DNA of 33,297 bases. Source: a virus. The notes below the pieces were generated by a model. It saw only the letters and a list, made by a program, of their open reading frames with translations. It had not been told where the DNA came from and searched no databases. The translations under genes were made by a program, and so were the position numbers. Where the stretch lies: positions 1 to 33,297 of the IMG/VR virus record IMGVR_UViG_3300032285_000933. One strand, given 5' to 3'. Below, piece after piece: positions 1 to 33,297 of the stretch (position 1 is its first letter; every line of letters begins with the position of its first letter).

Positions 1-66
1 GGTACTACGATTGCCGCGACTTGTGATGTGTTTGTCTACGGCTATGACCTCACCTTTTTACCCTAA
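1..66 (+). CDS. C-terminal fragment of possible capsid decoration protein (repeat copy)
   Basis: This is an open frame with no start that ends in TAA at 64-66. Its 21 residues are identical to the end of the protein encoded at 32800-33240, ending in DLTFLP. It exists only because the contig ends overlap and is not a separate gene. After circularisation it merges with the complete copy. Confidence 0.9.
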   Translation, partial: GTTIAATCDVFVYGYDLTFLP

Positions 67-86
67 TTCGTGAGTGAATAAAGAAA

Positions 87-115
87 AGCCGCCTACAAAA
101 TGGGTGGCTTTTTTT
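87..115 (+). terminator. Rho-independent terminator downstream of the capsid genes
   Basis: A 7-bp stem (AGCCGCC at 87-93 paired with GGTGGCT at 103-109, one G-T wobble) has a 9-nt loop and is followed by a run of seven T. It lies about 20 bp after the stop of the capsid-region gene and 36 bp before the first tail-fibre gene, so it separates the head and tail parts of the late transcript. Confidence 0.85.
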
Positions 116-151
116 CGTTTTGATATACAATAATCTTCAAAGGAATCCACC

Positions 152-475
152 ATGTCCAAAACTACGATTACCCGTGGCAATTTGTTGAGCAGTTCCATTG
201 CCCAATTGACACTACCAAGCACTACTTTTTCCACAACAACCACCGAGGTGACGATTTCATGCCCCGGCGTGAAAACAACCGATATGATCAACGTCACCGT
301 TGATGCGGCGATGACGGTTGGTGTGGGCGTGGGCAATGCTTACACAAACACGGCCGATCAAATCACCGTGCGTTTATTCAACCTAACCGGCACATCGGTG
401 ACACAGGCCGCCGCCACGTTGTTGGTTAATGTGAAATCGCCCGAAGATAGCCCACTACCTGCTAATGTGGTGTAA
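152..475 (+). CDS. Small beta-rich virion protein, function unknown
   Basis: A 107-residue protein starting at ATG 152 behind an aaagga ribosome site. It is rich in Thr, Val and Ser and has almost no charge, as is typical of all-beta phage virion proteins. No catalytic motif is visible. It is the first gene after the capsid terminator and precedes a run of similar small proteins and tail fibres, spaced 2-10 bp apart. A head-surface or tail-fibre accessory role is inferred from position and composition only. I cannot assign it to a named family. Confidence 0.8.
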   Translation: MSKTTITRGNLLSSSIAQLTLPSTTFSTTTTEVTISCPGVKTTDMINVTVDAAMTVGVGVGNAYTNTADQITVRLFNLTGTSVTQAAATLLVNVKSPEDSPLPANVV

Positions 476-477
476 AC

Positions 478-825
478 ATGGCCAGTTCAACCGTTCAACG
501 CAATGCTGGTTTGACCTATTGTTTTAGCGTTACAAGTAGTGCCCATTCAAGCACATTGATTGACGATACAACAAACGATCAAATCAACTATTGTTCATTT
601 CTAAACACCGGCGCGGCACCAATAGCGGTTAAATTCGCTAATTATTCACCATGCCCCGCCGCAACGTTTCCAAGTGATGGCACGCCGGGGGATTATGTTT
701 TGCCCGCGGGCATGACATCACCCATCATCTTAGCAACGCCCACAACGCCCTTTTACATGACGGCAATTAGTAATAGTGGCACCGCGGGTTTGCTATATGT
801 AACGGCCGTTGGCGATCAAAGTTAA
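478..825 (+). CDS. Small structural-type protein, function unknown
   Basis: 115 residues beginning MASSTVQRNAG, with the start 2 bp after the previous stop (TAAACATG), so probably translationally coupled. The sequence is neutral, rich in Thr, Ala and Pro and predicted beta-rich, with three Cys (residues about 15, 39 and 59). There is no signal peptide or membrane segment. Its place between another small virion-like protein and the fibre genes suggests a head or fibre accessory protein. That role is inference. Confidence 0.8.
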   Translation: MASSTVQRNAGLTYCFSVTSSAHSSTLIDDTTNDQINYCSFLNTGAAPIAVKFANYSPCPAATFPSDGTPGDYVLPAGMTSPIILATPTTPFYMTAISNSGTAGLLYVTAVGDQS

Positions 826-835
826 GGAATAAGCC

Positions 836-1333
836 ATGACAAATCAAGTTGCCTCAACCGTAACTACGCAAATAGTGCCCGTGCAAGGGCAATTTGATTC
901 AAATGGTAATTGCTTGGCGTTGATTGGGCCGGGGGGCGTGGTTTTCTACGCCCCATTTCCAACCACTATCACCACAACCAACATTTACGCAACAAGCCAA
1001 ATTGGCTATGCAAGCGGAAATTATGGCACCGTAACCCAAACAAACAACAAAACCACGGGTGTGACAATCAACACATCTAGTGGCCAAATCGTCACCGCCA
1101 ATAGCCAATTGGCCCCAAGCGCACAAGCGGTTTTCACGGTTACAAATAGCCAAGTAAGCGCAAATGACAATGTAATTTGTTCGATTGCAAGCGGCGGCAC
1201 GCAAGGCGCATACAATGTGTTTGTTGCCGGAATTGCCAATGGATCGTTTGTCGTGGTGATCAAAAATAGCACCAACAATGCGTATTCTGAGGCGGTGACA
1301 ATTAATTTTTCTATTTTGCACACAAATAGTTAA
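836..1333 (+). CDS. Tail-associated beta-rich protein, fibre-like
   Basis: 165 residues starting at ATG 836 after a taagga ribosome site. The N-terminal part includes FDSNGNCLALIGPGGVV. The middle includes YGTVTQTNNKTTGVTINT followed by a beta-sandwich-like stretch ending in SILHTNS. This type of sequence is common among uncharacterised structural proteins of aquatic phages. It probably belongs to the fibre or surface protein set. No enzymatic residues are seen, and the exact role is unknown. Confidence 0.8.
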   Translation: MTNQVASTVTTQIVPVQGQFDSNGNCLALIGPGGVVFYAPFPTTITTTNIYATSQIGYASGNYGTVTQTNNKTTGVTINTSSGQIVTANSQLAPSAQAVFTVTNSQVSANDNVICSIASGGTQGAYNVFVAGIANGSFVVVIKNSTNNAYSEAVTINFSILHTNS

Positions 1334-1342
1334 GGGATAGAA

Positions 1343-2617
1343 ATGGGAACATTAGTCTTTCAAGCCGCACTTGGTGGGCAAGTATCCGTTACGGGCCCAA
1401 ATACGGCATCAAGCTATACCATAGCGGTGCCAACGGTTAACGGCACATTTGTAACCACTGGCGATAGCGGCACGGTTACCAACACAATGTTGGTCAATAG
1501 TAGCACCACTATCAACGGCACCACGATTGCGTTGGGCGCAAGTGGCACGGTGACGGCCGCCAATCCTAATGCTTTAACGATTTCAACCGGCCTAACCGGA
1601 TCATCCTACACCGGCGCATCCGCGGTAACCATAGCAATTGACACATCGGTGGTGACCACGCTAACCGGCACGCAAACGCTAACAAATAAAACACTAACAA
1701 GCCCAATCATTTCCACGATATCCAACACCGGCACGCTAACATTGCCCACAAGCACGGATACATTGGTTGGGCGGGCAACAACGGATACGCTAACAAACAA
1801 ATCAATTAGCGGATCAACCAACACACTAACTAACATTGGAAATGCGGCACTAACCAATTCCACGGTGACGATTGGATCAACAAGCGTTGCTTTGGGTGCC
1901 ACGGTAACCACGTTTTCGGGCGTGACATTGACAAGCCCAACATTCACCGCGCCGGCCCTTGGAACGCCCGCTAGTGGGGTTTTAACGAATACCACGGGCC
2001 TACCCATTAGCACCGGCGTTTCGGGGCTAGGAACGGGCGTTGCCACATTCTTGGCCACACCATCTAGCGCAAATTTACTAGCCGCGGTCACCGATGAAAC
2101 CGGCACCGGATCATTGGTGTTTGCAACAAGCCCCACGTTAGTAACACCGGCTTTGGGCACGCCATCAAGCGCAACATTGACAAATGCAACGGGTTTGCCA
2201 ATTAGCACGGGTGTTTCGGGCCTTGCAACGGGTATTGCAACGTTTTTGGCCACGCCATCAAGTGCCAATTTAGCGGCCGCTTTGACGGATGAAACGGGAA
2301 CAGGCGCAAATGTATTTGCCACATCGCCAACATTGGTAACGCCTATATTGGGCACACCAACTAGCGGTAACTTGGTAAACACAACGGGCTACACAACCGC
2401 CAATTTATCGGGCACGATCACTAACGCGCAATTGGCCAATTCAACGATTTCCGGTGTTTCATTGGGCGGTAATTTGGCCAATTTAACGGCCGGAACAAAC
2501 GTCACATTTAGTAGTGGAACAACCTACAACGGTTCAACTGCCATTACAATTAGCGCAAGTGGCGGCGGCAGTAGTTCACCATCAGCTTATGCTTACTCTT
2601 GGTTTATTTCAAGATAA
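1343..2617 (+). CDS. Tail fibre protein with 65-residue tandem repeats
   Basis: 424 residues, strongly Thr/Ser/Gly/Ala-rich, with very few charged residues. The middle contains repeats of exactly 65 residues beginning [16 protein letters not shown] and ILGTPTSG. Each full unit includes [11 protein letters not shown], a [11 protein letters not shown] segment and DETGTG. The earlier part has [15 protein letters not shown], typical of phage fibre shafts. Such repeats usually form trimeric beta-structured shafts that hold a receptor-binding tip. It probably assembles with the next two gene products. The C-terminus ([11 protein letters not shown]) carries no obvious chaperone domain. Fibre assignment is confident; the attachment partner is unknown. 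Confidence 0.85.
1955..2362 (+). repeat. In-frame 195-bp tandem repeats in the tail fibre gene
   Basis: Equivalent units start at 1955, 2150 and 2345, exactly 195 bp (65 codons) apart. Two units are complete and the third is truncated. The units differ at many third positions, so the duplication is old rather than a recent assembly artefact. Confidence 0.85.
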
Positions 2618-2626
2618 AGGAAAACC

Positions 2627-3442
2627 ATGTTAATTTTAGATGCAACAACCAAATCAATCGTGGTGGCCATGTCAGGCGCGGCCGCCACAACAAACCCATC
2701 TTTTGTTAGTGCTTGGTCAGACGATACCGGCACGGCGTTTACTGAGGGCGAAAACGATGGCGCATTGAATGGCACCACATCGGTTAGTTTGGTTGCCGCA
2801 CCGGCCGCATCCACAAGGCGTTTGATTAAGACTATTTACATATCAAACACGGATACGGCCGCGGTGACAATCACCGTTAGCATGAATAACAATTCAACAT
2901 TGCGCCAAATTGCCAAAGTAACGCTAAATGTTGGCGATACTTGGTCAACGGATGGCACAACGGATACATACGGCGCATTGAAACAAACATTAGGCACTAT
3001 TAATCTTTCAAGTGTCACCGGCACTTTGGCGGTGGCTAATGGTGGAACGGGCGTGACAACATCAACCGGCACTGGTAGCGTTGTTTTGGGCACCACGCCC
3101 ACACTAACAACACCGGTTGTTACCGGATACACGGAAACCGCACCGGCAATTGCCAATTCAAGCACCGCGGTTACTTTAAGCCTAGCAAGTGGCACGGTTT
3201 TAAGCTATACGCTAACCGGCAATTGCACATTCACAATGCCAACGGCCACAAGCGGCACATCATTTATTGTTAAGTTAATTCAAGATGGCACCGGATCACG
3301 CACGGCCACATTTACGGGCGTTAAGTGGCCGGGCGGCACGGCACCCACGATAACAACCACGGCATCAACGGGCGTTGATGTTTTAAGTTTTGTGTGTATC
3401 AATTCAATTTGGTATGGCACCGCGGCACAGGCGTTCGCATAA
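2627..3442 (+). CDS. Fibre/tail protein with ANGGTG motif
   Basis: 271 residues. The N-terminal half (to about residue 120) resembles a beta-sandwich attachment domain, with KTIYISNTDTAAVTITV and a WSTDGTT motif. The second half has TGTLAVANGGTGVTT, a linker motif very common in phage fibre shafts, and then a C-terminal domain with FTMPTATSGTSFIVKLIQDG. That last stretch resembles capping domains of aquatic phage fibres. It overlaps the next start by one base (TAATG). Probably a fibre adaptor or second fibre subunit; the exact position in the tail is inference. Confidence 0.8.
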   Translation: MLILDATTKSIVVAMSGAAATTNPSFVSAWSDDTGTAFTEGENDGALNGTTSVSLVAAPAASTRRLIKTIYISNTDTAAVTITVSMNNNSTLRQIAKVTLNVGDTWSTDGTTDTYGALKQTLGTINLSSVTGTLAVANGGTGVTTSTGTGSVVLGTTPTLTTPVVTGYTETAPAIANSSTAVTLSLASGTVLSYTLTGNCTFTMPTATSGTSFIVKLIQDGTGSRTATFTGVKWPGGTAPTITTTASTGVDVLSFVCINSIWYGTAAQAFA

Positions 3443-5133
3443 TGTTTGGCGCACTAGATTTTTTATTCACCGGCGTTTCTAAAGCTGGGGTTTCTGCTAC
3501 TTATTTGTTAGTGGCGGGTGGTGGTGCTGGTGGACTTGGGCAAGATTCAGGTGGTGGCGGTGCGGGTGGATATTTATCTAATACGTTAAGTGCCGCTTTA
3601 AATACCGCATACACAGTCACAGTTGGTGCGGGTGGTTCATCTTCTGCATATACAGGCTCTAATTCTGTTCTTTCATCTATCATTGCTTATGGTGGTGGTC
3701 AAGGTGGATCGTTAAATGGAAACGGAAACTCTGGTGGATCAGGTGGTGGAGGTGGTGGTGCAACAACCACAACATCTGGCGGTGCGGCAACCCCATCGGG
3801 CCAAGGAAATGCTGGTGGATCAGGAGCATCAACTTTCCCATCAGGCGGTGGTGGTGGCGCTGGGGCAGTAGGTGGATCAGCCGTTGCCGCACCAAAATCA
3901 GCAGGGTTGGGTGGTAATGGATTAGCCAATAGCATTACTGGCTCATCTGTTTACTACGCTGGTGGCGGCGGTGGCGGTGGTTATATTGGTGCTGGTGGTG
4001 GTTCAGTCTCTGGTGGATTGGGCGGTGGTGGAAACGGCACAACAGTATCAGGCACAACAGGAAGTAATGGAACTGCAAACACTGGTGGCGGTGGTGGTGC
4101 TAATGGCGACTCTACTGCTGGAGGTGCGTTGAGCAATGGTGGCTCTGGTGTAGTTATTATTTCTATACCCAAAGCATACATTGCTACATTTTCTGCTGGT
4201 GTAACTTATACAGGTGCAGTAGTAGGTGCTAATCGTGTTTATACAGTTACCGCAACGTCAACAACATCTGAAACAGTTACTTTTAGCATTGCATCAACAT
4301 TAAGTGCAATTTATTTATTAGTTGCCGGTGGCGGTGGTGGTGGAACAGATGCGGGTGGTGGCGGTGGCGCGGGTGGTGTTCTTACTAACACTGCATCAGT
4401 AAGTTATAACACCGCTTATTCTATTGTTGTTGGTGCTGGTGGGAATGGTAGTTTGTGGAGTCCGGCAACGCCATCTGTAAGTGGCAATTATTCCAAATTC
4501 ACAAGTAGCATTACCGCAACTGGTGGTGGTGCCGCCGGTGGTGGAAATACTGGGGGTGTTACTGGAACCGCCGCATCAACGGGTGGTAGCGGTGGCGGTG
4601 GAGCTGGTTATGCAACAATATTTTCCGGCGCAAGTGGAACAAGTGGACAAGGCAATTCAGGTGGAAGCGGAAATACTGATAACACAACGTATCGTGCCGG
4701 TGGCGGTGGCGGTGGTGCCGGTGGCAATGGTGTTTCTGTTACATCCAATCAAGGTGGAAATGGTGGGGTTGGTTTTTCTAGTTCAATAACTGGAACATCT
4801 GTTTATTATGCAGGCGGCGGTGGTGGTGATACATCATCCGGTTATACGCCCGGAACTGGTGGTAATGGCGGTGGCGGTGGTGGTAGCACCGGATCAACAA
4901 GTGGTGTTGCTGGAACGGCAAACACTGGTGGTGGTGGCGGTGGTGGTGGTGGCGCTCCTAGTGCCGCCGGCGGCAATGGCGGTTCAGGTGTAGCTATCAT
5001 TAAAGTGCCCGCCGGAACAGGTGTAACTTTTTCAGGTGGTGTAACATCTACAAGTAGTTCATCAGTCTCAGGTTACACAATTTACACAGTAACCGCAACA
5101 TCAACAACGTCAGAAACTGTGACATTCAGTTAA
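3442..5133 (+). CDS. Glycine-rich tail adhesin with duplicated module
   Basis: 563 residues from ATG 3442, which overlaps the previous TAA (TAATG). I preferred it to the upstream in-frame codon at 3394, which lies inside the preceding gene. Two modules of roughly 270 residues each begin YLLVAGGG and run through poly-Gly blocks, ITGxSVYYAGGGGG and GGSGV-I-I, ending TVTATSTTSETVTFS. Glycine-rich domains of this kind are found in phage fibre tips, for example the T4-type S16 gp38 adhesin with packed polyglycine helices. Glycine codons are mostly GGT here, whereas neighbouring genes prefer GGC, which suggests recent acquisition. A receptor-binding role is inferred. Confidence 0.8.
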   Translation: MFGALDFLFTGVSKAGVSATYLLVAGGGAGGLGQDSGGGGAGGYLSNTLSAALNTAYTVTVGAGGSSSAYTGSNSVLSSIIAYGGGQGGSLNGNGNSGGSGGGGGGATTTTSGGAATPSGQGNAGGSGASTFPSGGGGGAGAVGGSAVAAPKSAGLGGNGLANSITGSSVYYAGGGGGGGYIGAGGGSVSGGLGGGGNGTTVSGTTGSNGTANTGGGGGANGDSTAGGALSNGGSGVVIISIPKAYIATFSAGVTYTGAVVGANRVYTVTATSTTSETVTFSIASTLSAIYLLVAGGGGGGTDAGGGGGAGGVLTNTASVSYNTAYSIVVGAGGNGSLWSPATPSVSGNYSKFTSSITATGGGAAGGGNTGGVTGTAASTGGSGGGGAGYATIFSGASGTSGQGNSGGSGNTDNTTYRAGGGGGGAGGNGVSVTSNQGGNGGVGFSSSITGTSVYYAGGGGGDTSSGYTPGTGGNGGGGGGSTGSTSGVAGTANTGGGGGGGGGAPSAAGGNGGSGVAIIKVPAGTGVTFSGGVTSTSSSSVSGYTIYTVTATSTTSETVTFS

Positions 5134-5141
5134 GGAAAAAC

Positions 5142-5519
5142 ATGGCACACTTTGCAAAATTAGATGAAAACAACATTGTGGTATTTGTCACCGTGGGGCG
5201 TGATGAGGATAACGGCAAAGAAGATGAATTGTCAGCACGCACAGGTGATGTATACAAACAGACCAGTTACAACACAAGCGGTGGTGTTCACGCGTTGGGT
5301 GGCACACCATTTCGTAAAAATTACGCTGGCCTTGGATACACCTATGACGCTGGGCGAGATGCTTTCATTCCTCCCAAGCCATACGCATCATGGGTCTTGA
5401 ATGAATCCACTTGTTTGTGGGATGCGCCGATGCCATATCCAACAGATTTGGGGACACCGGATGCGCCCAAACGATACACATGGAATGAAGAATCAAAAAC
5501 ATGGGATTTGGTTGCTTAA
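5142..5519 (+). CDS. Conserved aquatic-phage fibre-region protein (MAHFAKLD family)
   Basis: 125 residues beginning MAHFAKLDENNIVVFV, with RKNYAGLGYTYDAGRDAFI, KPYASWVLNE and a C-terminal WNEESKTWDLV. This arrangement is recognisable from many cyanophage and marine or freshwater phage genomes, where it lies next to tail-fibre or baseplate genes. Its biochemical role is not established. It follows the adhesin by 8 bp behind an aaggaa ribosome site, and its TAA overlaps the next ATG by one base. Probably a virion or fibre-assembly protein. Confidence 0.85.
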   Translation: MAHFAKLDENNIVVFVTVGRDEDNGKEDELSARTGDVYKQTSYNTSGGVHALGGTPFRKNYAGLGYTYDAGRDAFIPPKPYASWVLNESTCLWDAPMPYPTDLGTPDAPKRYTWNEESKTWDLVA

Positions 5520-5671
5520 TGGAATCAATTAATTTATCAACAACATTGGTTAACCAAATCTTGGCCTATTTGGCCACTAAGCCATTCCAAGAGGTTGCGC
5601 CGCTAATTGATGCCATCCAAAAAGAGGGGCAAAAGATTGCGCCCGATCAACACGTTGTAATTCCCGCATAA
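5519..5671 (+). CDS. Small hypothetical protein
   Basis: 50 residues beginning [15 protein letters not shown]. The ATG overlaps the preceding stop by one base (TAATG), which supports coupled translation, and the stop lies 8 bp before the next gene. The protein is mostly helical, with [17 protein letters not shown]. No known domain is seen. The dense packing and codon use matching its neighbours make it a real gene, but its function is unknown. Confidence 0.7.
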
Positions 5672-5679
5672 GGATAAAT

Positions 5680-6651
5680 ATGACCGCCCCAATCGACATT
5701 ATTTCATCGGCATTGAAAGATATTGGCGCATTGGCGGCCGGTGAAACACCCGATCCCGCGGCGGCACAAGATGCGTTTGTGATGTTGAATCGGATGATTG
5801 ATCAATGGTCAAACGAACAAATGATGGTTTACTATAAAACCGAAATTGTTTATCCGATCACACCGGGGCAAACGCAATACACCATTGGGCCGGGTGGGGA
5901 AATCGGTGCGGTTTTCACGGGATCAATTGTTAATAACGTTTTGACGGTTACCGCCATCACAAGCGGAGCTATTGCATTGGGGATGACACTTAGTGGCACC
6001 GGAATCACCGTTGGCACAAAAATCAATGGATTTGCAACCGGTGCGGGCGGAAATGTTAACGAATTAGGCACCTATTTGCTTAACATTAGCCAAAACGTGA
6101 CAAGCACAACAATCAACGCATACTATCAACGCCCATTAAGCATTAATTCCGCTTTTGTTAGGATCAACACCAATTCCAACGGCGTGCCAATTATCAATGG
6201 CGGTTTGGATTATCCGGTGGCCGTGTTGAATCTTGAAAACTACAACATGATTGGTTTGAAAACGCTAAACGGCCCTTGGCCAAAGGCGGTTTATTATCAA
6301 CCAAGCGATCCATTGGGAAACATCTTTGTGTGGCCAAATCCCGCGCAAGGTGAAATGCACTTGTTTTGCGACACGCTATTTAGTAGCTATGTAACAATCA
6401 ATGATCCGATCATATTGCCCCAAGGCTATGAAATGGCGTTGGAATGGTGTTTGGCGGAAAGATTAATGCCATCGTATGGCAAAGCAAGCGCAACGCAAAT
6501 TCAAATGGTTAATGCCTTTGCGGCACAAGGAAAATCAACGCTAAAAAGAACAAACATGAAACCGGTGCAAAATTCAACATATCCCGATGCGCTATTGGTA
6601 TCAAGGGCGCGTGATGCGGGTTGGATTTTGTCGGGCGGTTTCTTTAGATAA
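5680..6651 (+). CDS. P22 gp4-like head-to-tail adaptor (tail accessory protein)
   Basis: 323 residues. The N-terminal helices ([20 protein letters not shown], then [17 protein letters not shown]) and the following [16 protein letters not shown] are typical of the gp4/tail-accessory family, which caps the portal and stabilises packaged DNA in P22-like phages. The C-terminal half, with [32 protein letters not shown] and DAGWIL-GFFR, matches the same fold. Residues about 76-147 are an extra beta-module inserted between the two parts. It lies directly upstream of the gp10-like hub gene with a 9-bp gap. P22 gp4 is about 166 residues, so this version is enlarged. Confidence 0.8.
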
Positions 6652-6660
6652 GGACGCAAG

Positions 6661-8619
6661 ATGCCGGACTTTGGCTTTGTTGGCGCAAGTTACACCGCAC
6701 CATCTATTTATCAGGATGCGCAGGAGTGTATAAATTTCTTTCCCGAGGTTGATCCAACCAAGCAACCGGGGGATAGGGGTGTTGTTGCGCTATATCCAAC
6801 ACCGGGGCTAACGGCGCAATTGGTTTTGCCGGCGGGGGCGGAGGTGCGTGGATTGCGCACATTAAGCGGCGGATCGCAAGCCATAGCCGTTTGCGGTGCC
6901 TATGTGTATCTTTTATCTAGCAACCTAACGCCTACTATTGTGGGGATTTTAAACACCGCAAGCGGCCGTGTGGGGCTTGTGGATGATGGTTTGTATGCCT
7001 ACATTGTTGATGGCACATACCGCTATTCTTGGCGCATTTCAACGCCAACAACTGCCATCTTTACCGGATCAATAAGTGGCACAACACTAACGGTTTCAAA
7101 CATTCAAAGCGGCACAATTGCTATTGGCCAAGTATTGTTTGGCGTTGGTGTGGCGCAAGAAACGGTGATCACCGGAGGATCGGGGACATCGTGGACGGTG
7201 GATATATCGCAAACGGTGCCAAGCACGCTAATGAATTCATTGGTGACGGCAAGCATAACGGGCACGATAACCGCCGGATCAACAAACGCAACGCTATCAA
7301 CCACATCAACGGTGTATTTAGGCCAAACCATTCAAGGCACCGGCGTGCCAACTAATTCGGTTGTCAAGGCGATTGGAACACCAAGCGGTGGGATTAATTA
7401 CTACACTCTATCCACAAACACCACGGTTGCCGCGGGCACGCTATATGTGTTGGATTTCACGGTGTTGCCGGCATCCGATGGCGCATTTAGTGGCGCAACA
7501 ACGGTTGATATCATTGATAACTATTTTGTTTATTCACGCCCATCTAGCCAACAATTTGGCGCATCGGATGCACTTAGCCCAATATCGCAACAATTATCGT
7601 TTGCATCCAAAGATGGCGCACCGGATCAATTGGTGGCGTTGATTGTGGATCATCGTGAGGTTTATTTGTTGGGGGAAACATCGAGTGAGGTGTGGGTTGA
7701 TGCGGGCCTTTTCCCATTCCCTTTTCAACGCATACCGGGCACAAGCACGCAACACGGTATTGCGGCACAAAATAGCGTTTCACGAGTTGGCAATAGTTTT
7801 GCCTATGTAAGCCGAAATCTACGCGGCCAAGGCCAAATCATGCAAATGAATGGCTATATTCCACAACGGATTTCAACCCATGCGGTGGAAAACACATTGG
7901 TGAATCAATACATCAATGATGCGATTGCGTGGACTTACCAATTGGAAGGCCATGAGGTTTATGTTATTTCGTTCCCTACTATTAATATCACTTGGGCATA
8001 CGATTCCACAACGGGCCTTTGGTATAAGTGGCTTTATTGCACCACGGCCAACCAATACCAACGGCACCGCGGTAATTGTTCGTGTGTATTCCAAGGCATG
8101 GTGCTCGTGGGTGATTACGCCAACGGAAAGATATATGAGTTGGATAATACCAACTACACCGATGATGGAAATAACATTAGGCGGTTAAGACGCGCACCGC
8201 ATTTGGTGGCAGATTTGCAAAGGCAATATTTTGAGGAATTACAGATTCAATTCCAACCCGGCGTTGGTTTTACGGGTTTATCCGTTGCGCCCTACATTTA
8301 CATTGGCACACCTTACACGATTTATCCAACGGCCACGTTAACAATTCCGGCCACACAAACGGTGGTGATTGGCTTTGCAACGCTACAAAACCAAACCACA
8401 ACGTTGCCACAAGCCATGTTGCGTTGGTCTGATGATGGCGGTAGCACTTGGTCAAACGAACATTGGGTGACAATTGGCCAAACCGGCAAATATAAAAACC
8501 GCGCCATTTGGCGGCGATTAGGCCAAGCACGCGATCGGGTGTTTGAGGTGGTGGTGACCGATCCGGTGAAAGCCGTGATTGTTTCGGCTAATTTGAAAGC
8601 TAGCGGGGGCGAAAATTGA
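6661..8619 (+). CDS. P22 gp10-like packaged-DNA stabilisation / tail hub protein
   Basis: 652 residues. It starts [20 protein letters not shown] and has [18 protein letters not shown] and [17 protein letters not shown], characteristic of the gp10-type protein that forms the beta-propeller-like tail hub below gp4. Later blocks include [28 protein letters not shown]-like [12 protein letters not shown] and a [10 protein letters not shown] segment. P22 gp10 is about 472 residues; the excess is largely two inserted beta-modules at about 131-192 and 197-265. These resemble the insert in the neighbouring gp4-like protein. The stop overlaps the next TTG start (TTGA). Confidence 0.8.
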
Positions 8620-8849
8620 CAATTACAACCAATACCACACAATTACAACCTTACCCACAAAGTGAATTTTTGGATAAGGTGACAAATCGGCCTACACGGG
8701 CATGGCAACAATTTTTTCTAAATTTGTTGAACTTTACCCCTAGCACAACGGCAACCGCGGGATCGGGCACATTGCCGGCAAATCCGGTTGGTTTCATAAA
8801 TATCACGGTAAATGGGCAACAATTTAGAGTGCCGTATTACAATATATAA
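8616..8849 (+). CDS. Small tail-region protein (TTG start)
   Basis: 77 residues. The start is TTG at 8616, sharing bases with the preceding TGA (TTGA), with gggggcg as a ribosome site. The protein has [20 protein letters not shown], a motif seen in short phage proteins encoded beside tail-hub genes, and a C-terminal beta hairpin ending [11 protein letters not shown]. It may be a minor tail or needle-associated component. No firm function can be assigned. Confidence 0.75.
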
Positions 8850-8860
8850 ATGGGGGAATA

Positions 8861-11059
8861 ATGACAACAACCGCAATATCAAACGCCGTTTCCGATGCCG
8901 CCGCGGGGTTGCCATCGGGGTGGACGCAATTTGTTTCCGATAATATTGGATCGGCCACGGGGCAACAAGCCATTGTGCAAGCCGCCGCCAATTTTGGCAT
9001 TACAAATCCATCGACAATTGCGAGTTTAGTAAATCAGGCCACGGGCATGAATGTGACCGCGGCACAAGTGCAATCGGTTGCGGCACCGGCACCAACACCC
9101 GCACCAACACCGGCACCAACACCGGCACCAACACCGGCACCGGCGGCCACAAGTGGCACACCATTGTCTAGCATTGCCGCACCACAATTTGTTGCATCGG
9201 CCGCACCCGGTGCGGTTGGCACAACTTATGGCCAAGCATCCGGCGATATGATCACCGCCGCATCACAAGCCAATCCGGCCCTTGCACAAGCATTAACAAG
9301 CGGAAATGCCGCGGTTAATTACAACGCCGATACAGGCGCATACAACCTAATTGACAAAACTACTGGCGCACCCATAGCCGGTAATTATCAAGTGCAAGTA
9401 GGGCCAAACGGCACCGGTATCAACATTCCTAGCGGCAATGGAATGATTCAAGTAACCGCCCAAACGGATCAAAGCGGCACCATTGCACCGGTTACCGCCG
9501 CCAATGTGCAAAACGTTGGTTTGAATCGTGGTGCGGGTGGATTTGCCGGTGGCCCCGATGCCTTTATGGCCGCGGCCGGCCCCGCTATTTCGGTTGTATT
9601 CCCCGAGGTTGCGCCATACATTGCCGCCTACAATTCAGCATCCGCCGCCAATAAAGGCCAATATGGGGTGGCACTTATTAATGCTTTGGGTGCCGCCGGT
9701 ATTTACGCATCACAAAATCCCGATTCACAAATTGGCCAAATGGTGAATGGCGCTATTGATGCCGTCAAAAGCTCTTTGCCTCAATCCGTTCAAGACGCAT
9801 TAGGTTCGTCTACAACGTCATCAACACAAGGCACTACTGGCACTACACAAATAGGCGATACAACTGGATTGGGTAATACCAATTATTCCGTTGCGCCAAC
9901 AGGATCAACAGGCACAGGTTTAAATGTCCAACAAGGCACAGGCACAAATCTATTTGATACAAGCGGCGTTAATCCAAATACAGGATTAACCAATGGATTG
10001 GGATTGCAAACATCAGGTTCTGCTAATTTAGCAAATATGGGTGGTGGCCAAGGGCTAACTGTATCAACTAATATTCCGGGTGGAACAAACACATTAACCA
10101 ATCAACCACTAGGAACATCTTTAAGCAATTTGCCGGGTGGCACAACATCAACATCCGGCGTTATTGGTGCAACAGGCACAACACCGGTAGGCACAGGTGG
10201 GTTACCAATAAACACCGCAACAGGTGCAACATTAGGAACTGCATTAAACAATGTAAACACAGGCGTTACTAATCCAAGCAATCTTATTACTAATTCAACC
10301 GGTAAAGTGGCCGGCACAACCGCAGGAACTGCCGCAACAGGATTAACAACGGCACAAGCCGCCGCATTAGGAATTCCAGCGGCCGCCGCGGTTATAGGAA
10401 CAGGATTAACAAACAAAGCAATTTCAAATGCGGCTAGCACACAAGCCGCGGCCGGCGCTAATGCACAAGATTTAATTCATGGGTTATATACTGCGCAAAG
10501 TCAAATCCAAGCACCTTATCAACGGACTGGTGTAAATGCTACAAACACGCTAGGATCATTGGGATCAGGCACTTACGATACGTTAAATCCGGATGGCACC
10601 GTTGCAAGCACCGGCACAGGATCGGGTTATTTAACCAATCAATTTAACAACCAAGATTTAAACGCCCAACTAGCGCCTAATTACGCATTTCAATTACAAC
10701 AAGGCCAAGGCCAAGCACAAAACGCGGCCAATGTTGGCGGTGGGCTATTGAGCGGAAACACATTACAAGGATTGAATCAATACACGCAAAACTACGCGCA
10801 AGGCGCATATCAAAATGCGTTTACAAATTACCAAACCCAACGCAATAACATTTACAACACGTTGGCGGGCCAAGCCGGAATTGGTCAAACTGCTAATCAA
10901 CAATTAAGCCAATTAGGCGGATCATTGGCAAACACTTATGGAAATCTTACAACAGGATTGGCGGCATCACAGGCTGGCGCTACAACCGCACAAGCCGTTA
11001 ACAATTCAAATTTACTAAGTAGTTTGGCCCAAACGGCAACAATTGCCGCATTAGCATAA
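8861..11059 (+). CDS. Ejection protein, P22 gp7-like, with Pro/Ala/Thr linker
   Basis: 732 low-complexity residues dominated by Ala, Gly, Thr, Asn and Gln. Residues about 75-96 are a PAPT repeat (four-residue periodicity). The C-terminal ~220 residues are the informative part: IQAPYQRTGVNATNTLG, PNYAFQLQQGQGQAQNAANV, GGGLLSGNTLQ and NAFTNYQTQRNNIYNTLAG. This pattern is typical of phage DNA-ejection (internal virion) proteins. It is the first of three adjacent large genes in the position of P22 7-20-16. It probably leaves the capsid before DNA and helps form the transfer channel. Family recognition rests on pattern only. Confidence 0.7.
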   Translation: MTTTAISNAVSDAAAGLPSGWTQFVSDNIGSATGQQAIVQAAANFGITNPSTIASLVNQATGMNVTAAQVQSVAAPAPTPAPTPAPTPAPTPAPAATSGTPLSSIAAPQFVASAAPGAVGTTYGQASGDMITAASQANPALAQALTSGNAAVNYNADTGAYNLIDKTTGAPIAGNYQVQVGPNGTGINIPSGNGMIQVTAQTDQSGTIAPVTAANVQNVGLNRGAGGFAGGPDAFMAAAGPAISVVFPEVAPYIAAYNSASAANKGQYGVALINALGAAGIYASQNPDSQIGQMVNGAIDAVKSSLPQSVQDALGSSTTSSTQGTTGTTQIGDTTGLGNTNYSVAPTGSTGTGLNVQQGTGTNLFDTSGVNPNTGLTNGLGLQTSGSANLANMGGGQGLTVSTNIPGGTNTLTNQPLGTSLSNLPGGTTSTSGVIGATGTTPVGTGGLPINTATGATLGTALNNVNTGVTNPSNLITNSTGKVAGTTAGTAATGLTTAQAAALGIPAAAAVIGTGLTNKAISNAASTQAAAGANAQDLIHGLYTAQSQIQAPYQRTGVNATNTLGSLGSGTYDTLNPDGTVASTGTGSGYLTNQFNNQDLNAQLAPNYAFQLQQGQGQAQNAANVGGGLLSGNTLQGLNQYTQNYAQGAYQNAFTNYQTQRNNIYNTLAGQAGIGQTANQQLSQLGGSLANTYGNLTTGLAASQAGATTAQAVNNSNLLSSLAQTATIAALA
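9083..9147 (+). repeat. 12-bp tandem repeat encoding a PAPT linker
   Basis: Units close to ccggcaccaaca are repeated about five times inside the ejection-protein gene, encoding alternating Pro-Ala-Pro-Thr. The repeat is a multiple of three, so gain or loss of a unit changes only linker length. Confidence 0.85.
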
Positions 11060-11069
11060 AGGATAAATC

Positions 11070-12662
11070 ATGCCAGTTTTTACAGATTATCCAACAACAA
11101 AGCAAACATCATTGAATGACATACTAGGCCCTTTGTCTAGTATGCAACAATATCAACAAGCCAAGCAATTAAACCCGTTGCAATTGGAAAAAGCGCGCCT
11201 TGAATTAGAAAGACAACAGGAAACGCAAGAATCGGAAATTGAAAAAAGCAAATCTTTATCAAGGGAACAACGCGGCAAAGAACAACCGAATATTACCGTT
11301 GCCGAACAAGCCGCATTGAAAGCCCAAATTGAGGCGCGTAAAGCACAATATGATTTAACCGGTGTTCAAAACGAACATATGAATGATGAATTGGGTGCTT
11401 TGATACCCGATAAACGCATTCAAAACATTAATCCAAAAGACCCAAAATCAGTTAAAGCGGCCAAAGAAGCGGTAATAGAGGCACATAAAAGATTAGTTAG
11501 GCGTGGAATTGATGAAACATCGGTTGAGGCGCATTTAAGACCAATCCACAATTTAATTGATGAAAAGCCGGAAGTGTTGGGGCAAGCATTAACCAACATT
11601 GTTAATCGCGGACAAAACACGACACAATTTGCACAAGCTAATTTGGCACCAACCGCAATTAGCCAAGGCACGCAAACAACATTACAACCAACATCATTGT
11701 TTCAACCTAATCGGCCGGCGCAATCATTACAAACTAATCCGGCACCGGGATCGTTTGTTGAGGTTAATTCAGTTAAATATCAAGTTGGCGAAAACGGTGT
11801 GTTAACACCGGTAAAAATTGGCGCACCTACAACGCCACCACCGGCCGCAGGCGTTTCAAATGTGGCCAATCCAAAAGGTGTCCCATTGCCCGCGGATATG
11901 ATGTTGCCATCAGGTGCAAATGGAATTCCGGCAGGAATGCCAAACACAACCGCTATAAAACCCAATATGCAAGATATGCCAAAAATTGCATTGGATATGC
12001 CAATTGCGGCCGGTGGAATTCCACAATTAAACACGCAACAACAAGCGCGATATGATGCGGGAATGGCTAAAAAAGATGCGGCAATTGCATCCGATAAAAT
12101 AGCAAGTGATAGCGATCAAAACATTCGTAAAATTTACGAAAATCTTGGATCGGCAACCGGTAGCCAAGTTGGCCAAGTGGCGCGTAATTTGGCCACATCA
12201 CTTGTTGGCAATCCTAGCCTAAACATTTTGGCTAAAAACTTGGCCATGCAACAATTGGCCAATGAAACCGCATTTGGCGCACCAACCAATGCCGCACGCG
12301 AAACCGTGCAAAATGTTAGCGGATCAACCGAAATTGATCCAAAGGCGTTGAAAGACATTGCCGATCGTGCCTATGCCACAAACACCGCATCGCACGCTTA
12401 CACGGCCGGATTAAAGGCATTCATGGCCAAGCATGGCCCATACAATGGCCCAATCCACGAACAAAATTATCGCGCCGAATTCAATGCAAATTATGATATT
12501 AGAAACTTTATGTTGCAAAACATTAATAAATCTAATCTTTCACCAATCCAAAAAGATTTTGAAAGGGCAAAGCTATTTGGGGATTTAACGCCACAAGAGG
12601 CAAAAGAATTGCAACGTAAGCAAAAAATGATGAAACGCATTGAAAAAGGTGAATTTCAATGA
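11070..12662 (+). CDS. Second ejection-type internal virion protein
   Basis: 530 residues beginning MPVFTDYPTTKQTSLNDILG. The N-terminal quarter is a charged coiled-coil-like region (QLEKARLELERQQETQESE). The centre is a Pro/Gln/Asn-rich disordered linker, and the C-terminal 200 residues are Ala-rich helices ending KMMKRIEKGEFQ. This long helix-linker-helix form, and its place between two other large proteins of the same type, fit a DNA-ejection protein such as the second gene of the P22 7-20-16 cluster. There is no lytic transglycosylase signature. The stop overlaps the next ATG (ATGA). Confidence 0.65.
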   Translation: MPVFTDYPTTKQTSLNDILGPLSSMQQYQQAKQLNPLQLEKARLELERQQETQESEIEKSKSLSREQRGKEQPNITVAEQAALKAQIEARKAQYDLTGVQNEHMNDELGALIPDKRIQNINPKDPKSVKAAKEAVIEAHKRLVRRGIDETSVEAHLRPIHNLIDEKPEVLGQALTNIVNRGQNTTQFAQANLAPTAISQGTQTTLQPTSLFQPNRPAQSLQTNPAPGSFVEVNSVKYQVGENGVLTPVKIGAPTTPPPAAGVSNVANPKGVPLPADMMLPSGANGIPAGMPNTTAIKPNMQDMPKIALDMPIAAGGIPQLNTQQQARYDAGMAKKDAAIASDKIASDSDQNIRKIYENLGSATGSQVGQVARNLATSLVGNPSLNILAKNLAMQQLANETAFGAPTNAARETVQNVSGSTEIDPKALKDIADRAYATNTASHAYTAGLKAFMAKHGPYNGPIHEQNYRAEFNANYDIRNFMLQNINKSNLSPIQKDFERAKLFGDLTPQEAKELQRKQKMMKRIEKGEFQ

Positions 12663-15055
12663 CAACAACCGCATTTGATCAAGACCCGGATATTTCATTT
12701 TTTGAAAAATTCAAAGCAAAAGCCGGCACCAATCCGGAATTGGAACAACGCCTAAATGTTTTAAGACAAAGGCACAAAGAAAAAACCGGCAAAGAATTAA
12801 CAGATATAAATTTAGCAAGTGAGGAATTACTTGCGGAACACGGTTTGCATCGCCCCGATGGCAAAAGCATTCAAATCAATCCTAAATCTAATGTTGATCC
12901 GTTAGATTTTGATCCGGATGTGGTTGGCATTAGGGCACCGGCAAGTGTTAAACAGGCAATGGGTTTGCCGGTGGAACAACAACCACAAGTTGATTTAACC
13001 AAGCCATACATTAAAACACCGCAAATCCGTAGCAAACAAGCCATTGCGCAACAACAACAATTTAATCCACAAGATGTTGTGGATGCGGCCAAGCGCACAG
13101 GCCAAGGTTTGGCATCATTGGCCGATATAACGGTCGGTGGTGTTTTGCCGATGGCCGGCTATTTGGCGCAAGGTTTATCGCGCCCATTTACCACGCCACA
13201 AAGGGCGGAGGAAATAGGCCAAACGGTGACAAGCGCATTAGAAAAGCCATTTGGTAAAACCGCGGGTTATTTAACCGGCACCAATGTTATTGAATCACCG
13301 GGTTATAAAGGTGAGGCATCGCAACAGGCAATGAAATACATTGGCGAAAATATTAATTTGGGTGCCGAAAAGTTAAGCCAAGCAACCGGTATGCCATTAG
13401 AGGATGTGCGGCACATGATGCAAAGTGCCACATTGTTAGCACCAAAAGGAATTGCGCTAGGTGGCAAAGGATTAAAAGCCATAGGATCGGAATTAGGTGA
13501 TGTTAAATCACAAATGGCGCAACAATTCCAAACACGCCAACAACCACAGGCATTGCCACAATCGGGATTACAAAGCGGCGGTGCGGCCGCGGTGCAACAT
13601 GAGCAAGCGGTTAGGCAAGCACTTACAGAGGCACGGCCGGATTTACAAGCACAATTGGCCAATCGCCCTATTAACACAATCACACCAAAAGATTTGCAAG
13701 CTATTGAAATTCACAATAAATTTGCAAAAGTTGATCCGGAATTTGTGCCAACCGAGGGGCAAGCAACGCAAGATGTTGCAAAGCTATCGGATGAATACAA
13801 CCAAAAAACGCATGAGGGCAATGAGGCATTGCGGGCCAAATTTGAAGAACGCGATCCGATGTTAATCAAAGGATTTAACAATATCAAAGATGAATTTGCG
13901 GCGGAACATTCCGGTGTTGGCCAACAAGGCAAAGCCAATAATATTTTAGAACACGTTAAAAAGAATAATGTTGAGGTTGACAATCAAAACATTAAGAATG
14001 CTTATACAAAGCTAGAAGAATTAAACAATGGTAAATTTCCATTGGATGCAAAAAAAGTTGCACAAAATGCGTTTGAAAAGTTAAATGAAACTGATGATAT
14101 TGATTTTTTACCGGATACTTGGAAAAAAAGACTTTCCGATTATGCAAGCGGTGAAAAAGATTTAAATCTTAATAAATTTGAAAATTTACGCACGCAATTG
14201 GCAACGGCAAGACGCGCCGAAAAAGATGGAAACATTAGAAACGCAATTGGGCACATACAAGATGCGTTAGAGGAATTGCCATTAACGGATGAAACCGCAA
14301 TTGAATTTAAAGATGCGGCGGATACGGCACGCGGTTTATTTAGGCAACAAAAAGAAATGTTGAATCCTAAAAAGCCAACATACAACAAATTGTATTCAAT
14401 GGCATATGAGGATAATCGCACGCCAATGGAAATAGAAACCGGAAACGTGGCGCATCCATCGTCAAAAGGATTCTTTGAAAACTTTGTTACCGGCAACAAA
14501 ACAACACCCGCGGATTTAAGCCGTGCAATTGAATTGGTTGGGCGTGATACACCCGCACACCACGAAATCATTGCCGGATTAGCCGATCATCTAAAACAAA
14601 AAGCCGGTGTTATTGATGACAAAGGCAATATTAGCCAAGCCGCGTTAAACAAAGAATTGAATAAACTTGGCCCTAATTTGGATTTGATTGCGGGGCCGGA
14701 GGTTGCCAATAGATTGCGTAACATTGGCGATGTGGCACGATTAAGCGAACACGTTAGGAATCGTGGCGGTGGATCGGCAAATGTTTCACAATCGGGCATT
14801 TTGACGGAAACAGAGGCGGCTAAACGCGCGGCGCGTGATGTTGCAATTGGAATTGGCGAGGCGGCATTGAATGTTAAAACCGGCGGTGCAAGCGGTGTTG
14901 TTGGCCAAGTATTAAAACCAATGTTTAAGGCACGCCAAGAAAAAGCATTGTTAGAGGCGGAAAAAGCACAAAAAGCACTTGAATTGCAAAGACGCATTTC
15001 ACCAACGGCCGGTATAACGCCGATCGGAACAATTAACATTAAGGGCCAACCATGA
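12659..15055 (+). CDS. Third ejection-type internal virion protein
   Basis: 798 residues. The N-terminus (DQDPDISFFEKFKAKAGTN) is followed by a Gln-rich stretch, an Ala/Gly-rich helical part (SLADITVGGVLPMAGYLAQG) and long charged helices through the C-terminal half, with KARQEKALLEAEKAQKALEL near the end. The hydrophobic-helix plus coiled-coil design resembles ejected proteins of the P22 gp16 class. It is coupled at both ends by ATGA overlaps, to the second ejection gene upstream and the collar fibre downstream. Assignment is from context and composition, not a diagnostic motif. Confidence 0.65.
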   Translation: MTTTAFDQDPDISFFEKFKAKAGTNPELEQRLNVLRQRHKEKTGKELTDINLASEELLAEHGLHRPDGKSIQINPKSNVDPLDFDPDVVGIRAPASVKQAMGLPVEQQPQVDLTKPYIKTPQIRSKQAIAQQQQFNPQDVVDAAKRTGQGLASLADITVGGVLPMAGYLAQGLSRPFTTPQRAEEIGQTVTSALEKPFGKTAGYLTGTNVIESPGYKGEASQQAMKYIGENINLGAEKLSQATGMPLEDVRHMMQSATLLAPKGIALGGKGLKAIGSELGDVKSQMAQQFQTRQQPQALPQSGLQSGGAAAVQHEQAVRQALTEARPDLQAQLANRPINTITPKDLQAIEIHNKFAKVDPEFVPTEGQATQDVAKLSDEYNQKTHEGNEALRAKFEERDPMLIKGFNNIKDEFAAEHSGVGQQGKANNILEHVKKNNVEVDNQNIKNAYTKLEELNNGKFPLDAKKVAQNAFEKLNETDDIDFLPDTWKKRLSDYASGEKDLNLNKFENLRTQLATARRAEKDGNIRNAIGHIQDALEELPLTDETAIEFKDAADTARGLFRQQKEMLNPKKPTYNKLYSMAYEDNRTPMEIETGNVAHPSSKGFFENFVTGNKTTPADLSRAIELVGRDTPAHHEIIAGLADHLKQKAGVIDDKGNISQAALNKELNKLGPNLDLIAGPEVANRLRNIGDVARLSEHVRNRGGGSANVSQSGILTETEAAKRAARDVAIGIGEAALNVKTGGASGVVGQVLKPMFKARQEKALLEAEKAQKALELQRRISPTAGITPIGTINIKGQP

Positions 15056-15603
15056 GCGTTAATCTTTCACCAGTAGGAAATGGATTTCAATTCCTATCAA
15101 GCACCACGCCCAACGTGCCTTTGGCCGGTGGTTATATCTACACCTATCAAGCCGGATCAAGCACACCGCTAAACACTTACACCGATAACACCGGAAACAC
15201 CGCAAACGCCAATCCGATCGTGTTGGGCACCGATGGCCGCCCGCCCAATGAAATTTGGCTAACAAGTGGTTATTCATATAAATTCGTGTTGACGGATTCA
15301 GGCAACAACACCATTCAAACACTTGATAATCTTTATGGAATTATTGGCACCACGCCATCGGTTTCCGCGGTGCCCGCCGGTGGAATTATTATGTGGAGTG
15401 GATCAATTGGATCAATTCCCGCGGGTTATGTGCTTTGTAACGGATCAAATGGAACACCGGATTTGCGTGATAGGTTTGTTGTGGGTGCCGGCAATAGCTA
15501 TTCCGTTGGGAATAACGGCGGCTTTGCATCTAGCGGCGTGGTAACAAGTAGTGGCACCAACAATCCGCTTTACTACGCCCTAGCATTCATCCAAAAAACA
15601 TGA
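15052..15603 (+). CDS. Short tail fibre: head-binding-like domain plus tail-collar domain
   Basis: 183 residues. The N-terminal ~100 residues contain PLAGGYIYTYQAGSSTPLNT, ANPIVLGTDGRPPNEIWL and a LTDSGNN segment. This pattern is known from the head-binding domain of P22-type tailspikes, which fixes the fibre to the tail hub. Residues about 108-145 include MWSGSIGSIPAGYVLCNGS and TPDLRDRFVVGAG, the signature of the phage tail-collar domain. It starts and ends in ATGA overlaps. Likely a virion-attached fibre whose distal part is very short, perhaps an adaptor for the large adhesins encoded far upstream. Confidence 0.8.
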   Translation: MSVNLSPVGNGFQFLSSTTPNVPLAGGYIYTYQAGSSTPLNTYTDNTGNTANANPIVLGTDGRPPNEIWLTSGYSYKFVLTDSGNNTIQTLDNLYGIIGTTPSVSAVPAGGIIMWSGSIGSIPAGYVLCNGSNGTPDLRDRFVVGAGNSYSVGNNGGFASSGVVTSSGTNNPLYYALAFIQKT

Positions 15604-15794
15604 GTGATACTGAAAAGGATTTGGCCGTTCATGTGGCCATTTGCGATCAACGTTATCAACAAATTGCCCAATCGCTAAAAGACGGCGAAAGGCGAATGAC
15701 CAAGATTGAATTTTTGATCTATGCGGTGATGATCATGGTGATGTTTGGGCCCGGTGTGGCGGCACAATTTTTTCACAAGTTTTTTGGGATGTAA
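15600..15794 (+). CDS. Small membrane-anchored lysis-region protein (XhlA/holin-like)
   Basis: 64 residues. The first ~37 are polar and helical (TEKDLAVHVAICDQRYQQIAQ, KDGERRMTK) and are followed by one C-terminal membrane segment (FLIYAVMIMVMFGPGVAAQF). That arrangement resembles hemolysin XhlA and other single-span lysis accessory proteins. It overlaps the fibre gene stop (ATGA) and opens the lysis block. It is separated from the next ORF by a single TAA in the same frame. A holin or holin-accessory role is inferred from topology and position. Confidence 0.7.
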   Translation: MSDTEKDLAVHVAICDQRYQQIAQSLKDGERRMTKIEFLIYAVMIMVMFGPGVAAQFFHKFFGM

Positions 15795-15797
15795 GAA

Positions 15798-16526
15798 ATT
15801 GACCCTTTTACACTTGTCGCATTGGCAACATCGGCCTTTAAGTTGGTCAAAGAATCGTGCGAAATGTATAAAGAGGGGCGGCAATTTGTTGTTGACGCTA
15901 AAAAAGAAATTGATGGTGTTGTTAAGGATATAAAAGGCATACAAGACGATGCAAAAGGCATTTGGGCATTTTTTGGCAATATTTTTGGTTTAAACAAAAA
16001 AATAAAACCTGAAATTGCACAAAATGTGCAAAAAAAGCCTTTAAATGCCGTCAAAAAGAAAAAAGCGGATTTTGATGAAAATCAAATCTATGCCCAAGTC
16101 GCAGATGCCCTCACCAAGTTCTTTCATGCCTACAACGGGTTAAAGAATTATGCCAAAGAACAACAAGAAATTGCATTGACATCAACGGGCGAGGAAGGGC
16201 AAGACATAGCAATCAAATTGGTGATTGCCGAATTGCAAATGGAAAAGCTGAATGAGGAAATGCGGGAATACATGGTTTACCATGTGCCGGCGGAAATGAA
16301 AGATTTGTATAGCCGTGTGAATAAAATGGTTGGCCACATTGCCAACCAACAAGCCCTAGCAAGAAAGGCGGAATTGGATAAGAAACGGAAAGCGGCATGG
16401 CTAAAACGTCAACGTCAAGAGGAAATTCGGGACAAAACAATAGCTATAACGCTAACGGCAATAATGATCGGATGGATATGGATAATGATGATCGTGATCG
16501 CTCATTCTTCACCATCGTTGTTGTAG
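15798..16526 (+). CDS. Helical protein with C-terminal membrane segment; start uncertain
   Basis: About 242 residues if initiated at ATT 15798, or 234 from TTG 15822. The frame is open from the TAA at 15792, and the residues before TTG (IDPFTLVA) look like protein, so I extended it. Features are an N-terminal helix (ATSAFKLVKESCEMYKEG), long charged helices to about residue 205 with KRKAAWLKRQRQEE, and a final membrane segment (ITLTAIMIGWIWIMMIVIA). Similar proteins occur in lysis or tail regions of other podoviruses, but the role is unknown. Its 3' end overlaps the next ORF by 130 nt. Confidence 0.65.
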   Translation: MDPFTLVALATSAFKLVKESCEMYKEGRQFVVDAKKEIDGVVKDIKGIQDDAKGIWAFFGNIFGLNKKIKPEIAQNVQKKPLNAVKKKKADFDENQIYAQVADALTKFFHAYNGLKNYAKEQQEIALTSTGEEGQDIAIKLVIAELQMEKLNEEMREYMVYHVPAEMKDLYSRVNKMVGHIANQQALARKAELDKKRKAAWLKRQRQEEIRDKTIAITLTAIMIGWIWIMMIVIAHSSPSLL

Positions 16527-16639
16527 CCTTGATGGCGGTAATTTTGTTGTTTATTCCGATTTTAAGTTGGATGTATATCGACATAAAAATGATGGAAATT
16601 AGGGTTGACAAGGCACTTAAAAAGATTGAAAGCAAATGA
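16397..16639 (+). CDS. Single-span membrane protein overlapping the upstream gene
   Basis: 80 residues from ATG 16397, with ggaaag upstream. Internal ATGs at 16472 and 16478 would give 55 or 53 residues. The N-terminal ~30 residues are Ser/Asn/Asp-rich and lie in the overlap. They are followed by a strong membrane segment (FFTIVVVALMAVILLFIPIL) and a charged C-terminal helix ending KKIESK. The stop is immediately followed by the spanin ATG. The membrane part is convincing, while the polar N-terminus could be a by-product of overlap. Possibly a holin or antiholin. Confidence 0.6.
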   Translation: MAKTSTSRGNSGQNNSYNANGNNDRMDMDNDDRDRSFFTIVVVALMAVILLFIPILSWMYIDIKMMEIRVDKALKKIESK

Positions 16640-17080
16640 ATGTTTAGTTTGTTAAATCCGTGGGTTTTGGTGGGCATATTAGGAATTGTGATTAGTAGCT
16701 ATTTCTATGGCCATCACGCGGCCTATGTAGAACAGGCGGCGGAAATTGCGCGGCTAAATGTGATCGAAAGGGATAAGGAAAAGCAAATGCAAGAAATGGC
16801 GGATAACCACGCCAAGGATTTAAGAAAGGCCAATCAAAATGCTAAAAATGAAGTTGCTAAGTTACAGTCTGATATTGCTGATGGCCGGTTGCGGTTCTCC
16901 GTCCGCACCGTTTCAACCTGCCAAGATTCCGCCCTTGCCGGTGGAAATACAGAAAGCAGAGCCGAACTTGACCCAACGGTTAGCCAAGCTCTTATCGACA
17001 TCACCGCCGATGGAGACAACGCCATCCGCCAACTCAACGCCTGCATCGACATCTACAACGAAATAAGGGGTAAGCAATGA
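16640..17080 (+). CDS. Rz: Rz-like inner-membrane spanin subunit
   Basis: 146 residues. An N-terminal signal-anchor (PWVLVGILGIVISSYFYG) is followed by a long periplasmic coiled coil (AEIARLNVIERDKEKQMQEM onward) and a C-terminal domain with ASTCQD-like VSTCQDSALAGG and NACIDIYNEI. This is the i-spanin form: it spans the periplasm and, with its outer-membrane lipoprotein partner, fuses the two membranes at the end of lysis. The partner ORF lies wholly inside this gene in another frame, the classical Rz/Rz1 layout. It overlaps the downstream holin-like gene by 4 bases. Confidence 0.85.
   Translation: MFSLLNPWVLVGILGIVISSYFYGHHAAYVEQAAEIARLNVIERDKEKQMQEMADNHAKDLRKANQNAKNEVAKLQSDIADGRLRFSVRTVSTCQDSALAGGNTESRAELDPTVSQALIDITADGDNAIRQLNACIDIYNEIRGKQ
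16839..17066 (+). CDS. Rz1: Rz1-like outer-membrane lipoprotein spanin, nested in Rz
   Basis: 75 residues from ATG 16839 (ATG 16848 is also possible). It has a hydrophobic signal (LLSYSLILLMAGC) with the lipid-acceptor Cys at position 18. A short Pro-rich mature region follows (SPSAPFQPAKIPPLPVE), as expected for an o-spanin. It is entirely embedded in a different frame of the i-spanin gene. Met at -3 of the lipobox is less usual than Leu. After lipidation it would sit in the outer membrane and bind the periplasmic C-terminus of Rz. Its presence implies a Gram-negative host. Confidence 0.8.
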   Translation: MLKMKLLSYSLILLMAGCGSPSAPFQPAKIPPLPVEIQKAEPNLTQRLAKLLSTSPPMETTPSANSTPASTSTTK

Positions 17081-17304
17081 ATATAAACTTAAAAGCAACG
17101 GTGACAATTATTGCAAGCATATCCCTTATGGGTGTTGTGGCTTGCATGATTTGGATGTTTTTGCTTGCTATTTACGATCCAAATGTTGATGATAAAGTGG
17201 TGTTTGACATCATCGGGCCGGCATTCCAAACGATTGTTGGCGGATTCATTGGATTGATCACCGGAATTCACATAGGGGAAAAGAAAAATGACGAATCTAA
17301 CTAA
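17077..17304 (+). CDS. Two-span holin-like membrane protein
   Basis: 75 residues with two membrane segments: about 9-33 (VTIIASISLMGVVACMIWMF) and about 45-68 (IIGPAFQTIVGGFIGLITGI). They are separated by an acidic loop (DPNVDDK), and the tail is charged (GEKKNDESN). Size and topology match class II holins. It overlaps the spanin gene by 4 bases (ATGA) and the endolysin gene by 17 bases, placing it centrally in the lysis cassette. It is the best holin candidate, though two other small membrane proteins lie nearby. Confidence 0.75.
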   Translation: MNINLKATVTIIASISLMGVVACMIWMFLLAIYDPNVDDKVVFDIIGPAFQTIVGGFIGLITGIHIGEKKNDESN

Positions 17305-17719
17305 AAACTTTACACTTGAAGAACTTACACATACGGATCATCGGGAGTTATCAAATGAACCTAACGAATCTGAAACCGCGAATTTACAACGGCTTGCGGA
17401 ATTTTTGGAATCTGTCAAAGAATTGTTGGGCGGCAAGCCAATCATGGTTAATTCGGCGTTTCGGTCAAAAGCCGTGAATGATGCCGTGGGATCGAAAGAT
17501 TCAAGCCAGCATCGGATTGGTGCCGCGGCAGATATAAGGGTGCCGGGCATGACACCGGATGAGGTGGTTAAGGCGGTGATCGCAAGTGATTTGCCGTTTG
17601 ATCAGGTGATCCGCGAGTTTGATCGGTGGACGCATATATCGGTTGTTTCACACCCAAGCGATAAGCCACGCAAACAAGCATTAATCATTGATAAATCAGG
17701 CACAAGAATCTACTCATAA
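17288..17719 (+). CDS. Endolysin, M15-family peptidase
   Basis: 143 residues. The N-terminus NFTLEELTHTDHRE is the usual substrate-side start of phage M15 peptidases. The zinc site is visible as SSQHRIGAAAD (His75, Asp82) with RWTHISVV (His116). NSAFRS lies upstream, as in D-Ala-D-Ala carboxypeptidase-like enzymes. Such proteins cut peptide cross-links of peptidoglycan after the holin opens the inner membrane. There is no signal peptide, so release depends on the holin. It is a single-domain enzyme without a cell-wall-binding module, as is common in phages of Gram-negative hosts. Confidence 0.9.
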   Translation: MTNLTKNFTLEELTHTDHRELSNEPNESETANLQRLAEFLESVKELLGGKPIMVNSAFRSKAVNDAVGSKDSSQHRIGAAADIRVPGMTPDEVVKAVIASDLPFDQVIREFDRWTHISVVSHPSDKPRKQALIIDKSGTRIYS

Positions 17720-17727
17720 GGAAAATC

Positions 17728-17952
17728 ATGGCTACTAATTTCAAAATCACACGCGGCGAATCAAAAAAAGACGATGATTCACACTATGTTGTCAAAAAAG
17801 AATGGCAAAAAGAACGTGAACACGTTATGCGCATTGAAAAAGAATTAAAAAAGCATGAAAAAACGGATATGTCACACGCACATCCTAGCCATTCACATGA
17901 TGCCGGCATGAAACAACCCAACGCGCCATTGCCCAATATGCGCAAGGGCTAA
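17728..17952 (+). CDS. Small charged His-rich protein, unknown
   Basis: 74 residues beginning MATNFKITRGESKKDDD. It has a Lys/Glu-rich helix (WQKEREHVMRIEKELKKHE) and a His-rich tail (SHAHPSHSHDAG). It starts 8 bp after the endolysin stop behind aaggaaa and is the last rightward gene. Its stop overlaps that of the convergent nuclease gene by 4 bases. There are no membrane segments. The His cluster could bind metal, but no function is known. Confidence 0.75.
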   Translation: MATNFKITRGESKKDDDSHYVVKKEWQKEREHVMRIEKELKKHEKTDMSHAHPSHSHDAGMKQPNAPLPNMRKG

Positions 17953-18263
17953 CGGTTTAGATACAAATCGGTTAGTGGCACGCCTTTGGGCCAAAGATTA
18001 TTGATTTGTAGATAATGAATGGTTTGAATGTGCGCCAAATACCATGCGTGCATTCTTTCCGCCTTTGTCATTAGATTGCCGGCATCAATTTCTTGATGGC
18101 AAGATTGGCAAAGTGCGGCCACATAATTGTCGGATGCCTTGATTCCGCGGCCTTTTCCGCCGTGCCAATTAGAATGCGCGGCCTGAGATTCGTGATGACC
18201 ACACCGTTGACAAGACATCGCCGCCACTACTTTTAACAAGGATTTGTTGCGAATGTAATTCAT
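17949..18263 (-). CDS. HNH-type nuclease-like zinc protein
   Basis: 104 residues from ATG 18263; the frame stays open to 18341, so a longer form is possible. It has MSCQRCGHHESQAAHSNWHG, a basic GGKGRGIKASD stretch and ALCQSCHQEID. Together these give two CxxC pairs and the H/N/H residues of a small HNH nuclease resembling phage proteins of the DUF1364/Ref type. Such proteins act in phage recombination or DNA maturation. It is the last gene of the leftward operon and overlaps the zinc-ribbon gene by 95 nt in another frame. Confidence 0.75.
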   Translation of the reverse strand: MNYIRNKSLLKVVAAMSCQRCGHHESQAAHSNWHGGKGRGIKASDNYVAALCQSCHQEIDAGNLMTKAERMHAWYLAHIQTIHYLQINNLWPKGVPLTDLYLNR

Positions 18264-18393
18264 CTTTGGATATGATTTCACGGGTGCTATATCGGTGCCC
18301 GCCTTTGCATTCGTATCGCCGCCGTTTGGATTCATCATCATTGGTGCGTGTTTCTAATATTTTGCCGTTTAAGCCGCAATTGGGGCATTTCAT
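18169..18393 (-). CDS. NrdR-like zinc-ribbon protein
   Basis: 74 residues from ATG 18393, chosen because it forms an ATGA overlap with the upstream stop; an in-frame upstream Met at 18441 lies inside that gene. MKCPNCGLNGKILETR followed by RRRYECKGGHRYSTRE is the N-terminal zinc ribbon seen in NrdR and in many short phage proteins. The ATP-cone of full NrdR is absent, so it cannot sense nucleotides the same way. It may be a small DNA-binding regulator. The last third overlaps the nuclease gene and looks less constrained. Confidence 0.7.
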   Translation of the reverse strand: MKCPNCGLNGKILETRTNDDESKRRRYECKGGHRYSTREIISKDELHSQQILVKSSGGDVLSTVWSSRISGRAF

Positions 18394-18716
18394 TCGTGTG
18401 ACCTTATGCCTAACCGTTCGGATGCCTCGCGCGTTCGCCAAATGTCAATTGATAGCCGGCTAGCCTCTAGTTGATATTTTAGCGTTTCTTCTGTTAACAC
18501 CGCCGTTTCCAATTGGCCAATCAAATTCATGTATTCCGGATCGCATAGCGCCTCCCGCTCTTGTGCCGCTATTTGCGCGAATTCACCTGCCACGGATCGC
18601 ATACAAATCGCCTTGGCACTTTTTAATTTCAATTCGCAACCAATCCGAATAGATTTGGCCTTGGCATAGGCCGTTGCGTTGTCGTAAATAAATTGCGCGT
18701 ATCTTTCAGGTGTCAT
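18390..18716 (-). CDS. Conserved helical phage protein, unknown
   Basis: 108 residues starting MTPERYAQFIYDNATAYAKA. It is almost entirely helical, with a central AQIAAQEREALCDPEYMNLI and a C-terminal ASRLSIDIWRTREASE. Comparable proteins accompany RusA or HNH genes in other phages, but I know of no defined function. It begins 11 nt inside the small membrane-protein gene and ends in an ATGA overlap with the zinc-ribbon gene, so it is clearly within the leftward operon. Confidence 0.75.
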   Translation of the reverse strand: MTPERYAQFIYDNATAYAKAKSIRIGCELKLKSAKAICMRSVAGEFAQIAAQEREALCDPEYMNLIGQLETAVLTEETLKYQLEASRLSIDIWRTREASERLGIRSHE

Positions 18717-18813
18717 TAGACATTTCCTCTAGCAAAGCCCACAGGGCCATACAAAAACAAATAACCACAAAAGTAATTAGAAACAAACCAAAAATGATTA
18801 AAAGTGTATTCAT
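18706..18813 (-). CDS. Very small membrane protein
   Basis: 35 residues beginning MNTLLIIFGLFLITFVVICF and continuing as one long hydrophobic helix with a short acidic tail (EEMSNDT). The ATG at 18813 overlaps the RusA stop (ATGA), and the stop overlaps the next gene by 11 nt. This precise fit between neighbours supports translation. It could modulate the host membrane or act in superinfection exclusion, but nothing in the sequence settles this. Confidence 0.65.
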   Translation of the reverse strand: MNTLLIIFGLFLITFVVICFCMALWALLEEMSNDT

Positions 18814-19229
18814 TCCGTTTCCCTTATCAACACCTCGATGTGCGGATCACCATATCGTTTTGCCACAAACAAATTAACAATTTGGCTATCTGACACAAAA
18901 ATCACACCATTGCACGCATCCAACACCGATTTAGCAACATTATCGGCATCAGGCTTTTTAATTGCCTTTTCTAAGCCACTAAAACACGCTTCCTTGCGTT
19001 TTTTTGAATGGCTTGATGGGATGCCCAAGGATATGTAAACAAACGCGTCTAACGCCGTTTTAAGCGGTTCCGATCCGCCCATTGATTTTTGTGCCGCCAA
19101 ACGAATTATGCTTTCATAGGCCAATGTTTTTGCATCGGTGTATGCCCTAACAAAGCCGCCTTGGCGCGTAAACCGCGGGCGGCCTTTTCCGTGTGGTTGG
19201 CCATCAACCCGAAATGTTACATGAAACAT
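18810..19229 (-). CDS. rusA: RusA-like Holliday-junction resolvase
   Basis: 139 residues. The family pattern is clear: an N-terminal GQPHGKGRPRF basic motif, then KKPDADNVAKSVLDACNG with the acidic residues Asp94, Asp96 and Asp104, and Asp114 in VSDSQIVNL. RusA proteins are dimeric nucleases that cut four-way DNA junctions formed during phage recombination and replication. Here it probably resolves structures made by the ERF/YqaJ pair and debranches DNA before packaging. It overlaps the preceding small gene by 26 nt. Lys124 (FVAKRYGD) fits the conserved lysine. Confidence 0.9.
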   Translation of the reverse strand: MFHVTFRVDGQPHGKGRPRFTRQGGFVRAYTDAKTLAYESIIRLAAQKSMGGSEPLKTALDAFVYISLGIPSSHSKKRKEACFSGLEKAIKKPDADNVAKSVLDACNGVIFVSDSQIVNLFVAKRYGDPHIEVLIRETE

Positions 19230-19380
19230 TTAATTCATCCATTCTTTGTTTGATCGCTATCCCCAATCCCTTAAACATTGCGGTTGGGTGGCTTTCCATT
19301 TCTTTCACTTGTTGCCGCACATAATCTATCCATCCGGGATTAAGCGCAAGGCGTGCGTAATGATCAACAAAATCAACCAT
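19204..19380 (-). CDS. Small hypothetical protein between replication and resolvase genes
   Basis: 58 residues beginning MVDFVDHYARLALNPGWIDY and continuing with YVRQQVKEMESHP. ATG 19380 overlaps the end of the YdaU-type gene, and the stop lies 26 nt inside the RusA gene. It fills the only gap between these two genes on the strand, which supports it. Soluble, helical and unrecognised. It may help the adjacent replication protein, but that is only positional inference. Confidence 0.7.
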   Translation of the reverse strand: MVDFVDHYARLALNPGWIDYVRQQVKEMESHPTAMFKGLGIAIKQRMDELNVSCNISG

Positions 19381-20083
19381 TGGTTTTGATCATCTTGAAT
19401 CTAGCTTTGATTTCATCCGGCATCGCCACGGAGTTTTTGGCATCATTTTCTAGCTTAACAAGAATTGGATCACGCCCGGGTTTGCTAGGCACCGTCTGAT
19501 GGATGATGTCAATCTTAGGAGCTATCCATTCGGCCTTGAATGTTGACCAACCCCGCTCACAACAAATCTTGATCGCATCCTCTATGGCCAAATTGGCTTT
19601 ATTCGCCTCCGCCTGAATTGATGCGATTAACGTTTCGGTTAGTGTTTTGTTTTTGGCTTTTAAAACTTTTTCAAAATCTGTATATATATGGTTCTTGGTT
19701 ATTGGTTCTTGGTTATTGGTTGCTATTGGGGTGGCATTGGGGGGGCTATGGGGTGGCCATGGGGTGGCCATAGGGGGGCTATTCCAACGTTTCGCCGCAC
19801 CACGTTTCCCGGCATTGCTTAACTCACGATATTTCGCAATTTCCTCATCCGCACGCGGGTGAATATAGCCATCCGGTGTATCGTGGAAAAATTCATTCAA
19901 GACGGAAAGCACATCTTGTTCGTATTCAAGCATTCCAATTTGTCTAGCAATATTTCTTTGCTTAATTGGCGATTCATGTAAATAGTAATGATCAAGTAAG
20001 CGGCGAAACGCTATATCTTCAATGATCGTTAAATGATGGGTGTGGGATTTGTAATCCCCAATATGGAAATTGTAATAGTGCAT
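19373..20083 (-). CDS. YdaU/DUF1376-type replication protein
   Basis: 236 residues. The N-terminal ~95 residues (MHYYNFHIGDYKSHTHHLTI, DIAFRRLLDHYYLHESPI and GYIHPRADEEIAKYRE) are the DUF1376 winged-helix-like domain found in phage replication-initiation proteins encoded where lambda has gene O. A Pro/Thr/Asn-rich linker follows at about 98-130, made by short DNA tandem repeats. The C-terminal helical part has KICCERGWSTFKAEWI, a feature of the same family. It probably binds the origin or recruits host helicase. No helicase loader is evident next to it. Confidence 0.85.
   Translation of the reverse strand: MHYYNFHIGDYKSHTHHLTIIEDIAFRRLLDHYYLHESPIKQRNIARQIGMLEYEQDVLSVLNEFFHDTPDGYIHPRADEEIAKYRELSNAGKRGAAKRWNSPPMATPWPPHSPPNATPIATNNQEPITKNHIYTDFEKVLKAKNKTLTETLIASIQAEANKANLAIEDAIKICCERGWSTFKAEWIAPKIDIIHQTVPSKPGRDPILVKLENDAKNSVAMPDEIKARFKMIKTNG
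19690..19717. repeat. 14-bp tandem duplication inside the replication gene
   Basis: Two exact adjacent copies of ggttcttggttatt, followed by a partial third (ggtt). The unit is not a multiple of three, so gain or loss of a copy would shift the frame of the YdaU-type gene. It lies in the linker-coding part. Confidence 0.9.
19748..19769. repeat. 11-bp tandem duplication inside the replication gene
   Basis: Two exact copies of atggggtggcc, preceded by a run of seven G at 19739-19745 and followed by a run of six G. These are slippage-prone and out of phase with codons. The region encodes the Pro-rich linker on the minus strand. Confidence 0.9.
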
Positions 20084-20185
20084 ATAACCTTACGTTTTTC
20101 GGTTTGCGTTACAAAGAAAACATCGGCAGGACGGTAACGAATCGTCTTTTCGGGAGCTACCCTAGCCGCGTTTCAAATCATTATA
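20084..20185 (-). other. Intergenic stretch between Cro-like and YdaU-type genes, protein-like but without a start
   Basis: About 100 bp on the leftward transcript. One frame reads NAARVAPEKTIRYRPADVFF and continues with VTQTEKRKV, which looks coding. It lacks ATG, GTG or TTG and is preceded by an ATG-ATT-TGA triplet series. It could be a remnant of a small gene, a structured RNA leader for the replication gene, or chance. A half operator lies at its upstream edge. Confidence 0.35.
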
Positions 20186-20344
20186 TCAACTAAACAAAAA
20201 CCATTCCGGATGTAAAAGTTGTAATTGCCACACACGGGCCATAGGGATTTCAACCCATTGGCTAACCGCGCCCCTAGTGATTCCTAAGATTCGCGCCAAT
20301 TCCGCCTTTGATCCGGCATATTCAATTGCTTTGTTTAATGTCAT
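20186..20344 (-). CDS. Cro/YdaS-like HTH transcriptional regulator
   Basis: 52 residues: MTLNKAIEYAGSKAELARIL leads into GITRGAVSQW, a classical helix-turn-helix of the Cro/YdaS type, and the protein ends PEWFLFS. It is first in the leftward operon and faces the divergent early promoter across palindromic sites. It probably controls both promoters by binding these operators. The -10 box lies only 7 nt before the ATG, so its mRNA is probably leaderless. There is no second repressor gene and no integrase, so a full lysogeny switch is not demonstrated. Confidence 0.85.
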   Translation of the reverse strand: MTLNKAIEYAGSKAELARILGITRGAVSQWVEIPMARVWQLQLLHPEWFLFS

Positions 20345-20351
20345 AAGCCAC

Positions 20352-20380
20352 ATTATAGTTTAGTTAAATATACAAATCAA
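20352..20380 (-). promoter_or_regulatory. Leftward sigma70-type promoter for the Cro-like operon
   Basis: Read on the minus strand: -35 TTGATT (20380-20375), a 17-bp spacer and -10 TATAAT (20357-20352). The ATG at 20344 begins about 7-8 nt after the -10 box, where transcription is expected to start. The spacer and -10 box overlap the operator at 20356-20375. Confidence 0.75.
20356..20375. promoter_or_regulatory. Operator-like dyad O1
   Basis: A 20-bp site matching TTGTNTAGTNNACTANACAA at all but two fixed positions. It lies over the leftward promoter. Its centre is 36 bp from O2 in the same orientation. Probable binding site of the Cro-like protein (inferred). Confidence 0.65.
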
Positions 20381-20383
20381 CCA

Positions 20384-20412
20384 TTGCGTTGTTGTTTAGT
20401 TGACTATACAAT
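20384..20412 (+). promoter_or_regulatory. Rightward early promoter for the methyltransferase operon
   Basis: -35 TTGCGT (20384-20389), a 17-bp spacer and -10 TACAAT (20407-20412). The leader is about 35 nt and ends in an aaagga ribosome site before ATG 20455. The spacer and -10 box are covered by the operator at 20392-20411. Confidence 0.7.
20392..20411. promoter_or_regulatory. Operator-like dyad O2
   Basis: Matches the dyad TTGTNTAGTNNACTANACAA at every fixed position (16 of 20 bases symmetric). It covers the spacer and -10 box of the rightward early promoter, so binding should block that promoter. Confidence 0.7.
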
Positions 20413-20454
20413 AGACGCAACCCACACATTCGTGGTCTTTTAAAGGAAATCAAA

Positions 20455-21450
20455 ATGGATTTATATGGTGTTGATTTATTCGGTGATGTTGTAAAGCCTA
20501 ATGCGGAAAGCGTTATTAACCAACGTTTTATATTGCCGCCATTCACAATATTAAATGCCCAATCGGGCGAATGGCAAGAAAGAAAAAGGGCGTGGATTGC
20601 GTTGGGGATTAAATCGGAGGTGGGGCGGGGTGAAAACCTAATGGAATCTAGCGAAAGCACCATTTGGTATCACAATAGAAAAAAATACGCGCACACATTT
20701 AACACAACGGATTGGATCAAAAAGAATGATCTAAGCGGCGGTGCCCAAGGGCTAGGGGCCACATCCGTGTTTGATCCGGTGCTATCGGAATTGGCCTACA
20801 AATGGTTTTGCCCATTGGGCGGCCTAGTGGTTGATCCATTTGCCGGCGGATCGGTGCGGGGGATTGTGGCCGGGGCTATGGGCCGGAATTATTGGGGGTG
20901 TGATTTAAGGAAAGAACAAGTTGAGGCCAATATTGCACAGGCGGCGGAAATAGAAACAAAAGAAAAGCCACAATGGATTTGTGGGGATAGTGTTGAGGCG
21001 CAATTTCCAAATGCGGATTTTCTTTTTAGTTGCCCGCCGTATGGTGATTTGGAGGTGTATTCGGATCACCCACAAGATTTATCAAACATGGATTTCCACG
21101 CCTTTTTAGCGGCTTATAGGCGCATTATTTGGCGATCCGTTAGGGCGCTAAAGGATGATTCCTTTGCGTGTTTTGTGGTGGGTGATTTCCGCGATAAAAA
21201 AGGGTTTTACAGAAACTTTGTTAGCGAAACAATCAATGCCTTTGAAATATGCGGGGCGCGGCTATATAACGAGGCGATACTAGCAACATCCGTTGGATCG
21301 GCCGCCATGCGCGTAACAAAGCAATTTGAAATTGGCCGCAAGATGGCCAAAGTGCATCAAAACGTATTGGTGTTTTGCAAGGGCGATTGGCGCAAGGCAA
21401 CCCAAAAAATCAACGATAGTGAAAAAAGCAACACTAGGGAAAATACCTAG
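20455..21450 (+). CDS. Orphan DNA methyltransferase with CPPY motif
   Basis: 331 residues. Motif I is VVDPFAGGSVRG (127-133 core), the AdoMet-binding loop. Motif IV is FSCPPYGDLEVYS (CPPY at 193-196), with Cys where D, N or S is usual in amino-methyltransferases. Motif I precedes motif IV. The N-terminal ~60 residues (FILPPFTILNAQSGEW, QERKRAWIALGIKSE) are those of a phage methylase family also found fused to ParB-like domains. There is no partner endonuclease nearby. As first gene of the early transcript, it probably modifies phage DNA against host restriction. Base specificity cannot be deduced. Confidence 0.85.
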   Translation: MDLYGVDLFGDVVKPNAESVINQRFILPPFTILNAQSGEWQERKRAWIALGIKSEVGRGENLMESSESTIWYHNRKKYAHTFNTTDWIKKNDLSGGAQGLGATSVFDPVLSELAYKWFCPLGGLVVDPFAGGSVRGIVAGAMGRNYWGCDLRKEQVEANIAQAAEIETKEKPQWICGDSVEAQFPNADFLFSCPPYGDLEVYSDHPQDLSNMDFHAFLAAYRRIIWRSVRALKDDSFACFVVGDFRDKKGFYRNFVSETINAFEICGARLYNEAILATSVGSAAMRVTKQFEIGRKMAKVHQNVLVFCKGDWRKATQKINDSEKSNTRENT

Positions 21451-21470
21451 AAAATAATTTAAATAAGTTG

Positions 21471-21498
21471 TTGACAAGTGTTTAGCAAGCTATACAAT
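21471..21498 (+). promoter_or_regulatory. Second early promoter, upstream of 21546
   Basis: -35 TTGACA (21471-21476), a 16-bp spacer and -10 TACAAT (21493-21498). It lies in the 95-bp gap after the methyltransferase gene. The leader resembles that of the promoter at 20384: both contain ACACAT..CGT, then GGTCTTTTAA and an AGGAAA ribosome site before ATG. Confidence 0.75.
21478..21497. promoter_or_regulatory. Operator-like dyad O3
   Basis: GTGTTTAGCAAGCTATACAA is a dyad related to O1 and O2, and its changes at C9 and G12 compensate so symmetry is kept. It covers the spacer and -10 of the promoter at 21471, so the Cro-like protein may control this promoter too. Confidence 0.6.
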
Positions 21499-21545
21499 AC
21501 AAACTATGCCGCAACACATCGTAAGCGGTCTTTTAAGGAAACAAA

Positions 21546-21830
21546 ATGAACAAAGCCTTAATTATTAATTTGTTAGAAGATAACGGATATTTTTCAGAAA
21601 CCGAATCTAAATTATTTCATTCTAGTTTTCGCAAAGGTTGGAGAAAACTAACATCAAGCAACATTTCGTGGTCTGCGGTAGAACGTGAGCATGGTGTTTG
21701 GGGCACAAAACGTCTTACTAAAACAAATAATATTTATACATTAAGTCCCATTTACCAATTTAAATACGATGCTCCTTTGAATGTTGAATTCTTAGGTGCC
21801 GCGCCAACACGCAATGGCGAAGATTATTAA
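21546..21830 (+). CDS. Early protein of unknown function
   Basis: 94 residues starting MNKALIINLLEDNGYFSETE. The centre contains WRKLTSSNISWSAVEREHGV and GTKRLTKTNNIYTLSPIY, and the tail is short and acidic. It has a strong ribosome site (taagga) behind its own promoter with an operator-like dyad. This suggests an early, regulated product, perhaps a host-takeover protein. No known fold is recognised. Confidence 0.7.
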   Translation: MNKALIINLLEDNGYFSETESKLFHSSFRKGWRKLTSSNISWSAVEREHGVWGTKRLTKTNNIYTLSPIYQFKYDAPLNVEFLGAAPTRNGEDY

Positions 21831-21866
21831 TATTAACCACACTTTTGGAAACTTAAAGGAAGCATC

Positions 21867-22001
21867 ATGAAATACATTGTTATAGCAAGTTATCAAAAAC
21901 CAACTTCACCTATGCTTTATGAAGATGCTTTGCAATTAATTAAACAACTTCGTGATCAAGGCATTAATTGCCATATGCAAACTAATTATTCTTATGAATA
22001 A
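21867..22001 (+). CDS. Very small early protein
   Basis: 44 residues beginning MKYIVIASYQKPTSPMLYED and continuing ALQLIKQLRDQG. It starts behind aaaggaag and overlaps the next gene by 8 nt. The beta-alpha pattern looks like a small folded domain rather than random sequence. Function unknown. Confidence 0.65.
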   Translation: MKYIVIASYQKPTSPMLYEDALQLIKQLRDQGINCHMQTNYSYE

Positions 22002-22197
22002 AGAACAAGCCAACCTAATACTAGATCAGGTTCGGGTTGGCATTAAATATCCCGCACACATCATCAACCAAGCATTAACAATCACAGGTGATTTAAATGG
22101 AAAAATATTACAGAACAACCAAAGACGCATTCCCGAATACTATGGAGTATGGGGGTTGCATAGAGAAACCGATTCCCAAAATGTTTTCGAAACTTGA
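21994..22197 (+). CDS. Small hypothetical protein, overlapped by the next gene
   Basis: 67 residues from ATG 21994 (MNKEQANLILDQVRVGIKYP), overlapping the previous stop by 8 nt. The first 34 residues, through INQALTITGDL, resemble recurring short phage proteins. The last 34 codons overlap the following ORF in another frame and look less conserved in character. Function unknown. Confidence 0.6.
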   Translation: MNKEQANLILDQVRVGIKYPAHIINQALTITGDLNGKILQNNQRRIPEYYGVWGLHRETDSQNVFET

Positions 22198-22261
22198 ATT
22201 GTTTGCATACGCGCTAGCAATCGTTGTCATCATGTTAGATATGTTTGTTTGGAGACCATGA
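22097..22261 (+). CDS. Small membrane protein overlapping the upstream ORF
   Basis: 54 residues beginning MEKYYRTTKDAFPNTMEYGG. It ends in one membrane helix (LFAYALAIVVIMLDMFVW) and RP. It shares 101 nt with the ORF at 21994-22197 in another frame and ends one base before the next ATG. The polar, Tyr-rich front and terminal anchor are typical of small phage membrane proteins. Role unknown. Confidence 0.65.
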   Translation: MEKYYRTTKDAFPNTMEYGGCIEKPIPKMFSKLELFAYALAIVVIMLDMFVWRP

Positions 22262-22262
22262 A

Positions 22263-22457
22263 ATGAATAGATTTGAAAAAATTGTCAAAGGTTGCGATGA
22301 TGCAATCGCCCAATACCAATTCAAAAGCAATTACGCATTTGAAAGCGGATATTACAAATTACAAGTGGAATCATTGTGCAAAGAAATCGAATTTTTGCAA
22401 CAAGAATTGGAATCAACAATTGAGCAAATTAAAGAAATAACAAGGGATTTCGCATGA
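22263..22457 (+). CDS. Small coiled-coil protein
   Basis: 64 residues from ATG 22263 (MNRFEKIVKGCDDAIAQYQF). I chose this over an in-frame upstream start at 22245 that lies inside the preceding membrane-protein gene. The second half is a charged coiled coil (LCKEIEFLQQELESTIEQIK). It overlaps the ERF gene by 4 nt (ATGA). It may act with the recombination proteins, but only position suggests this. Confidence 0.7.
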   Translation: MNRFEKIVKGCDDAIAQYQFKSNYAFESGYYKLQVESLCKEIEFLQQELESTIEQIKEITRDFA

Positions 22458-23023
22458 AAAACATATCAACGGCATTGGTTAAAGCACAAAAGATGTTTAA
22501 TCCGGCATTAAAGCAATCCATCAATCCGCACTTTAAATCACGTTATGTTGATTTGGCGGGGTGTGTAGAGGCGGTGATTGACGCGCTAAACGATAACGGA
22601 ATATTCTTATTACAAAAAACTTATGAATGTATGGATGGCGTGATTGTGGAAACAATCTTTATTCATGAAAGCGGCGAAAGATTGGAATGCGGTATGTTGC
22701 ATTTCCCCGCGGTTAAGGCCGATCCTCAAGGCTACGCATCGGCCTTGACCTATGCGCGGCGCTATTCCCTAATGGCCGCCTGCGGAATTGCGCCCGAGGA
22801 TGATGACGGAAACCACGCATCCAAGAAAGTGGAAACAAAGATTGTTAGCCACGTTAATGTAAAAGAATTGGATAAGCTAATTGAAAAGATGCGGCAAGCG
22901 GAAAATCAGGAACAATTAGTAGCATCGTATCGAATTGCATTTCAAGCGTGCCAAAGTGAAAAGACACATCAAGACAAAGTGATTGCGGTAAAAGATGAAA
23001 TGAAAGAAAAGGTGCCGGCATGA
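22454..23023 (+). CDS. erf: ERF-family single-strand annealing protein
   Basis: 189 residues. The family core is clear: ALVKAQKMFNPALKQSINPH, FKSRYVDLAG, VIDALNDNGIFLLQ, then DPQGYASALTYARRYSLMAA and GIAPEDDDGNHA. ERF proteins, as in P22, form rings on ssDNA and anneal complementary strands, driving phage recombination and genome circularisation. The C-terminal third is a charged helix. It pairs with the YqaJ nuclease encoded 660 bp downstream and possibly the SSB-like protein. ATGA overlaps at both ends show tight coupling. Confidence 0.9.
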   Translation: MKNISTALVKAQKMFNPALKQSINPHFKSRYVDLAGCVEAVIDALNDNGIFLLQKTYECMDGVIVETIFIHESGERLECGMLHFPAVKADPQGYASALTYARRYSLMAACGIAPEDDDGNHASKKVETKIVSHVNVKELDKLIEKMRQAENQEQLVASYRIAFQACQSEKTHQDKVIAVKDEMKEKVPA

Positions 23024-23163
23024 ATGATTACGAATACGAAAGGGATTATTGGCACGAACAAGATGCAATAGAAAACTTGTATAAAAATGAATTACGCAAA
23101 CACCCACATTGCCTTGATCCCGATCACCCCGGATGCGATAAGTGCGAGGATAACGATGATTGA
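23020..23163 (+). CDS. Small acidic Cys/His-containing protein
   Basis: 47 residues beginning MNDYEYERDYWHEQDAIENL and ending HPHCLDPDHPGCDKCEDNDD. The ATG overlaps the ERF stop (ATGA), and the stop overlaps the next gene by 8 nt. Three Cys and several His in the last 20 residues could bind zinc. It is highly acidic, so a DNA-mimic or protein-binding role is possible. Unknown. Confidence 0.65.
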   Translation: MNDYEYERDYWHEQDAIENLYKNELRKHPHCLDPDHPGCDKCEDNDD

Positions 23164-23488
23164 TTCAACAATTCAACTAATGCTAGATCACGATGATGAA
23201 TTTAGCGATGAATTCATCGAATGGGTGCCTAACAACACCCACGTTGTTGATGCGTTTATACACGAAACACTAAAGATTATTCGCAAGGGATACACACATT
23301 ATTCCGGCCGCACGATCTTGGAAGTGTTAAGGCATCATTCCGCATTGAATGAAACTAATGGGCCTTGGAAATTGAATAATAACCACACGCCTTATCTATG
23401 CCGCCTATTTAGTTTATTGAATCCTAGATACGCGGATATCTTTGAATATCGCACCGTTAAAAAACCTAAATTTAGATTGGCCGCATGA
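23156..23488 (+). CDS. Conserved phage protein of unknown function
   Basis: 110 residues from ATG 23156, chosen for its 8-nt overlap with the preceding gene over an in-frame upstream start at 23087. The start is MIDSTIQLMLDHDDEFSDEF. The conserved-looking core is YTHYSGRTILEVLRHHSAL and WKLNNNHTPYLCRLFSLLNP, ending FEYRTVKKPKFR. Proteins with this core occur in many phage recombination/replication regions. The mechanism is not known. It is a soluble alpha-helical protein. Confidence 0.8.
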   Translation: MIDSTIQLMLDHDDEFSDEFIEWVPNNTHVVDAFIHETLKIIRKGYTHYSGRTILEVLRHHSALNETNGPWKLNNNHTPYLCRLFSLLNPRYADIFEYRTVKKPKFRLAA

Positions 23489-23700
23489 TGAAAAAAGTTA
23501 AACAAAAAACAAAAGAACAATTACACGAAGAAATTATGCAATTATTTGTTGGCCAAAAAATGTCAACTACATTTGAAACATTGATTGAAACAATGGTTGG
23601 TGTGTCTAATTTTATGGAGGTTGAGCCATACGATGTGATTAATATGGTTGTTGCCGAATTAAACATTTATAAGGAGATGGAAGATGGAACAACGAAGTGA
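23485..23700 (+). CDS. Small helical protein, unknown
   Basis: 71 residues. Start is at 23485 or the next Met at 23488, both overlapping the previous stop. A Lys-rich front (MMKKVKQKTKEQLHEEIMQL) leads to a helical core (TFETLIETMVGVSNFMEVEP). The end overlaps the exonuclease gene by 17 nt. It may be an accessory of the nuclease, but no motif supports that directly. Confidence 0.7.
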   Translation: MMKKVKQKTKEQLHEEIMQLFVGQKMSTTFETLIETMVGVSNFMEVEPYDVINMVVAELNIYKEMEDGTTK

Positions 23701-24292
23701 TGAATGGTTTGCCGCACGCCTTGGAAAAGTAACCGCAAGCCGCGTGGCGGATGTGATTGCAAAGACAAAGACGGGCCCAAGTGCAAGCCGCGAAAACTAC
23801 GCCACACAATTGGTTTTGGAAAGACTAACCAATAAACAAGCGGAAAGCTACACCAATGCCGCGATGCAATGGGGCACGGAAACGGAGCCAATGGCGCGGC
23901 AAGCCTATGAATTGAAACGTGGGCTATTTGTCAACGAAACCGGCTTTATGGATCACCCAACGATAGAAATGTCAGGTGCAAGCCCCGATGGCCTAGTTGG
24001 CACGGATGGGTTGATCGAGGTGAAGTGCCCAAATAGCGCCACACACATGGAAACCATGCTAACGCAAAAGGTGCCGGCTAAATACATTCCACAAATGATG
24101 TGGCAAATGGCTTGCACCGGCCGCAATTGGTGTGATTTTGTTAGCTATGATCCGCGGTTTCCGGAAAATCTACAAATATTCATTGAAAGGGTGACATACG
24201 ATCCAACGTATGTGCGGATGTTGGAATTAGAAATTACACAGTTTTTGGATGAAGTTACGAAAAAAGTTGAAACATTAAGGAAATTCAAATGA
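23684..24292 (+). CDS. YqaJ/lambda-exonuclease-like recombination nuclease
   Basis: 202 residues. N-terminal RSDEWFAARLGKVTASRVAD is the YqaJ family entry motif. MQWGTETEPMARQAYE follows. The PD-(D/E)xK core is seen as GASPDGLVG (Asp102) and LIEVKCPN (Glu112, Lys114). Such enzymes form toroids that digest 5' strands of linear duplex DNA, leaving 3' ssDNA for an annealing protein. With the ERF gene this makes an exonuclease-annealase pair like lambda Exo-Beta. It overlaps the SSB-like gene by ATGA. Confidence 0.9.
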   Translation: MEQRSDEWFAARLGKVTASRVADVIAKTKTGPSASRENYATQLVLERLTNKQAESYTNAAMQWGTETEPMARQAYELKRGLFVNETGFMDHPTIEMSGASPDGLVGTDGLIEVKCPNSATHMETMLTQKVPAKYIPQMMWQMACTGRNWCDFVSYDPRFPENLQIFIERVTYDPTYVRMLELEITQFLDEVTKKVETLRKFK

Positions 24293-24552
24293 GCAAGATA
24301 TTAAAAGAAATCAAAGTTATTAGCGGCACCTACACAAACAAAGATGGCCAACAGAAAAACCGCTATCAAAAGATTGGATCGGTGATTGACACAAAAAGCG
24401 GCCCAATGATGAAAATTGATTGCGTTCCGATCGTAAGCGGCGGATGGGATGGATGGGCCTACATGAATGATCCCGTAGAAACGCCCTACCCACAAGGCGG
24501 CCGGCCAATGGGGCGTGGGGTAAGTGCTATGGATGACGATGTGCCGTTCTAG
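24289..24552 (+). CDS. SSB-like small protein with DDDVPF tail
   Basis: 87 residues. A beta-rich front part (ILKEIKVISGTYTNKDGQQK, RYQKIGSVI, GPMMKIDCVP) resembles an OB-type strand pattern. A Gly/Pro-rich linker follows, and the tail ends AMDDDVPF. The acidic tail ending in Pro-Phe is the protein-docking tip of bacterial SSB, which recruits repair enzymes. At half the length of SSB, it may be a minimal ssDNA-binding or SSB-mimic protein. It sits directly after the exonuclease with an ATGA overlap. ssDNA binding is inferred. Confidence 0.7.
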   Translation: MSKILKEIKVISGTYTNKDGQQKNRYQKIGSVIDTKSGPMMKIDCVPIVSGGWDGWAYMNDPVETPYPQGGRPMGRGVSAMDDDVPF

Positions 24553-24561
24553 GGGCTAAGA

Positions 24562-24729
24562 ATGACTAAAGACGAAGCACTACGCCTTGCACTAGACACA
24601 CTAAAAGAAGTGCGAGAGGAAACATTTCGATTGTTGAAAAATGGTGAAAGACTTTATGCAGAAGATAAAGTGTGGTCAACTATTATTGCTATCCAAGAAG
24701 TTTTGTCGCAAGGGGACAAGAATGAGTAA
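24562..24729 (+). CDS. Small helical protein, first of a paralogous pair
   Basis: 55 residues: MTKDEALRLALDTLKEVREE and a second helix with KVWSTIIAIQEVL. It shares the opening (M-T/S-K-D/E-E-A-L-R-L-A-L) with the gene starting at 24722, which it overlaps by 8 nt. The two probably arose by duplication. The opening is frequent in short phage proteins; function unknown. Confidence 0.7.
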   Translation: MTKDEALRLALDTLKEVREETFRLLKNGERLYAEDKVWSTIIAIQEVLSQGDKNE

Positions 24730-25018
24730 AGAGGAAGCACTACGCCTTGCATTGGAGGCGTTGGAATTAGTAAGCAACGAGTTTGTCTGTAATGGCGCAC
24801 ACCATGCAAAAAAAGACAGGCATGAATGGCTTGATCCTTGTCCTATTGTTGACCGATACAAAGAAGCCATCACCGTTATTAAAGAAGCACTAGAAACAAA
24901 AGATGAGCCTGTGCAAGTATCACCGCTTGATTTTGTTGAAATGGTGATGGAGAAAGAACACTTGATTGGTCAACCAATATTTTGGTCGCAATGGCCTAAT
25001 AAGGAAAAAAACACTTGA
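24722..25018 (+). CDS. Second member of the paralogous helical pair
   Basis: 98 residues from ATG 24722; an upstream in-frame start at 24641 lies inside its neighbour and is less likely. It opens MSKEEALRLALEALELVSNE, continues with a Cys/His-containing segment (FVCNGAHHAKKDRHEWLDPC) and a helix with AITVIKEALETK, and ends with Trp-rich WSQWPNKEKNT. It is longer than its paralogue. It ends the early block; the next promoter overlaps its last codons. Unknown function. Confidence 0.7.
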   Translation: MSKEEALRLALEALELVSNEFVCNGAHHAKKDRHEWLDPCPIVDRYKEAITVIKEALETKDEPVQVSPLDFVEMVMEKEHLIGQPIFWSQWPNKEKNT

Positions 25019-25042
25019 CAAACAGAATTTGTGATATAGTTT
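25015..25042 (+). promoter_or_regulatory. Putative middle promoter
   Basis: -35 TTGACA (25015-25020) and -10 TAGTTT at 25037-25042 with a 16-bp spacer; TATAGT at 25035-25040 is closer to consensus but would leave only 14 bp. It directly precedes the hairpin at 25046, so it may serve the middle genes from 25092. Confidence 0.45.
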
Positions 25043-25045
25043 AAG

Positions 25046-25068
25046 CACTACAAAGTGTAGTGTTTTTT
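25046..25068 (+). terminator. Hairpin with T run (terminator or attenuator)
   Basis: CACTAC (25046-25051) pairs with GTAGTG (25057-25062) across a 5-nt loop and is followed by six T. It may end the early transcript. If the promoter at 25015 is active, the dyad would sit at its start site and could also act as an operator. Confidence 0.55.
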
Positions 25069-25091
25069 GCAAAGAAACAAAGGAATCAATC

Positions 25092-25430
25092 ATGGGATAT
25101 CCCAAAATGGAAAAAATGCCAATGGGCGTTAAATCATCCGATCGCACCGGCGAAAAGAAAGTTAGCGTGCCAAAAGAGGACAAAGAAAAATTTGTCCCCG
25201 GCGTGTCAGGCGAAAAAATCCCCAAGGGCGCATTGTCTAGCGATACATCGGGCGAACGCCGCAGACCGATCGAGGGCGGCGTGGGCATGGGCAAGATGGA
25301 TGGCATTGGCGGCCGTGAATCAAGCCACATGGGCAAATATGATGGCCGTTTGGGCGAAATGAAAGGTGGATCATCCGAGGCCACTTGTTATGAGCACAAG
25401 CGGATGGATCACATTCAAGATTCAATGTAA
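25092..25430 (+). CDS. Lys/Gly/Met-rich protein of unknown function
   Basis: 112 residues from ATG 25092 behind aaaggaatc. Low-complexity and hydrophilic, with repeated Ser-Asp/Thr-Gly-Glu motifs (SSDRTGEKK, SSDTSGERR, VSGEK). A C-terminal LGEMKGGSSEATCYEHKRMD follows. No domain is recognised. It is the first gene after the putative middle promoter and is followed by a GC-rich hairpin. It could be an abundant structural or DNA-binding protein, but this is uncertain. Confidence 0.65.
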   Translation: MGYPKMEKMPMGVKSSDRTGEKKVSVPKEDKEKFVPGVSGEKIPKGALSSDTSGERRRPIEGGVGMGKMDGIGGRESSHMGKYDGRLGEMKGGSSEATCYEHKRMDHIQDSM

Positions 25431-25438
25431 AGCGAAAC

Positions 25439-25462
25439 GGCCCCAAGGTGCATCGAGGGGCC
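25439..25462 (+). terminator. GC-rich hairpin after 25430, weak terminator
   Basis: GGCCCC (25439-25444) pairs with GGGGCC (25457-25462) around a 12-nt loop, followed by ATTTCTA. The stem is strong but the T run is poor, so partial termination or mRNA 3'-end protection is likely. Confidence 0.5.
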
Positions 25463-25496
25463 ATTTCTAACCACAGAAACTAAGAGGGTAGTTAAT

Positions 25497-25748
25497 ATGG
25501 CTGATGACAATTGTAAGGTATGCCGGTTTTATATTGGCCATGATTTAGGATCGTGCCGCCGATATCCCGATTACAAAACCCGTTCACAAAATGAATGGTG
25601 TGGTGAATTTGCGAAGAAACTCTCGGAGGGTGAAGCAGTTGCCGAGATTTTGCCCGAGGCTAACGCCTTGGGCGTTTTTTCCGCATTGGGCATGAATGAA
25701 CCAAAGATGCCGGCACCCAAGCGCGGGAGGCCACGGAAAAATGATTAA
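25497..25748 (+). CDS. Cys-cluster protein with C-terminal AT-hook
   Basis: 83 residues. The N-terminal half has CKVCRFYIGHDLGSCRRYP and EWCGEF: four Cys in a spacing that could bind zinc. The C-terminus PKRGRPRKND contains the core GRP of an AT-hook, which binds the minor groove of AT-rich DNA. It may therefore be a small transcription or nucleoid factor acting on late genes. The stop overlaps the GroES-like start by 8 nt. The DNA-binding role is inferred from motifs. Confidence 0.7.
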   Translation: MADDNCKVCRFYIGHDLGSCRRYPDYKTRSQNEWCGEFAKKLSEGEAVAEILPEANALGVFSALGMNEPKMPAPKRGRPRKND

Positions 25749-26016
25749 GCCACTAAGAGATAAGATATTTGTAAAGCCAATCCAACGAATCCAAAGCGAT
25801 TTGTGGATACAAACGGCCGAGGCACCCACGGTTGGGCACATAACGGCGTTAGGCGATGATGCGGTCGATCAAGGGCTAAGTGTTGGGGATAAGGTTTATT
25901 TCGGCACATTAGCCAAAGATTACAAAGACGAATATCTTAAATATCAGGAATTAAAAGACGAAAATCTAATCGTTATGTCATGGCAAGATGTATGTTTTGT
26001 GGAGGAAATGGAATGA
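25741..26016 (+). CDS. GroES-like co-chaperonin (Cpn10)
   Basis: 91 residues from ATG 25741; an upstream frame extension to 25696 is inside the previous gene. MIKPLRDKIFVKPI matches the start of GroES. GHITALGDDAV and LSVGDKVYFG match the central barrel, and NLIVMSWQDVCFVE matches the C-terminal strand. The mobile loop region (RIQSDLWIQTAEA) is about five residues shorter than in GroES, with LWI in place of IVL. T4 gp31 and related phage co-chaperonins alter host GroEL to fold the coat protein. Here it may do the same for the coat encoded 6 kb downstream. No GroEL gene is present. Confidence 0.8.
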   Translation: MIKPLRDKIFVKPIQRIQSDLWIQTAEAPTVGHITALGDDAVDQGLSVGDKVYFGTLAKDYKDEYLKYQELKDENLIVMSWQDVCFVEEME

Positions 26017-26171
26017 AAACAGGTTTGTACGCCAACATTCATGCTAAACAGGAACGGATCAAGCGGGAAAAAGCCGCGGGTGAGCCGGTTGAAAAGATGC
26101 GCAAGCCCGGCACCAAGGGCGCACCAACCGCCGCCGCATTTAAACAATCCGCAAAGACGGCCAAAAAATGA
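26013..26171 (+). CDS. Small basic conserved phage protein
   Basis: 52 residues from ATG 26013, which overlaps the GroES-like stop (ATGA). MKTGLYANIHAKQERIKREK, then KMRKPGTKGAPTAAAF and KQSAKTAKK. This short Lys-rich protein, with the KPGTKGAPTA motif, recurs next to terminase genes in many podoviruses and siphoviruses. Possibly a minor virion or DNA-condensing protein; the actual role is unknown. Confidence 0.75.
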   Translation: MKTGLYANIHAKQERIKREKAAGEPVEKMRKPGTKGAPTAAAFKQSAKTAKK

Positions 26172-26440
26172 AAGCACACGATAAACCAATCCCACATAAG
26201 ACAACGGGCAAGGGCAAAACCTACAACCCAACAGAATCAGGCGCGGGAATGACGGCCAAGGGGCGTGCGGAATACAATGCCAAAAACGGATCAAACCTAA
26301 AGGCACCGGCACCCAACCCAAAGACTGAAAAGGATAAAGGCCGCAAAGCATCATTTTGTGCCCGCATGGAGGGTGTGGTTAAAAACGCCAAAGGCCCCGC
26401 CGAAAGGGCGAAAGCATCATTAAAGAATTGGAATTGTTAA
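26168..26440 (+). CDS. Basic conserved phage protein (DUF6321-like)
   Basis: 90 residues starting at an ATGA overlap. A basic Gly/Lys-rich front (HKTTGKGKTYNPTESGAGMT, KGRAEYNAKNGSNLK) leads to GRKASFCARMEGVV and a C-terminal ASLKNWNC. The ending with a terminal Cys resembles a phage family recorded as a domain of unknown function. It lies just upstream of the packaging genes. A virion role is plausible but unproven. Confidence 0.75.
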   Translation: MKAHDKPIPHKTTGKGKTYNPTESGAGMTAKGRAEYNAKNGSNLKAPAPNPKTEKDKGRKASFCARMEGVVKNAKGPAERAKASLKNWNC

Positions 26441-26443
26441 GCC

Positions 26444-26659
26444 ATGAATAAAATGGATTTTTTAGTCAATGAGGTAGAATTTTTAACTTCAGTTGGCACA
26501 CAATTAGAATTATCAATTGATCGACTACAAGAACAAAGATACGAAATTGCAAGAAGAATAGAAGAAAACACACAAAAACGATTAAAACTTGTAAATGGTC
26601 TTCTTAAAAAACGTAAAGCAACCGTAGTAACAGTTGGAGAAATCAATGCCACTCATTAA
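26444..26659 (+). CDS. Small coiled-coil protein before the terminase genes
   Basis: 71 residues beginning MNKMDFLVNEVEFLTSVGTQ. The middle is a continuous amphipathic coil (LELSIDRLQEQRYEIARRIE), followed by a basic helix (LLKKRKATV). It overlaps the next small gene by 14 nt. Codon use is more AT-rich than in its neighbours. No homologous family is recognised. Confidence 0.65.
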   Translation: MNKMDFLVNEVEFLTSVGTQLELSIDRLQEQRYEIARRIEENTQKRLKLVNGLLKKRKATVVTVGEINATH

Positions 26660-26792
26660 ATCAATCAAACCACAAGCATTCAAAAAAAACATTGAGGCAG
26701 AGATCAAGGCTGGCAAGCCAATCAAACAGGCGGTGGCCATAGCCTATTCGGAAAAACGCGAGGCCGCCAAAGCAAAGGCGAAAAAGAAATGA
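26646..26792 (+). CDS. Very small basic phage protein
   Basis: 48 residues beginning MPLIKSIKPQAFKKNIEAEI, with AGKPIKQAVAIAYSEKREAA and a poly-Lys/Ala tail. The pattern P-x-K-Q-A-V-A-I-A-x-S is familiar from short phage proteins upstream of terminases. It overlaps both neighbours (14 nt upstream, 4 nt with the small terminase). Possibly DNA-binding because of its charge; function unknown. Confidence 0.7.
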   Translation: MPLIKSIKPQAFKKNIEAEIKAGKPIKQAVAIAYSEKREAAKAKAKKK

Positions 26793-27181
26793 CGGCCGGC
26801 CGCCCAACGCTATATGATCCCGCCTATTGCGATAGGGTGTTGGAATTGGGCGCATTGGGCAAAAGTGTAGAACAAATTTCTACACATTTAGGTGTTTCGT
26901 TAAGAACAATGTATACATGGCGCGATGCACATCCGGAATTTTTGCACGCCTTGGAAGAAGCCAAGGTAGCGGAACAAACGTGGTGGGAAGAACAGGCACA
27001 GGCATATATGCTAGAACACAAGGATGGGGCCAAGCTAAACGCAAGTATTTGGTCACGATCAATGGCCGCACGCTTTCCAAAGAAATATCGTGAATCGGTT
27101 AAACAAGAAATCACCGGTGAAAATGGCGCACCATTGCTAACAAACATTGCGGTGACGTTTGTAAGCCCAAATGGAAGCTAA
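26789..27181 (+). CDS. terS: Terminase small subunit
   Basis: 130 residues. The N-terminal part (MTAGRPTLYDPAYCDRVLEL, then KSVEQISTHLGVSLRTMYTW) is a helix-turn-helix as in phage DNA-packaging small subunits. The following AHPEFLHALEEAKVAEQTWW helix probably drives ring formation. The C-terminus (KQEITGENGAPL) is the usual flexible tail contacting the large subunit. It recognises the packaging site on phage DNA. It overlaps the large-subunit start by 11 nt. Confidence 0.85.
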   Translation: MTAGRPTLYDPAYCDRVLELGALGKSVEQISTHLGVSLRTMYTWRDAHPEFLHALEEAKVAEQTWWEEQAQAYMLEHKDGAKLNASIWSRSMAARFPKKYRESVKQEITGENGAPLLTNIAVTFVSPNGS

Positions 27182-28427
27182 TATTGAATTCCCGCTAAAA
27201 CTACAATGCCTATTCCAATCGGCGCGTTATAAAGTGCTTTGGGGAGGGCGAGGCGGGGCTAAATCGTGGGGTATTGCCCGCGCCCTATTGATCATTGGTG
27301 CCAACAAGGCCACACGCGTGTTATGCGCACGGGAATTCCAAACATCCATTAGGGATTCCGTTCACAAGCTACTTTGCGATCAAATCGGCGCAATGGGCCT
27401 AACGGATTTCTATGAAATCACCGATCGAACAATCCGCGGCAAGAATGGATCGGAATTTAATTTTGTTGGCCTAAAAAATAATGTGGCCAATGTGAAAAGC
27501 TATGAGGGCGTGGATATTTGTTGGGTCGAGGAGGCGCAATCGGTTAGCGGCCGATCATGGGCCACATTGATCCCAACGATACGAAAAGAACAATCCGAAA
27601 TATGGGTTTCATTCAATCCGGAATTGGAAAGTGATGAAACTTACCAACGATTCGTGTTGCACCCGCCGGAAAATGCTATTGTGCAAAAGATCAATTGGTC
27701 TGATAACCCTTGGTTTCCGGATGTATTGCGACAAGAAAAGGATGCGCTAAAGAATCGTGATCCGGAGGCTTACAACATGGTTTGGGAGGGGATTTGCCGC
27801 CAAACCGTGGATGGTGCCATCTTTGCCAAGGAAATCCAATTGGCGGATTTGGAGGAAAGAATTGGCAAGGTGCCATACGATGCAACCAAACCCGTTCACG
27901 TTGTCTTTGACCTTGGATGGGCGGATGCCACGGCATTGTGGTTTGTGCAATTCATTGGAATGGAAACGCGCCTAATCCGCTATTTTGAAACATCACAGGA
28001 AACAATTAGCGCCATATTGGCCAAAATGCAAACGTTTGGCTATGTGTTTGACACACTATGGTTGCCACATGATGCGGAAAATAAGACTTTGGCGGCCGCG
28101 GGGCGATCAATTGAGGAAATAGTGCGGGCGGCGGGGTATAAGACGCGGATTATTCCACGCACGCCAATTGTGGATTCAATCAACGCGGCACGCACAATTT
28201 TTAGAAATTGTTGGTTTGATAGAATAAATTGCGATGATGGGCTACAATGCCTTAGACACTATCGTTATGAGGTTGATCCGGATACAAAACAGTTTAGCCG
28301 CACGCCCTTGCATGATCAGTATTCGCACGGTGCGGATGCGTTTAGAATGTTGGGGTTGATGATCCAAGAGCCGAAGAAATTGGTAGTGAAAAAACCCGTT
28401 TATGAACCCGCAAATTGGATGGGATGA
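27171..28427 (+). CDS. terL: Terminase large subunit, PBSX/Terminase_3-like
   Basis: 418 residues. The ATPase domain has the Walker A-type loop LWGGRGGAKSWG (residues 23-34) and Walker B DICWVEEAQ. An adenine-binding/coupling region follows, with WVSFNPE. The RNaseH-like nuclease part has VVFDLGWADATALW, WLPHDAENKTL and SHGADAFRMLG, whose acidic residues would hold two metals. The enzyme translocates DNA into the procapsid through the portal and cuts it. The stop lies 2 bp before the preferred portal start. Confidence 0.93.
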   Translation: MEANIEFPLKLQCLFQSARYKVLWGGRGGAKSWGIARALLIIGANKATRVLCAREFQTSIRDSVHKLLCDQIGAMGLTDFYEITDRTIRGKNGSEFNFVGLKNNVANVKSYEGVDICWVEEAQSVSGRSWATLIPTIRKEQSEIWVSFNPELESDETYQRFVLHPPENAIVQKINWSDNPWFPDVLRQEKDALKNRDPEAYNMVWEGICRQTVDGAIFAKEIQLADLEERIGKVPYDATKPVHVVFDLGWADATALWFVQFIGMETRLIRYFETSQETISAILAKMQTFGYVFDTLWLPHDAENKTLAAAGRSIEEIVRAAGYKTRIIPRTPIVDSINAARTIFRNCWFDRINCDDGLQCLRHYRYEVDPDTKQFSRTPLHDQYSHGADAFRMLGLMIQEPKKLVVKKPVYEPANWMG

Positions 28428-28429
28428 AT

Positions 28430-30529
28430 ATGGCCGATAACCAAACAGATTTCGATCCACGGATTGATGAGGCAAAGAAATTTTTAAAGCTAGCCAACGA
28501 TGCGGATACGAATAATCGCACCGAGGCGTTGGAGGATTTGAAATTTGCCGCCGGTGATCAATGGCCGGTTGAAATCCAAAATAGCCGATCATTGGAGGCG
28601 CGGCCATGCCTAACAATCAACAAAATTGACGCGTATGTGCGCCAAGTAACCAACCAACAAAGACAACAACGCCCGCGGATCAAAGTCCATGGCATGAATA
28701 GTTCCTCCGATGAAAAGATTGCGGATATCCTAACGGGCATTTGCCGCCACATTGAAACGCAAAGCGATGCCGATCACGCATACGACAACGCGTTTAATTA
28801 CGCCGTGCGCATGGGTTTTGGCTATTGGCGCATAGAAACCGATTATGTGCGGGAAAATTCCTTTGATCAGGAAATCTACATTAAGCCAATACACAACCCG
28901 TTTACCGTTTATTTTGATCCGAATAGCACATTGCCGGATGGATCGGATGCGGAAAAGTGCCTAATTACGCAAGTTGTAAGTAAAGAGGTATTCCGCAAGA
29001 TGTATCCCGGCCACGATGATGGTGCCGGCTTTACACAACGCGGCACCGGCGATAGCAACGCGGAATGGGTGATGCGCGAGGATATCCGGATTGCGGAATT
29101 TTGGTATACGGAGCGCAAGGCAGATAAGCTATGCCTATTAAGCAATGGCGAAAAAGCATTTCGATCCGATTTGCCAGATCAGGCGGAAATGTTGGCCCGC
29201 GGCTTGGTGGTGATCGAGGAAAGGCCATCATTCAAACGCGAGGTTAAGCAAATCATTTGCACGGGCATGGAAGTGCTTGAAGAAGGCAAATGGGCAAGCA
29301 AATACATTCCGATTATTCCGGTTTACGGTGAGGAATTCGTTGTTGAAAACAAGCGCAAGAAATACGGCTTAGTGCGGATGGCCAAAGACCCGCAAAGGAT
29401 GTATAACTTTTGGAAAACCGCGCTAACCGAATCCGTTGCCCTAGCGCCTAAAGCCAAGTGGTTGATTGCCGAGGGACAAGATGAGGGGCACGAAAACGAA
29501 TGGGCACAGGCTAACATCAAATCCATGCCGGTGTTGCGTTATAAGCAAAAGGATATTGAGGGCGTGATGGCCCCAACACCCACGCGGATTCAACCGGAGG
29601 CACCGCCCGCGGGCATTATGGCCGCCGCGGATGGAATCAATAGCGATATGCAAGCGGTTTTGGGCATCTTTGATCCAAATCAAATGCCAAGCGGAAACAT
29701 AAGCGGCAAGGCACTAAATGGCCAACAACAACAAATTGATCTAAGTAATTACCATTATTACGACAATCTTACGCGATCCATTAAACACACCGCCCGCATT
29801 ATTCTTGATTTAATCCCCAAAATCTACGATAACGCCCGCATTATGCGAATCATTGGCGATGATGGAAAGCCGGAATTGGTGGAAATTAACAAGCGTGGCC
29901 AAGACGAACAGGGCGTTGAAAAGATACTAAACGATGTCACCGTGGGCGAATACGATGTTGTGATGGATACGGGCCCCGGTTACAACAGTAAACGCATTGA
30001 GGCGGTGCAATCCATGATGCCATTGCTGAGTGCCGATCCTAACCTAATGAATGTTGCCGGTGATTTGATCTTTAGAAACATGGATTTCCCCGGTGCGGAT
30101 GTCATTGCGGATCGTTTGGCCGCTAGCAACCCATTGGCGCAAATTGATGATAAATCACCCGTGCCGCCACAAGTGCAAATGCAATTGAAACAAAGCCAAC
30201 AGACAATTCAGCAATTACAACAACAGTTGCAAGGAATGCAATTGATGCTGAAAAACCGTGCGGATGTGGAACAAATGAAACAAGATGCGGAAACCAAGCG
30301 CACCTTGATCAAAGAAACCAACAAAGCCCACGAAATTGAATTGCAAGATCAACAAAGGCACATTGACATGAAAATGCGCACGGATACACAGGCGCACGAC
30401 ACGATTGTTAAGACACAAACGCAATTAGAGGTGGAGCAAATTAAAGCCCAATTGGCGGTGTATTTAAGCCATTTGGATCGAATTAGCGAACGCGAGGCAA
30501 AAGCCGAGGCGGTTGAAAGGGCAATTTGA
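28430..30529 (+). CDS. Portal protein, P22 gp1-like
   Basis: 699 residues from ATG 28430, preferred because ggatggg lies 6 bp upstream; ATG 28424 and TTG 28415 are also in frame. The family core is seen in VRQVTNQQRQQRPRIKVHG, FNYAVRMGFGYWRIETDY and IHNPFTVYFDPNS, with later MPSGNISGKALNGQQQQID. P22 portal is 725 residues, so the length fits. Residues beyond about 580 form a long Gln/Lys-rich helix, comparable to the P22 portal barrel. Twelve copies form the DNA gate and platform for the gp4-like adaptor. Confidence 0.9.
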   Translation: MADNQTDFDPRIDEAKKFLKLANDADTNNRTEALEDLKFAAGDQWPVEIQNSRSLEARPCLTINKIDAYVRQVTNQQRQQRPRIKVHGMNSSSDEKIADILTGICRHIETQSDADHAYDNAFNYAVRMGFGYWRIETDYVRENSFDQEIYIKPIHNPFTVYFDPNSTLPDGSDAEKCLITQVVSKEVFRKMYPGHDDGAGFTQRGTGDSNAEWVMREDIRIAEFWYTERKADKLCLLSNGEKAFRSDLPDQAEMLARGLVVIEERPSFKREVKQIICTGMEVLEEGKWASKYIPIIPVYGEEFVVENKRKKYGLVRMAKDPQRMYNFWKTALTESVALAPKAKWLIAEGQDEGHENEWAQANIKSMPVLRYKQKDIEGVMAPTPTRIQPEAPPAGIMAAADGINSDMQAVLGIFDPNQMPSGNISGKALNGQQQQIDLSNYHYYDNLTRSIKHTARIILDLIPKIYDNARIMRIIGDDGKPELVEINKRGQDEQGVEKILNDVTVGEYDVVMDTGPGYNSKRIEAVQSMMPLLSADPNLMNVAGDLIFRNMDFPGADVIADRLAASNPLAQIDDKSPVPPQVQMQLKQSQQTIQQLQQQLQGMQLMLKNRADVEQMKQDAETKRTLIKETNKAHEIELQDQQRHIDMKMRTDTQAHDTIVKTQTQLEVEQIKAQLAVYLSHLDRISEREAKAEAVERAI

Positions 30530-30553
30530 CAAAGTAATGATTTCGTGTAAAGA
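30526..30553 (+). promoter_or_regulatory. Putative promoter for scaffold and capsid genes
   Basis: TTGACA (30526-30531), overlapping the portal stop, then a 16-bp spacer and TAAAGA (30548-30553). It lies in the only sizeable gap of the packaging-head region. It would allow extra expression of scaffold and coat protein, which are needed in hundreds of copies. Confidence 0.5.
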
Positions 30554-30559
30554 TTACAC
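30545..30559. promoter_or_regulatory. Perfect dyad at the putative capsid promoter
   Basis: GTGTAA-AGA-TTACAC is a perfect 6+6 palindrome with a 3-bp centre, covering the -10 region. It may be an activator or repressor site, and is unrelated in sequence to the Cro-type operators. Confidence 0.5.
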
Positions 30560-30567
30560 AAACCTTA

Positions 30568-30585
30568 CCCGTGGGGTTGCACGGG
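30568..30585 (+). promoter_or_regulatory. Leader hairpin upstream of the scaffold gene
   Basis: CCCGTG and CACGGG pair around GGGTTG. There is no T run, so it is not a terminator. It sits about 20 nt before the scaffold ATG and may stabilise the mRNA or tune translation. Confidence 0.5.
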
Positions 30586-30605
30586 GTTAATTCTTAGGGA
30601 AACCT

Positions 30606-31496
30606 ATGTCGGAAAAAGAAGCGGGCCAAGTGCTCACAAGCGAGAATGCGGCGGAATTTTATGCAAATCGTTTAGGTTTAGCTGATCGTGCGGATGATGT
30701 GGCGGTTGAGGAAACTCCCGAGCCATCGCCCGAGGCGGCCAAGAATGAACCGGCGGAGCAAGAGGATGCCAAACCCGCAGAGGAAAAGAAGGCTAACCCA
30801 AAGTTAGAAAAAAGATTTTCCGAATTGACAAAACAACGCGAGGCGGCGAAGGCGGAGGCGGAAGCGGAACGCCAACAAAGGCAAGCGTTGGAGGAAAGGT
30901 TAAGGTCATTTGAACAACAGGCGGCACCACAAAGGCCGAGCGTTGATCAGGAGCCGCAACCGGGGCAGTTTACGGATGCGTTTGAATATGCAAAGGCATT
31001 GGCCCAATATTCAACAGAAACGGCACTAGCGCAACGGGATAGACAAGAGGCGGAGAAAATTGCTAATGCGGAAAGACAAAAGGTTATCCAATCTTGGTCA
31101 TCCAAATTAGAAAAAGCCAAAGCCGATTTGCCCGATTACGATGAGATGGTTTCAACGGCGAATGTGGTTGTTTCCGATGATATCCGCGATTCCATTTTGG
31201 AATCTGATGTGGGGCCACGAATCCTATATCACTTGGCGGAGGATTTGGAATTTGCACAAAAGCTAGCGGCCATGCCAACCCGTAAAGCCTTGCTTGAATT
31301 GGGAAAATTGGAAAAGCTATACGAAAAGGCCGAGCCGGCTAAGGATACTGCGGTCAAGACAAGTAAAGCACCCGCACCGGTGCGCGGATTGAAACCAAGT
31401 GGTGGTGTTGCGGATATTCCCATTAATTCTAGTGGCGAATTTCACGGAACATATCAGGCGTGGAAAGAGGCAAGACGGGCGGGAAAAATTCGATAA
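30606..31496 (+). CDS. Capsid scaffolding protein
   Basis: 296 residues, highly charged. An acidic N-terminal part (VEETPEPSPEAAKNEPAEQE) leads to a long Ala/Glu/Lys/Arg coiled coil (AEAEAERQQRQALEERLRSF onward). More helices follow, and the C-terminus is basic (YQAWKEARRAGKIR). P22 gp8 is 303 residues with the same organisation and a basic C-terminal coat-binding helix. Its position between portal and coat is the usual one. It directs assembly of the procapsid and then leaves. No protease domain is seen. Confidence 0.88.
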   Translation: MSEKEAGQVLTSENAAEFYANRLGLADRADDVAVEETPEPSPEAAKNEPAEQEDAKPAEEKKANPKLEKRFSELTKQREAAKAEAEAERQQRQALEERLRSFEQQAAPQRPSVDQEPQPGQFTDAFEYAKALAQYSTETALAQRDRQEAEKIANAERQKVIQSWSSKLEKAKADLPDYDEMVSTANVVVSDDIRDSILESDVGPRILYHLAEDLEFAQKLAAMPTRKALLELGKLEKLYEKAEPAKDTAVKTSKAPAPVRGLKPSGGVADIPINSSGEFHGTYQAWKEARRAGKIR

Positions 31497-31530
31497 TGTT
31501 TTTTAATTTAACAAAGAAAGGGAAATTGTC

Positions 31531-32775
31531 ATGAGCAATAATTTATTGACTATTTCAAAAATCACCAATGAGGCTCTCATGGTGCTCGAAAACGAATTGA
31601 CTTTCACATCGGAAGTCGACCGCAACTACGACGACCAGTTCGCAGTTGTCGGCGCGAAAATTGGTAATACCGTCAATGTGAGACGTCCCGGACGCTTCAT
31701 CGGTACGATGGGCCCCGCGCTAAACGTTGAGGACTTCAACGAATCAAGCGTACCCGTGACCTTGGCAAATCAGTTCCACGTCGACACTCAGTTCACAACC
31801 CAGGATTTGGCGCTATCCCTTGATATGTTCAGTGACCGGGTTTTGAAACCCGCGGTCGCCGCCATAGCCAATCGTATAGACCGTGATGGCTTGGTGATGG
31901 CAAAAAACAATACCGCAAATATTGTTGGCGTTGCCGGCACACCACCCACAGGTTTGATCACATATCTAACCGCTGGCGCATATCTAGATGCCGAGGGCGC
32001 ACCACGCGATGGCCGCCGTGCTTGTATTGTGGAACCATTCACATCGGCAACAATCGTTGATTCACTCAAAGGATTGTTTGTTCCCCAGGAGGCCATTGGC
32101 GAGCAATATCGCAAAGGTTTGATGGGCAGAGATTCCGCCGGGATGAATTGGAAACTTGATCAAAACGTGGTCTCACAAACGTTTGGAAATAGCCCCACGG
32201 CCGTTTTATCGTGCAATACAAGCACCGCAACGGGATTTTTGACATCAGGATGGGCACAGTTTTCAACAATCGCCCTAAGCGCCACTACGGCCGCCGGCAA
32301 CCTAAACGTTGGTGATGTAATTCAGATTGCAAACGTCTACGCCGTCAACCCACAAAACCGCCAAGCCTACGGTTCCAACAAGTTGAGAAACTTTGTTGTT
32401 ACTGCGGCCGCAACGGTTGCCACAAGCGGCACCACTAGCGTGACAGTTAGCCCCGCTATCATCACCGCCGGCCAATTCCAAAACGTTAGCGTGACAAGCC
32501 CCGGTGCATCGGCCGTCACACCGTTTAACAATTCCGGCACCGTTTCTCCACAAAACATGATCTTCCATAGGAACGCCTTCTGCTTGGCGGTGGCCGATCT
32601 CGAATTGCCTGAGGGAGTGCATTTTGCGGGCCGTGCAAGCGATAAGGAAATTGGACTTTCAATGCGTGTGGTACGTCAGTACACCATCAACAATGATTCA
32701 ATTCCAACCCGCTTGGATGTGTTGTATGGGTGGGCACCGTTGTATCCCGAATTGGCTTGTCGCGTTGCGGCTTAA
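31531..32775 (+). CDS. Major capsid protein, P22 gp5-like
   Basis: 414 residues (P22 coat is 430). N-terminal ITNEALMVLENELTFTSEVD, then FAVVGAKIGNTVNVRRPGRF and LANQFHVDTQFTTQDLALSL are recognisable from the P22 coat family with HK97 fold. An internal Thr/Ala-rich part (about 225-325) corresponds to the inserted domain region. The C-terminal MRVVRQYTINNDSIPTRLDV with LYGWAPLYPELACRV closes the fold. A strong ribosome site (aagaaaggga) fits high expression. The first ~110 codons use C-ending codons far more than the rest. Confidence 0.92.
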   Translation: MSNNLLTISKITNEALMVLENELTFTSEVDRNYDDQFAVVGAKIGNTVNVRRPGRFIGTMGPALNVEDFNESSVPVTLANQFHVDTQFTTQDLALSLDMFSDRVLKPAVAAIANRIDRDGLVMAKNNTANIVGVAGTPPTGLITYLTAGAYLDAEGAPRDGRRACIVEPFTSATIVDSLKGLFVPQEAIGEQYRKGLMGRDSAGMNWKLDQNVVSQTFGNSPTAVLSCNTSTATGFLTSGWAQFSTIALSATTAAGNLNVGDVIQIANVYAVNPQNRQAYGSNKLRNFVVTAAATVATSGTTSVTVSPAIITAGQFQNVSVTSPGASAVTPFNNSGTVSPQNMIFHRNAFCLAVADLELPEGVHFAGRASDKEIGLSMRVVRQYTINNDSIPTRLDVLYGWAPLYPELACRVAA

Positions 32776-32799
32776 TCTTAAACATTAGGAGAATTAATC

Positions 32800-33240
32800 A
32801 TGGCAAATCCCGGACCAGCAACCACAGTAAGCAATCACCCACAAAACTTGGCCACAAACCAAGCATTGCGTTTGATTGCATCCGCACAATCCGTTAACTT
32901 GGCCATTGCGGGTGATACCCCAATGACAGTTTTGGATGTATCTAAATTTGTGCCTACCAAGGTTATCATCACCAATGGCCTAAACGCTAGCGGTGCAACA
33001 ACCACAATTGCAACGGCAACGGTTGGCGCGTATACAGGCCAAAGCGCATCAGGCTCAACCATTTTGACTACCGCGGCTTTAACTAGCAACACCGGTGGCC
33101 CTTATGTTACGCTTACAGATGCAACAAACCTCAACACCGCTATTTCTAACCCAACAAACATTTATGTTAATGTTGGTACTACGATTGCCGCGACTTGTGA
33201 TGTGTTTGTCTACGGCTATGACCTCACCTTTTTACCCTAA
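32800..33240 (+). CDS. Possible capsid decoration or head-fibre protein
   Basis: 146 residues, neutral and Thr/Ala/Asn-rich. The front is helical (NHPQNLATNQALRLIASAQS) and the rest is beta-rich (LDVSKFVPTKVIITNGLNAS, then TIAATCDVFVYGYDLTFLP). It follows the coat gene by 24 bp with an aggag ribosome site and is followed by a terminator, so it shares the coat transcript. That is the usual place of a decoration or head-stabilising protein. The assignment is by context only. Its 3' end lies in the terminal repeat. Confidence 0.75.
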   Translation: MANPGPATTVSNHPQNLATNQALRLIASAQSVNLAIAGDTPMTVLDVSKFVPTKVIITNGLNASGATTTIATATVGAYTGQSASGSTILTTAALTSNTGGPYVTLTDATNLNTAISNPTNIYVNVGTTIAATCDVFVYGYDLTFLP

Positions 33241-33297
33241 TTCGTGAGTGAATAAAGAAAAGCCGCCTACAAAATGGGTGGCTTTTTTTCGTTTTGA
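33175..33297. repeat. Terminal direct repeat, right copy
   Basis: Exact copy of bases 1-123. The right copy is the natural context, because here the decoration-type gene is complete and is followed by its terminator. Closing the circle at this repeat places the tail-fibre genes directly downstream of the capsid genes. Confidence 0.95.
33261..33289 (+). terminator. Rho-independent terminator (right repeat copy)
   Basis: Second copy of the terminator at 87-115, inside the terminal repeat. It has the same stem, loop and T run, directly downstream of the complete gene at 32800-33240. Confidence 0.85.

Follow-up and report, generated by a model that had tools for sequence, protein, structure and literature searches.

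One way to approach this locus is to ask why two neighbouring structural genes of one phage should carry what looks like the same piece of protein. The window, that is, the whole stretch of DNA analysed (33,297 bases), is the virus record of an uncultivated freshwater phage with a podovirus-type gene set, in which a portal gene (PF16510) lies at 28415-30529 and a DNA-ejection protein gene at 8861-11059. The two genes at issue are both on the plus strand: a gp4-like head-to-tail adaptor of 323 aa (5680..6651) and a gp10-like head-closure or nozzle protein of 652 aa (6661..8619). The adaptor holds one segment, m1 (residues 76-149, 5905..6126, plus strand); the gp10-like protein holds two in tandem, m2 (residues 131-193, 7051..7239) and its diverged partner m3 (residues 194-268, 7240..7464), also on the plus strand. 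A sequence-only reading had put all three within a few residues of these limits and had taken them for a shared module inserted into contacting hub proteins. All three segments are probably better explained by a portable all-beta module of about 65-75 residues, which phages insert into the beta-turns of virion proteins.

The segments, of 63-75 residues each, are copies of one homologous module. For m1 and m2 this is evident from the single sequences: they share 42% identity over 71 columns (tblastn E about 1e-8), and their BLOSUM62 score of 115 exceeds that of all 2000 shuffles (37 ± 6.5; z 12). Single-sequence comparison of m3 is weak, with z 5.4 to m1 and z 3.2 to m2, and in the latter case 13 of 2000 shuffles equal or exceed the score. 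Profiles of each segment were built from positional relatives and compared with shuffles: the m3 profile picks out m1 (45.5 bits) and m2 (36.6 bits), with shuffles reaching 14.7 at most; m3 is found by the m2 profile in the full-length gp10-like protein at 15.6 bits (best shuffle 12.6); and hhalign profile-profile probabilities among the copies are 99.1-99.6%. The possibility that m3 is a chance low-complexity resemblance was ruled out by the profile scores against shuffles. The presence of the same module in both proteins, as first proposed, thus stands. The sequence motif by which it was described fits m1 and m2; m3 of the window is a diverged copy recognisable as a family member only via its relatives, and the motif is clear in m3 of relatives such as L065 and L052, the former having it in full in both gp10 copies.

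Away from the segments, both proteins match known families. The gp10-like protein fits the P22 gp10-like, head closure Hc3 class in sequence and in fold: it matches phrog_578 (head closure Hc3) at 1.3e-95 over residues 4-651; hmmsearch profile matches to PDB entries include Pam1 (7eeq, 4.7e-18), Pan3 (9vyg, 2.2e-13) and P22 gp10 (0.002); and Foldseek matches its model to P22 gp10 (8eap_D, E 3e-12) and also to Sf6, Pan3 and Pam1. The P22-type fold assigned to both proteins in the sequence-only reading is thus supported for this one, but not for the gp4-like protein. The latter scores 35.9 bits with PF24175 SU10_adaptor (curated cut-off 27), the only Pfam family above its cut-off, with no P22 gp4 family match listed; it matches phrog_12985 at 1.2e-39; phrog_637 (Ad3) matches at 1.2e-5 over residues 5-52 only; and Foldseek pairs its model with the tail adaptors of cyanophage A4, phage GP4 and SU10. 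These matches place it closer to the adaptors of SU10/T7 type than to P22 gp4. The beta 'fibre dock' of the T7 adaptor is absent in P22 (PMC6702177).

Relatives without the module show what the two proteins look like when the sites are empty. Rhodoferax phage P26218 and MW202557 lack it altogether, with adaptors of 234 aa and gp10 proteins of 474-475 aa; module-less phages overall have adaptors of 234 aa and gp10 proteins of 474-476 aa. The module site of gp10 spans 181 residues in the window and 44-46 in 92 unique module-less proteins; in Acetobacter phage phiAX1, a divergent module-less gp10, it spans 53. In Xanthomonas phage PBR31 the adaptor carries a diverged module at this position, and gp10 carries none. 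Given such compact empty sites, and cores that belong with known families, m1, m2 and m3 are insertions outside the standard fold, as had been proposed. The gp10-like protein has a second insertion site, unrelated to the module, in its C-terminal domain (residues ~540-581, 8278..8403, plus strand); among module-less relatives the aligned region there ranges from 17 to 102 residues, and the sequences are dissimilar.

In the AlphaFold2 model the adaptor consists of helices at 4-14 and 26-45, strands from 52 to 232 with a short helix at 185-190, and helices at 250-266 and 271-292. This is the SU10/T7-type layout, in which a beta-domain separates the second and third members of a helix bundle, and m1 lies within that domain. 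The blocks of m1 mostly have pLDDT values of 87-94, with one block at 67; those of m2 and m3 have 87-94. The gp10 core is modelled poorly in places, with large parts below 60 and a mean pLDDT of 69.4. In the models of m1 and m2, long first and last strand runs enclose shorter ones; m3 has the same strand order, its runs being broken into shorter strands. Alignment suggests that each long run is a hairpin. From the predicted secondary structure and from where the inserts fall, we infer that the first and last strands pair, so that insertion at a beta-turn would spare the host fold. A search by sequence found no solved structure of the module. Matches of the module to latrotoxin (E 0.09-0.11) span 29 residues and were taken as chance. 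The adaptor model also matches 8eci_1, from phage Bridgette (75 columns, 25% identity, E 0.034); that match may cover the module.

In this lineage m1 would have entered the adaptor beta-domain between the second and third helices, most simply once, and at the place where T7-type adaptors have their fibre dock; m2 and m3 would have entered the nozzle protein together, at a turn in its N-terminal half.

The module proves not to be a feature of two contacting hub proteins, since it also occurs in unrelated proteins of head, neck, sheath, baseplate and fibres. An IMG/VR scan with one module gave 419 confirmed stretches, 80 of which were examined together with further loci. These yielded 418 unique module-carrying ORFs in 33 host-protein clusters that are not BLAST-linked outside the module; because the clustering relied on BLAST links, remote homologues may have ended up in separate clusters. 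Some singletons lack annotation, and we infer that every one of the 33 is a virion protein. Carriers include a tail sheath protein (DUF3383), a neck terminator (PF23961), cement proteins (PF22758/PF23982), a T4 gp8-like baseplate wedge, a collar fibre and a laminin-G fibre; in contigs of cellular genomes, they include a head protease, a minor head protein and a lambda gpD-like decoration protein. The last was seen in a Rhodocyclales MAG (L345:3848-4705, plus strand; phrog_49), where the module takes up residues 51-120. In BFVD the adaptor model gives partial matches, among them proteins of the HK97 capsid type and the P22 gp10 type. The module also matches two PHROGs, both tail fibre: phrog_21413 (about residues 393-477 of 595) and phrog_38233 (550-630 of 896). 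The module is therefore common to more than the adaptor and gp10. Pfam and NCBIfam hold no family or model for it, and a text search of open papers found no mention of the motif ISGTTLTV. A tblastn search of phage and plasmid records with typical modules gave no matches, which does not imply absence, as the low-complexity filter probably masks the queries. The best reading of this distribution is a promiscuous virion insertion module, a new family analogous to the Ig-like domains of phages.

The module's most distinctive feature is that it is inserted into itself. Nine unique adaptors have a second module that, to judge from the sequence, lies inside the last beta-turn of m1: the first copy continues as far as its fifth strand, a whole second copy follows, and then come the first copy's last strand and a conserved RPL/KPL. 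The nested second copies are 65-85% identical to modules of unrelated proteins, as against 29-47% to the copy that hosts them. In L184, the nested copy and the module of a baseplate wedge have 71-74% DNA identity, with flanks at chance level. The earlier proposal of module shuffling thus holds among virion proteins at large, where the 33 clusters and the nesting attest it, and is better shown by the nesting than by the copies in the two hub proteins. A more ambitious reading, put forward here tentatively, makes the module a dedicated insertable unit that can go into beta-turns of almost any virion protein and of its own copies; tail hubs might then grow by layered insertion, and the module would be a selected, reusable surface part that a phage community shares among proteins of the head, neck, sheath, baseplate and fibres. 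Other inserts were seen inside m3: insert A in 13 unique gp10 proteins (L134, L148 etc.), with a match to phrog_9703 ('head decoration', 5.9e-8), and insert B, of a third kind, in six (L153, L161 etc.).

Of current traffic between the two hub genes there is no sign. The tree of the module, drawn from 70 columns and poorly resolved, nevertheless separates the gp4, first gp10 and last gp10 copies into three nearly clean groups, with 7 label changes against 82.5 in shuffled labels. Identity between m1 and m2 is 0.479 within one phage, about equal to the 0.470 found between phages. Recent gp4-gp10 exchange within one phage was rejected on these two grounds. Among 235 unique loci with both genes, 145 have modules in both, 69 in gp4 only, 21 in neither and none in gp10 only. 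On the tree of the gp10 core the module-less proteins fill one side of a supported branch; on gp10's own tree, lack of the module is the probable ancestral state. Most simply, the adaptor gained its module long ago, gp10 acquired the pair afterwards, and vertical descent followed. Three loci (L001, L002 and L156) have m1 and no gp10 modules; their proteins fall outside the module-bearing group on the gp10 tree and inside it on the gp4 tree, for which loss or gene exchange is possible.

What such a part might do has to be judged from indirect evidence. The copies are kept by purifying selection: dN/dS is 0.113 for m1, 0.084 for m2 and 0.111 for m3, against 0.070-0.074 for the cores, values that are rough, as dS is near saturation. 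Their composition is rich in Ser, Thr and Gly, with 2-3% charged residues, 0-0.7% Trp and 5-7% aromatics. By analogy with the Ig-like domains, which in phages are likewise small all-beta units found in fibre, baseplate, tail and head proteins of unrelated phages, and for which a role in surface adhesion is presumed (PMC7602432; Fraser et al. 2006, as cited in PMC10684548), a generic exposed-surface role seems most likely. The copies would stand outside the hub, the least certain step of this scheme although surface exposure is plausible on the same analogy, and would offer a surface for weak multivalent contacts, perhaps with fibres of the same phage or with material on the cell surface, as is thought for the Ig-like domains. 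Unlike those domains, the module has no match to a Pfam Ig family in 14 modules scanned (the best Ig/Big profile was Big_6, E 1.2, in one member); it also sits in beta-turns of the adaptor and nozzle, and it is self-nested. As to topology, its strands are predicted with high confidence, and the best 50 Foldseek matches of the adaptor model include no evident Ig-domain structure.

The main specific rival to a generic surface role is fibre docking: m1 and the m2-m3 pair would face each other and form or enlarge a socket for the N-termini of tail fibres. In T7 the fibre lies between docks on the adaptor gp11 and the nozzle gp12, both of them small jelly-roll barrels (PMC6702177), and the fibres of P-SCSP1u are held in the same way; the two systems have in common small beta-domains on both adaptor and nozzle, the second and third adaptor helices do flank the beta-domain that holds m1, and gp10 modules were never seen without one in gp4. 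The last point loses force, however, because the nested distribution follows from a few gains on the tree and so is not independent evidence. In the 69 unique loci noted above m1 occurs without m2-m3, and so works alone. Homology or a fold match to the T7 docks was not seen, and among the Foldseek matches none to these docks stood out. Unlike a T7 dock, m1 is an addition inside the beta-domain of the adaptor, and m2-m3 belong to the N-terminal half of their protein. The module also occurs in sheath, cement and neck proteins, which are not known fibre dockers. Docking is on balance a doubtful alternative.

Glycan binding, the function suggested in the sequence-only reading, would make the copies carbohydrate-binding domains by which the phage attaches to polysaccharide of the host or the environment. 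Promiscuous phage Ig-like domains have been tied to carbohydrate adhesion in some phages (PMC7602432), and several carriers of the module are fibres, one of them with laminin-G/ConA-like domains. The 14 modules scanned matched no carbohydrate-binding family or CBM, though; so little Trp and so few aromatics of any kind do not furnish an aromatic platform, charged residues are also scarce, and the modules evolve nearly as slowly as the cores, unlike a receptor-binding surface in an arms race. The proposal is thus not borne out, and we think it improbable. Less probable still is that the module is a near-neutral passenger, a small self-folding insert that beta-turns tolerate and that accumulates without much function. 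Inserts do fall at turns and nest in one another, and many phages live without them; yet the low dN/dS (0.08-0.11), and the fact that every sampled member of its clade has kept m1, point to a selected function, and the genomes are small.

Domain mosaicism, in which fragments are common to otherwise unrelated phage proteins, those of the neck included, has been described by Smug et al. 2023 (PMC10684548) and is among the phenomena closest to this one; the module is not named in that paper's outline or keyword passages. The two PHROGs that contain the module are whole-protein families, and do not represent it as a unit. An uncurated module family would explain part of the unannotated length of virion proteins in environmental phages, and could mislead whole-protein clustering by linking fibres with adaptors. 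Self-nesting at beta-turns is a concrete record of virion-protein growth by insertion.

Other repeats were seen in the window. Within the ejection-protein ORF, a 12-base tandem repeat of about five copies (9081-9144) encodes a linker of APTPAP type. Upstream of the adaptor gene, an ORF of 579 aa (3394-5133, plus strand) is glycine-rich and adhesin-like and contains long repeats (YLLVAGGG...; VYTVTATSTTSETVTFS). It overlaps the end of an ORF at 2627-3442, which has a fibre-like repeat, and it stops exactly where an earlier copy of the repeat runs on.

Follow-up and report, generated by a model that had tools for sequence, protein, structure and literature searches.

A phage co-chaperonin of the GroES type with a short mobile loop and a shortened roof, encoded upstream of P22-type head genes

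The co-chaperonin locus and its neighbouring genes

The window, by which we mean the whole 33,297-nucleotide stretch of DNA that was analysed (IMG/VR record IMGVR_UViG_3300032285_000933, positions 1 to 33,297), begins and ends with the same 123 bases (1-123 = 33175-33297). Because the ends share these 123 bp, we regard the record as a complete genome read round once, and the head genes run from the end of the record into its start. The features of interest are collected in Table 1. The co-chaperonin (lid) gene lies approximately 5.5 kb upstream of the coat gene. The genome also holds spanin, endolysin, RusA, Erf and YqaJ-type genes, and no tRNA genes were found in it. None of the genes of this complete genome matches Cpn60/GroEL, which rules out a GroEL partner encoded by the phage itself; the lid, if functional, must therefore use the GroEL of the host.

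Table 1. Positions of the co-chaperonin gene, its sub-features and the surrounding genes in the window
Feature	Position	Strand	Basis
112-aa gene, no assigned function, conserved neighbour	25092..25430	+	
83-aa Cys-rich gene, basic tail KRGRPRK, 8-nt overlap with the co-chaperonin start	25497..25748	+	
Cpn10/GroES-type co-chaperonin gene, 91 aa, 10.5 kDa	25741..26016	+	Pfam, PHROG, PDB and structure matches
Short mobile loop, residues 13-31, 19 aa vs 24 in cellular GroES	25777..25833	+	Alignment
Loop apex tripeptide Leu21-Trp22-Ile23, at the place of GroES IVL	25801..25809	+	Sequence, alignment
Shortened roof segment, residues 39-47, 9 aa vs 16	25855..25881	+	Alignment
Lengthened segment after FG, residues 55-78, with EYLKY motif	25903..25974	+	Alignment, pN/pS
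DUF6321 protein, downstream neighbour of the lid	26168..26440	+	
Terminase small subunit	26789..27181	+	PHROG
Terminase large subunit (TerL)	27171..28427	+	PHROG
Portal protein	28415..30529	+	PHROG 156
Head scaffolding protein	30606..31496	+	PHROG
Major coat protein, 414 aa, 44.0 kDa, likely client	31531..32775	+	PHROG, Pfam P22_CoatProtein

The first-pass annotation had placed a phage-encoded GroES homologue with a shortened and altered GroEL-contacting loop at this locus. Its open reading frame was recovered with the same boundaries, 91 codons plus stop. The frame is readable from 25696 already, but the start at 25741 is supported by the relatives, which begin M-I/F-K-P or M-K-P, as well as by a GGGAGG at 25725-25730, 10 nt 5' of the ATG, and by the overlap with the end of the upstream gene. 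In hmmscan, the window protein passed the Pfam Cpn10 (PF00166) cut-off of 21.1 narrowly (21.5 bits, E 2.5e-4), whereas a six-frame Cpn10 family search of the window returned no candidate; three relatives scored 23.4 (L082), 39.0 (L103) and 35.1 bits (L101). The protein also matches PHROG 3188 (co-chaperonin GroES, E 4.2e-4) and, among PDB sequences, the Xanthomonas GroES 3nx6 (E 4e-5). At least 580 stretches in IMG/VR are related to the window co-chaperonin, 80 of which were analysed. Pooled over 48 distinct relatives, pN/pS is 0.19, with synonymous sites near saturation. A chance reading frame or a pseudogene is ruled out by the Pfam, PHROG and PDB matches, these relatives and the pN/pS value, and it is very likely that the phage encodes a GroES of its own.

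The gene itself is not new, since phage GroES genes are well known and BFVD contains a protein 61% identical to ours that is named as a GroES chaperonin family member. The novelty lies in a structural variant of the known phage GroES, which combines a short loop, a missing roof and a conserved extra segment in one capsid lineage. Our literature searches, including one that combined P22-like, freshwater, phage and GroES, found no description of this short-loop family among the papers listed. GroES has been described as a core gene of HTVC023P-type pelagiphages (PMC9599517), a likeness by description only. Marine and colleagues reportedly treated virioplankton chaperonins in 2017, which we liken to the present case by topic only.

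Directly upstream, the Cys-rich protein carries a CxxC and two further cysteines, and its Pfam matches, of the iron-sulphur kind, stay below threshold. A counterpart was matched upstream of the lid in 74 of 81 clade-A, 15 of 15 clade-B and 74 of 80 clade-C loci (clades defined below), and it overlaps the lid start by 4 or 8 nt in 74/74 clade-A loci where the reading frame was found. From this arrangement, the lid gene appears to be translationally coupled to the Cys-rich gene across clades A-C. As for the downstream neighbour, the best tblastn segment of the DUF6321 protein is >85% identical in those clade-A loci that have it, even where the lid is only ~72% identical.

A short loop, a shortened roof and a longer segment after FG

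We aligned 178 distinct sequences from 244 loci, which fall into clade A (including the window), clades B and C, and a cellular-type group, with T4 gp31 in the same alignment. A clade-C seed has at least 319 related IMG/VR stretches, 80 of which were analysed. The relatives of another seed, L085, were used as comparators only, because this seed is an ordinary cellular GroES beside GroEL. For the tree we took 77 of the 178 rows, namely all 11 of clade B, the window and 20 random clade-A sequences, 25 random clade-C and 20 random cellular-type sequences, leaving out T4. In this tree, clades A-C cluster together and are separated from cellular GroES by a branch of 2.65 changes per column (support 100/100); the inner forks are rough owing to the few alignment columns. 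On average, clade-A sequences are 26% identical to those of the cellular-type group.

The loop was measured as the residues between K12 and G32. It comprises 19 residues in 48/48 distinct clade-A sequences and 20 residues in all distinct sequences of clades B (11/11) and C (62/62). Among the 56 distinct cellular-type sequences, 45 have 24 residues and the minimum is 23; when only the non-viral ones are considered, 33 of 34 have 24 residues and one has 23. The loop of gp31 counts 29. The estimate of a loop about five residues shorter had therefore been exact, and the apex had been read correctly as LWI replacing IVL. All 48 distinct clade-A sequences have L-[WY]-[IVL] at this place (LWI in 22, LYI in 17, LYV in 5 and LWL in 4). 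The apex of clade C is hydrophobic or aromatic in 62/62 distinct sequences (VLI, VII, III, IIY and similar). That of clade B, IID, IIE or VIE, is not fully hydrophobic, which counts against a function as a GroEL lid. As none of the 56 distinct cellular-type comparators has so short a loop, docking on a canonical GroEL is not assured. The entropic cost of binding should be smaller for a shorter loop, which could make the lid tighter or longer-lived.

The first-pass annotation had overlooked two further differences, a deletion in the roof and extra length in the segment after FG. Counted from G38 to V48, the roof of clade A measures 9 residues, that of clade B 8 or 16 and that of clade C 15-16, against 16 in 34/34 non-viral cellular-type sequences and 9 in gp31. 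The full-length roof hairpin typical of cellular GroES is thus absent from the window protein, although it does not define the family, as gp31 has no roof either. The roofless sequences form a single group in the tree (support 95/82), suggesting one loss of the roof. Between FG and the Met of the C-terminal strand, the window protein has 24 residues, 7 more than most cellular GroES. This segment measures 24-26 residues in clade A, 26 in clade C and 23 in clade B, with 26 in most relatives, 17 in 33 of the 34 non-viral cellular-type sequences and 29 in gp31. Of 121 phage sequences, 120 contain a motif E[YF]L[KNSR][YF], which none of the 56 cellular-type sequences has. In clade A, the lowest pN/pS falls on residues 48-67, which hold EYLKY (0.05 vs 0.19 overall, with pS near saturation); in clade C, it falls on the strand at 32-38. 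In the alignment, this additional stretch begins beside Tyr71 of E. coli GroES, and it may line or face the folding chamber. According to a review, Y71H belongs to a GroEL/S variant obtained by selection for improved GFP folding, for which the polarity of the chamber matters (PMC4791398).

The first-pass annotation had proposed structure prediction against GroES and gp31, and had described the start, barrel and C-terminal strand as following GroES. A first model, computed from an alignment of 23 hand-picked close relatives (A1), had a pLDDT of 66.7 with low confidence at residues 18-25 and was superseded by a second. The second model (pLDDT 77.9, pTM 0.68) was based on 44 rows (A2), the window and 43 of 51 listed broader relatives; MW202674 and seven long viral rows were left out. 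The first 30 rows of a Foldseek search with this model are all GroES/Cpn10 chains. In VIA-align, it superimposes on GroES 4pkn with Z 9.9 and an r.m.s.d. of 2.5 for 80 aligned residues and on gp31 1g31 with Z 7.7, both above the first non-Cpn10 protein (Z 6.9). The prediction hence gives the Cpn10 beta-barrel fold, and start, barrel and C-terminal strand are intact in the window protein, so that the description as a Cpn10/GroES homologue with an altered loop is borne out by profile, PDB and fold matches alike.

Compared with cellular GroES (E. coli, PDB 1aon, 4pkn; PF00166), the window protein shares the beta-barrel, the hydrophobic apex, the start and the C-terminal strand, but differs in its loop (19 instead of 24 residues), roof (9 instead of 16) and segment after FG (24-26 in its clade instead of 17). 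With T4 gp31 (PDB 1g31, 2cgt), it has in common that it is phage-encoded, lacks the roof (9 residues in both), has a long segment after FG and bears a hydrophobic loop apex, which in gp31 reads LII. The two differ in loop length and show 9% identity in the structural alignment, and their coats are of ~56 kDa and 44 kDa, respectively.

Synteny, P22-type phages and candidate hosts

The short-loop lid is common in freshwater viral contigs, in which it is closely followed by the genes for terminase, portal, scaffold and P22-type coat. We scored downstream genes in loci with sufficient room, i.e., at least 3 kb for TerL, 5 kb for the portal and 6.3 kb for the coat, bearing in mind that the counts are not independent, because the loci were found by lid similarity and include near-copies. 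TerL was present in 61/61 clade-A, 10/11 clade-B and 58/58 clade-C loci and in 0/27 cellular-type loci. The portal was found in 32/32, 10/10 and 37/37 loci, respectively, against 0/23. The coat was found in 1/1 clade-A and 8/8 clade-B loci and in 0/1 cellular-type locus, no clade-C locus being long enough; one cellular-type locus short of the 6.3-kb room has a coat match. One 67-kb contig, IMGVR_UViG_3300025723_000032 (L005, L024), carries two different clade-A lids with head genes ~33 kb apart; it may be a double prophage or the product of an assembly that fused two phage genomes.

The capsid had been described as P22-like, in agreement with the match of the coat to Pfam P22_CoatProtein over its whole length (E 1e-34). 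An own GroES had been called unusual for such phages, since P22-type phages normally use that of the host. Out of 54 phage records with a coat homologue, we tested 18, mostly one per distinct phage, plus P22. A Cpn10 gene was found in 4 of the 19 (MW202674, MW202520, PBR31 and DSL-LC05) and none in the other 15 (14 with a coat homologue, and P22). The statement holds for most tested records, but not for the freshwater lineage, in which the lid is common, nor for PBR31. Three of the four lid-bearing records, MW202674, MW202520 and PBR31, have the coats closest to that of the window.

MW202674 (podovirus ctn9Y15) and MW202520 (cta1H496) belong to clade B and combine a short loop with a short roof, as in the window. 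Their coats are 85% and 83% identical to the window coat, but their lids differ, with 44% identity to the window protein, a segment after FG of 23 residues and, in MW202674, the apex IID. The P22-type coat gene of MW202674 (L082, 16569-18084) is annotated in two pieces, and the matched span holds ~270 extra bases; an intron, an insertion or faulty assembly could account for them. In the cultured Xanthomonas phage PBR31 (MT119766), a GroES occupies the corresponding position, just ahead of the terminase, portal and scaffold genes and of a coat that shares 57.5% identity with that of the window. Unlike the window protein, this GroES has a long loop with SAGILV, an intact roof and no EYLKY motif. 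A word search found neither "GroES" nor "chaperonin" in the main text of the PBR31 paper (PMC10975493). DSL-LC05 (OR003940, L268) has an 83-aa Cpn10-like reading frame at 1501-1731 on the minus strand, in which most of the loop apex and the roof are absent in the alignment. The long loop and intact roof of the PBR31 GroES make an origin of the lid from an ordinary GroES plausible, and a plausible order of events would be shortening of the loop followed by loss of the roof.

A Burkholderiales MAG includes a 10.3-kb contig that carries one clade-A lid (L084). Among 399 Burkholderiales genomes searched, two had such phage contigs, this MAG and one more, which has two contigs encoding a lid with a short loop and a roof, together with portal, scaffold and a coat of 75% identity. 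These two contigs (L272 and L273) are 92% identical to each other, and the genome has five Cpn10 matches. Burkholderiales are candidate hosts only, as the phage contigs lie in their assemblies, a link that is weak because binning errors are possible. In E. coli, the IVL tripeptide of GroES touches L234, L237 and V264 of GroEL (PMC3514286). One GroEL in each of the two Burkholderiales genomes retains L234, L237, V264 and N265. One of these genomes also has a second GroEL, which carries V264I. An altered host GroEL as the cause of the short loop finds no support, the contact residues being unchanged in one GroEL per candidate-host genome.

A probable lid for the GroEL of the host

We consider it probable, at roughly two in three, that the protein is a lid of the GroES/Cpn10 kind, which would sit as a seven-fold ring on the host GroEL in place of the host GroES and cap a chamber folding head proteins. 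The computed features behind this reading are the Cpn10 homology and fold, the short and conserved loop with its hydrophobic apex, the missing roof, the constrained and lengthened segment after FG, purifying selection, the position by the head genes and the lack of a phage GroEL. The putative seven-fold ring would form, its hydrophobic LWI apexes would dock on two apical helices of the host GroEL, and the lid would displace the host GroES during infection. The capped chamber could then fold the head proteins of the phage, above all the P22-type coat as the presumed client. The 15 of 19 tested P22-type-coat records without a Cpn10 gene count against this explanation. GroEL clients are given as 20-60 kDa in size (PMC4791398). 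The 44-kDa coat should fit into a normal GroES-capped chamber, leaving the need for an own lid unexplained.

The first-pass annotation had pointed to T4 gp31, which adapts GroEL for a large coat protein. For gp31, a longer loop (22 vs 16 for GroES), an 8% larger chamber and no roof have been described, in the service of a ~56-kDa coat (PMC6318259). This analogy did not hold, as the loop here is shorter (19 vs 29 in our alignment) and the coat has only 44.0 kDa. Both speak against an enlarged chamber after the gp31 model, and chamber size is not a likely reason for the lid. The resemblance to gp31 lies in the missing roof instead.

The loop and apex, which depart from cellular GroES in every distinct relative, and the constraint on the loop and the segment after FG would also suit a protein that binds GroEL mainly as an inhibitor or diverter, slowing the cycle for host clients and thereby favouring phage proteins or blunting host functions. 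We regard this as unlikely, because in each of the three clades the gene directly precedes those for packaging and the head, which fits head assembly better than an early take-over, and because the barrel and the C-terminal strand are intact.

It is comparably improbable that a protein of Cpn10 fold no longer uses GroEL and has its loop repurposed for head assembly or for the Cys-rich partner. The short loop and missing roof, the strongest clade-A constraint at residues 48-67 instead of the loop, and the constant coupling to the Cys-rich gene in clade A all agree with such a role. Yet clades A and C keep hydrophobic or aromatic residues where GroES has its loop apex, clade C is near GroES there (VLI, VII, III), and the GroES encoded at the corresponding locus of the Xanthomonas phage has SAGILV in its loop.

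Although phages do carry host-like GroES genes, an ordinary host-derived copy with no special role is highly improbable, being contradicted by the tree, by the low identity between clade A and cellular-type sequences and by the EYLKY-type motif confined to the phage sequences.

Within the reading as a GroEL lid, a further proposal, which we hold to be possible but doubtful, is a distinct class of co-chaperonins for one capsid lineage. The compact loop would hold the lid close to a canonical host GroEL, the open roof would let a portion of the chain or the extra domain of the coat protrude, and the EYLKY segment would line the chamber and recognise the P22-type coat or tune the chamber for it, possibly with the co-translated Cys-rich protein as its dedicated partner.

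GroES lids are usually viewed as generic. A short-loop family with a conserved additional segment beside one capsid gene set offers a natural experiment on which parts of a lid set GroEL affinity and the choice of clients, and it bears on the question of what leads certain P22-type phages to encode a lid that P22 itself lacks. The main model of phage lids has so far been gp31, whereas the short-loop family, which is widespread and lacks the roof only in part, alters the loop in the opposite direction.
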